A stretch of DNA of 36,077 bases from a virus. Where the stretch lies: positions 3,678 through 39,754 of IMG/VR virus record IMGVR_UViG_3300030107_007026; one strand, 5' to 3'. The position numbers and the translations under genes were made by a program. Every line of letters begins with the position of its first letter. Position 1 is the first letter of the stretch. The notes beneath the pieces were generated by a model. The model did not search any database and was not told the origin of the DNA. It was given only the letters and a program-made list of their open reading frames with translations. This document shows positions 1 to 36,077 of this stretch, one piece after another.

Positions 1-530
1 CCTGCCGTGAGCGTTGAAACGGCAGGCCCATTGAACCCAAAACTTATGAGATCCCACTTTGCTGCCGTGCTTGTTGGAGTCTCGCCACCAACTACACTTT
101 GATTCGCTCGATACGTAGATCCCCGATAGATCACTACATCTCCAACTCCGTAGGAGCTTGCAGAGTTGTAGTTGCCAATGTAGGTTCCAATGCCGCTTGC
201 AATCACACTCCATAGGTTATTGTTATCGGGGGCTCCCGTGCCCGTGCTCACTACTTGTGTATTTACGTAGGCGCTACCTCCGTAAGTTACTACGGAATTG
301 GGAGCATATTCCTGGTTTTGCCAACCACCGATAAAGTTAAGGCCTGCCGCTACCAGCTCCCATTCGTTAGTCCCTGTTCCAGGTTTGTTCGCCACGGAGC
401 TCGTATGATTACTTATAGCCGTATAGTAGCTCCCGCTATACTCAACAAAGTCCAAAATCTCGAAGTCGATCCCAGTTGTCCAGGTCTTCTTCTTCGGCAT
501 TATCCGGCCAAGATTTAACGTCTGCGGCAT
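1..530 (-). CDS. Tail fibre / receptor-binding protein with CBM5/12-like repeats (3' end off the window)
   Basis: The frame is open from an ATG at 530 to the left edge (176 codons, no stop), so the C-terminus is missing. Three copies of a carbohydrate-binding-module-like repeat are visible, with cores FVEYSGSYYTAI (residues 28-39), SVVTYGGSAYVN (79-90) and DVVIYRGSTYRA (131-142). Each is followed about 20 residues later by a W (EWELV, LWSVI, KWDLI). This V-x-Y-x-G-x-x-Y ... W pattern is that of the CBM5/12 (chitin-binding type 3) fold, common in phage adhesins. I infer binding to a cell-surface glycan. The gene starts 3 nt after the stop of the upstream tail gene, so it is probably co-transcribed with it. 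The missing part may be the fragment at the right edge of the window. Confidence 0.85.
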   Translation of the reverse strand, partial: MPQTLNLGRIMPKKKTWTTGIDFEILDFVEYSGSYYTAISNHTSSVANKPGTGTNEWELVAAGLNFIGGWQNQEYAPNSVVTYGGSAYVNTQVVSTGTGAPDNNNLWSVIASGIGTYIGNYNSASSYGVGDVVIYRGSTYRANQSVVGGETPTSTAAKWDLISFGFNGPAVSTLTA

Positions 531-533
531 AGT

Positions 534-1856
534 TTATCCAGTAAGTAAAAAGTCACCGTTAGAGTCGATATTTGCAGTCGAGGAAGTAAAGCCTCCGGTG
601 CTATTCATTAAAAGTGATCCAGAAGCGGTATCCACTTCAAAGCCCGTGATGATCCCAAACGTATTGATAAGACCACCAGCGCCACCTCCTCCTTCTATGA
701 CTACACTGCCCCAACCCATCGATTGGCCTAGCTCCTGGAGCTCCACCTTTTTTTGCTGGTTCGCACTACGATCATAGACGGCTAGGTAATCGTTCGCTGC
801 GCAGTTTGCGCCTGCAATTGTATTTTCGGAATTGATGGAGAACTGGGGCAGCGGCACGTTGTAACTCGTGCCGTCTGCAAGCTCAAAAACCGCTACAACG
901 GGGTTTGTTGTATTGACGTTTGTCACTCCATTACTACCCGTGTAAAGCGTAGTGTAGTGGCTCACGTTGCTGGGTGCAGATCGGTTTGCCAGGAACACAC
1001 TGCTAGCATCCAGGGAGACGGGCGTAGCCTCTCCACCAATCGAGGCTGGGTAGTCGTTCGCCCCAGATCCGCCAGCCGTTCCCGCATTGGCAATTACAAA
1101 AAGATCCCCTGGATCAACATCACCCGTGTTTGCAAATAGATCCGTATATTTCTGGAGCGTAGTTACCTTATTCGAGCGCTTCCACTTGAGTCCATCGTGC
1201 TCATCATTATAGAGCACTTTATCAATATCACTCGTTCCAGGCTTGGGGGCTAGTATGTGAGTGCTTGTGATATGCTCCGTACTTACCTGCTGGTCTGCAA
1301 TATGAACACTTAGTACTTCATCTTCCTTGATCTCGCTTCTGGTGATGCAGTCATCACTTAGATGCCGATTGACAATAGCGTCGTTAGCGATGGAATCCGT
1401 GTTGACGGCAGCGGTTTCGATTGCAGTATTAGTCACACTATCAACGGCCAACTTGACGGCAGTAATGGCATTGTCTGCAATATAAGCCGTCACTACACTA
1501 CCGCTGGTAAGAGCTGCTCCAGATCCTCCTCCCCCTCCTCCTGCCTGGAGAGTGGTGATCTTGAGCTCTGCAGAGCTCACTCGATTCGTTAAAGCCGTGA
1601 TCGAGGTGTCTTGAGCCGTGTCATCCTGCTGGAGGACACTTACTTGGTTTGCGATAGTTGTGACCGTTCCACTTAAATCCGAAACGGTAACATTAGTCGC
1701 TGCAGCCGTACCAGCTACTCCGTTGATGCTACCCTGGAGCGTGTCGAGCTCTACATCTAAGCGATCCGCATTATAGTTCCAGTATGTGCCCCAAACATTT
1801 TCGTCACCGTTAACGGTAGGCTTATAAAGGGAGTAGTTCGTTGTTTGAGTAGCCAT
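534..1856 (-). CDS. Tail fibre-like virion protein, 440 aa
   Basis: The N-terminal motif YSLYKPTVNGDENVWGTYWN (about residues 8-27) is shared in form with the next gene upstream (ELPTINGDSGVWGTVLN). This opening is common to tail-fibre proteins of marine phages. A helical, coiled-coil-like region with many T, S, V and Q residues follows (about 35-105), then a glycine linker (GGGGGGSG near 107-114). The rest is beta-rich and repetitive, rich in N, T, D and A. No enzymatic motif is visible. The start ATG overlaps the stop of the preceding gene (TAATG), so translation is coupled. The shared opening suggests that both proteins attach to the same virion platform, or arose by duplication. The fibre role is inferred from composition and position next to a CBM-bearing fibre gene. 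Confidence 0.8.
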   Translation of the reverse strand: MATQTTNYSLYKPTVNGDENVWGTYWNYNADRLDVELDTLQGSINGVAGTAAATNVTVSDLSGTVTTIANQVSVLQQDDTAQDTSITALTNRVSSAELKITTLQAGGGGGGSGAALTSGSVVTAYIADNAITAVKLAVDSVTNTAIETAAVNTDSIANDAIVNRHLSDDCITRSEIKEDEVLSVHIADQQVSTEHITSTHILAPKPGTSDIDKVLYNDEHDGLKWKRSNKVTTLQKYTDLFANTGDVDPGDLFVIANAGTAGGSGANDYPASIGGEATPVSLDASSVFLANRSAPSNVSHYTTLYTGSNGVTNVNTTNPVVAVFELADGTSYNVPLPQFSINSENTIAGANCAANDYLAVYDRSANQQKKVELQELGQSMGWGSVVIEGGGGAGGLINTFGIITGFEVDTASGSLLMNSTGGFTSSTANIDSNGDFLLTG

Positions 1857-3346
1857 TAGGTATAATCCACCTGATTTACATATATTAACGGATTATTGTA
1901 TCGCACTAGATTCAAGTATGGCGTGCTAGTGTTGGTAGCTGCACCAACTACTAGGCGCAAAAATCGGCTGGTATTGTACCCGAAATTTAGAGACGTTGGC
2001 AGAGTGCCAGTTCCACTAAATAAACCGTTAACTAAATTCCAATTGTTATCGGAATTGAGAACTGGAGATTTGTAAACCTTATTAGTGCCTGACGTAGATT
2101 GCGTGATGAAAACTGGATTTTGACTCGATGTATACGTAGTTAACTGGTTTCGGAGTCCAGTAGTACCATTAAGATATATCGAAGCAGGCATACTACGATT
2201 TGTGTCATTTACGCCTTCAAACAAACCGCGCACACGTTTCCAGTTTGTATCGCTTGTGCTCACAAAGCTGGAGCTGCTCGTGCTATTAGATACTGCAGTA
2301 TTGACATAGCTTTGAGTCGCATAATTATATGCTGATAAATCTGTTGATGTTAAATATCCTCTTGTCGTTACATAGCTTTTCGTAGCGTAGTTATTTAGCG
2401 TCGAGTTGAGGGAGGAGCTCGTGAGATAGGAGCTATTAGCCGTTGCCGTGGTGATGTAGGGACTAAGCGCAGATGAAGTGATGTAGCCAGCATTCTCCAG
2501 AGTAGTTGTTCTCCCAGATACGGAATTGATTGAACTGGTAAGCGACGTAACATCCAGAGCCGCTTGATCTGCCGTGGCTTTTGCCAAAGTAGCATTTGTA
2601 TTAGCCGTTCCAACGGTGGTGACTAATCCTGCGACTCCCGTTGTCCCATTCACCGTATTTTGTAAAGCCGTGACGCTAGAGGCACTGGCCTTGCCAGATT
2701 GCAGATTAGTAACGTCCTGCTGGAGAGTTGCTACTTGTCCTTGGAGCGTTGTGATCAATGACAGGAGATCGGCAATCGTTTGCGTGGTGTTCCCTTGGAT
2801 GGCTGCAACGCTCGTGTCAATGAGCGTTTGTGCAGCCGTACTTGTAATTCCCGTATTCGAGGAGCCAATTACTTCGGTTGCGATGGTTCTGACGCTTTTT
2901 GTATCATCTCCAGATGTTGATCCAACAAGGTTATTGACGCTTGTTTCCAGAGCTTGAGTCCTTGTATATACGCTTGAAGAAAGTGTTGCATTGGTTGGAG
3001 CTCCTAAATTGGTTTGTAGGTTTGTGATCTGGCTATTGATACTGCTTAGATCGACATTACCAGCATCTCCAATGAGAGATTCTAATGATTGCAAGGTAGC
3101 CGTGGATGTACCACGTAGAGAAGAAACTGCAGCCGCTACTTTGTTGTCTATACTGCCAGAGGTATTTGCATCTGCATTGATCGTAGTGATCGAACTGGTA
3201 TTGGTTGCAGTTGCCGTTTCATTTGCTTTGATGAGATCATCGAGCTGGTTTAGGCTGGCATTTAATACGGTTCCCCAAACTCCAGAATCCCCATTTATCG
3301 TAGGCAGTTCTATCGTTGGATAACTGCTAAGAGTAGGCCTAGTCAT
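1856..3346 (-). CDS. Tail fibre-like coiled-coil protein, 496 aa
   Basis: It opens with the same N-G-D-x-x-V-W-G-T motif (about residues 17-25) as its downstream neighbour. It then runs for about 350 residues as Ala/Thr/Ser/Leu-rich heptad-like sequence (for example ITTLQGQVATLQQDVTNLQS), as expected of a trimeric fibre shaft. A repetitive stretch SSxLxxYxTxxY / YATQSYVNT (about 290-350) resembles phage shaft repeats. The C-terminal 130 residues are less repetitive and contain two similar segments (NWKRVRGLFEGV and NWNLVNGLFSGT), suggesting an internal duplication in the tip. The start overlaps the stop of the small upstream gene (ATGA). Function is inferred from architecture and position only. 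Confidence 0.8.
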   Translation of the reverse strand: MTRPTLSSYPTIELPTINGDSGVWGTVLNASLNQLDDLIKANETATATNTSSITTINADANTSGSIDNKVAAAVSSLRGTSTATLQSLESLIGDAGNVDLSSINSQITNLQTNLGAPTNATLSSSVYTRTQALETSVNNLVGSTSGDDTKSVRTIATEVIGSSNTGITSTAAQTLIDTSVAAIQGNTTQTIADLLSLITTLQGQVATLQQDVTNLQSGKASASSVTALQNTVNGTTGVAGLVTTVGTANTNATLAKATADQAALDVTSLTSSINSVSGRTTTLENAGYITSSALSPYITTATANSSYLTSSSLNSTLNNYATKSYVTTRGYLTSTDLSAYNYATQSYVNTAVSNSTSSSSFVSTSDTNWKRVRGLFEGVNDTNRSMPASIYLNGTTGLRNQLTTYTSSQNPVFITQSTSGTNKVYKSPVLNSDNNWNLVNGLFSGTGTLPTSLNFGYNTSRFLRLVVGAATNTSTPYLNLVRYNNPLIYVNQVDYT

Positions 3347-3489
3347 TGTACGTCATTCCAGGTATTGGTTTGTTGGTTATTCGTATCTTGGAACGAGTTG
3401 ACATTGTCGATTACGGTAGTCCAATCTGCAGCTAGTGTTGTTTCTGGCTGGTACTTCCCTTTCCCATAAAAACTTTGCCCGTATTTCAT
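3343..3489 (-). CDS. Small virion-associated protein, 48 aa
   Basis: A short frame reads MKYGQSFYGKGKYQPETT... to ...NTWNDVQ. Its ATG overlaps the stop of the adaptor gene (ATGA) and its TGA overlaps the start of the 496-aa fibre gene (ATGA), so it fills the gap exactly and is coupled at both ends. The opening M-x-Y-G-x-x-x-Y-G-x-G-x-Y pattern is seen in small phage structural proteins near tail genes. No membrane segment or catalytic motif is visible. Function is unknown; a tail or neck accessory role is inferred only from position. Confidence 0.7.
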   Translation of the reverse strand: MKYGQSFYGKGKYQPETTLAADWTTVIDNVNSFQDTNNQQTNTWNDVQ

Positions 3490-4109
3490 AAGTGCTTATA
3501 GCTTAGACTTTTGCGAGCTCCCTTGAGCTCCGTTCTTTCACTTATTGCATTGAGCTGCGCGATCCCCGCCTGGTATTCATTCCTCCAAACCTCGACACGT
3601 TCATCCTCGCCAATGAAAGGAGCCGCTTTGGTTAGAGCTCCATAGAGATAAATATCTGGGTAGGCTCCTATTAGCCAATTTGTAGCATTAGTGCTCGATA
3701 GAGCTGGGATCTGCTGGTAGTACACAATCTCTAGTGTGTAGGTTGTGTCTGGTACTGGGGCTAGTTCGAGCTTGTTATTATAGATCGCAGCATGAGTTGG
3801 CTGGCCCGTAGTGGCCTTGTTTCTTCGTATGTCATCGAGCTCTGCGAGTGTGGCGTAATAGATGGGTTGATTCTTATTGGTAAGCGCTATGTGCTTGAGC
3901 TCTAAAAAATCGGTAGGCAACGCAACGCTCACTACACTAGTAGTAGTGTCTGCGTTGCGGAGCATTTCCCGTGCTCGAATGACTCGATTAAACTCTGCCT
4001 CTGCCAGAGCAATAAACTCTGGCAGGTAAGAGCTCAAGTCATCACGATTGAGCCAGGATGCAATGGAGGTTTGCAGGGTTGTGTAATTATTCACACTCGC
4101 CCTTGCCAT
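3486..4109 (-). CDS. Head-tail adaptor protein (SU10-adaptor-like), 207 aa
   Basis: The protein begins with an MARASVNNYTTLQTSIASWL-type helix, followed by an acidic helical segment (LPEFIALAEAEFNRVIRARE). A beta region (about 60-130) with IALTNKNQPIYY and LELAPVP comes next, then a helical end with YPDIYLYGALTKAAPFIGED and an amphipathic tail. This arrangement and the YLYGAL-x-KAAPF-x-GED signature match the adaptor that sits below the portal in SU10-like phages. Its place just after the capsid gene and before the tail genes agrees. The ATG overlaps the end of the 100-aa gene by 19 nt. A GTG at 4094 preceded by AAGGGCG is an alternative start. The family is named from memory of its motifs, without a search. 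Confidence 0.75.
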   Translation of the reverse strand: MARASVNNYTTLQTSIASWLNRDDLSSYLPEFIALAEAEFNRVIRAREMLRNADTTTSVVSVALPTDFLELKHIALTNKNQPIYYATLAELDDIRRNKATTGQPTHAAIYNNKLELAPVPDTTYTLEIVYYQQIPALSSTNATNWLIGAYPDIYLYGALTKAAPFIGEDERVEVWRNEYQAGIAQLNAISERTELKGARKSLSYKHL

Positions 4110-4393
4110 ATGCGAAACGGTTTGTTGGCATGGTCATTCAACCATTTCTTCAAATGCGCTTCGTCGTCCCAAGAGCCGTCTTGCATCATTTGTTGGACTA
4201 CTGCCGCTGGTATTTGAGCGACGGGTTTCCAATCACTACGAGGATCGAGATGCTCACTTAGCATGGCGCATTCCCGAATCATAGGATCATGATCCTCTCG
4301 AAGTATGTGATGCATTACGGATGGGTCATTGGTGTCGCTTTGAACCATTGAAGTCACATGCCCTCGATGGTCTAAGATCTCTCTTACAATCAT
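4091..4393 (-). CDS. Conserved phage protein between capsid and adaptor, 100 aa
   Basis: It starts at ATG 4393, two bases after the stop of the capsid gene. The sequence is hydrophilic and rich in H, D, M and W. The N-terminal part (MIVREILDHRGHVTSMVQSD) looks like a beta hairpin. The C-terminal part has a helix AHLKKWLNDHANKPFRIWQG followed by a basic end. The C-terminal motif KKWLNDHxNKPFRxWxGRV resembles one I recall from small proteins in the same place in other marine phages, but I cannot assign a function. A head-completion or decoration role is possible from position alone. Confidence 0.7.
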   Translation of the reverse strand: MIVREILDHRGHVTSMVQSDTNDPSVMHHILREDHDPMIRECAMLSEHLDPRSDWKPVAQIPAAVVQQMMQDGSWDDEAHLKKWLNDHANKPFRIWQGRV

Positions 4394-4395
4394 GG

Positions 4396-5352
4396 TTAGC
4401 TTGTCGTTAAGTCTGCAACATGACCCATCGCTTTCTCGTTATCTACCTGGAGTCCATATTCCACGAGGATTTGGCGAGTAGAAGCGTCCCCTATCCGCGA
4501 TAGTTCCTGGCTCTGGAAGTTTCTCAAATAGCAAATGCGTATGTGCTTCGGATCTAGAAGCCAACAATCACGCTCTTGTTGAAACCGATGAGGCACTACT
4601 TTAAGGTTACCAAATGAGCTGGCGAAAACGCTTACCGAAGATCCAACCTGGTTGTTATCGATAATCTCACGAGAGATTCCTCTACCACCCATTGCATCGA
4701 TTACGGTTTTGTTAAAAGGCCCAACCAGGATCGTGGTTGGCTCGGCTCCGTTGGTATAACAATCCTGCATAACTCCATTGATCAAACCTTGAGTTAATGC
4801 TCGTTGTGTACCGTTGGTGCGAACGTCACTACCGTCTCCAGTAGAATTAGCTCCACCCGTTCCCATGCTCACGTTGGTTTTTACCCAAGAATTGAGCATT
4901 GCACTCTTTCTTGGTGTGTTAGGATCGCTTCCCGTAGCTTTCGCTTGGGGATGCACAATCGAGTAGTTAACGTCCCTTTTAAGCTCCTTACTTTTGCGTG
5001 CCATTTGGTGTGCCATTTGGCTGCTTTTGCCAAAGAGCTTCATAGACTCCTGAGTCCCAGAAACCGTGGCATTGCGGGTAAGTATCTGTACGATATTGCT
5101 TAGTCTAGAGGTGACGTTAGAAGCATCTCTAGCAGTCTCAAAACCCTCCTCTTTAGGCGTACCTGCAGAAGCGGTTGTAAGAGCCTCCGTTAACCAGTCG
5201 TAGGTTGTATTACTCACTTTTCTTGTACCAGCCAGTGAAACCACGGGAGTATCGGCTGGATCGATATTATAAATGATATCGGAAACGTCCTCTGGATGCT
5301 CGCTAACGGCTCGCGTTTGATAGGACGTAACCGCGTTGGTTACTTTTGCCAT
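4396..5352 (-). CDS. Major capsid protein (SU10 major head protein family)
   Basis: This 318-aa protein matches the SU10-type major head protein group in form. It has the N-terminal pattern TRAVSEHPEDVSDIIYNIDP followed by DTPVVSLAGTRKVSNTTYDW. A segment of N and T residues that protect against proteolysis (NIVQILTRNATVSGTQESMK) follows, then a basic helix (AHQMARKSKELKRDVNY). The later parts include TILVGPFNKTVID and a C-terminal LLDPKHIRICYLR-x-FQSQELSRIGDA region. It should adopt the HK97 fold and form the capsid lattice. A good Shine-Dalgarno site (AAGGAG, 6 nt upstream) supports the start and high expression. The scaffold gene lies immediately upstream, the usual order. Confidence 0.9.
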   Translation of the reverse strand: MAKVTNAVTSYQTRAVSEHPEDVSDIIYNIDPADTPVVSLAGTRKVSNTTYDWLTEALTTASAGTPKEEGFETARDASNVTSRLSNIVQILTRNATVSGTQESMKLFGKSSQMAHQMARKSKELKRDVNYSIVHPQAKATGSDPNTPRKSAMLNSWVKTNVSMGTGGANSTGDGSDVRTNGTQRALTQGLINGVMQDCYTNGAEPTTILVGPFNKTVIDAMGGRGISREIIDNNQVGSSVSVFASSFGNLKVVPHRFQQERDCWLLDPKHIRICYLRNFQSQELSRIGDASTRQILVEYGLQVDNEKAMGHVADLTTS

Positions 5353-5361
5353 ATTGTCTCC

Positions 5362-6321
5362 TTATCCAAAACGTTCTGCGAAAACGCTTTCTGCGTCTTC
5401 TAGTGTTCCTGTTTTGCGAAGCTGCGCTTCTGCTTTTCTTAAACGAGTATTCGGATTGTCTGGACGATAGGTTCTGCCTTTCGTTGTACTTGGCTTTTCT
5501 GCAGTAGGCTTGACGGCTTCTGCGGCTTTTGCTTGTCCGTTATGAAACAAGTAAGCATCTCGCAAAAGTTTGACAAGGCGTGCATCATAAGCTTGATTGA
5601 CATCCGTTTCACTCATGCCGTAGTGCTCTATCGCGAATGCACGCATAGCGGCTTTTTCGCTCTTTGCTACTTCGGCATCCTTCCATTCTGGGACTAGCTC
5701 CAGGAGTCGTTGCCGTTGCTCTTGGAGATGCCCTGCGAATTGTTCTGCCTGGAGCCTCTGCTGCTCCTGCTTCACATATTGTAGTTGTTGATCCTGCTGG
5801 TTTCGTAGTTGTTGACGGTCTTGGTAAAGTTGCCGCTGCACTGTCCACTCAACCGGATCTTCCTGGTATAGTTTATTCCAATCAATATTGTCGGCAGGAT
5901 CGGGCGTATTGGTTTGAGCTTGAAGTTGATCTGCAATCTGTTGTACTTGATTAATGCGATTGGTGTATTCATTAACCAGTGCTTGATTTTGCTTACGCTC
6001 CTCACTTAGAGCCTGGGTCTTTTGTGTGTAGTCTCTTTGTCTTTGGAACCCATTTACGAGCTCGTCAAGAGTTACGTGCTCCTCCTGCCCATTGACCAGA
6101 ATCTTGTATTTAGCCTGCTCCTCTTCGGCTTCCTCTTCGGCTTCCTCTTCGGCTTCTTCGGCTTCCTCTTCGGATTCTTCGGCAGCATCCTCGACTGCTT
6201 GAGGAGCTCCTTCTTCTTGTGGGCTAGTAGTAGCTGCCGTCTCCTCTTGATCCTCTCCCGATAGCCTGGATTCAAATGCATCCGCTGCAGCATCTGGAGT
6301 CATTAACAAGTCATCGCTCAT
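5362..6321 (-). CDS. Capsid scaffold-like protein, 319 aa
   Basis: The protein is highly charged. An acidic N-terminal third contains a run of E/A repeats (EEAEEEAEEE, about residues 46-72), a short conserved block follows (KYKILVNGQEEHVTLDELVN), and then a long Gln/Arg/Glu coiled coil (about 100-215). The C-terminus is basic (KGRTYRPDNPNTRLRKAEAQ), typical of the part of a scaffold that binds coat protein. Its place directly upstream of the capsid gene is diagnostic. The E/A run is encoded by a 12-bp near-perfect repeat (6121-6180), prone to length change. The start overlaps the stop of the 38-aa repeat ORF (ATGA) and has a strong GGAGGAG site. Confidence 0.85.
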   Translation of the reverse strand: MSDDLLMTPDAAADAFESRLSGEDQEETAATTSPQEEGAPQAVEDAAEESEEEAEEAEEEAEEEAEEEQAKYKILVNGQEEHVTLDELVNGFQRQRDYTQKTQALSEERKQNQALVNEYTNRINQVQQIADQLQAQTNTPDPADNIDWNKLYQEDPVEWTVQRQLYQDRQQLRNQQDQQLQYVKQEQQRLQAEQFAGHLQEQRQRLLELVPEWKDAEVAKSEKAAMRAFAIEHYGMSETDVNQAYDARLVKLLRDAYLFHNGQAKAAEAVKPTAEKPSTTKGRTYRPDNPNTRLRKAEAQLRKTGTLEDAESVFAERFG

Positions 6322-6434
6322 GACTCCTCCATGACTTTATTTTGACCGAAATGCCCAATCGATGACTTTATTTTGACCATCATGACTTTATTTTGACCGA
6401 AATGCCCAATCGATGACTTTATTTTGACCATCAT
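6318..6434 (-). CDS. 38-aa ORF made of two perfect 17-residue repeats
   Basis: The frame starts at ATG 6434 inside the stop of the 82-aa gene (ATGA) and stops within the start of the scaffold gene (ATGA). It encodes MMVKIKSSIGHFGQNKV twice in direct succession, then MEES. The underlying DNA is a perfect 51-bp tandem duplication, and 51 is divisible by three, so the frame survives. The upstream GGAGGAAG is a good ribosome site, and the scaffold's GGAGGAG lies within the last codons. It could be a real small basic protein or a translated spacer that keeps ribosomes running into the scaffold gene. No family is recognised. Confidence 0.55.
   Translation of the reverse strand: MMVKIKSSIGHFGQNKVMMVKIKSSIGHFGQNKVMEES
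6331..6432. repeat. Perfect tandem duplication of a 51-bp unit
   Basis: Positions 6331-6381 and 6382-6432 are identical. Each unit itself contains two copies of ATGACTTTATTTTGACC, so this 17-mer occurs at 6331, 6362, 6382 and 6413 with spacings of 31, 20 and 31 bp. Such a repeat can change copy number by slippage. It lies exactly between the 82-aa gene and the scaffold gene. Confidence 0.97.
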
Positions 6435-6679
6435 GACTTCCTCCGCGCCTTGACTCGCTGCCCTCGATTAAACGCAACGCTCATCTGCTCCTTAATTTCA
6501 TTAATCGCTCGAATAAGATGATAGGCCGCTTCCCTTTTTGATGTTTCGGTCACTTCACTTTTTTCTATCAATAAATGTTGGTTTGAGATAATCTCGTCTA
6601 GTATTGAACTAAAAGCTTGGCTACTGCCCAGCTTATTGGCTGCTTCGCCCAGCGAGATTAATTTTTCTTCGTTATCCAT
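6431..6679 (-). CDS. Small helical protein, 82 aa, unknown function
   Basis: It opens MDNEEKLISLGEAANKLGSS and continues as amphipathic helices to a strongly basic end (GQRVKARRKS). There are no cysteines, no membrane segment and no catalytic motif. It lies between the 814-aa protein and the scaffold, and its stop overlaps the start of the 38-aa repeat ORF. Length and composition would suit a small nucleic-acid-binding or capsid-assembly helper, but this is a guess from position. No strong Shine-Dalgarno site precedes the ATG. A gap of about 150 bp, carrying a plus-strand ORF, separates it from the gene above. Confidence 0.65.
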   Translation of the reverse strand: MDNEEKLISLGEAANKLGSSQAFSSILDEIISNQHLLIEKSEVTETSKREAAYHLIRAINEIKEQMSVAFNRGQRVKARRKS

Positions 6680-6868
6680 ATGTTCCCGTCAAAGTTAAGT
6701 GAGATCGAGTACGATATCCTCACTGCAGAAAACGCCCAGAGCTTGTGTAGGCGCTATGCCCCAGACAACTATAAAAAGCTCAAGGGCTATGATAAGCGCT
6801 TGGAGCGCTTGTACTTTCTGAAGGAGCAATGGCTATCCCGCCATTCGGAATCGATCCAGAGCTCCTAG
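6680..6868 (+). CDS. Candidate plus-strand small gene inside the late block, 62 aa
   Basis: This ORF runs against all its neighbours. It begins one base beyond the start of the 82-aa gene and overlaps the 3' end of the 814-aa gene by 36 nt. The product (opening MFPSKLSEIEYDILTAENAQ, basic middle RRYAPDNYKKLKGYDKRLER) has the composition of a real helical protein rather than an antisense shadow, and no minus-strand frame uses the same space. Against it, no clear ribosome site precedes the ATG. It may be an antisense-side regulator or a fortuitous frame in an untranslated leader. Confidence 0.4.
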   Translation: MFPSKLSEIEYDILTAENAQSLCRRYAPDNYKKLKGYDKRLERLYFLKEQWLSRHSESIQSS

Positions 6869-9277
6869 GTTTGCCAAGGGTTCTCCACGGTCTAACGCCC
6901 GTTGGAGCTCATCGAATCCTCCTTCGATGAAGCGCTGCCTCATAAGTTGGATGTCTGGTCTAACTTTGAGACCTCTCGCTTCCATTTCCTTATCTAGCTC
7001 ATAAATATCTTTGATGGCTCGACGCACCTTGGGGCCCTGCAGACTTTTGCGGAATCCAGGTGTCGCAGAATCGACACTTTTCAAAAGCTTTCGAGTTACC
7101 CGTCCTTCTCCAGGAACCTGGAGCTCTTTTTCCATCGTCACGTAGCCTGCCTGCTTTGGCATGATTCGCTTGTTAAACGTCTCATCATGCTTTCGCTTAT
7201 TTGGGAAAGTGGCTTTCTTACCCGTCCCTACTTTTTTCTCCTTCCAGCTCTTAAATGCATCGTCCTGGTTGACAACCATCGGCCTTACCCGTGTACCCGT
7301 CCCAAGCATCTCCTGGAGGAAGGCCTCATCTCCTAAAACTTTCTCAACCACTTTTTGACCGTCTTTGTCACCTCGCTCAAATGGATAGATTGTGAGCGAG
7401 CTGCCCGTGTCACTTATCACCACTTCGGGATATCTCCGCGCCAGCATTTCCATTTGCTGGGGCATCAAAGCCGTAGGGTAATAAATGCTTGCGGCATCGG
7501 TTTCAAATTCGGCATTCCTTTGCGGTGTTGGGTAGTTCCAGGACACTCCTCCTTGTGCTCCCATCGCAGCCCTGGTTGCGCTCAAAACGTCATAGTCTCC
7601 TCTACGATCCAGCCGCGCCTGGAGCTTTTCGTTCTTTTGGTCTGGGCCAACTAAACTTGGGTTGATGAGCTGGTTGAATTCAACCTCTCCACCTTCTGGG
7701 GCCCAAACTCCAATGCCCTCTCGATTCGGCCTTACGCGATCCTTATTGAGTGCTTGTACCAGGGCATCACGAGTCTCGTTATTAGCGATAAAATCTGCTC
7801 GTGGGTCATCGAGATATTCCTGCGCCAGTGCTTCATCTTCAAAGAGCTCTGGCAGATGCCCACTGCGTGCGTAAGGCATCATCTCATATTGGAAATTGAC
7901 TGCGTTGGTGTCCAATTTTGCTCTATCAACATCGTCAATCATGATCGCATTTTGCTGCAGCATCTCACGATCTGGAGCGATGGGCATTTGCTGCCCAAAG
8001 CTTCTAACGGTAAGAGGCTTGACTCCCTGGCTTGATGGGAGCCCAGCTCCACCGTCTGGAGTTGGGGCTAGAATGCCTGCATCGATTAAAGGCTGCGCAA
8101 ATTTACGTTGCTGGAAGAGGCTCGCAAAGTCTGGTGTGTTTGCGATGAGCTCCCCAGTGATAACGCCTTCATCTACGAGCTGCGCTGCGCTCATAGCATC
8201 TGGGTTTTGTTGCCTCGAATTCTTGTAGTCGAGTAATGTTTTAGTATAAGACCAGATGGCTTCCTGGACGTTCGCAGGAGTCCAGTTGTAACCAGTGCGT
8301 TCTCGCAGGAGCTCCGTAGCTCTACGCATTGCTGCATTGGTGGCTAAGTAGCCTTGTCCAGGCAACCCCTTGCCCCCTTTGCGATCTACACCCGAAAAAA
8401 TATCTTGAAGTACGTTAAAGGCTCGACCTTGCCAGGTGTCATTAGTCGAGTAATCATAATCCCCCTGGAGGTTCCTCATAAAGGATTGAACCTTGGGCCC
8501 AGAGAGCTGGATCTTAAATGGATCTTTGGTACTTAGTGCCGTGACCGAATTGTTCTTCCAGCCATCTAAGACGGACTTCTCGCCTTTGTTCCCCTGGACA
8601 CTTTGGCCCATGATTTTGAGGATCTTGTCTCTGCTCGTTGGCCTGCCTGCAGCCGTCCAGTTTTTCCAGATGTTGAGCGTATTGATAAAATTAGCTTCGA
8701 CGCTCGTTTGTGGGCTCGTTGCTGCCAAAATACCAGCAAATCTGGCAGCGTCATCTTTGCCAAAAACTTCGACTAGTGCCGCATGGCTTGCCTCGTACCA
8801 TCCAACCTTGGCTGCTCCTGCTAAAGCAAGATTTGCCATATGCTCTGGATCGAGGTTGACATCATGCCTGGGGCTTACGTATTGGCGTTGCCCAGCTCCG
8901 GTAGCATAGTCTGCAATCTCTTCTAGATTTGGTACTTTACGCCTTCCCTCTGGGAGCTGCTGGATCTCCTCTGCCAATAAATATGGGGTAAGATTACGTA
9001 GCCTTGGATCTGCCGCAACTGCCCCTGCATATGGGGAAGCATAGATCGCGTCTCCTGCTGGCCTGCCTCGATACGTTGGGATGGCATCCCCAAAGCGTTG
9101 CGTAAAGTCCTGCTCGCTATTGAGAGCAGGCGGACTTAGGGGGTTCATGCCCGTAACATCGAGCGCAGCCTTGACGGGTGCAGCTCGACCAAACGCACCA
9201 ATTGCTCCAAGGAGCTCTTCGGCTCCAGCGGTTTGCAATCCTTCCAGATTTTCTTGAGTAGATAGTTTTCTTGCCAT
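6833..9277 (-). CDS. Large phage protein between portal and scaffold, 814 aa, unknown function
   Basis: The protein is soluble-looking, with no signal peptide or membrane segment. A compact region at about residues 130-300 contains GWYEASHAALVEVFG, FAGILAATSPQTSVEANF, NTLNIWKNW and later NDTWQGRAFNVL. These spaced helices and the conserved-looking D/T/W motifs suggest one folded domain of the kind found in large multi-domain phage proteins. A glycine-rich segment follows, then a more variable C-terminal half with MPYARSGHLPELFEDEALAQ and a basic C-terminal helix. Its location suggests a virion or co-injected protein. I cannot name the family. The start ATG lacks a good ribosome site. Confidence 0.75.
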   Translation of the reverse strand: MARKLSTQENLEGLQTAGAEELLGAIGAFGRAAPVKAALDVTGMNPLSPPALNSEQDFTQRFGDAIPTYRGRPAGDAIYASPYAGAVAADPRLRNLTPYLLAEEIQQLPEGRRKVPNLEEIADYATGAGQRQYVSPRHDVNLDPEHMANLALAGAAKVGWYEASHAALVEVFGKDDAARFAGILAATSPQTSVEANFINTLNIWKNWTAAGRPTSRDKILKIMGQSVQGNKGEKSVLDGWKNNSVTALSTKDPFKIQLSGPKVQSFMRNLQGDYDYSTNDTWQGRAFNVLQDIFSGVDRKGGKGLPGQGYLATNAAMRRATELLRERTGYNWTPANVQEAIWSYTKTLLDYKNSRQQNPDAMSAAQLVDEGVITGELIANTPDFASLFQQRKFAQPLIDAGILAPTPDGGAGLPSSQGVKPLTVRSFGQQMPIAPDREMLQQNAIMIDDVDRAKLDTNAVNFQYEMMPYARSGHLPELFEDEALAQEYLDDPRADFIANNETRDALVQALNKDRVRPNREGIGVWAPEGGEVEFNQLINPSLVGPDQKNEKLQARLDRRGDYDVLSATRAAMGAQGGVSWNYPTPQRNAEFETDAASIYYPTALMPQQMEMLARRYPEVVISDTGSSLTIYPFERGDKDGQKVVEKVLGDEAFLQEMLGTGTRVRPMVVNQDDAFKSWKEKKVGTGKKATFPNKRKHDETFNKRIMPKQAGYVTMEKELQVPGEGRVTRKLLKSVDSATPGFRKSLQGPKVRRAIKDIYELDKEMEARGLKVRPDIQLMRQRFIEGGFDELQRALDRGEPLANLGALDRFRMAG

Positions 9278-9349
9278 AAAGACTAAGTAACAAAAATTGT
9301 AATTGGTGTCTTCATAAGGCTTTGTGCCGTGAGTTTTATCTGGTTTAAA

Positions 9350-11494
9350 TCACTGTGGAGGCATCACTGGTTGTGGTGCTACTGGTTGCTGCGGCTGCGC
9401 TGGTTGTTGTGGCTGCATCCCTAGCTGCATCCCTACCGCTTCCAGGGCCTGCTGGTAGCGTTGCACTTGGTTGCGTTGCTCTACTACATCGAGCTCTCGA
9501 TTACGTTGGAGCTCCTGGACTAAACCGCTTGCATCGAGCTGCAGGCCAGGGTACTTAGCGCGGAGCTCGTTAGCTTTCAAAAATAGATCAATGGATTGAG
9601 AATCTCTCTCTCGATCATCTTTCCTGGCATCGCTCGCAGCTTTAGCCAGAACGTCAATGCGCTTGGTTTCAATCTGCGCTTCGGCCAGGGACTCTTCTGG
9701 AGATTTCTGGGGTTGTTGTTGAGCTTGAGCCTGCTCCTGCTGGAGCTGCTGGAGCATGGCTGCAGGATCACCCAGCAGGTTCTGGATATCGGTAATGCCG
9801 TTGATCTCCAGTAGCCGATTTAAAGTGTTTGCATATTGGGTGATCCCAGCGAATGGGTTGGCTGGGCCCAGGAGCTGGAGTAGCGATTCCTGCTTCGTTA
9901 AGAGCATCATCAAGAGCTCGCTCTTTTGTGCATCATTGGCTGCACCAATCGGCATCGTAACGCGACAATTCATGATGGGCCAGCCCGTTGGATCTACGGG
10001 TACATACTCCCCTCGTAGCATCATCATGTCCTGCTGGTCTTGATGGTACGTGATGAGCAATAACATCTTCTTAAAGAGCGGCTTAATACCCGTCTCGATA
10101 AGCGTTCTTGTGATGAGCTCCAACCTTGCCTGGGCCGCTTTTACCTGGGCATCTATACCGATAGCCGTAGTCGATTGTAAGGAGCTGGCATCTAGTCCCT
10201 GGCTGGCATCGGTAAGGCCCGTTCTTTTTTGGCTAGTGCGATCTAGGTAATCGAGCATGGGTTGAGCTTGTTGACCCACATAGTCAATCGTGAGCTGCTG
10301 GATGGCCCCTGCTTGACGCATCGCTATAAGAGCTCCTACTTCATCATTTGAGAGCTCATCGTAGTCCACTTGGCCTTCGACATACGCAACACGGGGAGTG
10401 GTTGCCAGTGCCAGGGAGTCCAACATGTTGCGCATGGTTGCGCTTTTAGTGCGTTGGATATCCCCTAGCTCATCATATAGGCTCTCACCACTCCAGTGGT
10501 GCGGTAAGCAGCTCATACGGAAGACTACAAAGGGATGATCATCAACTACTACATTACGAACAATATTGTAGGCGCTACCAATGCAGCAAACTTTTCGCAG
10601 CTCCGCTTTGCCATCTCCATCCAGATCTGCCTTTAGGTAGCTCTCCACATAGAGCACTTCCTTTTGGCTTTTCTCCGTTTCGGTTTGTTCTTCTTCCCTC
10701 CAGGTTGGATTGCGTAAGAGCCACTCCTCATTTGATTTGTAGGTATCGTCTACATCGGCATACTGCATGATCTCATCTGGATCGTATCCCATGTCCACGA
10801 GCTCACTTATTGTGAGCCTTTGCCGTCTGGCCAGAATCTTTGCATCATCCAGGCTTACGGCATTGCGATTAATTAAAAACTCCTCTGGTGGAATGGCATC
10901 GAGGCAAACCTTTCCTTCGGACTTCGTCTTTTGAAGATTTACATTGAAAAGCCCGTCTTCGGTCTGCTCCGAATTTGTTATCTGCCATTCTCCACTTTGC
11001 ATCACTGCAGCCATTACGGCCTGGTCAATACCCGTAAGCTCCCGTACTATTGTCTCTACTTTTTCTTCATACCAAACCTGCATAATCCCAGTGCCTTTGA
11101 TCAAGGCATCCTTGATGACACTATCGAGTAAGGTGTAGCCGTTGTTGCGATCCTTGAGGAGATAATTGCAATACTCCGTAGCCTGCCGCGCAATTGGTAC
11201 ATCTTCCGGTTTGCGTGGCTCAAACTCGACTATGTTCTCCTGGCTATAGAGCGAGCGCATGATCGACGGCAAACACTGCTGGACGGCATCATGGATTTCT
11301 TTAGCTTGGTATTGGCTCCTGCCTTCCTGCTCGATTGGATTGTCCTCGCTTTCCGCAAACGGCAAAGCGAGGTAGTACCGCATAGCCCTGGCTCGATCTG
11401 GGCTTAGTTCCGTATCTACATAATCAATAGCTTCATCTAGTACATTCGCTACCCAGCTCTGGAAACTGGTTTCGTCAAGAGGTTCGTAATTCAT
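9350..11494 (-). CDS. Portal protein (P22-type), 714 aa
   Basis: Length and features fit the large P22-like portals. The N-terminus is acidic, with SWVANVLDEAIDYVDTELSP. It is followed by EGRSQYQAKEIHDAVQQCLP and SIMRSLYSQENIVEFEPRKP, which is the classic portal opening region. Later segments include GTGIMQVWYEEKV, a wing region with IPPEEFLINRNA, and a stem-like part with DELGDIQRTKSATMRNMLDS. The C-terminus is a long Gln-rich coiled coil and a proline/glutamine tail (PQQPAQPQQPVAPQP), resembling the barrel of long portals. It sits next to TerL with a small zinc-ribbon gene between them. Its start overlaps the end of that gene, suggesting coupled translation. Confidence 0.92.
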   Translation of the reverse strand: MNYEPLDETSFQSWVANVLDEAIDYVDTELSPDRARAMRYYLALPFAESEDNPIEQEGRSQYQAKEIHDAVQQCLPSIMRSLYSQENIVEFEPRKPEDVPIARQATEYCNYLLKDRNNGYTLLDSVIKDALIKGTGIMQVWYEEKVETIVRELTGIDQAVMAAVMQSGEWQITNSEQTEDGLFNVNLQKTKSEGKVCLDAIPPEEFLINRNAVSLDDAKILARRQRLTISELVDMGYDPDEIMQYADVDDTYKSNEEWLLRNPTWREEEQTETEKSQKEVLYVESYLKADLDGDGKAELRKVCCIGSAYNIVRNVVVDDHPFVVFRMSCLPHHWSGESLYDELGDIQRTKSATMRNMLDSLALATTPRVAYVEGQVDYDELSNDEVGALIAMRQAGAIQQLTIDYVGQQAQPMLDYLDRTSQKRTGLTDASQGLDASSLQSTTAIGIDAQVKAAQARLELITRTLIETGIKPLFKKMLLLITYHQDQQDMMMLRGEYVPVDPTGWPIMNCRVTMPIGAANDAQKSELLMMLLTKQESLLQLLGPANPFAGITQYANTLNRLLEINGITDIQNLLGDPAAMLQQLQQEQAQAQQQPQKSPEESLAEAQIETKRIDVLAKAASDARKDDRERDSQSIDLFLKANELRAKYPGLQLDASGLVQELQRNRELDVVEQRNQVQRYQQALEAVGMQLGMQPQQPAQPQQPVAPQPVMPPQ

Positions 11495-11624
11495 GTTTTT
11501 GTTTTAGGGGAGGGAATTCGAGCTCGTACCACTCTTTGTGGCAACTCGCACAATAGATATTTGGATAGTACAATGTTGGGTGTTCTAGCTTGGAGCCACA
11601 CTGGGGGCATTGCAGAAGGTTCAT
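11475..11624 (-). CDS. Small zinc-ribbon protein between TerL and portal, 49 aa
   Basis: The ORF encodes two CxxC knuckles: CPQC at residues 6-9 and CASC at 25-28. The spacing of 15 residues is that of a zinc ribbon. The ATG overlaps the TerL stop (ATGA) and the stop lies 20 nt inside the portal gene, so it fills the gap between them. The C-terminal part is basic (LKQKHELRTS). It is short but the paired knuckles and exact junctions make it convincing. A packaging accessory or nucleic-acid-binding role is inferred from position only. Confidence 0.8.
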   Translation of the reverse strand: MNLLQCPQCGSKLEHPTLYYPNIYCASCHKEWYELEFPPLKQKHELRTS

Positions 11625-13009
11625 GCGACAACTCCTGCTCTTCTTCTAAATTGTTTCCTGGCTGGCTTGATCATGCCAACACTATCGCAATGGTTAGAGG
11701 CAAAAGTAAGGGTAAGAGCATCTGCGAAATCCGGTGATTTTCGCAGTCGTTTAGCCGTCTCTTCCTTGCGCTCCAGGCCTAGGGTTCCATTCGGGCGATA
11801 GTTAAATCTAGGAGCCACCAGATCCTCTACGAGCTGGTGATGATCTGGGAGCTCTACTTCTCCGTTGAGCCAATCGCGTAAAGTGAACCAAAGCTCTGCT
11901 CGTTTATTGGCGTAGGTGTCCGTTCTCGCTGGGCTCTCACCAACATTAATCGCTCTGGCTGGAAGGCCTAATTGAACGAGTCGATCTAAGCAGCCTGCTC
12001 CAATTCCTACGGCATCCACACTTATGTCCAAAGGACGTTTTTCGCTATCTTGATATAATTGATCAACGCGATCTGCCAAGGTCATTAGATCTAGTTTTTC
12101 CCAGCTCCAGATTTGCGTAACTTTTCTTCCTACTCGCTCTATAAGTACGCTTTTATCTGCACCCATTCTTCCAACGTCCAAGCCCCAAAGAGATGGATAG
12201 TCCTGGGGTACTTTAACACGCCTGCTAACGGCATCTTCTACCAATCCTCTAGGGATACATGTATCACTATCAATTGTGGGCCAGAGTCCCAGTACACGAG
12301 TTCTATACTGGTTACTCTCGATCCCATACTTGTTCTTCATCTCCTCGATGAATTCTGGGCTCACCATTGGGCTATCCAGGCAGCTCACGTTCATGGTGAA
12401 CCACGTATTCTTGTTGGTGTGATGCGTCTCCCAGAAGTAGCCCGTTGATCGAGTTGGGTTGCCAATCAAGCAAATGTATGCATTTGCACTCGTCATGCTT
12501 CCGTAGGCCGCTTCGTAGACTGCCTCGTCTACACCTGCCGCTTCATCTACGCATAAAAAAGTTGTATCACTATGTACACCCTGCATTGCGTCTGGAGTAT
12601 CTTTTCTGGAAACTTTGAAACTTAGGAAAGCCTCCGTAGGGCTCGCGCTCAATTCGATCCGCTCCGCTTTGACAATGAGCAGCTCGTTGAGAGCTGGGGG
12701 GAGCTCCTTGATCCAGCGCTTCACTTCTGCACTCAAAACGTCAAACAACTGGCTCTGGGTTGGAGACGTAGCAACAAGCTTAATCGGATACCTAGTGAGG
12801 AGCATCCAGAGCATTGCCCAGGACGTTACTGCACTCTTACCGACACCGTGTCCAGCCGCAATTGAGCAACGCCTTGTGCCTCGTGCAAACTGGTTTAAGA
12901 GCTCCGCTTGCCATGCTTGGGGCTTTACGTTGAGCACGTTGGTCACAAAGCCAACGGGATCATCGTAATAGCGCTCCAGAAATTCGCGATAGACGTTGGT
13001 TTTTTTCAT
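11621..13009 (-). CDS. terL: Terminase large subunit
   Basis: The packaging motor ATPase and nuclease. Walker A is GHGVGKS (residues 53-59), and Walker B is FLCVDEA with D155 and the catalytic E156. The SPTQSQL coupling-type region is at about 82-88 and GNPTRSTG at 183-190. The nuclease domain shows acidic residues in GLDVGRMGADKS (D278), SVDAVGIGAG (D332) and DFADALTL (D427/D430), fitting the RNase H-like fold. Length (462 aa) is normal. The start overlaps the rusA stop (ATGA) and the stop overlaps the zinc-ribbon start. The small subunit is about 3 kb upstream, separated by recombination genes, which is less usual than an adjacent pair. Confidence 0.95.
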   Translation of the reverse strand: MKKTNVYREFLERYYDDPVGFVTNVLNVKPQAWQAELLNQFARGTRRCSIAAGHGVGKSAVTSWAMLWMLLTRYPIKLVATSPTQSQLFDVLSAEVKRWIKELPPALNELLIVKAERIELSASPTEAFLSFKVSRKDTPDAMQGVHSDTTFLCVDEAAGVDEAVYEAAYGSMTSANAYICLIGNPTRSTGYFWETHHTNKNTWFTMNVSCLDSPMVSPEFIEEMKNKYGIESNQYRTRVLGLWPTIDSDTCIPRGLVEDAVSRRVKVPQDYPSLWGLDVGRMGADKSVLIERVGRKVTQIWSWEKLDLMTLADRVDQLYQDSEKRPLDISVDAVGIGAGCLDRLVQLGLPARAINVGESPARTDTYANKRAELWFTLRDWLNGEVELPDHHQLVEDLVAPRFNYRPNGTLGLERKEETAKRLRKSPDFADALTLTFASNHCDSVGMIKPARKQFRRRAGVVA

Positions 13010-13353
13010 AAGACTTCAAGCGTAACTTCTGCTCTGCCTGGGCGTTGTACGTCTAGGCGGTAGAGATGTAGCTCATCAATCTGCGAATCATCGGGGATCA
13101 CGCCCCAGTGCATGAGTAGGTCGAGCACGGCTTTGGCATGATTATCCAAGTCCCTTGAAATTTTACTGGGCGGATAATAATCAATGCTAACTTTGAGTCG
13201 ATCTTGAGAAGAGTAGGGCTCGAAGGGGGGAGCGGGAGACTTCTTATAAAGTCTTCCCGCTTTGGAGAGAAGGGTTCTACCTTGGTACTGCCTCCAGTAG
13301 TTATTTACACTAGGAGGCCAGCTTAGTACTAGTTTTTGTTTCACTCCCCTCAT
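13006..13353 (-). CDS. rusA: RusA-like Holliday junction resolvase
   Basis: The N-terminal LSWPPSVNNYWR motif and the later ISRDLDNHAKAVLD plus VIPDDSQIDELHL are the RusA signature. The acidic residues (D68, D70 and D89 from this start) match the metal-binding aspartates of the family. Length (115 aa) is normal. The protein cuts four-way junctions, which here would resolve recombination intermediates or branched DNA before packaging. A TTG at 13359 gives two extra residues; the ATG at 13353 is preferred. The gene overlaps the end of the exonuclease gene by 44 nt and its stop overlaps the terL start. Confidence 0.92.
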   Translation of the reverse strand: MRGVKQKLVLSWPPSVNNYWRQYQGRTLLSKAGRLYKKSPAPPFEPYSSQDRLKVSIDYYPPSKISRDLDNHAKAVLDLLMHWGVIPDDSQIDELHLYRLDVQRPGRAEVTLEVL

Positions 13354-14263
13354 GCCCAAGAATTTTGAAAACCCTTGAGCATTTTCTTAGAGAGTATTTT
13401 TTATGCAACTCAGGGTTTTCTTCCTTGAGTTTTTTTGTGTCGAAAACACTTCTAGAAACGTCTTTCCAGGTTGCTAAGACCAATTGAGAGGCTCCCAGAA
13501 CCAGCGCTTCACTCTCTCGCATATGTCCCTTAATTTTCGCCTCCAGTGCGCTTTTGCGTTCCGCCAATAGCGAGGTATGTTCTTGTAGCTGCCTAAGCTT
13601 TTCAATATCTTCTGCCAGCTCCGGTGGACACTCGATACTAGCTTGTGTTGCGCTTTTGTATACGGCATTGGCATCTGCCAGCCACTCAATCTCCGGTGGA
13701 GTTTTCTTACGAACATGGTTCTCCCAAAAATAAACGCACTGGTTGAATAGATCCTCTGCAAAATCTTCGTTATACGGTACTTTCAAGACTCGTATCTCGT
13801 TCTCTCCAGAAATGCCTATGGACATGTACCAGAGCCTCTTTTTGCAAATCAACATGTACCACTGGACTTGACAATAGTAGTGCAGTGGTAAGCCCTCTCC
13901 AGGCTCCAGGATCGTCTCTCCATCGGCAGCAAACTTTTTCTTAGAGCGGAAGCTGGCGAGCTTGCATTCGAGCCCAGCTTCCCTATGGAGGCCATCAATA
14001 TGCGCTACGCAATACTCCTTCTCTGGATGTTTAAACGTTACGTGGCTTCTGCGAAAGTACATCTGCAACTTCTTACAAGCATACTGCCGCAAAGGCTCCT
14101 CCATCCAAACGCCCCATTGTGTGGCCGCATTGCCTTCAAATGGAGGCACCAGGCCTAGTTTGTGTTGGTAGAGCTGGTAGCGGCTCATGTACTCATTGAG
14201 GCCTGCAGCGGCAGCACAATCGCTTCCACCCAGGTACTTGCGTCTCTCACTTGGTAAAAACAT
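13310..14263 (-). CDS. YqaJ-like viral recombinase exonuclease, 317 aa
   Basis: The YqaJ/lambda-exonuclease pattern is clear. It has YLGGSDCAAAAGLN (residues 10-23, with the G-S-D turn), then WGVWMEEPLRQYA (50-62) with the helix-1 glutamate. AHIDGLH (D90) and GLECKL (E99, K101) form the PD-(D/E)XK core, and LPLHYYCQVQWYM carries the family's Q-x-Q. It would degrade one strand of double-stranded DNA to feed a single-strand annealing partner. The Sak4-like ATPase and DUF669-like protein further upstream are likely partners. The C-terminal third is a helical extension (RLKQLQEHTSLLAERKSALE type). The start overlaps the upstream stop as TAATG. Confidence 0.9.
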   Translation of the reverse strand: MFLPSERRKYLGGSDCAAAAGLNEYMSRYQLYQHKLGLVPPFEGNAATQWGVWMEEPLRQYACKKLQMYFRRSHVTFKHPEKEYCVAHIDGLHREAGLECKLASFRSKKKFAADGETILEPGEGLPLHYYCQVQWYMLICKKRLWYMSIGISGENEIRVLKVPYNEDFAEDLFNQCVYFWENHVRKKTPPEIEWLADANAVYKSATQASIECPPELAEDIEKLRQLQEHTSLLAERKSALEAKIKGHMRESEALVLGASQLVLATWKDVSRSVFDTKKLKEENPELHKKYSLRKCSRVFKILGHEGSETKTSTKLAS

Positions 14264-14880
14264 TACAACTCCACTTTTTTAAGTTGCGACATGGGTATCC
14301 AAACCACCGGATTGCCGTTGCCTTGCCCCGTGGCAGGGTTGTAGTTTGAGCAGTACCCGTAGTCTAATACCCTCTGCTTGCCGTTCTCATCCAAAACCTC
14401 CCAGACGTAGTAGTCTCCCTCCGGTTGATCGTCATAGCGGAAAAATATCAAGGCCTTGATCCCAAGCTTCTCCCGAAACTCCAGGGCTAGCTTGTAGCGA
14501 TCCAGCTTCAATGCCTGCCGCTCCCAAGAGGGGGGCATCGTTCTCTGGCTCTTGAGCTCTGCGAAGTGTGATAAGCGGGGCTTGTGCTCCCTCCCCGTGA
14601 TTGTCACTACCGAAAAGTCAAAACTCGAAAATGTTCCGTTGTAGAGAACATCCATGCCCGTTTCCCGCTTGTACTTCTTTGCAAATATCCTCTCCTTTGC
14701 CATCGACTCTGGTGTGTTTCCAGGTCGAAAGCTTTTGTGTTGCTCAATGAGGTGGTCATCCATGACTTCCTTCTTTGCTTCTTCTTGTCTTAGTTTTTCG
14801 CGATTATCTCCCTTCGTTTTTTCGCGGTAGCGGCTCCTCATCTTCAAAGCGTAGGCGCTCCCGTGTCTTGGCTTTTTCAT
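14263..14880 (-). CDS. PD-(D/E)XK nuclease-like protein, 205 aa
   Basis: The first 70 residues are very basic and helical. A core follows with FSSFDFSVVTITG and then HFAELKSQR, giving a D...(E)xK arrangement like restriction-endonuclease-fold phage proteins. KALIFFRYDDQPEGDYYVWE follows as a beta-rich segment. I see this as a nuclease-like fold by pattern only; the spacing and missing P leave doubt. It overlaps the small gene upstream by 77 nt; an internal ATG at 14841 would remove half of that. Position next to a YqaJ exonuclease and RusA favours a DNA-processing role. Confidence 0.65.
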   Translation of the reverse strand: MKKPRHGSAYALKMRSRYREKTKGDNREKLRQEEAKKEVMDDHLIEQHKSFRPGNTPESMAKERIFAKKYKRETGMDVLYNGTFSSFDFSVVTITGREHKPRLSHFAELKSQRTMPPSWERQALKLDRYKLALEFREKLGIKALIFFRYDDQPEGDYYVWEVLDENGKQRVLDYGYCSNYNPATGQGNGNPVVWIPMSQLKKVEL

Positions 14881-14977
14881 GAATACCCCAGGCCCGTTGT
14901 CTGCGCAGCTCGTAGTCCTCTTGAGAGCTGCAGTTTATCATCCTCCATACCTCGTCCATTGTTCGTGCTACGTACAT
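14804..14977 (-). CDS. Small basic/acidic protein, 57 aa, unknown
   Basis: The ATG at 14977 follows AGGAG by four bases, so I prefer it to the longer TTG start at 15007. The product (MYVARTMDEVWRMINCSSQE..., then RAWGIHEKAKTRERL) is hydrophilic and helical with one cysteine. It overlaps the next gene by 77 nt in another frame, which is long, so one of the two starts may be wrong. It is the first gene after the 299-bp non-coding region at 14978-15276. Function is unknown. Confidence 0.5.
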   Translation of the reverse strand: MYVARTMDEVWRMINCSSQEDYELRRQRAWGIHEKAKTRERLRFEDEEPLPRKNEGR

Positions 14978-14999
14978 CTGGCTCCTGGTGTTTTGGGGT

Positions 15000-15019
15000 T
15001 GTTGCAATTTGTTGCAACA
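15000..15019. repeat. Tandem TGTTGCAA site, copy 1
   Basis: The 20-mer TGTTGCAATTTGTTGCAACA contains two 10-bp units, the second being the perfect palindrome TGTTGCAACA. It lies just upstream of the 57-aa gene on the minus strand. A 19/20 identical copy lies at 17192-17211. The palindromic units suggest a dimeric DNA-binding protein, for example one of the phage HTH proteins. Confidence 0.6.
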
Positions 15020-15128
15020 TAGATGTTTACTGGGGAAAATTAAAAATTTTGGGGGGTTAAGGTACTCGAACTATTTCGGCCCCAAGCATTCGGAGGCGGG
15101 GGGGGCTGGCTGCGATTTCTGGCAGCAA

Positions 15129-15167
15129 TTACGACTTTTTTGCGACTAATTACGGGAAAAGTCGTAA
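15129..15167. repeat. 11-bp perfect inverted repeat
   Basis: TTACGACTTTT and AAAAGTCGTAA are separated by 17 bp. A further GCGACTAATTACGGG between them repeats parts of the arms. There is no T-run after the stem on the minus strand, so a protein-binding site is as likely as a terminator. Confidence 0.6.
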
Positions 15168-15276
15168 CCGTAATCCACGAGCCCAGTGTTTCTGCGGGTT
15201 GCAGGAGCTGGGGCAGCGGATTGCCAATCCGTTGCCTTCCCCGCCAGGCCTTGATTTCTCGCAGGCTCGCGAGTTT

Positions 15277-15702
15277 TTATCGTGGTCGATTTCGTGCCTC
15301 CTCCACCAACCCAATCAACAAATCCAACTTCATACTAATCACCTCGAATTCTGCTCTGGAGAGAGGCAGGCTCTGGGTACGATGGGCATGACGGATCTGC
15401 CTGGACTCTGCCAGCGTCACAAACCCAGCGCCATTGATCCATTGAGGCTCGATCCCTAAGTGCTGGGAATAGCGCTCGATGATCTCCTCATGCACCTGGA
15501 GTAGCGTACAAAGCCGTAGGAGGCTCACCATTCCCTTTTGTTTAGGACGCTTGCGATAGAGCATGAACCTGCGATAATCCCCATCGGTGAGCCAATGCTT
15601 ACCCTCCCGCTGGATAGGCTCGATCCCTAGCTTCCGAAAGAGCTGGGATATACGTGTTGTAGATACACCCAGCTCTTTAGCGAGCTCCTGCCTTGAGATC
15701 AT
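15277..15702 (-). CDS. HTH DNA-binding protein, 141 aa
   Basis: An N-terminal helix-turn-helix is evident: RQELAKELGVSTTRISQLFR (residues 4-23), followed by a wing-like LGIEPIQREGKHWLTDGDYRRF. The remainder is helical and contains VSLLRLCTLLQVHEEIIERY and a leucine-rich end. Such proteins in phages act as regulators or as DNA-recognition components. The start overlaps the stop of the gene above (ATGA). Two hairpins lie just after its stop. It could bind the repeated palindromes nearby, but that is inference. Confidence 0.75.
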   Translation of the reverse strand: MISRQELAKELGVSTTRISQLFRKLGIEPIQREGKHWLTDGDYRRFMLYRKRPKQKGMVSLLRLCTLLQVHEEIIERYSQHLGIEPQWINGAGFVTLAESRQIRHAHRTQSLPLSRAEFEVISMKLDLLIGLVEEARNRPR

Positions 15703-16067
15703 ACAATGCCTGCAATCTTGAGGAGCTTCCGCATTTTCATGACGGCTCCCTTGCCTTCGAGCTGCGACTCCAGAACCTTGATGCGCTCCTTGAGTTTTCG
15801 GATCTTGCTCCAGGTTGCATTGTTTCTTACTTCGACGGGATTGAGTTTGGGCTTACGGAGCCTCATCCAACCCAAGCTCGTTCGTAGTCGATAGACATGC
15901 GTTGGTTTGATATTATATCCATAACGAGCAATGCGTTCGCAGAGTGCTTTGGCTCGTAAGGTTTCCCAGGAAGCACGCTTAGATTTCATGAGCATGAGCA
16001 GTTCATGATAGCGATCATAGCCTAGGCGATAGGTATATTCTCGATTAGTCGTCTTCGGTGTAGTCAT
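15699..16067 (-). CDS. Basic helical protein, 122 aa, unknown
   Basis: The second ATG (16067) has GGAG six bases upstream and is preferred over the ATG at 16079, four codons earlier. The protein is very basic, with an HTH-like part (RASWETLRAKALCERIARYG, KPTHVYRLRTSLGW) and a C-terminal coiled coil (WSKIRKLKERIKVLESQLEG). This would suit a small DNA-binding protein. It lies between TerS and the HTH protein and overlaps both neighbours slightly. No family is recognised. Confidence 0.65.
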   Translation of the reverse strand: MTTPKTTNREYTYRLGYDRYHELLMLMKSKRASWETLRAKALCERIARYGYNIKPTHVYRLRTSLGWMRLRKPKLNPVEVRNNATWSKIRKLKERIKVLESQLEGKGAVMKMRKLLKIAGIV

Positions 16068-16569
16068 CGTCTTCTCCATGATGATTTATGACTTTGATAT
16101 TAGGGAGCTTCCGTCTTGAAAGCTCTTTGAGAGCAGCAAGATGGTCTTGCTGCTTTGTCGAGTGCTCGACCTCGATTCGTTGTTTATCTCCATACGTCTC
16201 TGGAGCATACTTAGACGCAAACCAGCGTTGTTGCTCCAACCGGAGGCGAGCAAATCTTGGATCTTTCATATCGAATTGGTCGATGTCATCGGCTGCAGCT
16301 TCGGCATACGAATGCCCTGCAGCTTCCAGAGCTGCCTGGACATCGGCCTTACGCTCTGGGTTTTTACCAATCCAGCGATAGTAGGCCCCATACGGGATTT
16401 CCCAGAGCATTAAGTGCGCTTTGAGCCGTCCACGATCCGCAAGCTGCTCCAGGAATTGCTCCCAGAAATCTGGGTCATCTCGAAGCTTGGCCCAACGCTC
16501 ATTGCCTTGCTTCTTGCGCTTGTTTTTCCATTCTTCGTAGCGCTCTTTTTCTTTTGTAGATTTATCCAT
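16045..16569 (-). CDS. terS: Terminase small subunit-like protein
   Basis: This 174-aa protein has a charged N-terminus (KEKERYEEWKNKRKKQGNER) and a DNA-binding helical part with MLWEIPYGAYYRWIGKNPER. It then has the characteristic ARLRLEQQRWFASKYAPETY followed by GDK, which I recognise from Sf6-type and related small terminases. The acidic tail (HHGEDDDYTEDD) is also usual. It should recognise the packaging site and load TerL. TerL is not adjacent but about 3 kb downstream on the same strand. A strong hairpin lies directly upstream of the ATG, which has no clear ribosome site. Confidence 0.8.
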   Translation of the reverse strand: MDKSTKEKERYEEWKNKRKKQGNERWAKLRDDPDFWEQFLEQLADRGRLKAHLMLWEIPYGAYYRWIGKNPERKADVQAALEAAGHSYAEAAADDIDQFDMKDPRFARLRLEQQRWFASKYAPETYGDKQRIEVEHSTKQQDHLAALKELSRRKLPNIKVINHHGEDDDYTEDD

Positions 16570-16585
16570 AGTTTAGTGCTTGGGG

Positions 16586-16630
16586 CACGGGAGGAGGGAG
16601 TAGTAGTTATAAACTACTCCTCCTCCCGTG
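16586..16630 (-). terminator. Long GC-rich hairpin between DUF3987 gene and terS
   Basis: CACGGGAGGAG at 16586-16596 pairs with the CTCCTCCCGTG end at 16620-16630, and the stem continues through GAGTAGT/ACTACTC with one bulged G. About 18 base pairs close a short AT loop. It starts a few bases after the stop of the DUF3987 gene. It lacks a T-run on the minus strand, so it may be an RNA-processing or stabilising element, or hide the start of terS, rather than a true terminator. Confidence 0.55.
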
Positions 16631-16634
16631 AAGT

Positions 16635-18194
16635 TTAGGCCAGCTCCAGAGTCTTACTATTTTTACTATCTCCAGTGATCCGTAGCTTCCCCTTGGACTC
16701 GAGCGTCTCCAAGATGTAATCATATTCCTTCACACCTCCCTGGAGCGCTCTGGATTGCAGGAGCTGGCGATAGTTGAGAGATCCACCCCGTTTGGCGATA
16801 TAGGCCAGGATCTTAGATTCCTTGGCGATCATCGGGCTTTGCCCCAGCTCCTCTGCGATGAGCAGCTTGGTACTGCCCATCGCATAGAGTAGCACCTCAT
16901 TAGCCGCTTCAATCGCTTCAACTCCTGGCTCTACGTGCTCTCGATCAATCACGAGCTGCATAAGCATCGAGATTTTGAGCAAGCATGGGCCCCAGCGCTT
17001 CGCAAAGCTATAGAGGCTCCCCTGCAGGCTGGGCTCCTGGGCGAACACCCACTGGTAGATTTCATCATGCCTCTGCGAGTAGCATTGGCGAGCCTCCTGG
17101 CTCATTTGTTGAGTAAAGCCAATCCTCGATGGAGTGATGAGCAATTGCTCGCAAATATCTCTAAGCGATTGGTAGCTAGACCACTCTCTAATGTTGCAAC
17201 TTGTTGCAACACTGGGTAGAGCCGCTGGAATAACATCACTGGTACTAGGAGGTGAGAACAATAGAAAACGGGGCAGGAAGCCAGATCTGAGATCTTCACT
17301 GGTAATGAGGTCACGCACAAAGTCGATAGTGCTCACTCCACATATACTTAAATATGGGAGCTCTATGCGGATCGTACTGGAGCCCCTGGTGCGTTCTTCA
17401 ATAGGTTCTACAACATCATAAATGCTCGTGATCCTGGCCTTGACTCCCTCGTTCCACTTCGCATTGAGATTATGTAGAAAGGAGCTAAACTCCGACTGCA
17501 TCATGAGCCCCCCACCTTGCTCTTGAAGTCGATCCAGGAGGCCCTGCCAGCTAAAGCTATCTGGCAGACCTCTCACAAACTTAGCTAGCTGCTTTTCTCG
17601 ATGTTCATCTTCTTGAGCCCTGGCTTGCTGGATTTGTTGCAAGATCTCATTATCTAGATCACGCAATATTTGCGTACCTAGACGTAAGCCCGTGCTCTTG
17701 AATGCCCCAGAAGCAGAAAGGGTTAGGCTCCAGATGCATGGATGCAAATCCTGAAAGTATCCCTGCATCTGCACTTTGTGCATCGCAAAGGCAGATAAGG
17801 TGCTTAGAGCACTAATGGTAGTGAGGATCGAGTCGCTTCCAGTGAGCTGCGTAACATCATGAACGTAGTTGCGGAGCAGCTCTGGTAGGTTCGTAGGATC
17901 GAAGGTAGGCATCCCCGTGTTTCGGAGATATTGTTTCGCAACCTCCTGGCTGCGTGGCTCTAATTTAAGAGCCTGCCCGATAATGCACGGTAGGTGCTCA
18001 AGCTCCAAGGCCTGGAGGAGCTCCTCAAGAGTGCATTTACTCGTAGAATGGAGGTTGAGCTTATCGTCGAGCAAAGTTGCAATGAGTTTGTGCCCTTTTT
18101 TCACGGGGCACTTAGCGACAAAAGCAGTACCGTGCGTGGTGATCTGGCAGGGCCGCTTATGAGCTAAAAACTCAAAGAGCTGGTGAGCTTCCAC
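16635..18194 (-). CDS. DUF3987-type primase/helicase-like protein, 519 aa
   Basis: A GTG start at 18194 has AGGAG seven bases upstream and is chosen over a TTG at 18200. An N-terminal 80-residue part contains VAKCPVKKGHKLIATLLDDK, which looks like a small zinc-less binding domain. The main part matches DUF3987 proteins. It has a modified P-loop (LSASGAFKST, with K-S-T), LLDRLQEQGGGLMMQSEFSS with the E of a Walker B-like strand, and FLPRFLLFSPPS, which is strongly typical. A C-terminal winged-helix-like segment follows (SLNYRQLLQSRALQGGVKEY). These proteins occur in phage replication modules. It may replace a helicase/primase here. The 20-bp TGTTGCAA site lies inside the gene. Confidence 0.75.
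   Translation of the reverse strand: MEAHQLFEFLAHKRPCQITTHGTAFVAKCPVKKGHKLIATLLDDKLNLHSTSKCTLEELLQALELEHLPCIIGQALKLEPRSQEVAKQYLRNTGMPTFDPTNLPELLRNYVHDVTQLTGSDSILTTISALSTLSAFAMHKVQMQGYFQDLHPCIWSLTLSASGAFKSTGLRLGTQILRDLDNEILQQIQQARAQEDEHREKQLAKFVRGLPDSFSWQGLLDRLQEQGGGLMMQSEFSSFLHNLNAKWNEGVKARITSIYDVVEPIEERTRGSSTIRIELPYLSICGVSTIDFVRDLITSEDLRSGFLPRFLLFSPPSTSDVIPAALPSVATSCNIREWSSYQSLRDICEQLLITPSRIGFTQQMSQEARQCYSQRHDEIYQWVFAQEPSLQGSLYSFAKRWGPCLLKISMLMQLVIDREHVEPGVEAIEAANEVLLYAMGSTKLLIAEELGQSPMIAKESKILAYIAKRGGSLNYRQLLQSRALQGGVKEYDYILETLESKGKLRITGDSKNSKTLELA
17192..17211. repeat. Tandem TGTTGCAA site, copy 2 (inside the DUF3987 gene)
   Basis: TGTTGCAACTTGTTGCAACA differs from the copy at 15000-15019 at one base. 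It falls within codons for VATSCN of the DUF3987-type protein. The near-perfect repetition of a palindromic 20-mer in a coding and a non-coding place suggests a protein-binding site. Confidence 0.6.
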
Positions 18195-18702
18195 TTTCAA
18201 GCTCCTGCTTTAAGAATTCCGTAAGTGGTTCACCTTCAAATAACAAGGTAGGTCTGCGATTGTAGGTCTTCCAGATTGTGTACTTGATATTTTCTTTAAG
18301 ATTGTACCACGGAACACCTCTATCATAGATGGCTATGGGACGTTTCCCTAGTGTACGTTGCAATAGTGGATTTTCCGTGATGAAAAAACGAGGAGGTTTC
18401 ACCTGGACATATTCTGCGATTTTTTTGAGTCGTACTTTGTTTTCTTTCCAATCGTAGGTTCTAAATGTTATGTAGGAGATGTAGTTCCCCAGTGCCATCG
18501 CTAAATTACAACCAGTGGAATGACATTCTGGAGCACCACATTCCATAAGATAATCTTCCCTCATGCGTCTATCAAACATGATGGGCATCCCATACCAGAG
18601 GTAGTGCTCCTCGTCTCCTTGAACCCAGTTTTCCTGTGCGTCGGAAGCTGGAACAATCTCAATCTTTAATTTTTTTCGGTCGTATTCCCTGAGATCCTTC
18701 AC
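18172..18702 (-). CDS. Unknown protein, 176 aa
   Basis: A GTG start overlaps the stop of the DUF669-like gene (GTGA). The sequence is aromatic and basic, with three cysteines close together (ECGAPECHSTGCNLA, about residues 54-68). These could bind metal with H60, although the spacing is not a standard zinc finger. The later part (KPPRFFITENPLLQRTLGKR, YNLKENIKYTIWKTYNRRPT) is beta/helix mixed. Its place between a putative ssDNA-binding protein and a DUF3987 protein suggests a replication or recombination role. No family is recognised. Confidence 0.65.
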   Translation of the reverse strand: MKDLREYDRKKLKIEIVPASDAQENWVQGDEEHYLWYGMPIMFDRRMREDYLMECGAPECHSTGCNLAMALGNYISYITFRTYDWKENKVRLKKIAEYVQVKPPRFFITENPLLQRTLGKRPIAIYDRGVPWYNLKENIKYTIWKTYNRRPTLLFEGEPLTEFLKQELESGSSPAL

Positions 18703-19226
18703 GTACCAACGCCCCTGAGAATTGATTTAATCTGGTCGAGATCATCTTGGGTGGCATCTCCGTAAGTGCTTACTCGACTCATGTCTACATCTTCGACCAC
18801 ATAAGGATCGAGATCGTTAAGCTGGGCTGCGACATGATCAATCTGGTTGTAGGTTTTCTGGCTGCTTTTATTGTATTCGGCTCGTACCGCTACTGCGCAT
18901 TGCTTATTTCCTAATTGCGCAAACATTTTTTTTAATGAGACGGGCCCGTTATGGCCTACCGCTTTTGCAATTGAGCCTAATTTCTCCCCAGTAATCCGTA
19001 GGCTGGTTTCGGCTTTTGATGCATCTCCCCAATGATCGCAGATAAGGTCTTGCCGGATCTCCCCTTTCGTCCCCTTCCACTGCAGGCGTACATATCGAAA
19101 CTCCTTGCCCTTCTCTGGTGGCAGCTCTTCAACACTAACAATCGTTGCTAACCAATTCCCTGCTGGCATATACCGTGTAGCAATTTGATGCACTTGGGGA
19201 TCGTAAAGTATTTGATCATTTTCCAT
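18699..19226 (-). CDS. DUF669-like protein (putative ssDNA-binding)
   Basis: The ATG at 19226, four bases after the stop of the ATPase, is chosen over a start at 19262 that would overlap it. The protein (175 aa) opens MENDQILYDPQ and has ARYMPAGNWLATIVSVEELP-type and RYVRLQWKGTKGEIRQDLI-type strands. A helical SLRITGEKLGSIAKAVGHNG segment and an acidic C-terminus with DDLDQIKSILRGVG follow. This is the pattern of DUF669 proteins, which in phages are regularly found next to Sak4-like ATPases and are thought to act as single-strand binding proteins. The acidic tail agrees with that. Confidence 0.7.
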   Translation of the reverse strand: MENDQILYDPQVHQIATRYMPAGNWLATIVSVEELPPEKGKEFRYVRLQWKGTKGEIRQDLICDHWGDASKAETSLRITGEKLGSIAKAVGHNGPVSLKKMFAQLGNKQCAVAVRAEYNKSSQKTYNQIDHVAAQLNDLDPYVVEDVDMSRVSTYGDATQDDLDQIKSILRGVGT

Positions 19227-19230
19227 AGTT

Positions 19231-20010
19231 TTATTGATAAATAATGTTGAGAATTTCACCAATATTTGTGTTAACTAAATATTGCTTATCTATAGCAAAA
19301 CGGTTCTTAGCACTTACGTGTAAATCTGGAGAAATGTAGAAATTTCTCACCAGTTTGGATTCTAGTTCATCTCCGCTTTCTTCGAGCTGGAGATGACCAA
19401 CCAGTTCTGCCCATTCCGTAAGAAGTGGTGCTATTTTTCGAGGGAGCCTGGGCTCCTGCTTTTGTACTGGACGCATTCCAGGTTTAAGCACCTCTTTTTC
19501 ATCAACGTGGCAGATCACAATGGCGTGCTTTCCAGAGGCAGTCATTTTGGAAAGCTTGCCGATAAATTTACGCCAGTAATCGGTAAGTACATCCGTAGTG
19601 TGACCATAGCCTCTCCCGCCTTGATGGAAAGAGTCTTTGATCAAGTCGATATCGAAGGCTTGGATGAGATGTTGCCTTAACATTTCTGCGGCTGCATCTG
19701 CGGTGTCGATGATGACGGTTTGATGTTTGCTTGTGGAAACTACATCTAAAACTGCCATCAATTGGGGCCAATCAAGAGCTGCCCCGTCGATCCGCTTGAG
19801 CTCTTTATTAAGATGACCGTAGCGTTTGGCTCCTCCTTCTAGGTCGATTAGAGCAGGATCGGGAGCTCCAACAATAGCTGCCCAAGTTTTGCCTCCACCA
19901 GGAGGCCCTAGGATAACAATTTGGGCTCCATCCGTTTTTTGAGAGTCATCTGCATAGAGACCCGCAATTAACGATTCTTTTTCGGATATTTGTCTCGCTG
20001 CCATCTCCAT
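19231..20010 (-). CDS. Sak4-like (AAA_24) RecA-fold ATPase
   Basis: Walker A is GPPGGGKT (residues 35-42) and Walker B is VIIDTAD (99-105). LIDLEGGAKRYGHL follows Walker A, and GRGYGHTTDVLTDYWRKFI with a later KHAIVICHVDE strand completes the RecA-like core. This is the AAA_24/Sak4 group of phage single-strand annealing ATPases. It probably works with the DUF669-like protein next to it, and with the YqaJ exonuclease 5 kb downstream, in double-strand-break recombination. ATG at 20010 and another at 20004 are both possible starts. It overlaps the end of the 102-aa gene by 43 nt. Confidence 0.82.
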   Translation of the reverse strand: MEMAARQISEKESLIAGLYADDSQKTDGAQIVILGPPGGGKTWAAIVGAPDPALIDLEGGAKRYGHLNKELKRIDGAALDWPQLMAVLDVVSTSKHQTVIIDTADAAAEMLRQHLIQAFDIDLIKDSFHQGGRGYGHTTDVLTDYWRKFIGKLSKMTASGKHAIVICHVDEKEVLKPGMRPVQKQEPRLPRKIAPLLTEWAELVGHLQLEESGDELESKLVRNFYISPDLHVSAKNRFAIDKQYLVNTNIGEILNIIYQ

Positions 20011-20276
20011 TTCATTTGTTTAAAGGTTGGTGGCTCCGTGTCCCAAACCCAGACCTTGCACTCAAAACGCAAAGGATCGGATTGAAGCCATACTCTAAGT
20101 CGCGAATTGCGTTGGCGAGCGCGGGTGTCTGCAAGAGATTTGAGCTCGTGCATGGACTCACGCCACTCGTCGGGGACAAGGAAGGATTCCCCAGGAAGGC
20201 ACGATTCGTAGAAGGATTGGAATTGTTTTTCCAAGGAAGGGGGCAAGTGCACTCCATGTGCGTGGGGTACTTCCAT
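19968..20276 (-). CDS. First gene of the minus-strand block, 102 aa, unknown
   Basis: The protein begins MEVPHAHGVHLPPSLEKQFQ and contains GESFLVPDEWRESMHELKSL then RQRNSRLRVWLQSDPL. The pattern GESF-V-P...R...R-V-W is one I recall from small phage proteins encoded near early regulatory regions. The C-terminus is very basic and tryptophan-rich (KQMKWRWQRDKYPKKNR), suggesting nucleic-acid contact. It is the promoter-proximal gene of the leftward block and faces the divergent HTH regulator. A longer plus-strand frame covers the same bases but looks like a shadow. Confidence 0.6.
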   Translation of the reverse strand: MEVPHAHGVHLPPSLEKQFQSFYESCLPGESFLVPDEWRESMHELKSLADTRARQRNSRLRVWLQSDPLRFECKVWVWDTEPPTFKQMKWRWQRDKYPKKNR

Positions 20277-20534
20277 GTAGATTTGAGAGGTGAGGCTAGC
20301 CGCGCCTACACTGCGAAACTAGCCTCTCTGAGAAAAGGCGAGCTACGAGCTCGCTTGCCTATTGTCCCGCTCTCCAAGATAAGGACAAAAGGCCCCAATG
20401 ATCGTCGCGTAGCGATCACCAGGATCATGGCCGCAATCCTGCCATGACGTATTCATCTTTTCACATTTTTTTGATTTGTCTACATTTTTTTTCACACTCC
20501 TTCACGAGTACTAACTCTATGCCAGAATATTGAT
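20277..20534. promoter_or_regulatory. Divergent control region between early minus genes and the HTH regulator
   Basis: No gene is seen. It holds several inverted repeats: GAGGCTAG/CTAGCCTC near 20291-20327, GCGAGCT-ACG-AGCTCGC near 20339-20355, and CAGGAT/ATCCTG near 20420-20441. TTTTCACA occurs at 20458-20465 and again at 20489-20496 (31 bp apart), and ACAT followed by a run of T occurs twice between them. With divergent genes on both sides this is the likely lysis-lysogeny switch. Exact promoters are not clear to me. Confidence 0.55.
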
Positions 20535-20924
20535 ATGGAACGAAAAGATTTTGACCGTAAGCTAATGAACTACATTTGTGAATCTGGGAACCTAACCCAA
20601 GGGCAAGTTGCGGAGAGCTTGAAAACTAGTAATTCTGCGCTTCATAACAAAATGACCAGGGGGACATTACCACTATTAAAATTATGGCAATTCATGGCAG
20701 AAAAAAATATTTCTATCCCAGATTGGGCAGAACCATTATATAACCAAAATGCAAGCTCATCGAGTGGAGACAATCTGGAATCGCAAAATCAATTTTTAAA
20801 GGAACGTTTGTTAAAAGCGGAAGCGGAAAAAGAACGCTTACTCTCAATAGTGGAGGACATGGTGAAGCAACGTGAACGATTGCTTGCCATGCTTGAACCA
20901 ATCGTTGAAAAAAGAGTGAATTAG
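20535..20924 (+). CDS. HTH regulator with C-terminal coiled coil, 129 aa (repressor candidate)
   Basis: An HTH of the phage repressor type is present: LTQGQVAESLKTSNSALHNK (about residues 20-39). A short linker (NASSSSGDN) and a leucine/glutamate coiled coil follow (NQFLKERLLKAEAEKERLLS). The coiled coil should make a dimer or tetramer. It lies divergently from the minus-strand block and upstream of the integrase, the expected place for a CI- or Cro-like regulator. There is no autocleavage domain, so induction would differ from lambda. No Shine-Dalgarno site precedes the ATG, so the message may be leaderless or weakly translated. GTGAAAA-type motifs occur on both sides of the gene. Confidence 0.75.
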   Translation: MERKDFDRKLMNYICESGNLTQGQVAESLKTSNSALHNKMTRGTLPLLKLWQFMAEKNISIPDWAEPLYNQNASSSSGDNLESQNQFLKERLLKAEAEKERLLSIVEDMVKQRERLLAMLEPIVEKRVN

Positions 20925-20959
20925 TTGGTGAAAATAATTAAATAAACGTGAAAAAAACA

Positions 20960-20987
20960 TTGAAAAACGTGTAAATTAGTATATTGT
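20960..20987 (+). promoter_or_regulatory. Candidate promoter of the integrase gene
   Basis: TTGAAA at 20960-20965 and TATTGT at 20982-20987 are separated by 16 bp. GTGAAAA motifs at 20928 and 20948, 20 bp apart, lie immediately upstream, in a position where a regulator could control this promoter. The boxes are imperfect matches to sigma-70 sites. Confidence 0.35.
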
Positions 20988-21021
20988 ATTGAGCTCTAGA
21001 TTATTGATTGGGCCAGCGAAT

Positions 21022-21053
21022 CGGGCAGTGTGGGGCTGCCCGCCAAACTGCCC
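21022..21053 (+). promoter_or_regulatory. Two mutually exclusive hairpins ahead of the integrase
   Basis: CGGGCAG (21022-21028) can pair with CTGCCCG (21036-21042), or GGGCAGT (21023-21029) can pair with ACTGCCC (21047-21053). A further CAGCG/CGCTG pair (21014-21018 with 21055-21059) supports the second form. The integrase ribosome site (GGAG near 21063) lies just beyond. Alternating RNA forms could control integrase translation, but there is no direct proof. Confidence 0.4.
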
Positions 21054-21073
21054 CCGCTGCCTGGAGCAATACA

Positions 21074-22207
21074 ATGGCACGCCCAACCAAGCTTTTCTCT
21101 TTAAACAAAAGAGGTTACTGGACTGGTTTTTATCACCGTGAAGGTTCTAGGCCTATTGAGCGCACGCTCATAAGTGACGAGAATTTGCGAGCGCAGGCTC
21201 GCACCAAGAGCCAACGCGACTCCTTCCTCCTTGAGCTCCACGCTCAAAAAAATCCTTCCGCGCAAAAGTCCGCGCAAAAGTCCGCGCAAACTTCCGCGAT
21301 TGATCGCGACAAGGCTAATTTCCTGGCCTACGTTGCTGCCGAAAGATCTCCTGCTACGTTCAAAGAGTACGCACATACCCTTAACCAGCTTGAGAGCTTT
21401 GAGGAGATTGACCTCCTTAAAAAGCGCTGGGCTGCACTGGGGCAGTCTCCGAATACGATAAACAAAAAGATTAGAACAATTCGCAGCTTCGAGAACTGGC
21501 GAGTAGAGCAGGAAAATAATGAGCGTGCAGCGAAAGCACTGCCGCTCACTCATGCCCGTAAGTTTCGGAACCTCCGTGTTGATCCCGCCAATATTGCCTC
21601 CTACACCAAAGAAGAGGCAGACCAGATCCTTGCACTTATCGAGGATCGGATTGCCAACCCTCCCTCTCATATCAATCCAGATCTAATTAGACGTTGGGAG
21701 CTGCTACGTAGAGCTTGGTTTTTGGCTCGTTATGCTGGGCTACGTGGATCTGAAATACTCTCCCTACGCTGGGAAGACATCGAGCTCAACCCAATCGATG
21801 AAGATAGCTTCATCGATATCAATAGCCACGAGAACGCCCGTGGCAGGTGGTTTCAAGTTAAGCAGCATCATGCTGCCAAGATCGAGATCATCCATACTCG
21901 CTTGATTCACGAGCTCCAGAGCTGGGATCGTAAGCACGAGTTTGTGTGTGGCAACCACTGGAATTCTAGCGTCGAGCTGGGGCGAGCATTCACTCGTCTG
22001 CAAGAGGAGCTGGGGATAAGTGAGGAGATCAAGCCAGTACACGGCTTTCGGGCTCTCTTTGCTACGGAGCTCCACAACTTGGGAGCTAGCTTAAAGGACG
22101 TAAAAGACCAGCTACGGCATAGCTCCATAAGCACTACAGAGCGCTACATCGACAAGCGCAATAATTCTCGTGGCTCCCGATTACGAGCTTTGACGGCTGC
22201 AGCCTAG
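21074..22207 (+). CDS. int: Tyrosine-family site-specific integrase
   Basis: The ATG at 21074 with GGAG nine bases upstream is chosen over a non-ATG start at 21008 that would run through a GC-rich hairpin. From this start (377 aa) the catalytic residues are R224 (AGLRGSE), H323 and R326 (HGFR), H349 (LRHSS) and the nucleophile Y358 (ERYID). The N-terminal part with RGYWTGFYHREG is an arm-binding-like domain. It is joined to a SAM-like core-binding domain by a linker made of SAQK/SAQT repeats. It should catalyse integration at the attP with the tRNA-Trp half about 2.8 kb downstream. No excisionase is obvious; one may be among the small genes. Confidence 0.93.
   Translation: MARPTKLFSLNKRGYWTGFYHREGSRPIERTLISDENLRAQARTKSQRDSFLLELHAQKNPSAQKSAQKSAQTSAIDRDKANFLAYVAAERSPATFKEYAHTLNQLESFEEIDLLKKRWAALGQSPNTINKKIRTIRSFENWRVEQENNERAAKALPLTHARKFRNLRVDPANIASYTKEEADQILALIEDRIANPPSHINPDLIRRWELLRRAWFLARYAGLRGSEILSLRWEDIELNPIDEDSFIDINSHENARGRWFQVKQHHAAKIEIIHTRLIHELQSWDRKHEFVCGNHWNSSVELGRAFTRLQEELGISEEIKPVHGFRALFATELHNLGASLKDVKDQLRHSSISTTERYIDKRNNSRGSRLRALTAAA
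21257..21298 (+). repeat. 12-bp in-frame tandem repeat in the integrase linker
   Basis: TCCGCGCAAAAG occurs at 21257 and 21269, then as TCCGCGCAAACT at 21281, with TCCGCG again at 21293. Each unit is four codons (SAQK, SAQK, SAQT, SA). It lies between the arm-binding and core-binding parts of the integrase, so copy number would change the linker length. Confidence 0.9.
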
Positions 22208-22307
22208 TTGCTGGGCAGCTCACTTCGGTGAGTTGCTCATGATGCGCACGTACATATTCGTACACATCTCGTGCACACCGTGCGCATCACTAGGCAACTT
22301 AACTAGG
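22203..22307 (+). promoter_or_regulatory. Structured RNA leader able to cover a Shine-Dalgarno site
   Basis: Three stems fit together. P1 pairs CCTAGTTGC (22203-22211) with GCAAC...CTAGG (22294-22298 and 22303-22307, four bases bulged). P2 (22215-22236) has nine pairs closed by a TTCG loop. P3 pairs GATGCGCACG (22241-22250) with CGTGCGCATC (22279-22288) and can hold an inner hairpin at 22260-22276. The 3' strand of P1 overlaps AGGAG at 22305-22309, the ribosome site of the leader ORF at 22315. Folding would therefore hide it. The 5' strand of P1 contains the integrase stop codon. A DNA-level role such as protein binding is the main alternative. Confidence 0.55.
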
Positions 22308-22314
22308 AGTCATT

Positions 22315-22344
22315 ATGAGTATTGAACAACATGGATGGGCATGA
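22315..22344 (+). CDS. 9-codon leader ORF coupled to the methyltransferase-like gene
   Basis: MSIEQHGWA is encoded from an ATG with AGGAG five bases upstream, the best ribosome site in this stretch. Its TGA overlaps the ATG of the methyltransferase-like gene (ATGA at 22341). Ribosomes that start here would be delivered to the larger gene, so opening or closing of the structured region would control both. It is too short to judge as a protein. Confidence 0.5.
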   Translation: MSIEQHGWA

Positions 22345-22955
22345 AGGTGCTGGTAGCCTGCGAATTCTCTGGGGTTGTACGTGATGCCTTTGAGACTCAG
22401 GGCCATGATGCTTGGAGTTGTGACTTGCTTGCAGCCAAGGGCAAGCATATCAAGGGAGACATTCGGGATGTACTGCATGAGCAGCACCCTTGGGACTTGA
22501 TGATATGCCACCCCCCCTGCACTCACTTGGCAGTCTCTGGGGCAAGATGGTTCAAGGACAAGCTCAAGGAACAGGCAGAAGCCTTGGAGTTTGTCCAGTT
22601 TCTTCTGGATGCTTCAGTGCCTCGCATTGCGCTGGAAAACCCAGTGAGCATTATCAGCTCAAGAATCCGTAAGCCTGACCAGATTATCCAGCCTTGGATG
22701 TTTGGTCACAATGCCAGCAAGGCTACCTGCCTCTGGCTTAAAAACCTGCCTCCATTGGAGCAATCCAATGTTGTGGAGCCTGACCGTTATGTCAATGGGA
22801 AGGCTCGTTATGCCAACCAGACTGACACAGGGCAAAACAGGCTTACCCCATCTGACGATAGATGGGCGAAGCGCTCTGAAACCTATGATGGGATTGCTGC
22901 AGCAATGGCTACCCAATGGGGCACACTTAACTTAGATATTTCAAAAGAGGAGTAA
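22341..22955 (+). CDS. Short cytosine-C5-methyltransferase-like protein, 204 aa
   Basis: Motifs of the DNA C5-methyltransferase family are present: VACEFSGVVRDAFETQGHDA (degenerate motif I, residues 5-24), CHPPCTHLAVSG with the catalytic-type PPC (C60), and ALENP (98-101, motif VI form). The protein then goes KATCLWLKNLPPL and ends without the target-recognition domain of full-size enzymes, at about two thirds of their size. Such short forms are known in phages; the modification they make is uncertain to me. ATG 22341 is preferred to ATG 22335 because it overlaps the leader stop. The gene lacks the GAGCTC words frequent elsewhere, suggesting separate acquisition. Confidence 0.75.
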   Translation: MKVLVACEFSGVVRDAFETQGHDAWSCDLLAAKGKHIKGDIRDVLHEQHPWDLMICHPPCTHLAVSGARWFKDKLKEQAEALEFVQFLLDASVPRIALENPVSIISSRIRKPDQIIQPWMFGHNASKATCLWLKNLPPLEQSNVVEPDRYVNGKARYANQTDTGQNRLTPSDDRWAKRSETYDGIAAAMATQWGTLNLDISKEE

Positions 22956-22959
22956 TTAA

Positions 22960-23196
22960 ATGGATGTTAGAGAAATAGCGGCAAAAGTAGCCAAAGAGCA
23001 AAATACGGAAGCCTACGATAAAGCAGATATTTTGAGGCGAGTCGAATTCCAGATGGCTCGATTTGATGCAAAGGATTTTGTTTATCACGTAGCAGGGCTC
23101 TCGTCTACCAATGCAGGAGAAACGCTTAAAGAACTCATTATTAAGGCGCAGGTAATCAAGCGGCTTTATGATAAAGGAGATGCAGATGAACGGTAA
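22960..23196 (+). CDS. Small helical protein, 78 aa, unknown
   Basis: It has a very good AGAGGAG site and begins four bases after the methyltransferase-like stop. The product (MDVREIAAKVAKEQNTEAYD... RLYDKGDADER) is charged and helical, without cysteines or membrane segments. It belongs to a run of small overlapping plus-strand genes. No family is recognised. Anti-defence or regulatory roles are common for such genes in phages, but nothing here proves either. Confidence 0.7.
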   Translation: MDVREIAAKVAKEQNTEAYDKADILRRVEFQMARFDAKDFVYHVAGLSSTNAGETLKELIIKAQVIKRLYDKGDADER

Positions 23197-23353
23197 AAGA
23201 TTAGAAATCATAGTAGTTCTGGATCTGGATGACGATGCAGATGTTGAAGAATTGATAACCGAATTTAATGACAATGAAGTCGATTATTCCTTTACGCACG
23301 ATTGGATTTTGGGCTCACACATAAAAGACTACATTACAAAGGAAGGATCATGA
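23186..23353 (+). CDS. Small acidic protein, 55 aa, unknown
   Basis: The ATG at 23186 lies seven bases after AAAGGAG and is preferred to ATGs at 23168 and 23180. It overlaps the stop of the gene before by 11 nt. The product has a beta strand then an acidic stretch (RLEIIVVLDLDDDADVEELI), resembling a small alpha/beta fold of the ferredoxin-like sort, perhaps a DNA-mimic or binding protein. Function is unknown. Confidence 0.65.
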   Translation: MNGKRLEIIVVLDLDDDADVEELITEFNDNEVDYSFTHDWILGSHIKDYITKEGS

Positions 23354-23610
23354 GCACACTACAAGGAAACTGGGGCATAAAACGCCTCAAGGATGTACAT
23401 AAAACCCAGCCGTTTAGAAAAGTGCTGGGCCCAAGCGGAGTGCTAGAAGAAGATCTCTGGGTCAAGGAAGAATTTGATGAGAAGCGAGATAAGTATCTCT
23501 GCAAGCTTCATGAACCCGCTAGTCCTTTTGAGGAGACGGTTTCTGCTTTTTATTCACCACGATTCGCGGTTTACGTAGAAGAGGAGTACCAAGATGGAAC
23601 CCATTACTAA
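23350..23610 (+). CDS. Small protein, 86 aa, unknown
   Basis: The ATG at 23350 overlaps the previous stop (ATGA) and has GGAAGGA just upstream, so the longer start at 23302 is unlikely. The product begins MSTLQGNWGIKRLKDVHKTQ and has an acidic middle (LEEDLWVKEEFDEKRDKY) and an aromatic beta-like C-terminus (AFYSPRFAVYVEEEYQDG). No motif is recognised. It is coupled with its neighbours on both sides. Confidence 0.65.
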   Translation: MSTLQGNWGIKRLKDVHKTQPFRKVLGPSGVLEEDLWVKEEFDEKRDKYLCKLHEPASPFEETVSAFYSPRFAVYVEEEYQDGTHY

Positions 23611-23797
23611 AATCATTGAGATCGTCACTGCCCGTAAAAAAATCCAAGAGGGGGGTAAGTACCCGATTGGCAAAAAAAGCCAATCGGAGCAGATCCTGGA
23701 GGCTTACCACAAACAAGATCGAGATGATCAACTACATGCAGTGATCATCTCTCTACTGCAGGAGAGCTGGCGTGCAGATAAGGCGAAAAATGGATAG
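23594..23797 (+). CDS. Small basic protein, 67 aa, unknown
   Basis: It begins inside the end of the previous gene with GAGGAG upstream. The sequence (MEPITKIIEIVTARKKIQEG..., KKSQSEQILEAYHKQDRDDQ) is helical and basic at first and charged later. It ends eight bases inside the zinc-ribbon ORF. No family is recognised. Tight overlaps show it is part of one message with the other small genes. Confidence 0.65.
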   Translation: MEPITKIIEIVTARKKIQEGGKYPIGKKSQSEQILEAYHKQDRDDQLHAVIISLLQESWRADKAKNG

Positions 23798-23921
23798 GGC
23801 TTGCCCTGCTTGTAATTCCCAGCGTTACGAAGAGCTGGGAACCCTTGGCACGGTGACCCATTACCGCTGCCGTCATTGCGGAACGCATTTCCAAAAGGTG
23901 GCTCATGGAAGAAAGACCTAA
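23790..23921 (+). CDS. Small zinc-ribbon protein, 43 aa
   Basis: Two CxxC pairs are visible: CPAC (residues 5-8) and CRHC (27-30), separated by 18 residues, with THFQK after the second. This is a treble-clef or ribbon-like zinc site. The ORF overlaps the end of the 67-aa gene and the start of the 87-aa gene, so it accounts for the space between them. The context is unlike the other zinc ribbon at 11475-11624, and the two proteins are not obviously related. It may be a small regulator. Confidence 0.7.
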   Translation: MDRACPACNSQRYEELGTLGTVTHYRCRHCGTHFQKVAHGRKT

Positions 23922-24168
23922 GTATATTTCCGAAAAAATTGGTTTTCTAGGCCAATTCGCATCGGCTATCGATGATTTTACTACGCATAAGCAAATCGTG
24001 AGTAGTAAAAAAGTCAAAAAAATTACCGGCCCCAGCGATCACATAGAGGCAATAGAGCGCTATCTAAGTGACGGGGGGAAGGTTACCAGACTAGGGCCTG
24101 CTTATGCAGAGGAGCCCATAACCTACAACACATTCGCGTCAATGCGAGAAAGTAGTTACAATGAATAG
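23905..24168 (+). CDS. Small protein, 87 aa, unknown
   Basis: It starts at an ATG preceded by AAAAGG inside the zinc-ribbon ORF. The product (MEERPKYISEKIGFLGQFAS... ITYNTFASMRESSYNE) is mixed, with a basic patch SSKKVKKITG. There is no signal or membrane segment and no motif that I recognise. It overlaps the following gene by eight bases. Confidence 0.65.
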   Translation: MEERPKYISEKIGFLGQFASAIDDFTTHKQIVSSKKVKKITGPSDHIEAIERYLSDGGKVTRLGPAYAEEPITYNTFASMRESSYNE

Positions 24169-24487
24169 CCTAATAGAGAGAGGTGATCACATAAAATTTG
24201 TCTTTGAGCTCTATAAAGTGGAGCTGGAGAAAATACGAAAAAAAGAGATGAGTTGCGAAATGGAGCACGAGGTTTATGACCAAGCTCTTGATCGAGCTCT
24301 GCACCAATGGGGGATTTTTGAATCTGGGATGGGGCTATGTTCGGAGCCGTGTACAAGAGAGATGGCAGAAAGATATGGGGATCTCCAAAAGCAATATGAA
24401 GAGCTGGGGAAAGAAAAGGAGAAGCTCAACATGATGCTCAATAAGAGCATGGCGAACGCTGGGAGTCTTGTTAAGGAATCGGTCTAA
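24161..24487 (+). CDS. Coiled-coil protein, 108 aa, unknown
   Basis: The last gene before the terminator. It starts MNSLIERGDHIKFVFELYKV and has helical segments with ELEKIRKKEMSCEMEHEVYD, then a pair of cysteines (LCSEPC). A C-terminal coiled coil follows (RYGDLQKQYEELGKEKEKLN). The start overlaps the previous gene and the stop is about 35 bases before the hairpin terminator, so it closes the accessory operon. No family is recognised. Confidence 0.65.
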   Translation: MNSLIERGDHIKFVFELYKVELEKIRKKEMSCEMEHEVYDQALDRALHQWGIFESGMGLCSEPCTREMAERYGDLQKQYEELGKEKEKLNMMLNKSMANAGSLVKESV

Positions 24488-24498
24488 ATCTGGACTTA

Positions 24499-24517
24499 GT
24501 TTAGACTTTGTCTAAAC
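24499..24517 (+). repeat. 8-bp perfect inverted repeat ahead of the terminator
   Basis: GTTTAGAC and GTCTAAAC are separated by TTT. A partial copy, GTCTAAA, overlaps the end of the 108-aa gene at 24482-24488. It may be a protein site or an extra RNA hairpin. Confidence 0.6.
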
Positions 24518-24521
24518 ATAG

Positions 24522-24557
24522 AGCCTCATTGCCTTTGGGTGATGGGGCTTTTTTTTT
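24522..24557 (+). terminator. Rho-independent terminator of the accessory operon
   Basis: AGCCTCATTGCC (24522-24533) pairs with GGGTGATGGGGCT (24537-24549) over twelve pairs, with some GU pairs and a TTT(G) loop. Nine T residues follow directly. It sits after the 108-aa gene and before the next plus-strand gene. Confidence 0.9.
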
Positions 24558-24569
24558 ACATGGAGTAAT

Positions 24570-24896
24570 ATGAAGAAATTAATCTTGGCCCTGCTATTAG
24601 CAGCACCAACCTGCCAGCCTGGATATTCTCACCAAATCGACTCGCTGGATTACCCTAGTCCATTCCTCATGGAGTGGATACACAACTGCAGCGAAGAACT
24701 AAAAATGCAGTACTACATGAAAGGGTATCCACCTCCCATTGCCGAACGATCTGCGATCTACAACTGCGCTTGTGTGATTGATCAACTGCGAAGCAAATAT
24801 TCCCAAAATATACTAATGGGGATGAGTCAAGAGGAGAGACGAGATGCCAGCGAGGAAGCGACTTTGAAGTGTTTGGGTTCGGGGAAAGTAAGTTGA
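24570..24896 (+). CDS. Secreted or periplasmic cysteine-containing protein, 108 aa
   Basis: The N-terminus MKKLILALLLAAPTC is a signal peptide (two lysines then a hydrophobic core). C15 could be a lipid attachment site, though the preceding residues are a poor lipobox. The mature part has several more cysteines, including a C-A-C in IYNCACVIDQL, and a helix-rich end. GGAG lies ten bases upstream of the ATG. It begins 12 bases after the terminator and so probably has its own promoter. A protein exported from the lysogen, for example in superinfection exclusion, is plausible but not shown. Confidence 0.7.
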   Translation: MKKLILALLLAAPTCQPGYSHQIDSLDYPSPFLMEWIHNCSEELKMQYYMKGYPPPIAERSAIYNCACVIDQLRSKYSQNILMGMSQEERRDASEEATLKCLGSGKVS

Positions 24897-24971
24897 TTGG
24901 TTCCCGTTTTACGGGACGGGAACAATTACGGGAAGGAATTCTGGAGGCTAGTGTTTATCATACGGGGCTTG

Positions 24972-25012
24972 GGATTTGGAATCCGCTGCTCTACCAACTG
25001 AGCTACTGGCCT
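24972..25012 (-). other. attP core: first 41 nt of a tRNA-Trp(CCA) gene
   Basis: On the minus strand the sequence starts with AGGCCAG (acceptor), TA, GCTC and GAGC (D stem with loop AGTTGGTA), then GCGGA, the loop TTCCAAA with anticodon CCA, and TCC. After nt 41 the pairing of the anticodon stem fails (C where G is needed), and no T-arm follows. It is thus the 5' part of a tRNA-Trp gene, not a working tRNA. Some marine podoviruses carry a similar 5' tRNA piece near the integrase as the attachment site. Confidence 0.82.
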
Positions 25013-25024
25013 AATGCACGGTAA

Positions 25025-25050
25025 TTATTCACTAATTCTCTAGTGAATAA
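25025..25050. repeat. 10-bp perfect inverted repeat beside the attP core
   Basis: TTATTCACTA and TAGTGAATAA flank six bases. It lies upstream of the tRNA half in the tRNA's own direction. It could be an accessory-factor site or the end signal of converging transcripts. A partial direct copy, TTATTCACTT, lies near 25115. Confidence 0.7.
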
Positions 25051-25113
25051 CTTTTCAAAAAACGGGAATTTAGTTTAGTTTAACGGGAAGAAAAACGGGA
25101 AGTTTTTACCGTT

Positions 25114-27249
25114 TTATTCACTTAATAAACTTTGAGACAATGCCCGTCCAGCTCCCATGCGCTCTGCTCTGCCCTGGTTATAGTACCTGCGCATTTGTTG
25201 AGCCAACTCAACATCATTAAGCAGGCCCAAAGTATTGTCAAGGCCACTCCCGTAAAACTGGGGGCCAAACGCTTCGGCAATTTTACTCGCTTCCCTGGTC
25301 TGCATCACGTTGGATAGGTCTTTTATTTTTCCAAGAAAATTTGTTCCTTGAATTGCCTCGTCGAGTGGGGAGGGATCAACTAAATTATCTGCAGCCATCC
25401 TCTGCGCTTGTCCCGTGTTGCGTGTCGCGTCACCAATCACACTAATATAAGACTTCGATCTGCGAGCCTCCACGAGCACACTTTCCCAGTACTCTGCGAA
25501 TTGCTCTGGCGAATCGAAAAGCACCTCGATCCTCTCTTTTAGGCTCTTTTTGTCTATGTATCGTGCTACGTTCCCCTTCGTTGCACTATCGCTTATGCGT
25601 GGATCTAGATAGGCATGAAACTCGCGTACAAACCCTGCACGATATGCGTCCTTCTCAACATCATTGAGATTATTAAAATCGTCGCGCATGATTTCTGGGC
25701 GAGCTCGATAGAAATCTTTTTTTGCTTGAACTGCCACTTCTTCAAGCCGTCGAGAGTCAAAGCCTTGGCTTCTTAGATTTCCATATTCGGGTACTGCAGT
25801 ATCTGCTTGCTCCATGATCCTGCGTCGATATGTCCCTAGGCTTTCTGCTTCATCGGTATCCCCAGCTCGTAAGGCTTTACGTTCCTCTCCAGACAACCCT
25901 CTACGTGCCGTCTCAACCATCCGTAAATTCATGTTACCGTCAAAAGCTCCAGGATCTGGATTCCCTCTTCTATTCGTTTCCCTCGTGCGTGCCGCTTGAT
26001 AATAATCTGCCATACGGGGATCTGCATTGAGCAGCTCCCGTAGCTCTGGATTAAGCCTCTCTGGCAGACCTACATCCATGATCTTTTGGTACTCTGGATT
26101 GAGCTGCTCCTTACGCATTGCAGCCTGCTCCCTGGCGAATACTTCTGGGTCTTTACCTGCCGTTAAGGATTCCTCCAAACGCCTTTGCATCCTAGGGCCC
26201 TGCTGGAGCTGCCTGCCTTCTAACGCCTTTTGTGCGATATCCGCTTGCTCGCCAGGAGTGCTATATAAGGTTTTGGCAAATCGTTGCGTGTTCACTCCTC
26301 CGATATCGACGGGCAATACGTCATCTGCCCCAGCGGCTGCAGCTTGCCTGCGAGCCTCTGCTCGTGCCATGTCCGGTGTGATTCGATCTGCACTTAGGGA
26401 ATCACCGAATTTGGAGAGCCCTTGATAGAAGGGATCGTATTCCCCTTTGTTGAGCATCGAGTTAGTGGGGAGCTGCGGGGGCATGTTGGCCCCTCCAGCT
26501 CCTTGCGCTTGAGCCATTAAATCTGGAGCCACCTTTCTGCCAATCGCGCCTCCTGCCCTCATCACTCCCTCTACTGCTGGCCCCATGATCGGAGCCAGAG
26601 CCGTGGTGAGGATCGTGTCTTGTGTAGCGTTCTTGGCTACATCCCCATCACCTTGATTCGCATAATATAAGGAACTAGTGGCTGGAGTAACCGTAGCCGC
26701 TTCTCCTGCTCTGCGAGCAACATTCCCAACGAACTGCCCTTTTTGCGGGTTGAATATCGGAGCTGCTTTACTTACGAGCTGCCCCTCTTGCATTCCCGTT
26801 TTAAGCATCCCCGTGGCTTGAGCCAAAGCGCTCTGCCCTGGCAAGACCTCCTGCATCGTGTCCCGCTCTGCGCGAATATCTCCACGGATGTTTTCAAGAT
26901 CTCTGCTACGGAGCTGCCCATCTTCCACACTCAATCCAGAGCTCCCCAAGCGTGCAGCCATACCAGCAAGCCCTGGTGCAGTATCGCTGCCCATCATTCT
27001 TATCAATGCTTCCATTGGCTCCGCAAAGCCAAGCGTCCGCCCATCGAGCTGCTCTCGTAAAGTACCAACGGCTCGATCCAGGAATGATTTGTCTGGGCGA
27101 GTCATCTGGCTCTCGATACGAGAACGCACTGCTTTCTCGAATTGCTCCCTCGTGTAGTTATGGTGATTGAGCTCTGCATCAATTACATCATCGGGAGCTC
27201 CTCGACTAGAGAGATAACTAAGCAGCTTGAGTAAGTCTTCGAGTGGCAT
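25114..27249 (-). CDS. Large virion (ejection-type) protein, 711 aa
   Basis: The protein is Ala/Arg/Gln/Glu-rich and mostly helical. It opens MPLEDLLKLLSYLSSRGAPD, with an early repeated-helix region and an alanine/glycine segment near the middle (ILTTALAPIMGPAVEGVMRA) that could interact with membranes. The second half is charged coiled helices with many R and E. No enzyme motif is visible. It is the last gene of the minus-strand late block, next to attP, after three other large virion-type genes. Such sets at the end of podovirus late regions are usually internal proteins ejected with DNA; this is inference. Start and upstream stop overlap (TAATG). Confidence 0.75.
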   Translation of the reverse strand: MPLEDLLKLLSYLSSRGAPDDVIDAELNHHNYTREQFEKAVRSRIESQMTRPDKSFLDRAVGTLREQLDGRTLGFAEPMEALIRMMGSDTAPGLAGMAARLGSSGLSVEDGQLRSRDLENIRGDIRAERDTMQEVLPGQSALAQATGMLKTGMQEGQLVSKAAPIFNPQKGQFVGNVARRAGEAATVTPATSSLYYANQGDGDVAKNATQDTILTTALAPIMGPAVEGVMRAGGAIGRKVAPDLMAQAQGAGGANMPPQLPTNSMLNKGEYDPFYQGLSKFGDSLSADRITPDMARAEARRQAAAAGADDVLPVDIGGVNTQRFAKTLYSTPGEQADIAQKALEGRQLQQGPRMQRRLEESLTAGKDPEVFAREQAAMRKEQLNPEYQKIMDVGLPERLNPELRELLNADPRMADYYQAARTRETNRRGNPDPGAFDGNMNLRMVETARRGLSGEERKALRAGDTDEAESLGTYRRRIMEQADTAVPEYGNLRSQGFDSRRLEEVAVQAKKDFYRARPEIMRDDFNNLNDVEKDAYRAGFVREFHAYLDPRISDSATKGNVARYIDKKSLKERIEVLFDSPEQFAEYWESVLVEARRSKSYISVIGDATRNTGQAQRMAADNLVDPSPLDEAIQGTNFLGKIKDLSNVMQTREASKIAEAFGPQFYGSGLDNTLGLLNDVELAQQMRRYYNQGRAERMGAGRALSQSLLSE

Positions 27250-28796
27250 TATTGCGCTCGTTGTCGTTGGATTTCTTGTTGCATTTGATCACGTTCAATC
27301 CACTCCAATGCTTTTGCAGAACCAGCATTGATGCCAGGGGGCAACCCAGTAGCCCCAGCTTGTCCAGCTTGCCCTCCAGGAGCTCCTTCTGGGATCAACG
27401 GAGCCAATCCAACATCGGCAGGCTTTTTCTGCGCATAGGTTGTTGCTAAGAGTGTCGCTGGGTCATAGTTCAATTTATTTGCGTTGAAGCTAAACTCATC
27501 CACCATTCTCGATCTAATCACCTCCAGGGATCTCACCATCGATTCTGCCGTCTGCACACCCAGTGTAGTTGGATCTTTTACTGCGGCCTCCAATATCCCA
27601 ACATCGGGCCCAGTAAGAGCTCCTAACTCGTAGCTGGTTTTCAAGCTCATCAACACTTCGACATATTGTGTCTGGAGCTCTGCTAAATCTTCGGGGTCAA
27701 AAATAGCATTGATTCTCCCAGAGAGATTCCCAACGCCTCCCAAGGATTTCGCTTTGGCAACAATGAGATCACTAAAATTAGTAATTAAGTTAATCCCTAG
27801 AGCACTGCCATAAATCTTGCCACTCGCTTTGGAATCGGTGACTGCTATCATGCCCTTTCGATCTGCAGCTCGCTTGTAATTGAATCCACCAGGGAGGAGC
27901 TGCCCATCGCTGCCATACCATAGATTGTCCTGCCCCTTAGTAGCCTGGAGATTATTATAGATGATTGCATTGCCAGATTGGCTCATTTTGTAATTCTCGC
28001 CTTCTGCTGGCTGCATCTGCTCCTGCATTGCAGATATGTAGTCCAGAGCTGCCTTGACGCTCTGCCCTCGCTCCAGCATGGACATAGCCGTATCTTTCAC
28101 CCTACCCGAAACATCCCACGGGGTATTGATCGTGCTCGCAAACATCTCAACATCTACGGTATTGTCTGCTTTGACTCCCCCCTTGGCATGTTCATTAACC
28201 CAATCCAAAGCGCTCTTGTAGCCTCCTGCTACATCCTCACCCGCATTACTTATGATCTCCTGCGCTACGGCTTGGGAAACGGGATCGATCCCGTTCTTTG
28301 CCATATAAGCATTGAGAGCCTCAAAGGTGCGATTCTGCGCAAGCTTATTGCGCATTTCGCCCAACTCCGCTGCCGTCTTGCCAGGGTCGAGATCCATTTG
28401 CAAAAGCAGGAGCCGCTCTTCCTCTGGTGAAAGTCCCAGGCCTTTAAGTTGCTCCATCCGCTGGGTCTTGAGCTGGGCTTGCCGTTCACGCTCCCCAGCC
28501 TCCTTGGTGCTTTGTCTTTGTGCTGCGCCCATTTCATATTGCATCTTTCGGATCTGCTGGGCTTTGTATGCATTTTCGAGCTGCTGCTTCTGCCGCTCTG
28601 CCTCCATTTGCGCTTGCTTGAGCCTTGTTTGCTGGTAGGTTCCATAGCCTTGGCCTGCGCCTTGGATCGCGTCACGTAGGTAGTCGGCTCCCGTAACGCC
28701 TTGGCTCCCAATTAATCCAATGCCAGCCCCAAATAAGGCCATTTTTGCTGGATCTTCCTGCAAAGTTGTATCGTCATCGAGTAATCCGAAAAGCAT
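27249..28796 (-). CDS. Internal virion-like protein, 515 aa
   Basis: The N-terminus has MLFGLLDDDTTLQ, similar in form to the start of the next gene upstream (MFSGLLDDAMS). A glycine-rich hydrophobic stretch (ALFGAGIGLIGSQGVTGADY) follows, and then a strong Q/K/E coiled coil (about residues 55-115). Beyond that the protein is globular, with TPWDVSGRVKDTAMSMLERG and a glycine/proline/alanine end. The amphipathic N-terminus and coiled coil suit a DNA-ejection protein. The start is directly after the stop of the 270-aa gene. No family is recognised with confidence. Confidence 0.75.
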   Translation of the reverse strand: MLFGLLDDDTTLQEDPAKMALFGAGIGLIGSQGVTGADYLRDAIQGAGQGYGTYQQTRLKQAQMEAERQKQQLENAYKAQQIRKMQYEMGAAQRQSTKEAGERERQAQLKTQRMEQLKGLGLSPEEERLLLLQMDLDPGKTAAELGEMRNKLAQNRTFEALNAYMAKNGIDPVSQAVAQEIISNAGEDVAGGYKSALDWVNEHAKGGVKADNTVDVEMFASTINTPWDVSGRVKDTAMSMLERGQSVKAALDYISAMQEQMQPAEGENYKMSQSGNAIIYNNLQATKGQDNLWYGSDGQLLPGGFNYKRAADRKGMIAVTDSKASGKIYGSALGINLITNFSDLIVAKAKSLGGVGNLSGRINAIFDPEDLAELQTQYVEVLMSLKTSYELGALTGPDVGILEAAVKDPTTLGVQTAESMVRSLEVIRSRMVDEFSFNANKLNYDPATLLATTYAQKKPADVGLAPLIPEGAPGGQAGQAGATGLPPGINAGSAKALEWIERDQMQQEIQRQRAQ

Positions 28797-29609
28797 TTAG
28801 CCCCCAAATCTGCGTCGCCAGTGGTTTTTGTACTGTGGTAAGTTTTGCATCGTGTCGCCCTTCGGCATCTTGCGTATGAGCTCTTGTATGCTTATACCTG
28901 GCACTACAGGTTGCCGAATCAATTCTTCTTCCACAAACTTTTGAGGCATCATCTCGCCACTTAGGAGCCCCTCTGGTTGTCGATACATGCCATCCATGAT
29001 TTTTACGCTTGTGCTATTGGCTCCAGGTTGTGGACTTAATTTTCTCAAGTTTCGATACTCTACCAAGCTTGGGTCATAGCGTTCTACCATATCCTGGGCT
29101 CCAGTGATTGGCCTTGGGGCCATTGCATTGGCTTCCTCAAGTATGCCCATAAGCCTAGGTCGAGGTCGAGGTCGAGCGCTGGCAGCGGGAGAATAGCCAT
29201 ATTCCGTTCCAGCATATGCCCCCATGAGCTCATTAGCTTCGGGCATCGGTGCAGATTCCTGGAAGAGAGCTGCAATGGGGGAGCTCCGCTCGCCTTGCAT
29301 ACCTGGGTAAGGCCCGCTTGGTGGTGGTGGTGCTTGCATACCTGGGTAAGGCCCACCAGCGCTAACTTGCGCATAATCCTGCGATGGCCCATCGTCTAGC
29401 AATCCTCTCAAATAATTATATCCATCTCCAATCGCGTCAATGGCATAGTCATCATATGTGCCAGGGATGTAGCCCTTCATCTCCGCACGCTCTGGCATCA
29501 TATCACTTAGGTAATCCATCCCCTCCCGCAAGTAGGGCTTCGCAGCCTTTGCCATCATATACGGTGCGCTAATCACGCTCATTGCATCATCTAATAATCC
29601 ACTAAACAT
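28797..29609 (-). CDS. Proline-rich virion-associated protein, 270 aa
   Basis: It opens MFSGLLDDAMSVISAP, like the start of its downstream neighbour, and has a second LLDD (GLLDDGPS, near residue 70). A duplicated GGPYPGMQ / SGPYPGMQ pair is encoded by two identical 22-bp stretches (29294-29315 and 29333-29354). An RPRPRPR run from a 6-bp DNA repeat follows near 29154-29178. The rest is low in regular structure. The repeated LLDD element might be a docking signal shared by these proteins. The ATG has AAGGAGG upstream, so it should be well translated. Confidence 0.7.
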   Translation of the reverse strand: MFSGLLDDAMSVISAPYMMAKAAKPYLREGMDYLSDMMPERAEMKGYIPGTYDDYAIDAIGDGYNYLRGLLDDGPSQDYAQVSAGGPYPGMQAPPPPSGPYPGMQGERSSPIAALFQESAPMPEANELMGAYAGTEYGYSPAASARPRPRPRLMGILEEANAMAPRPITGAQDMVERYDPSLVEYRNLRKLSPQPGANSTSVKIMDGMYRQPEGLLSGEMMPQKFVEEELIRQPVVPGISIQELIRKMPKGDTMQNLPQYKNHWRRRFGG

Positions 29610-29617
29610 ATTCCTCC

Positions 29618-32194
29618 TTAACTAAAGCCTTTGAATCTTCCAACCCCTCCTGCCCCACCACCTGGGAACCTTTGCATTACGGGGGCACTTACTGCATTCT
29701 TCATTGGGTTCGCTATTCTACCTCCCCCTCGACTAGCGTACTGCCCACTCGATTGCGTGTTGCCATAGGACGCATTCCCAGGGTTCCCTCCTGGATTTAT
29801 CGTTGTTGGTGTGGCTGGCTTATTTCCAAAAACGCTACCTAATGCCTCATAAGGCTGGCTCCCTCCTACACCAATGCCACCCATTGCGGCTCCTGCTAGC
29901 GCTCCGTATCCTCCTCCGCTCATGAATCCAGCAAGGCCTCCTCCAATCATATCTGCCAGTACATTTCGTTCACCTCCACCTCCACCAGCACCAGCACCAG
30001 CAGCCGTGGCATTAGCGATCCCTAACCCTAGCTGGCCTCCACGATTTAAATTATCCAAGTACGTAGCTGGGAAGGCCTGCTCGTTCTGGTATTGCTCATA
30101 ATCAAAATCTAGTTGTTGCTGGTTACGAGCATCCTGGTACTGGCCCACACTCAATCGATCTAAAAGCTGCTGGCGTTGTGTGTTGTCCAGGTTGAGGCCC
30201 ATGCCTCCCAAATTGGAGGCCCCAGTAAGAGCATCACTTAGAGCGGATTGGCGGAACTGCTCTCGAAGCCGTTGTTGATCGAGCAAACGGTCTTGCTGCT
30301 GGTTAAAACTATCGGCTCCCAGGTTCTGCGCCTGGAGCTGGCTCTGGAGATTATTATTAAGGATCGTCTGGAGGTTATTAGCCGTTAGATTTTGCCCCTG
30401 GAGAGCTCCCTGGTTTTGAAGTTGCTGCATTAGATTGTAGCTATCGGCTCCTAGTTGCTGCCCCTGCATCCCCGATTGGATACCCAGTTGCTGCGCTTGA
30501 AGTTGGGCGTTTAAAGCCCGTTGTGCTGCAGAATCATAGCTCGCTTGGTTGAGGACTCTTACGTTTTGCAGATCGCCAGCCGTGAGGCTTTGGCCTTGTA
30601 GTGCTGCCTGCTGGAGGAGCTGGTTGGCTTGTTGTCTTGCATCTGCGCTTAATGATTGGCCTTGCATCCCCGTTTGCGCCATGAGTTGCTGCGCTTGACG
30701 AGCTGCATCTGCCGTCAAGCTTTGGCCTTGCATCCCAGCCTGGGCTTGGAGTTGTTGAGTCTGCAGATCCCCTTGCTGCCCTAATTGTTGACTCTGGAGC
30801 TGCGAGCGGAGTGTTGCATCACGAGCGGCTTGTAAATCTCCAGCGGTGAGGCTCTGCCCTTGGAGAGCTCCTTGCGTCCCAAGCTGCTGGGCTTGTTGTT
30901 GCGACTCTGCCGTGAGTCCTAGGCGTTGAGCTCGATCTTGAGCTGCGAGTTGGCTGGCTCGATCAAAGCCTTGTTGCCTCATCTGGGAAGAGAGCCTGCC
31001 TGCTTCTTTTAAATAGTTAGCGAAGTTTTCGGACTCGATTTGATTATGCCGTGAACCAAATGCCGCTCCAGATCTAATGGCATCGGCATCGGTACTTTGG
31101 TTCGCCAGGATTCGAGCCCGATTGAGATCCTCCAGGGAGGCATCGATGACGTTTTGATTATACGGATTGGTGTATTGATTTATATCTTGTTGGAATGTTC
31201 TTCCAGTACCAAAATCACGGCTTTGAGCATCAACTACATTGCCGTAGTTTTGCCCCTCAAAATTTAATGCATCTCCAGAGCGATCTCTGCCACTCGAAGA
31301 GATCGCAGTTGGGTTGTAATTCTGCCCCTCGAACGTCCTGCCCGTGTAGCGATCTGGAGCCACTTGAGGCCCAGTAGGCTGGAAGGTGGTAGCATTGAAT
31401 TGCTGGGCTCCAGCGGTAGGCCCAGCTTGCACATCCATGTTGCTATAATTGCGATAGCCTGCATTGGATGCATTGCCAAAATTGCGCTCCGTTTGCAACC
31501 CTACTGGTGCAAAATTTTGAGCTCCAGAGATATTGCTTGTGAAATCCGAAACGCCTGCTTGCCCAGTTAGATCCCGTGTTAGATCATAGGCCCCCTGGAT
31601 GTTGGAGCCTTGCTGGTTATATAAAGCATTTTCTGCAGCGGTTGTGCGATCACTTGGGGCCGCAAATCGATCCCCCTCAAAGCGTTGGAATTCATCCGGT
31701 AGGTTGGCAGCATATCCCGCGCTTTGATTCGCTAGGTTACTCAAACTTTCTAAAACTTGGGCTCCTCCCCCAGCTCCTCCACCTCCCCCCATTAAGCCAC
31801 CCAGAGCATCTCCAAGCGACTCGACTAGATCTTTACCTGCATCAAGCCCTGCTTGCACGCCTGCACCGATATCTCCTGGAAGATCCTGGATGCCTGCGAT
31901 ATTACCCCTCAAAATCCCCTGGACGGTGTTATTGAGGCCCGTGAGATTGCCTGCCGTCATGCCATATAGTGGTGTCCCAGCAAGTGGAGAAAACGCACCT
32001 TCGATAAGTGCGTTTTGTGCGCTCGTAAGGTTTCCGTAAAGACTACTAGGAGTGTTGACTAGAGCGGCTCCGATATCCTGCACACCTCGTAGGTCACCAC
32101 TAGCGATCTTACCTACGCCTCCTGCTGCTTGTTGAGCTCCACGGGTTACGTTGCTTACGGCTTTTCTTGCTTCTTCAAACGGATTCCAACCCAT
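29618..32194 (-). CDS. Glutamine-repeat virion protein, 858 aa
   Basis: The first 150 residues are hydrophobic/glycine-rich (for example DIGAGVQAGLDAGKD and GGLMGGGGGAGGG). A stretch with many N, F, Y and G residues follows (NFEGQNYN, RTFQQDI). About residues 430-635 consist of imperfect repeats built on GMQGQSLTADxxxQAQQL and GALQGQSLTAGDLQ, giving a long Gln-rich helix. The C-terminus is glycine/alanine-rich, with GGGLAGFMSGGGYGALAGAA, a likely membrane-active part. This layout fits a protein ejected into the cell envelope. No transglycosylase motif is visible. The repeats are the most regular protein repeats in the window. Confidence 0.75.
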   Translation of the reverse strand: MGWNPFEEARKAVSNVTRGAQQAAGGVGKIASGDLRGVQDIGAALVNTPSSLYGNLTSAQNALIEGAFSPLAGTPLYGMTAGNLTGLNNTVQGILRGNIAGIQDLPGDIGAGVQAGLDAGKDLVESLGDALGGLMGGGGGAGGGAQVLESLSNLANQSAGYAANLPDEFQRFEGDRFAAPSDRTTAAENALYNQQGSNIQGAYDLTRDLTGQAGVSDFTSNISGAQNFAPVGLQTERNFGNASNAGYRNYSNMDVQAGPTAGAQQFNATTFQPTGPQVAPDRYTGRTFEGQNYNPTAISSSGRDRSGDALNFEGQNYGNVVDAQSRDFGTGRTFQQDINQYTNPYNQNVIDASLEDLNRARILANQSTDADAIRSGAAFGSRHNQIESENFANYLKEAGRLSSQMRQQGFDRASQLAAQDRAQRLGLTAESQQQAQQLGTQGALQGQSLTAGDLQAARDATLRSQLQSQQLGQQGDLQTQQLQAQAGMQGQSLTADAARQAQQLMAQTGMQGQSLSADARQQANQLLQQAALQGQSLTAGDLQNVRVLNQASYDSAAQRALNAQLQAQQLGIQSGMQGQQLGADSYNLMQQLQNQGALQGQNLTANNLQTILNNNLQSQLQAQNLGADSFNQQQDRLLDQQRLREQFRQSALSDALTGASNLGGMGLNLDNTQRQQLLDRLSVGQYQDARNQQQLDFDYEQYQNEQAFPATYLDNLNRGGQLGLGIANATAAGAGAGGGGGERNVLADMIGGGLAGFMSGGGYGALAGAAMGGIGVGGSQPYEALGSVFGNKPATPTTINPGGNPGNASYGNTQSSGQYASRGGGRIANPMKNAVSAPVMQRFPGGGAGGVGRFKGFS

Positions 32195-32203
32195 AATTTT
32201 GCT

Positions 32204-32410
32204 CTATAGTGCGGTAGTACTTAGCACACCAGCGTCATTGACGGTGAGCTTATATCTTGTTTTATTCGGGGCTACGAGCACGAGTCGATTGCCATCCACG
32301 ATTAGATCTTGGTTTTGCGTGTAGCGGTTGCGGAGCTCGATGCCTAGTCGATCAAATGCGCGGCTAAACCAATTACGGTCATAGTTATTCGGAGGTGTGC
32401 CAATGTTCAC
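32204..32410 (-). CDS. Small virion protein, 68 aa
   Basis: A GTG start with GGAGG six bases upstream overlaps the stop of the preceding tail gene (GTGA). The product (MNIGTPPNNYDRNWFSRAFD... NRLVLVAPNKTRYKLTVNDA) has an N-terminal TPPxNYDxxWFxxAF motif and a C-terminal beta hairpin (APNKTRYKLTV). I have seen this pairing in small proteins near tail genes of other marine phages. Exact function is unknown; a tail or neck component is likely. Confidence 0.75.
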   Translation of the reverse strand: MNIGTPPNNYDRNWFSRAFDRLGIELRNRYTQNQDLIVDGNRLVLVAPNKTRYKLTVNDAGVLSTTAL

Positions 32411-33963
32411 CTTGTCCCTCCTGGCTGGATCTCAAGCCGTTGCTTACCCAACGTCCATTCCTGGTTTATCGGAGCTGCTACTTTCATTCTCAATTGCCTA
32501 CCTTGCCATCGCAAATCTATGTTCCCATCTGCCTGGGGAGAGTAGGGCCCCTTTGTGACCTCCGACCCATCTGCACTGGAGCCCGTGAAAAAACTAAACT
32601 GGGGATAAGAGCCTGCGGCCCCTTGCTTCTCCAAGTCATGCCAGATCCTACTTACTCGTGCTAGGCGCTGCCCTTGCTGGATCTCATAGGCTCCCGTCTC
32701 TGCATAAGCCTCAATATTAGGCTCGTAAGCTAGAGATCGATCTATTTCATGAGCCCAGATGCACGTATTGTTGGACTCATCTGGCCCTACTGCAATTGGG
32801 AACACGTAAGCCTCTTCTTCTAAATATGCATCTCTGCTCAAAGAGCCCATGCTCCATGTATCGTTTCGCGTGCCCCACAAAATGTATTTATCTGGTCTAG
32901 TGCCATCATTTGTTTTACTACAATAAAACCAGACAACCTCACCATATTCGCGGATACTTCCTGCAGCAACGAGCGTCCCTTTTTGCATGTTAATGGATTC
33001 CAGGAACGACTCTAATATGGGGCAGCGTAAAGGCGTAACATTGCCGTCAAATTGCCAAAAACCATCCGTAGCGAGCCACACCGTGCGCTCTGCGATTTGT
33101 TGAATACAAGCGGAGCTCACTGGGCCGCAAGCTTCTGCCAAGCTCTCGATGCCGTAGATGAATGGAGGCCCTAGGTAGGAAAGTAAGGCAACGTCAACCG
33201 AAGAAAAGATAAGCACGCCTGCACGCACTTTTTTTGCAGCCATCAAAAAGCCTTTCGTACTTACTTCCAGGCTCCCTGCTTCACTTGGATTCGCAGTAGT
33301 CGATGAAAAGGTAGTGTAGTCTTCGGCTGCGCTCCAGCGTAGTTTTCGAGTGATACCATCTGCACCGTAAAGGAGCAGGTATCGCTCTGCCGTAACGATT
33401 AGACCACGGGCTCTTAGAGGATCGGAATCGGTAGTAATGATGGTGAGAACGTCATTGGCTCCAGCGGTAACCGGATTGTAGTAGTAGATCTTGCCATCCC
33501 CCTCCTTCATGCATATTAACCCGTCTCCCCAGTTATCCATGCTCCATCGAGCATAGTCCGTAAAGATGAAGGTAAGGCCACCTAATCCAGCAGCTTCGTT
33601 GTAGTTATACGTACCTCCATAGGCATCCCCTCCATAGCCAGGGCCTATATTGTACGTTGCAGAAGTGTTGAGGCCAACGGGTGTGATCGTTTTGAGTGTG
33701 TTGGCAACAATGTCTATGAGATAGACATTGTCTGCGGTGGCTATCGCTAGGTATCGCATACCGTTGGAAGCCGTCCAGAAATGCATTCCCAGAGCTTGCC
33801 CAGAGAGATTCGTAGTGAACATCTTGCGCCAGGGCTTCCAAGGCTTTAAGCGCCCCTCATGCCATCGAATAAGATTGCCCCTAACCCAGGAAGCTCCTGC
33901 TTCGTAATCGGTTCCATCAACAAACCCTGGGGCTATCTCAATTGGTACGAGGCTTTTTGGCAT
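32407..33963 (-). CDS. Tail hub / DNA-stabilisation-like virion protein, 518 aa
   Basis: The N-terminal part after the ATG at 33963 is PKSLVPIEIAPGFVDGTDY then GASWVRGNLIRWHEGRLKPW. This opening is shared by virion proteins resembling the P22 gp10 stabilisation protein and tail hub group. The rest is made of repeated beta-strand units (GMRYLAIATADNVYLIDIVA, RYLLLYGADGITRKLRWSAA, TVWLATDGFWQFDGNVTPLR), as in a beta-propeller. A TTG at 33987 gives a longer form but its ribosome site would be too close. The gene overlaps the 47-aa membrane protein by 26 bases. The role is inferred. Confidence 0.75.
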   Translation of the reverse strand: MPKSLVPIEIAPGFVDGTDYEAGASWVRGNLIRWHEGRLKPWKPWRKMFTTNLSGQALGMHFWTASNGMRYLAIATADNVYLIDIVANTLKTITPVGLNTSATYNIGPGYGGDAYGGTYNYNEAAGLGGLTFIFTDYARWSMDNWGDGLICMKEGDGKIYYYNPVTAGANDVLTIITTDSDPLRARGLIVTAERYLLLYGADGITRKLRWSAAEDYTTFSSTTANPSEAGSLEVSTKGFLMAAKKVRAGVLIFSSVDVALLSYLGPPFIYGIESLAEACGPVSSACIQQIAERTVWLATDGFWQFDGNVTPLRCPILESFLESINMQKGTLVAAGSIREYGEVVWFYCSKTNDGTRPDKYILWGTRNDTWSMGSLSRDAYLEEEAYVFPIAVGPDESNNTCIWAHEIDRSLAYEPNIEAYAETGAYEIQQGQRLARVSRIWHDLEKQGAAGSYPQFSFFTGSSADGSEVTKGPYSPQADGNIDLRWQGRQLRMKVAAPINQEWTLGKQRLEIQPGGTR

Positions 33964-34081
33964 TTCGATACTTTCGGTAGCCTGCAACTCCTGCTGCTAA
34001 AGCAGGAACGCCTGCGCAGGTTAAAACGATTTCCAAGGTTCCAGATGCTGCTAAACTATCAAAAAAACTTAGTAACTCCAT
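33938..34081 (-). CDS. Small membrane protein, 47 aa (holin candidate)
   Basis: The frame encodes MELLSFFDSLAASGTLEIVL then a hydrophobic stretch TCAGVPALAAGVAG, with a basic end (YRKYRNAKKPRTN). One transmembrane helix (about residues 16-34) with a positive C-terminus fits a small holin or pinholin. It starts 13 bases before the end of the endolysin gene and ends inside the tail-hub gene, so it bridges the two. No ORF of over 60 codons covers this space. Confidence 0.65.
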   Translation of the reverse strand: MELLSFFDSLAASGTLEIVLTCAGVPALAAGVAGYRKYRNAKKPRTN

Positions 34082-34440
34082 ATTGCCCCGTCTTCCCTCA
34101 TATCGAGGTGGAGAAATCTATTTTTACGATTTTTATCACGTTGACTTACGCCTATGCCATTGAATCCATGATCGAGTGCCAAAGCTAGCAGATCTAGTGC
34201 ATCCTTACCGTGTACTAGTACATCCACGGCTACCCCAAGCGCATGGCGTCCTGGTTGGTCTTTGTGAGCCTCTGCTGGATGATCGGGCCATTGTCGATAA
34301 GCAGAACTAAGCCGCATTGGTCTACCATACGCGGCTCGCAATATTTCTAAGCGGTCTAAGAAAACGTAGCTCATGTTGCATTCCCCAGTTTTAGAGCACT
34401 GCAGTTCTGCTCTACTAAAATGCTTTGAAGAATCCGCCAT
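34069..34440 (-). CDS. Peptidase M15-type endolysin
   Basis: The 123-aa protein is a single M15_3 domain. Key features are HFSRAELQCSKTGECNMSYV at the N-terminus, RLSSAYRQWPDHP, then GRHALGVAVDV with zinc ligands H66 and D73, and FLHLDMR with H111 and catalytic-type D113. This group cuts peptide bonds in the peptidoglycan stem. It lacks a signal peptide, so a holin is needed. The start overlaps the stop of the 94-aa membrane gene (TAATG). Position between two small membrane proteins completes a lysis cassette. Confidence 0.88.
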   Translation of the reverse strand: MADSSKHFSRAELQCSKTGECNMSYVFLDRLEILRAAYGRPMRLSSAYRQWPDHPAEAHKDQPGRHALGVAVDVLVHGKDALDLLALALDHGFNGIGVSQRDKNRKNRFLHLDMREDGAIWSY

Positions 34441-34724
34441 TATCTGCGCTCATTTTGAATTTTGATTTCACTACGTAGCTCCGTAATTGCCGTGCTCATC
34501 GATTGTAGTGTGTGATTTAATTGCTGCATCGAAGCCATGTACTCTTGATGCGTATTTGCGAATAGATCGGCTAATCTCGTGTCGTTATCGGTATCTTTTT
34601 GATACAATAACTGGCGCTCTTGTTTGTGCGAATCACTAGTGTATTTGACAAAATAAGCGGATGCACATAGTGCCAGAAACATCCCGCCTAAGTTGCTCAA
34701 CTCTTTAATGAATTCGATGTCCAT
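34440..34724 (-). CDS. Holin-like membrane protein, 94 aa
   Basis: One transmembrane helix lies near the N-terminus (LGGMFLALCASAYFVKY, about residues 12-28). A charged coiled-coil cytoplasmic part with SHKQERQLLYQKDTDNDTRL and a second helical segment follows. This layout resembles the BhlA/UviB-type holins. It precedes the endolysin directly and is coupled to it. A spanin-like inner subunit (as Rz) is an alternative, since the lipoprotein gene is next to it. Confidence 0.65.
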   Translation of the reverse strand: MDIEFIKELSNLGGMFLALCASAYFVKYTSDSHKQERQLLYQKDTDNDTRLADLFANTHQEYMASMQQLNHTLQSMSTAITELRSEIKIQNERR

Positions 34725-34978
34725 TATGTGCTCGCGTTATCGATGATGATTGTGTTATTATCCGTACTATTATCGGCACTACTAGAGCTACTAGAGCTTG
34801 TTACGTTGTCGCTACCTTCCTCGATGTAAGCATCCGATTCCGCTTCAGATTTGGAATCGGATTGTATGTTAATATTAATTTCTATTGGGCTTGTCTCGCT
34901 ATCGTTTCCTTCGCTCGCTGGGTAATCGGTACATGCCCAAACGATAAATACAAAGATGGCTATGACGATGTAGTTCAT
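34724..34978 (-). CDS. Small Ser/Asp/Asn-rich lipoprotein, 84 aa
   Basis: The N-terminus MNYIVIAIFVFIVWAC is a lipoprotein signal with C16 as the likely lipidated residue (the box VWAC is not ideal). The mature part is acidic and low-complexity (SDSKSEAESD, then a run of serines SSSSSSS, then DNSTDNNT). It lacks the proline-rich character of Rz1. With the neighbouring 94-aa membrane protein it could form a two-part spanin, or it may serve in superinfection exclusion. Start and stop overlap both neighbours. Confidence 0.65.
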   Translation of the reverse strand: MNYIVIAIFVFIVWACTDYPASEGNDSETSPIEININIQSDSKSEAESDAYIEEGSDNVTSSSSSSSADNSTDNNTIIIDNAST

Positions 34979-35337
34979 TGGGGCATCTCAGGCCATTCAA
35001 CGTTAATTAAGTTTCCATTCTCATCTAGTGCTGCATTGGGACTATTGCTTGGGAGATCCCGTAGTGCTTGTCTAGAGTCCAATTGTGCTTGCGTGGGTGT
35101 TCTATCTGGCAGCACCCACCAATCCGTAGCAGCGATTTTGCGATCACGTTCTAGCCGCAATAGGCGCATTGGTTCTGCTGCTTCTAGTTCAATAATTTTT
35201 GATTGTATTTCTTCTTCTGTTGGAGCTATGTTTGGATTTTCATATTTTACTACTTCTTTCCCATCTATTAACGAAATAATAAAAATTTCGTTCGGGATTA
35301 AGGCCTCAATAGCATTACATAAATTTACCTTACTCAC
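34975..35337 (-). CDS. Tail-fibre assembly chaperone-like protein, 120 aa
   Basis: The C-terminal half carries the typical motif: RLLRLERDRKIAATDWWVLP, then DSRQALRDLPSNSP and a final NVEWPEMP. This is the phage tail assembly chaperone (APC) pattern, seen next to fibre genes. The N-terminal half is a beta-rich segment with IPNEIFIISLIDGKEVVKYE. A GTG start overlaps the stop of the fibre gene (GTGA), so the two are made together, which fits a chaperone for that fibre. Confidence 0.8.
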   Translation of the reverse strand: MSKVNLCNAIEALIPNEIFIISLIDGKEVVKYENPNIAPTEEEIQSKIIELEAAEPMRLLRLERDRKIAATDWWVLPDRTPTQAQLDSRQALRDLPSNSPNAALDENGNLINVEWPEMPQ

Positions 35338-36077
35338 GCTTGAATCTCATAAAGAGTTAAAGTGTTATAAAAATATCCTGCACCCGTTTGCGCTCCAAAT
35401 TTGACATCATAACCCGCTTCAGGTTTTACAAAAACCTTGTATCTTTGAGGGGCAGATGATTGAGGAGTAGTATGTAAATATTGCCCTGCAGTTATAACAT
35501 TATCGTTGACTGCAAAACCTTGTATCATCCACGGATTAATAAGAAAATGACCGTGATCCACAGTTGTGTTATTAGCTCCAGAGGCAAGTGCAACTAAGCC
35601 ATTTGTCCCTGACGATATTGTCTCGACTGCTATAACACATTCAACCAAAACATGATTTCCGCTAGAGATTTGAATGTCCTTTTCTAACCCTGTTGCAGTC
35701 CAAACAGAAGGATTGTTTATAGTAGCTGTTATCCCTTGCCAAGAATCTTGAACAACTTGAATTATATGCCCAGCAGGGAACTTTACCCCACTATCTATAC
35801 TTACAACATTATTCGCCTCACTTAGCACGTTATTCCCAGCCGAATCCTTGATGGGTAACGCGACTAGAGCATTATCTGCTTGGCGCATAATCAATGCTAA
35901 AATATCGTTTGCAGCGGCTCCAGTAGTGAGAGTAACTACGCTCCCATCAAAAGTGAAATCGCTCCTGGAATCAAGCTTAACGCCATTCAAAAAACAATCG
36001 ATATAGCCCGTAGTTCCGCCAGTAGTGTTGAACGTAGTTTGCCCAGCCGTACAAGTAAATTCTTGTCTGGATTCGGT
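35334..36077 (-). CDS. Tail fibre protein (5' end off the window)
   Basis: The frame is open to the right edge, so the true start is missing; the TTG at 35990 is only an internal codon. The first visible residues give EFTCTAGQTTFN..GYIDCFLNGVKLD, and then VVTLTTGAAANDILALI, a repeat domain well known from marine phage tail fibres. A beta-rich C-terminal region follows, ending with AGYFYNTLTLYEIQA. It may be the end of the fibre that starts at 530. Direct joining of window ends gives a frame one base off, so some bases would be missing. Confidence 0.85.
   Translation of the reverse strand, partial: TESRQEFTCTAGQTTFNTTGGTTGYIDCFLNGVKLDSRSDFTFDGSVVTLTTGAAANDILALIMRQADNALVALPIKDSAGNNVLSEANNVVSIDSGVKFPAGHIIQVVQDSWQGITATINNPSVWTATGLEKDIQISSGNHVLVECVIAVETISSGTNGLVALASGANNTTVDHGHFLINPWMIQGFAVNDNVITAGQYLHTTPQSSAPQRYKVFVKPEAGYDVKFGAQTGAGYFYNTLTLYEIQA

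Follow-up and report, generated by a model that had tools for sequence, protein, structure and literature searches.

A 96-nt non-coding element (22215 to 22310, plus strand) was found between the integrase gene and the next gene in the early block of a 39.8-kb phage record carrying an integrase, of which a 36.1-kb stretch (here called the window) was analyzed. The element extended from the base of hairpin P2 through the ribosome-binding site of the following gene, and 93 of its 96 nucleotides were identical in the related viral contigs L003 and L004. From sequence comparison and predicted folding, it is tentatively read as a bistable translational leader acting in cis, an assignment that we place somewhat short of an even chance. 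So far, the element is known from a single phage group, in two of its lineages.

The early block of the window lay on the plus strand and was composed of an HTH gene (20535), the tyrosine integrase gene (21074 to 22207; PF00589, phrog_1), and a series of small genes, the last of which ended at 24896. The element was followed in the window by a 9-codon leader ORF (22315 to 22344, plus strand; MSIEQHGWA) and a DNA methyltransferase-like gene (22341 to 22955, plus strand; phrog_757). Within the same block, a 14-bp hairpin and then a T run (24520 to 24551) made up a likely terminator, beyond which lay one further gene (24570 to 24896); L003 had a similar hairpin plus T run.

A related integrase, 71% identical, was encoded on three viral contigs, L002, L003, and L004, while a search for integrase relatives in bacterial genomes found none. 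L003 and L004 were the two intact relatives and continued beyond the integrase stop; L002 ended inside the 5′ strand of P2 (4119 to 4131 of that contig), 12 nt past the last sense codon of its integrase, where a variable or structured site may have interrupted the assembly. The comparison was thus made on three sequences (window, L003, and L004), effectively two lineages. More relatives were sought by means of a Sak4-like protein, the L003 integrase, and arms-only and linker patterns, and nothing new was recovered; the arms-only pattern gave 25 additional matches, all with unrelated middles. The predicted structure of the integrase (pLDDT 43) was too poor for use.

The integrase gene shared 68% nucleotide identity with those of L003 and L004, and 48% at fourfold-degenerate sites, and the sequence flanking the element was strongly diverged on either side. 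The stretch from 22215 to 22310 was the top blastn match between the window and the contigs of the relatives (E value 4e-42; 96.9% identity over 96 bp), and the conserved block was bordered by the base of P2 at its start and by AGGAGT at its end, despite the difference in the next gene. Between the near-identical phages L003 (4139 to 4140) and L004 (3914 to 3915), two adjacent bases of the P2 loop were the sole differences within about 270 bp on either side. A covariance model (R1) matched the element in the window phage, L003, and L004 only, and in none of the other sequences among 32 viral records searched, 29 of which had related methyltransferases. In Rfam, no family was matched at the gathering threshold, and the relaxed matches were at chance level and on the minus strand. 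A 28-codon ORF (MMRTYIFVHISCTPCASLGNLTRSHYEY; 22239 to 22325) crossed the element in the window, and the corresponding frame of L003 continued into the next gene; coding by this ORF was considered as the cause of the missing synonymous change and does not explain it.

Two neighboring hairpins occupied most of the element: (i) P2 (22213 to 22238, plus strand), in which 22213–22223 paired with 22228–22238, giving 11 bp, or 12 if T22212–A22239 is counted, around a variable tetraloop (TTCG in the window, with TACG and TTTG as the other versions), and (ii) P3 (22240 to 22289, plus strand), in which 22240–22250 paired with 22279–22289, giving 11 perfect base pairs below a 28-nt apical region. P2 began 5 nt past the integrase stop codon, and the two hairpins were one nucleotide apart and together covered about 77 nt. 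The fragment 22203–22309 had a predicted folding energy of −46.5, compared with −27.7 ± 3.2 for shuffled sequences (z = −5.9; 0 of 200 as good). The z score was −5.5 for P2 plus P3 alone and −4.1 for their minus strand; for the longer fragment 22203–22344, it was −3.1, with 2 of 200 shuffles as good. Inverted repeats of at least 11 perfect base pairs with loops no longer than 40 nt occurred at five places in the whole window, P3 among them. All pairs of P2 and P3 were kept in L003 and L004 except the outermost P2 pair, whose partner letter was missing there, and the P3 apical region (26 of 28 nucleotides identical across the relatives) was as conserved as the stems.

The region had been described before in an earlier note as three stems forming a translation switch for the enzyme gene, with helix P1 as the part that would open and close. 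All three stems were present, and P2 and P3 were both longer than described there, but P1 was not part of what is conserved. P1 (22203 to 22307, plus strand) did form as a pairing of 22203–22211 with 22294–22307 in the window, composed of 22203–22207/22303–22307 plus 22208–22211/22294–22297, with a bulge of five bases rather than the four reported; the minimum-energy fold gave an alternative version with eight continuous pairs reaching to 22300. The integrase stop codon TAG (22205 to 22207) sat within the 5′ strand of P1, AGGAG (22305 to 22309, plus strand) lay 5 nt ahead of the ATG at 22315 of the 9-codon ORF, and this ORF ended in ATGA, overlapping the methyltransferase-like ATG at 22341, all as had been noted. 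In both L003 and L004, the 5′ strand of P1 was changed from CCTAGTTGC to CCTAAGCAA, while the 3′ strand stayed unchanged, so that in each intact relative P1 was disrupted with no compensating change, which is the finding that the earlier note had itself named as counting against its helix. Of the nine pairs described for P1, four were intact in the relatives without variation and five were lost; of the eight pairs of the minimum-energy version, four stayed, three were lost, and one alternated between A-U and G-U. The four surviving pairs fell over the last codons of the integrase.

The methyltransferase as the target did not hold either. At this place, neither the methyltransferase gene nor the 9-codon ORF was present in L003 and L004, and AGGAG there directly served a homologue (60% identical) of the window gene at 23186, which was followed by a homologue (62%) of that at 23350; the ribosome-binding site was thus kept ahead of different genes. 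The methyltransferase-like gene and a 78-codon ORF made up a cassette in the window (22315 to 23185) that was missing here in L003 and L004, and it was therefore either gained in the window lineage or lost in the other. The sequences ahead of 20 methyltransferase relatives were inspected by eye, and no similar leader ORF was seen. On the sequences and models at hand, the earlier interpretation would be correct, at best, in the type of element proposed: switching of translation at the ribosome site is possible and plausible, by way of another, conserved pairing and not specifically for the methyltransferase.

This other pairing appeared when the sequences were refolded with P2 forbidden: a second predicted fold (state B) was obtained in the window, L003, and L004, in place of the fold with P2 (state A). 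State B was composed of P3 and two further helices: (i) P4 (22229 to 22301, plus strand), in which 22229–22237 paired with 22293–22301 (9 pairs), prolonging P3 and excluding P2, and (ii) P5 (22218 to 22310, plus strand), in which 22218–22224 paired with 22305–22310 (6 pairs), covering AGGAG. The ribosome site was wholly paired in predicted state B and mostly open in state A, and all 26 pairs of state B were kept in the three sequences. The predicted energy of state B minus that of state A was +2.3, −1.2, and 0.0 kcal/mol (window, L003, and L004, respectively) for a 128-nt fragment and +4.2, −0.5, and +0.7 kcal/mol for a 100-nt fragment, the two states thus lying within about 0 to 4 kcal/mol of each other and being mutually exclusive in all three sequences. 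The predicted probability of P2 at 37°C was 0.95, 0.52, and 0.71 (window, L003, and L004, respectively), so state A is predicted to dominate in the window. A thermosensor was considered and rejected, the predicted fold having no marked opening as the temperature rises.

Two controls were applied to state B. When the base pairs of P2 were permuted, an equally good alternative arose in 8, 1, and 2 of 500 cases (window, L003, and L004, respectively); when only the linker was shuffled, an equal or better state B arose in 40, 20, and 48 of 500, and the alternative fold is therefore only mildly unusual by the latter control. The linker was identical though the following genes differed, which fits the need of such a switch. 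In the covariation check that the earlier note had proposed for P1 to P3, no compensating change was seen in any stem, and the same was true of every helix examined in the window, L003, and L004, no pair varying on both sides. Covariation was absent because almost nothing varied, P2 and P3 being nearly invariant, and its absence therefore leaves room for a DNA-binding site or an mRNA-processing site.

If the element is a bistable leader, it would act as RNA in the early transcript, between the integrase stop and the ribosome site that serves the following gene. State A would have P2 and P3 formed and AGGAG mostly accessible. In state B, the linker would pair with the 3′ strand of P2 as P4, and AGGAG with the 5′ strand of P2 as P5, closing the ribosome site. 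The two states would interconvert, and the balance between them would set the translation of the first gene past the integrase, regardless of the identity of that gene. What drives the change might be a factor binding the conserved P3 apical region or ribosomes terminating at the integrase stop codon, which precedes P2 by 5 nt. The element resembles translational riboswitches and bistable leaders in having a conserved upstream domain and two folds that exclude each other and are close in predicted energy, the ribosome site being paired in one of them; it differs from translational riboswitches in having no known ligand, aptamer family, or Rfam match, and its alternative fold is a prediction. 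A more specific model, namely a new phage leader RNA family with P2/P4/P5 strand exchange as its expression platform, a 28-nt P3 apex that would sense a phage or host factor, and gene-independent control, is in our judgment unlikely.

The main rival to the RNA leader is a protein-binding DNA site, in which degenerate copies of CGTRCRCAT, phased at about 10 bp, together with the outer inverted repeat would make up an array serving as operator, promoter, or replication origin, and the hairpins would merely reflect the dyad symmetry of the sites; we consider it somewhat unlikely. The copies lay inside P3 (22242 on the minus strand and 22249, 22259, 22270, and 22279 on the plus strand; span 22242 to 22287): the window had three exact copies, all of them within the element, and, when one mismatch was allowed, five were gathered inside 46 bp. 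The direct-repeat score was matched in 24 of 2,000 shuffles (about 1%) and in 24 of 3,276 windows, and the 11-bp inverted repeat was perfect, as a DNA site would have it. The equal conservation of P3 loop and stem also favors this rival, since recognition of sequence, whether as DNA or as RNA, would fit it at least as well as folding. However, the motif was defined post hoc, its third copy lacked the first base in L003 and L004, no promoter was found in the element by −35/−10 boxes (sigma-70 type only), and the conservation extended across a 15-nt linker to include the ribosome site, for which a DNA site would have no need.

The fixed linker and ribosome site are likewise left unexplained if the hairpins are a 3′ structure of the integrase message, that is, an RNase site, hairpins stabilizing int mRNA, or a put-type RNA antiterminator, with no part in translation control, and this reading is distinctly unlikely. 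In its favor are the two closely spaced hairpins just beyond the integrase stop. In lambda, a hairpin structure just past the integrase stop (sib) serves RNase III retroregulation of int. The hairpins of the element were likewise directly beyond the integrase stop; unlike sib, its fixed sequence entered the ribosome site serving the gene that follows, and the probable attP lay elsewhere (see below). Neither P2 nor P3 was followed by a terminator-like T run. The arrangement also resembles the HK022 put RNA, which acts in processive antitermination and has two stem-loops in about 70 nt (PMC9378689): the element had two neighboring stem-loops of about that length in what would be an early phage transcript. 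Against this, put sits near early promoters; the element was not promoter-proximal as far as seen, was tied to a ribosome site, and had no Rfam match at the gathering or a relaxed threshold.

Very unlikely is a recombination joint, i.e., a short sequence without function of its own that was recently exchanged among related phages during cassette swaps. The presence or absence of the methyltransferase cassette directly past the element is what such a joint would give, but the borders matched the base of P2 and the ribosome site, both flanks were strongly diverged, and the element occurred in no other viral record searched.

The element at 22215 was initially read as the attachment site, and this reading was dropped once half of a tRNA-Trp gene was found. 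The 5′ half of a tRNA-Trp(CCA) gene (about 24972 to 25012) lay inside a 49-bp stretch (24971 to 25019, minus strand) that was 100% identical at the same place in L003 and L004, the highest blastn identity between the window and the relatives. It lay where the early block ends, 2.8 kb beyond the end of int, and was flanked on both sides by direct repeats, ACGGGAA in the window and TTTTACGG in L003. By its sequence, this stretch has the classical form of an attP core and is probably attP, and the element at 22215 is therefore probably not. It was the 5′ half of the tRNA that the segment carried, which is the less usual case. When the segment was used to look for a host, 398 genomes of the phylum of G001 gave no match with up to one mismatch allowed, and three phyla, each sampled with about 60 genomes, gave none with up to three mismatches allowed.

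An attP at P2, in which a variable overlap would separate two inverted core sites (CAGCTCA-CTTCGG-TGAGTTG) and the CGTRCRCAT copies would act as arm sites, would adjoin int, have its variation mostly in mid-P2, and resemble the annotated lambda core CAGCTTT-TTTATAC-TAAGTTG (read from the lambda record), sharing with lambda-type attP the inverted CAGCT...AGTTG arms as well as a second class of repeated sites beside int; it is scarcely credible, however, given the far better attP elsewhere in the genome at the tRNA-Trp half gene with its flanking repeats, and the P2 core had only 16 scattered matches in bacterial genomes, without extended similarity, where about 30 were estimated by chance.

If the element is indeed a bistable leader, it would amount to a compact phage RNA switch, constant while the gene under its control is swapped; it would link early gene expression to transcription or translation through the integrase and bring a phage element into the set of known regulatory leaders. 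Even as a DNA site, the conserved block would still mark an important control point of a little-known phage group.
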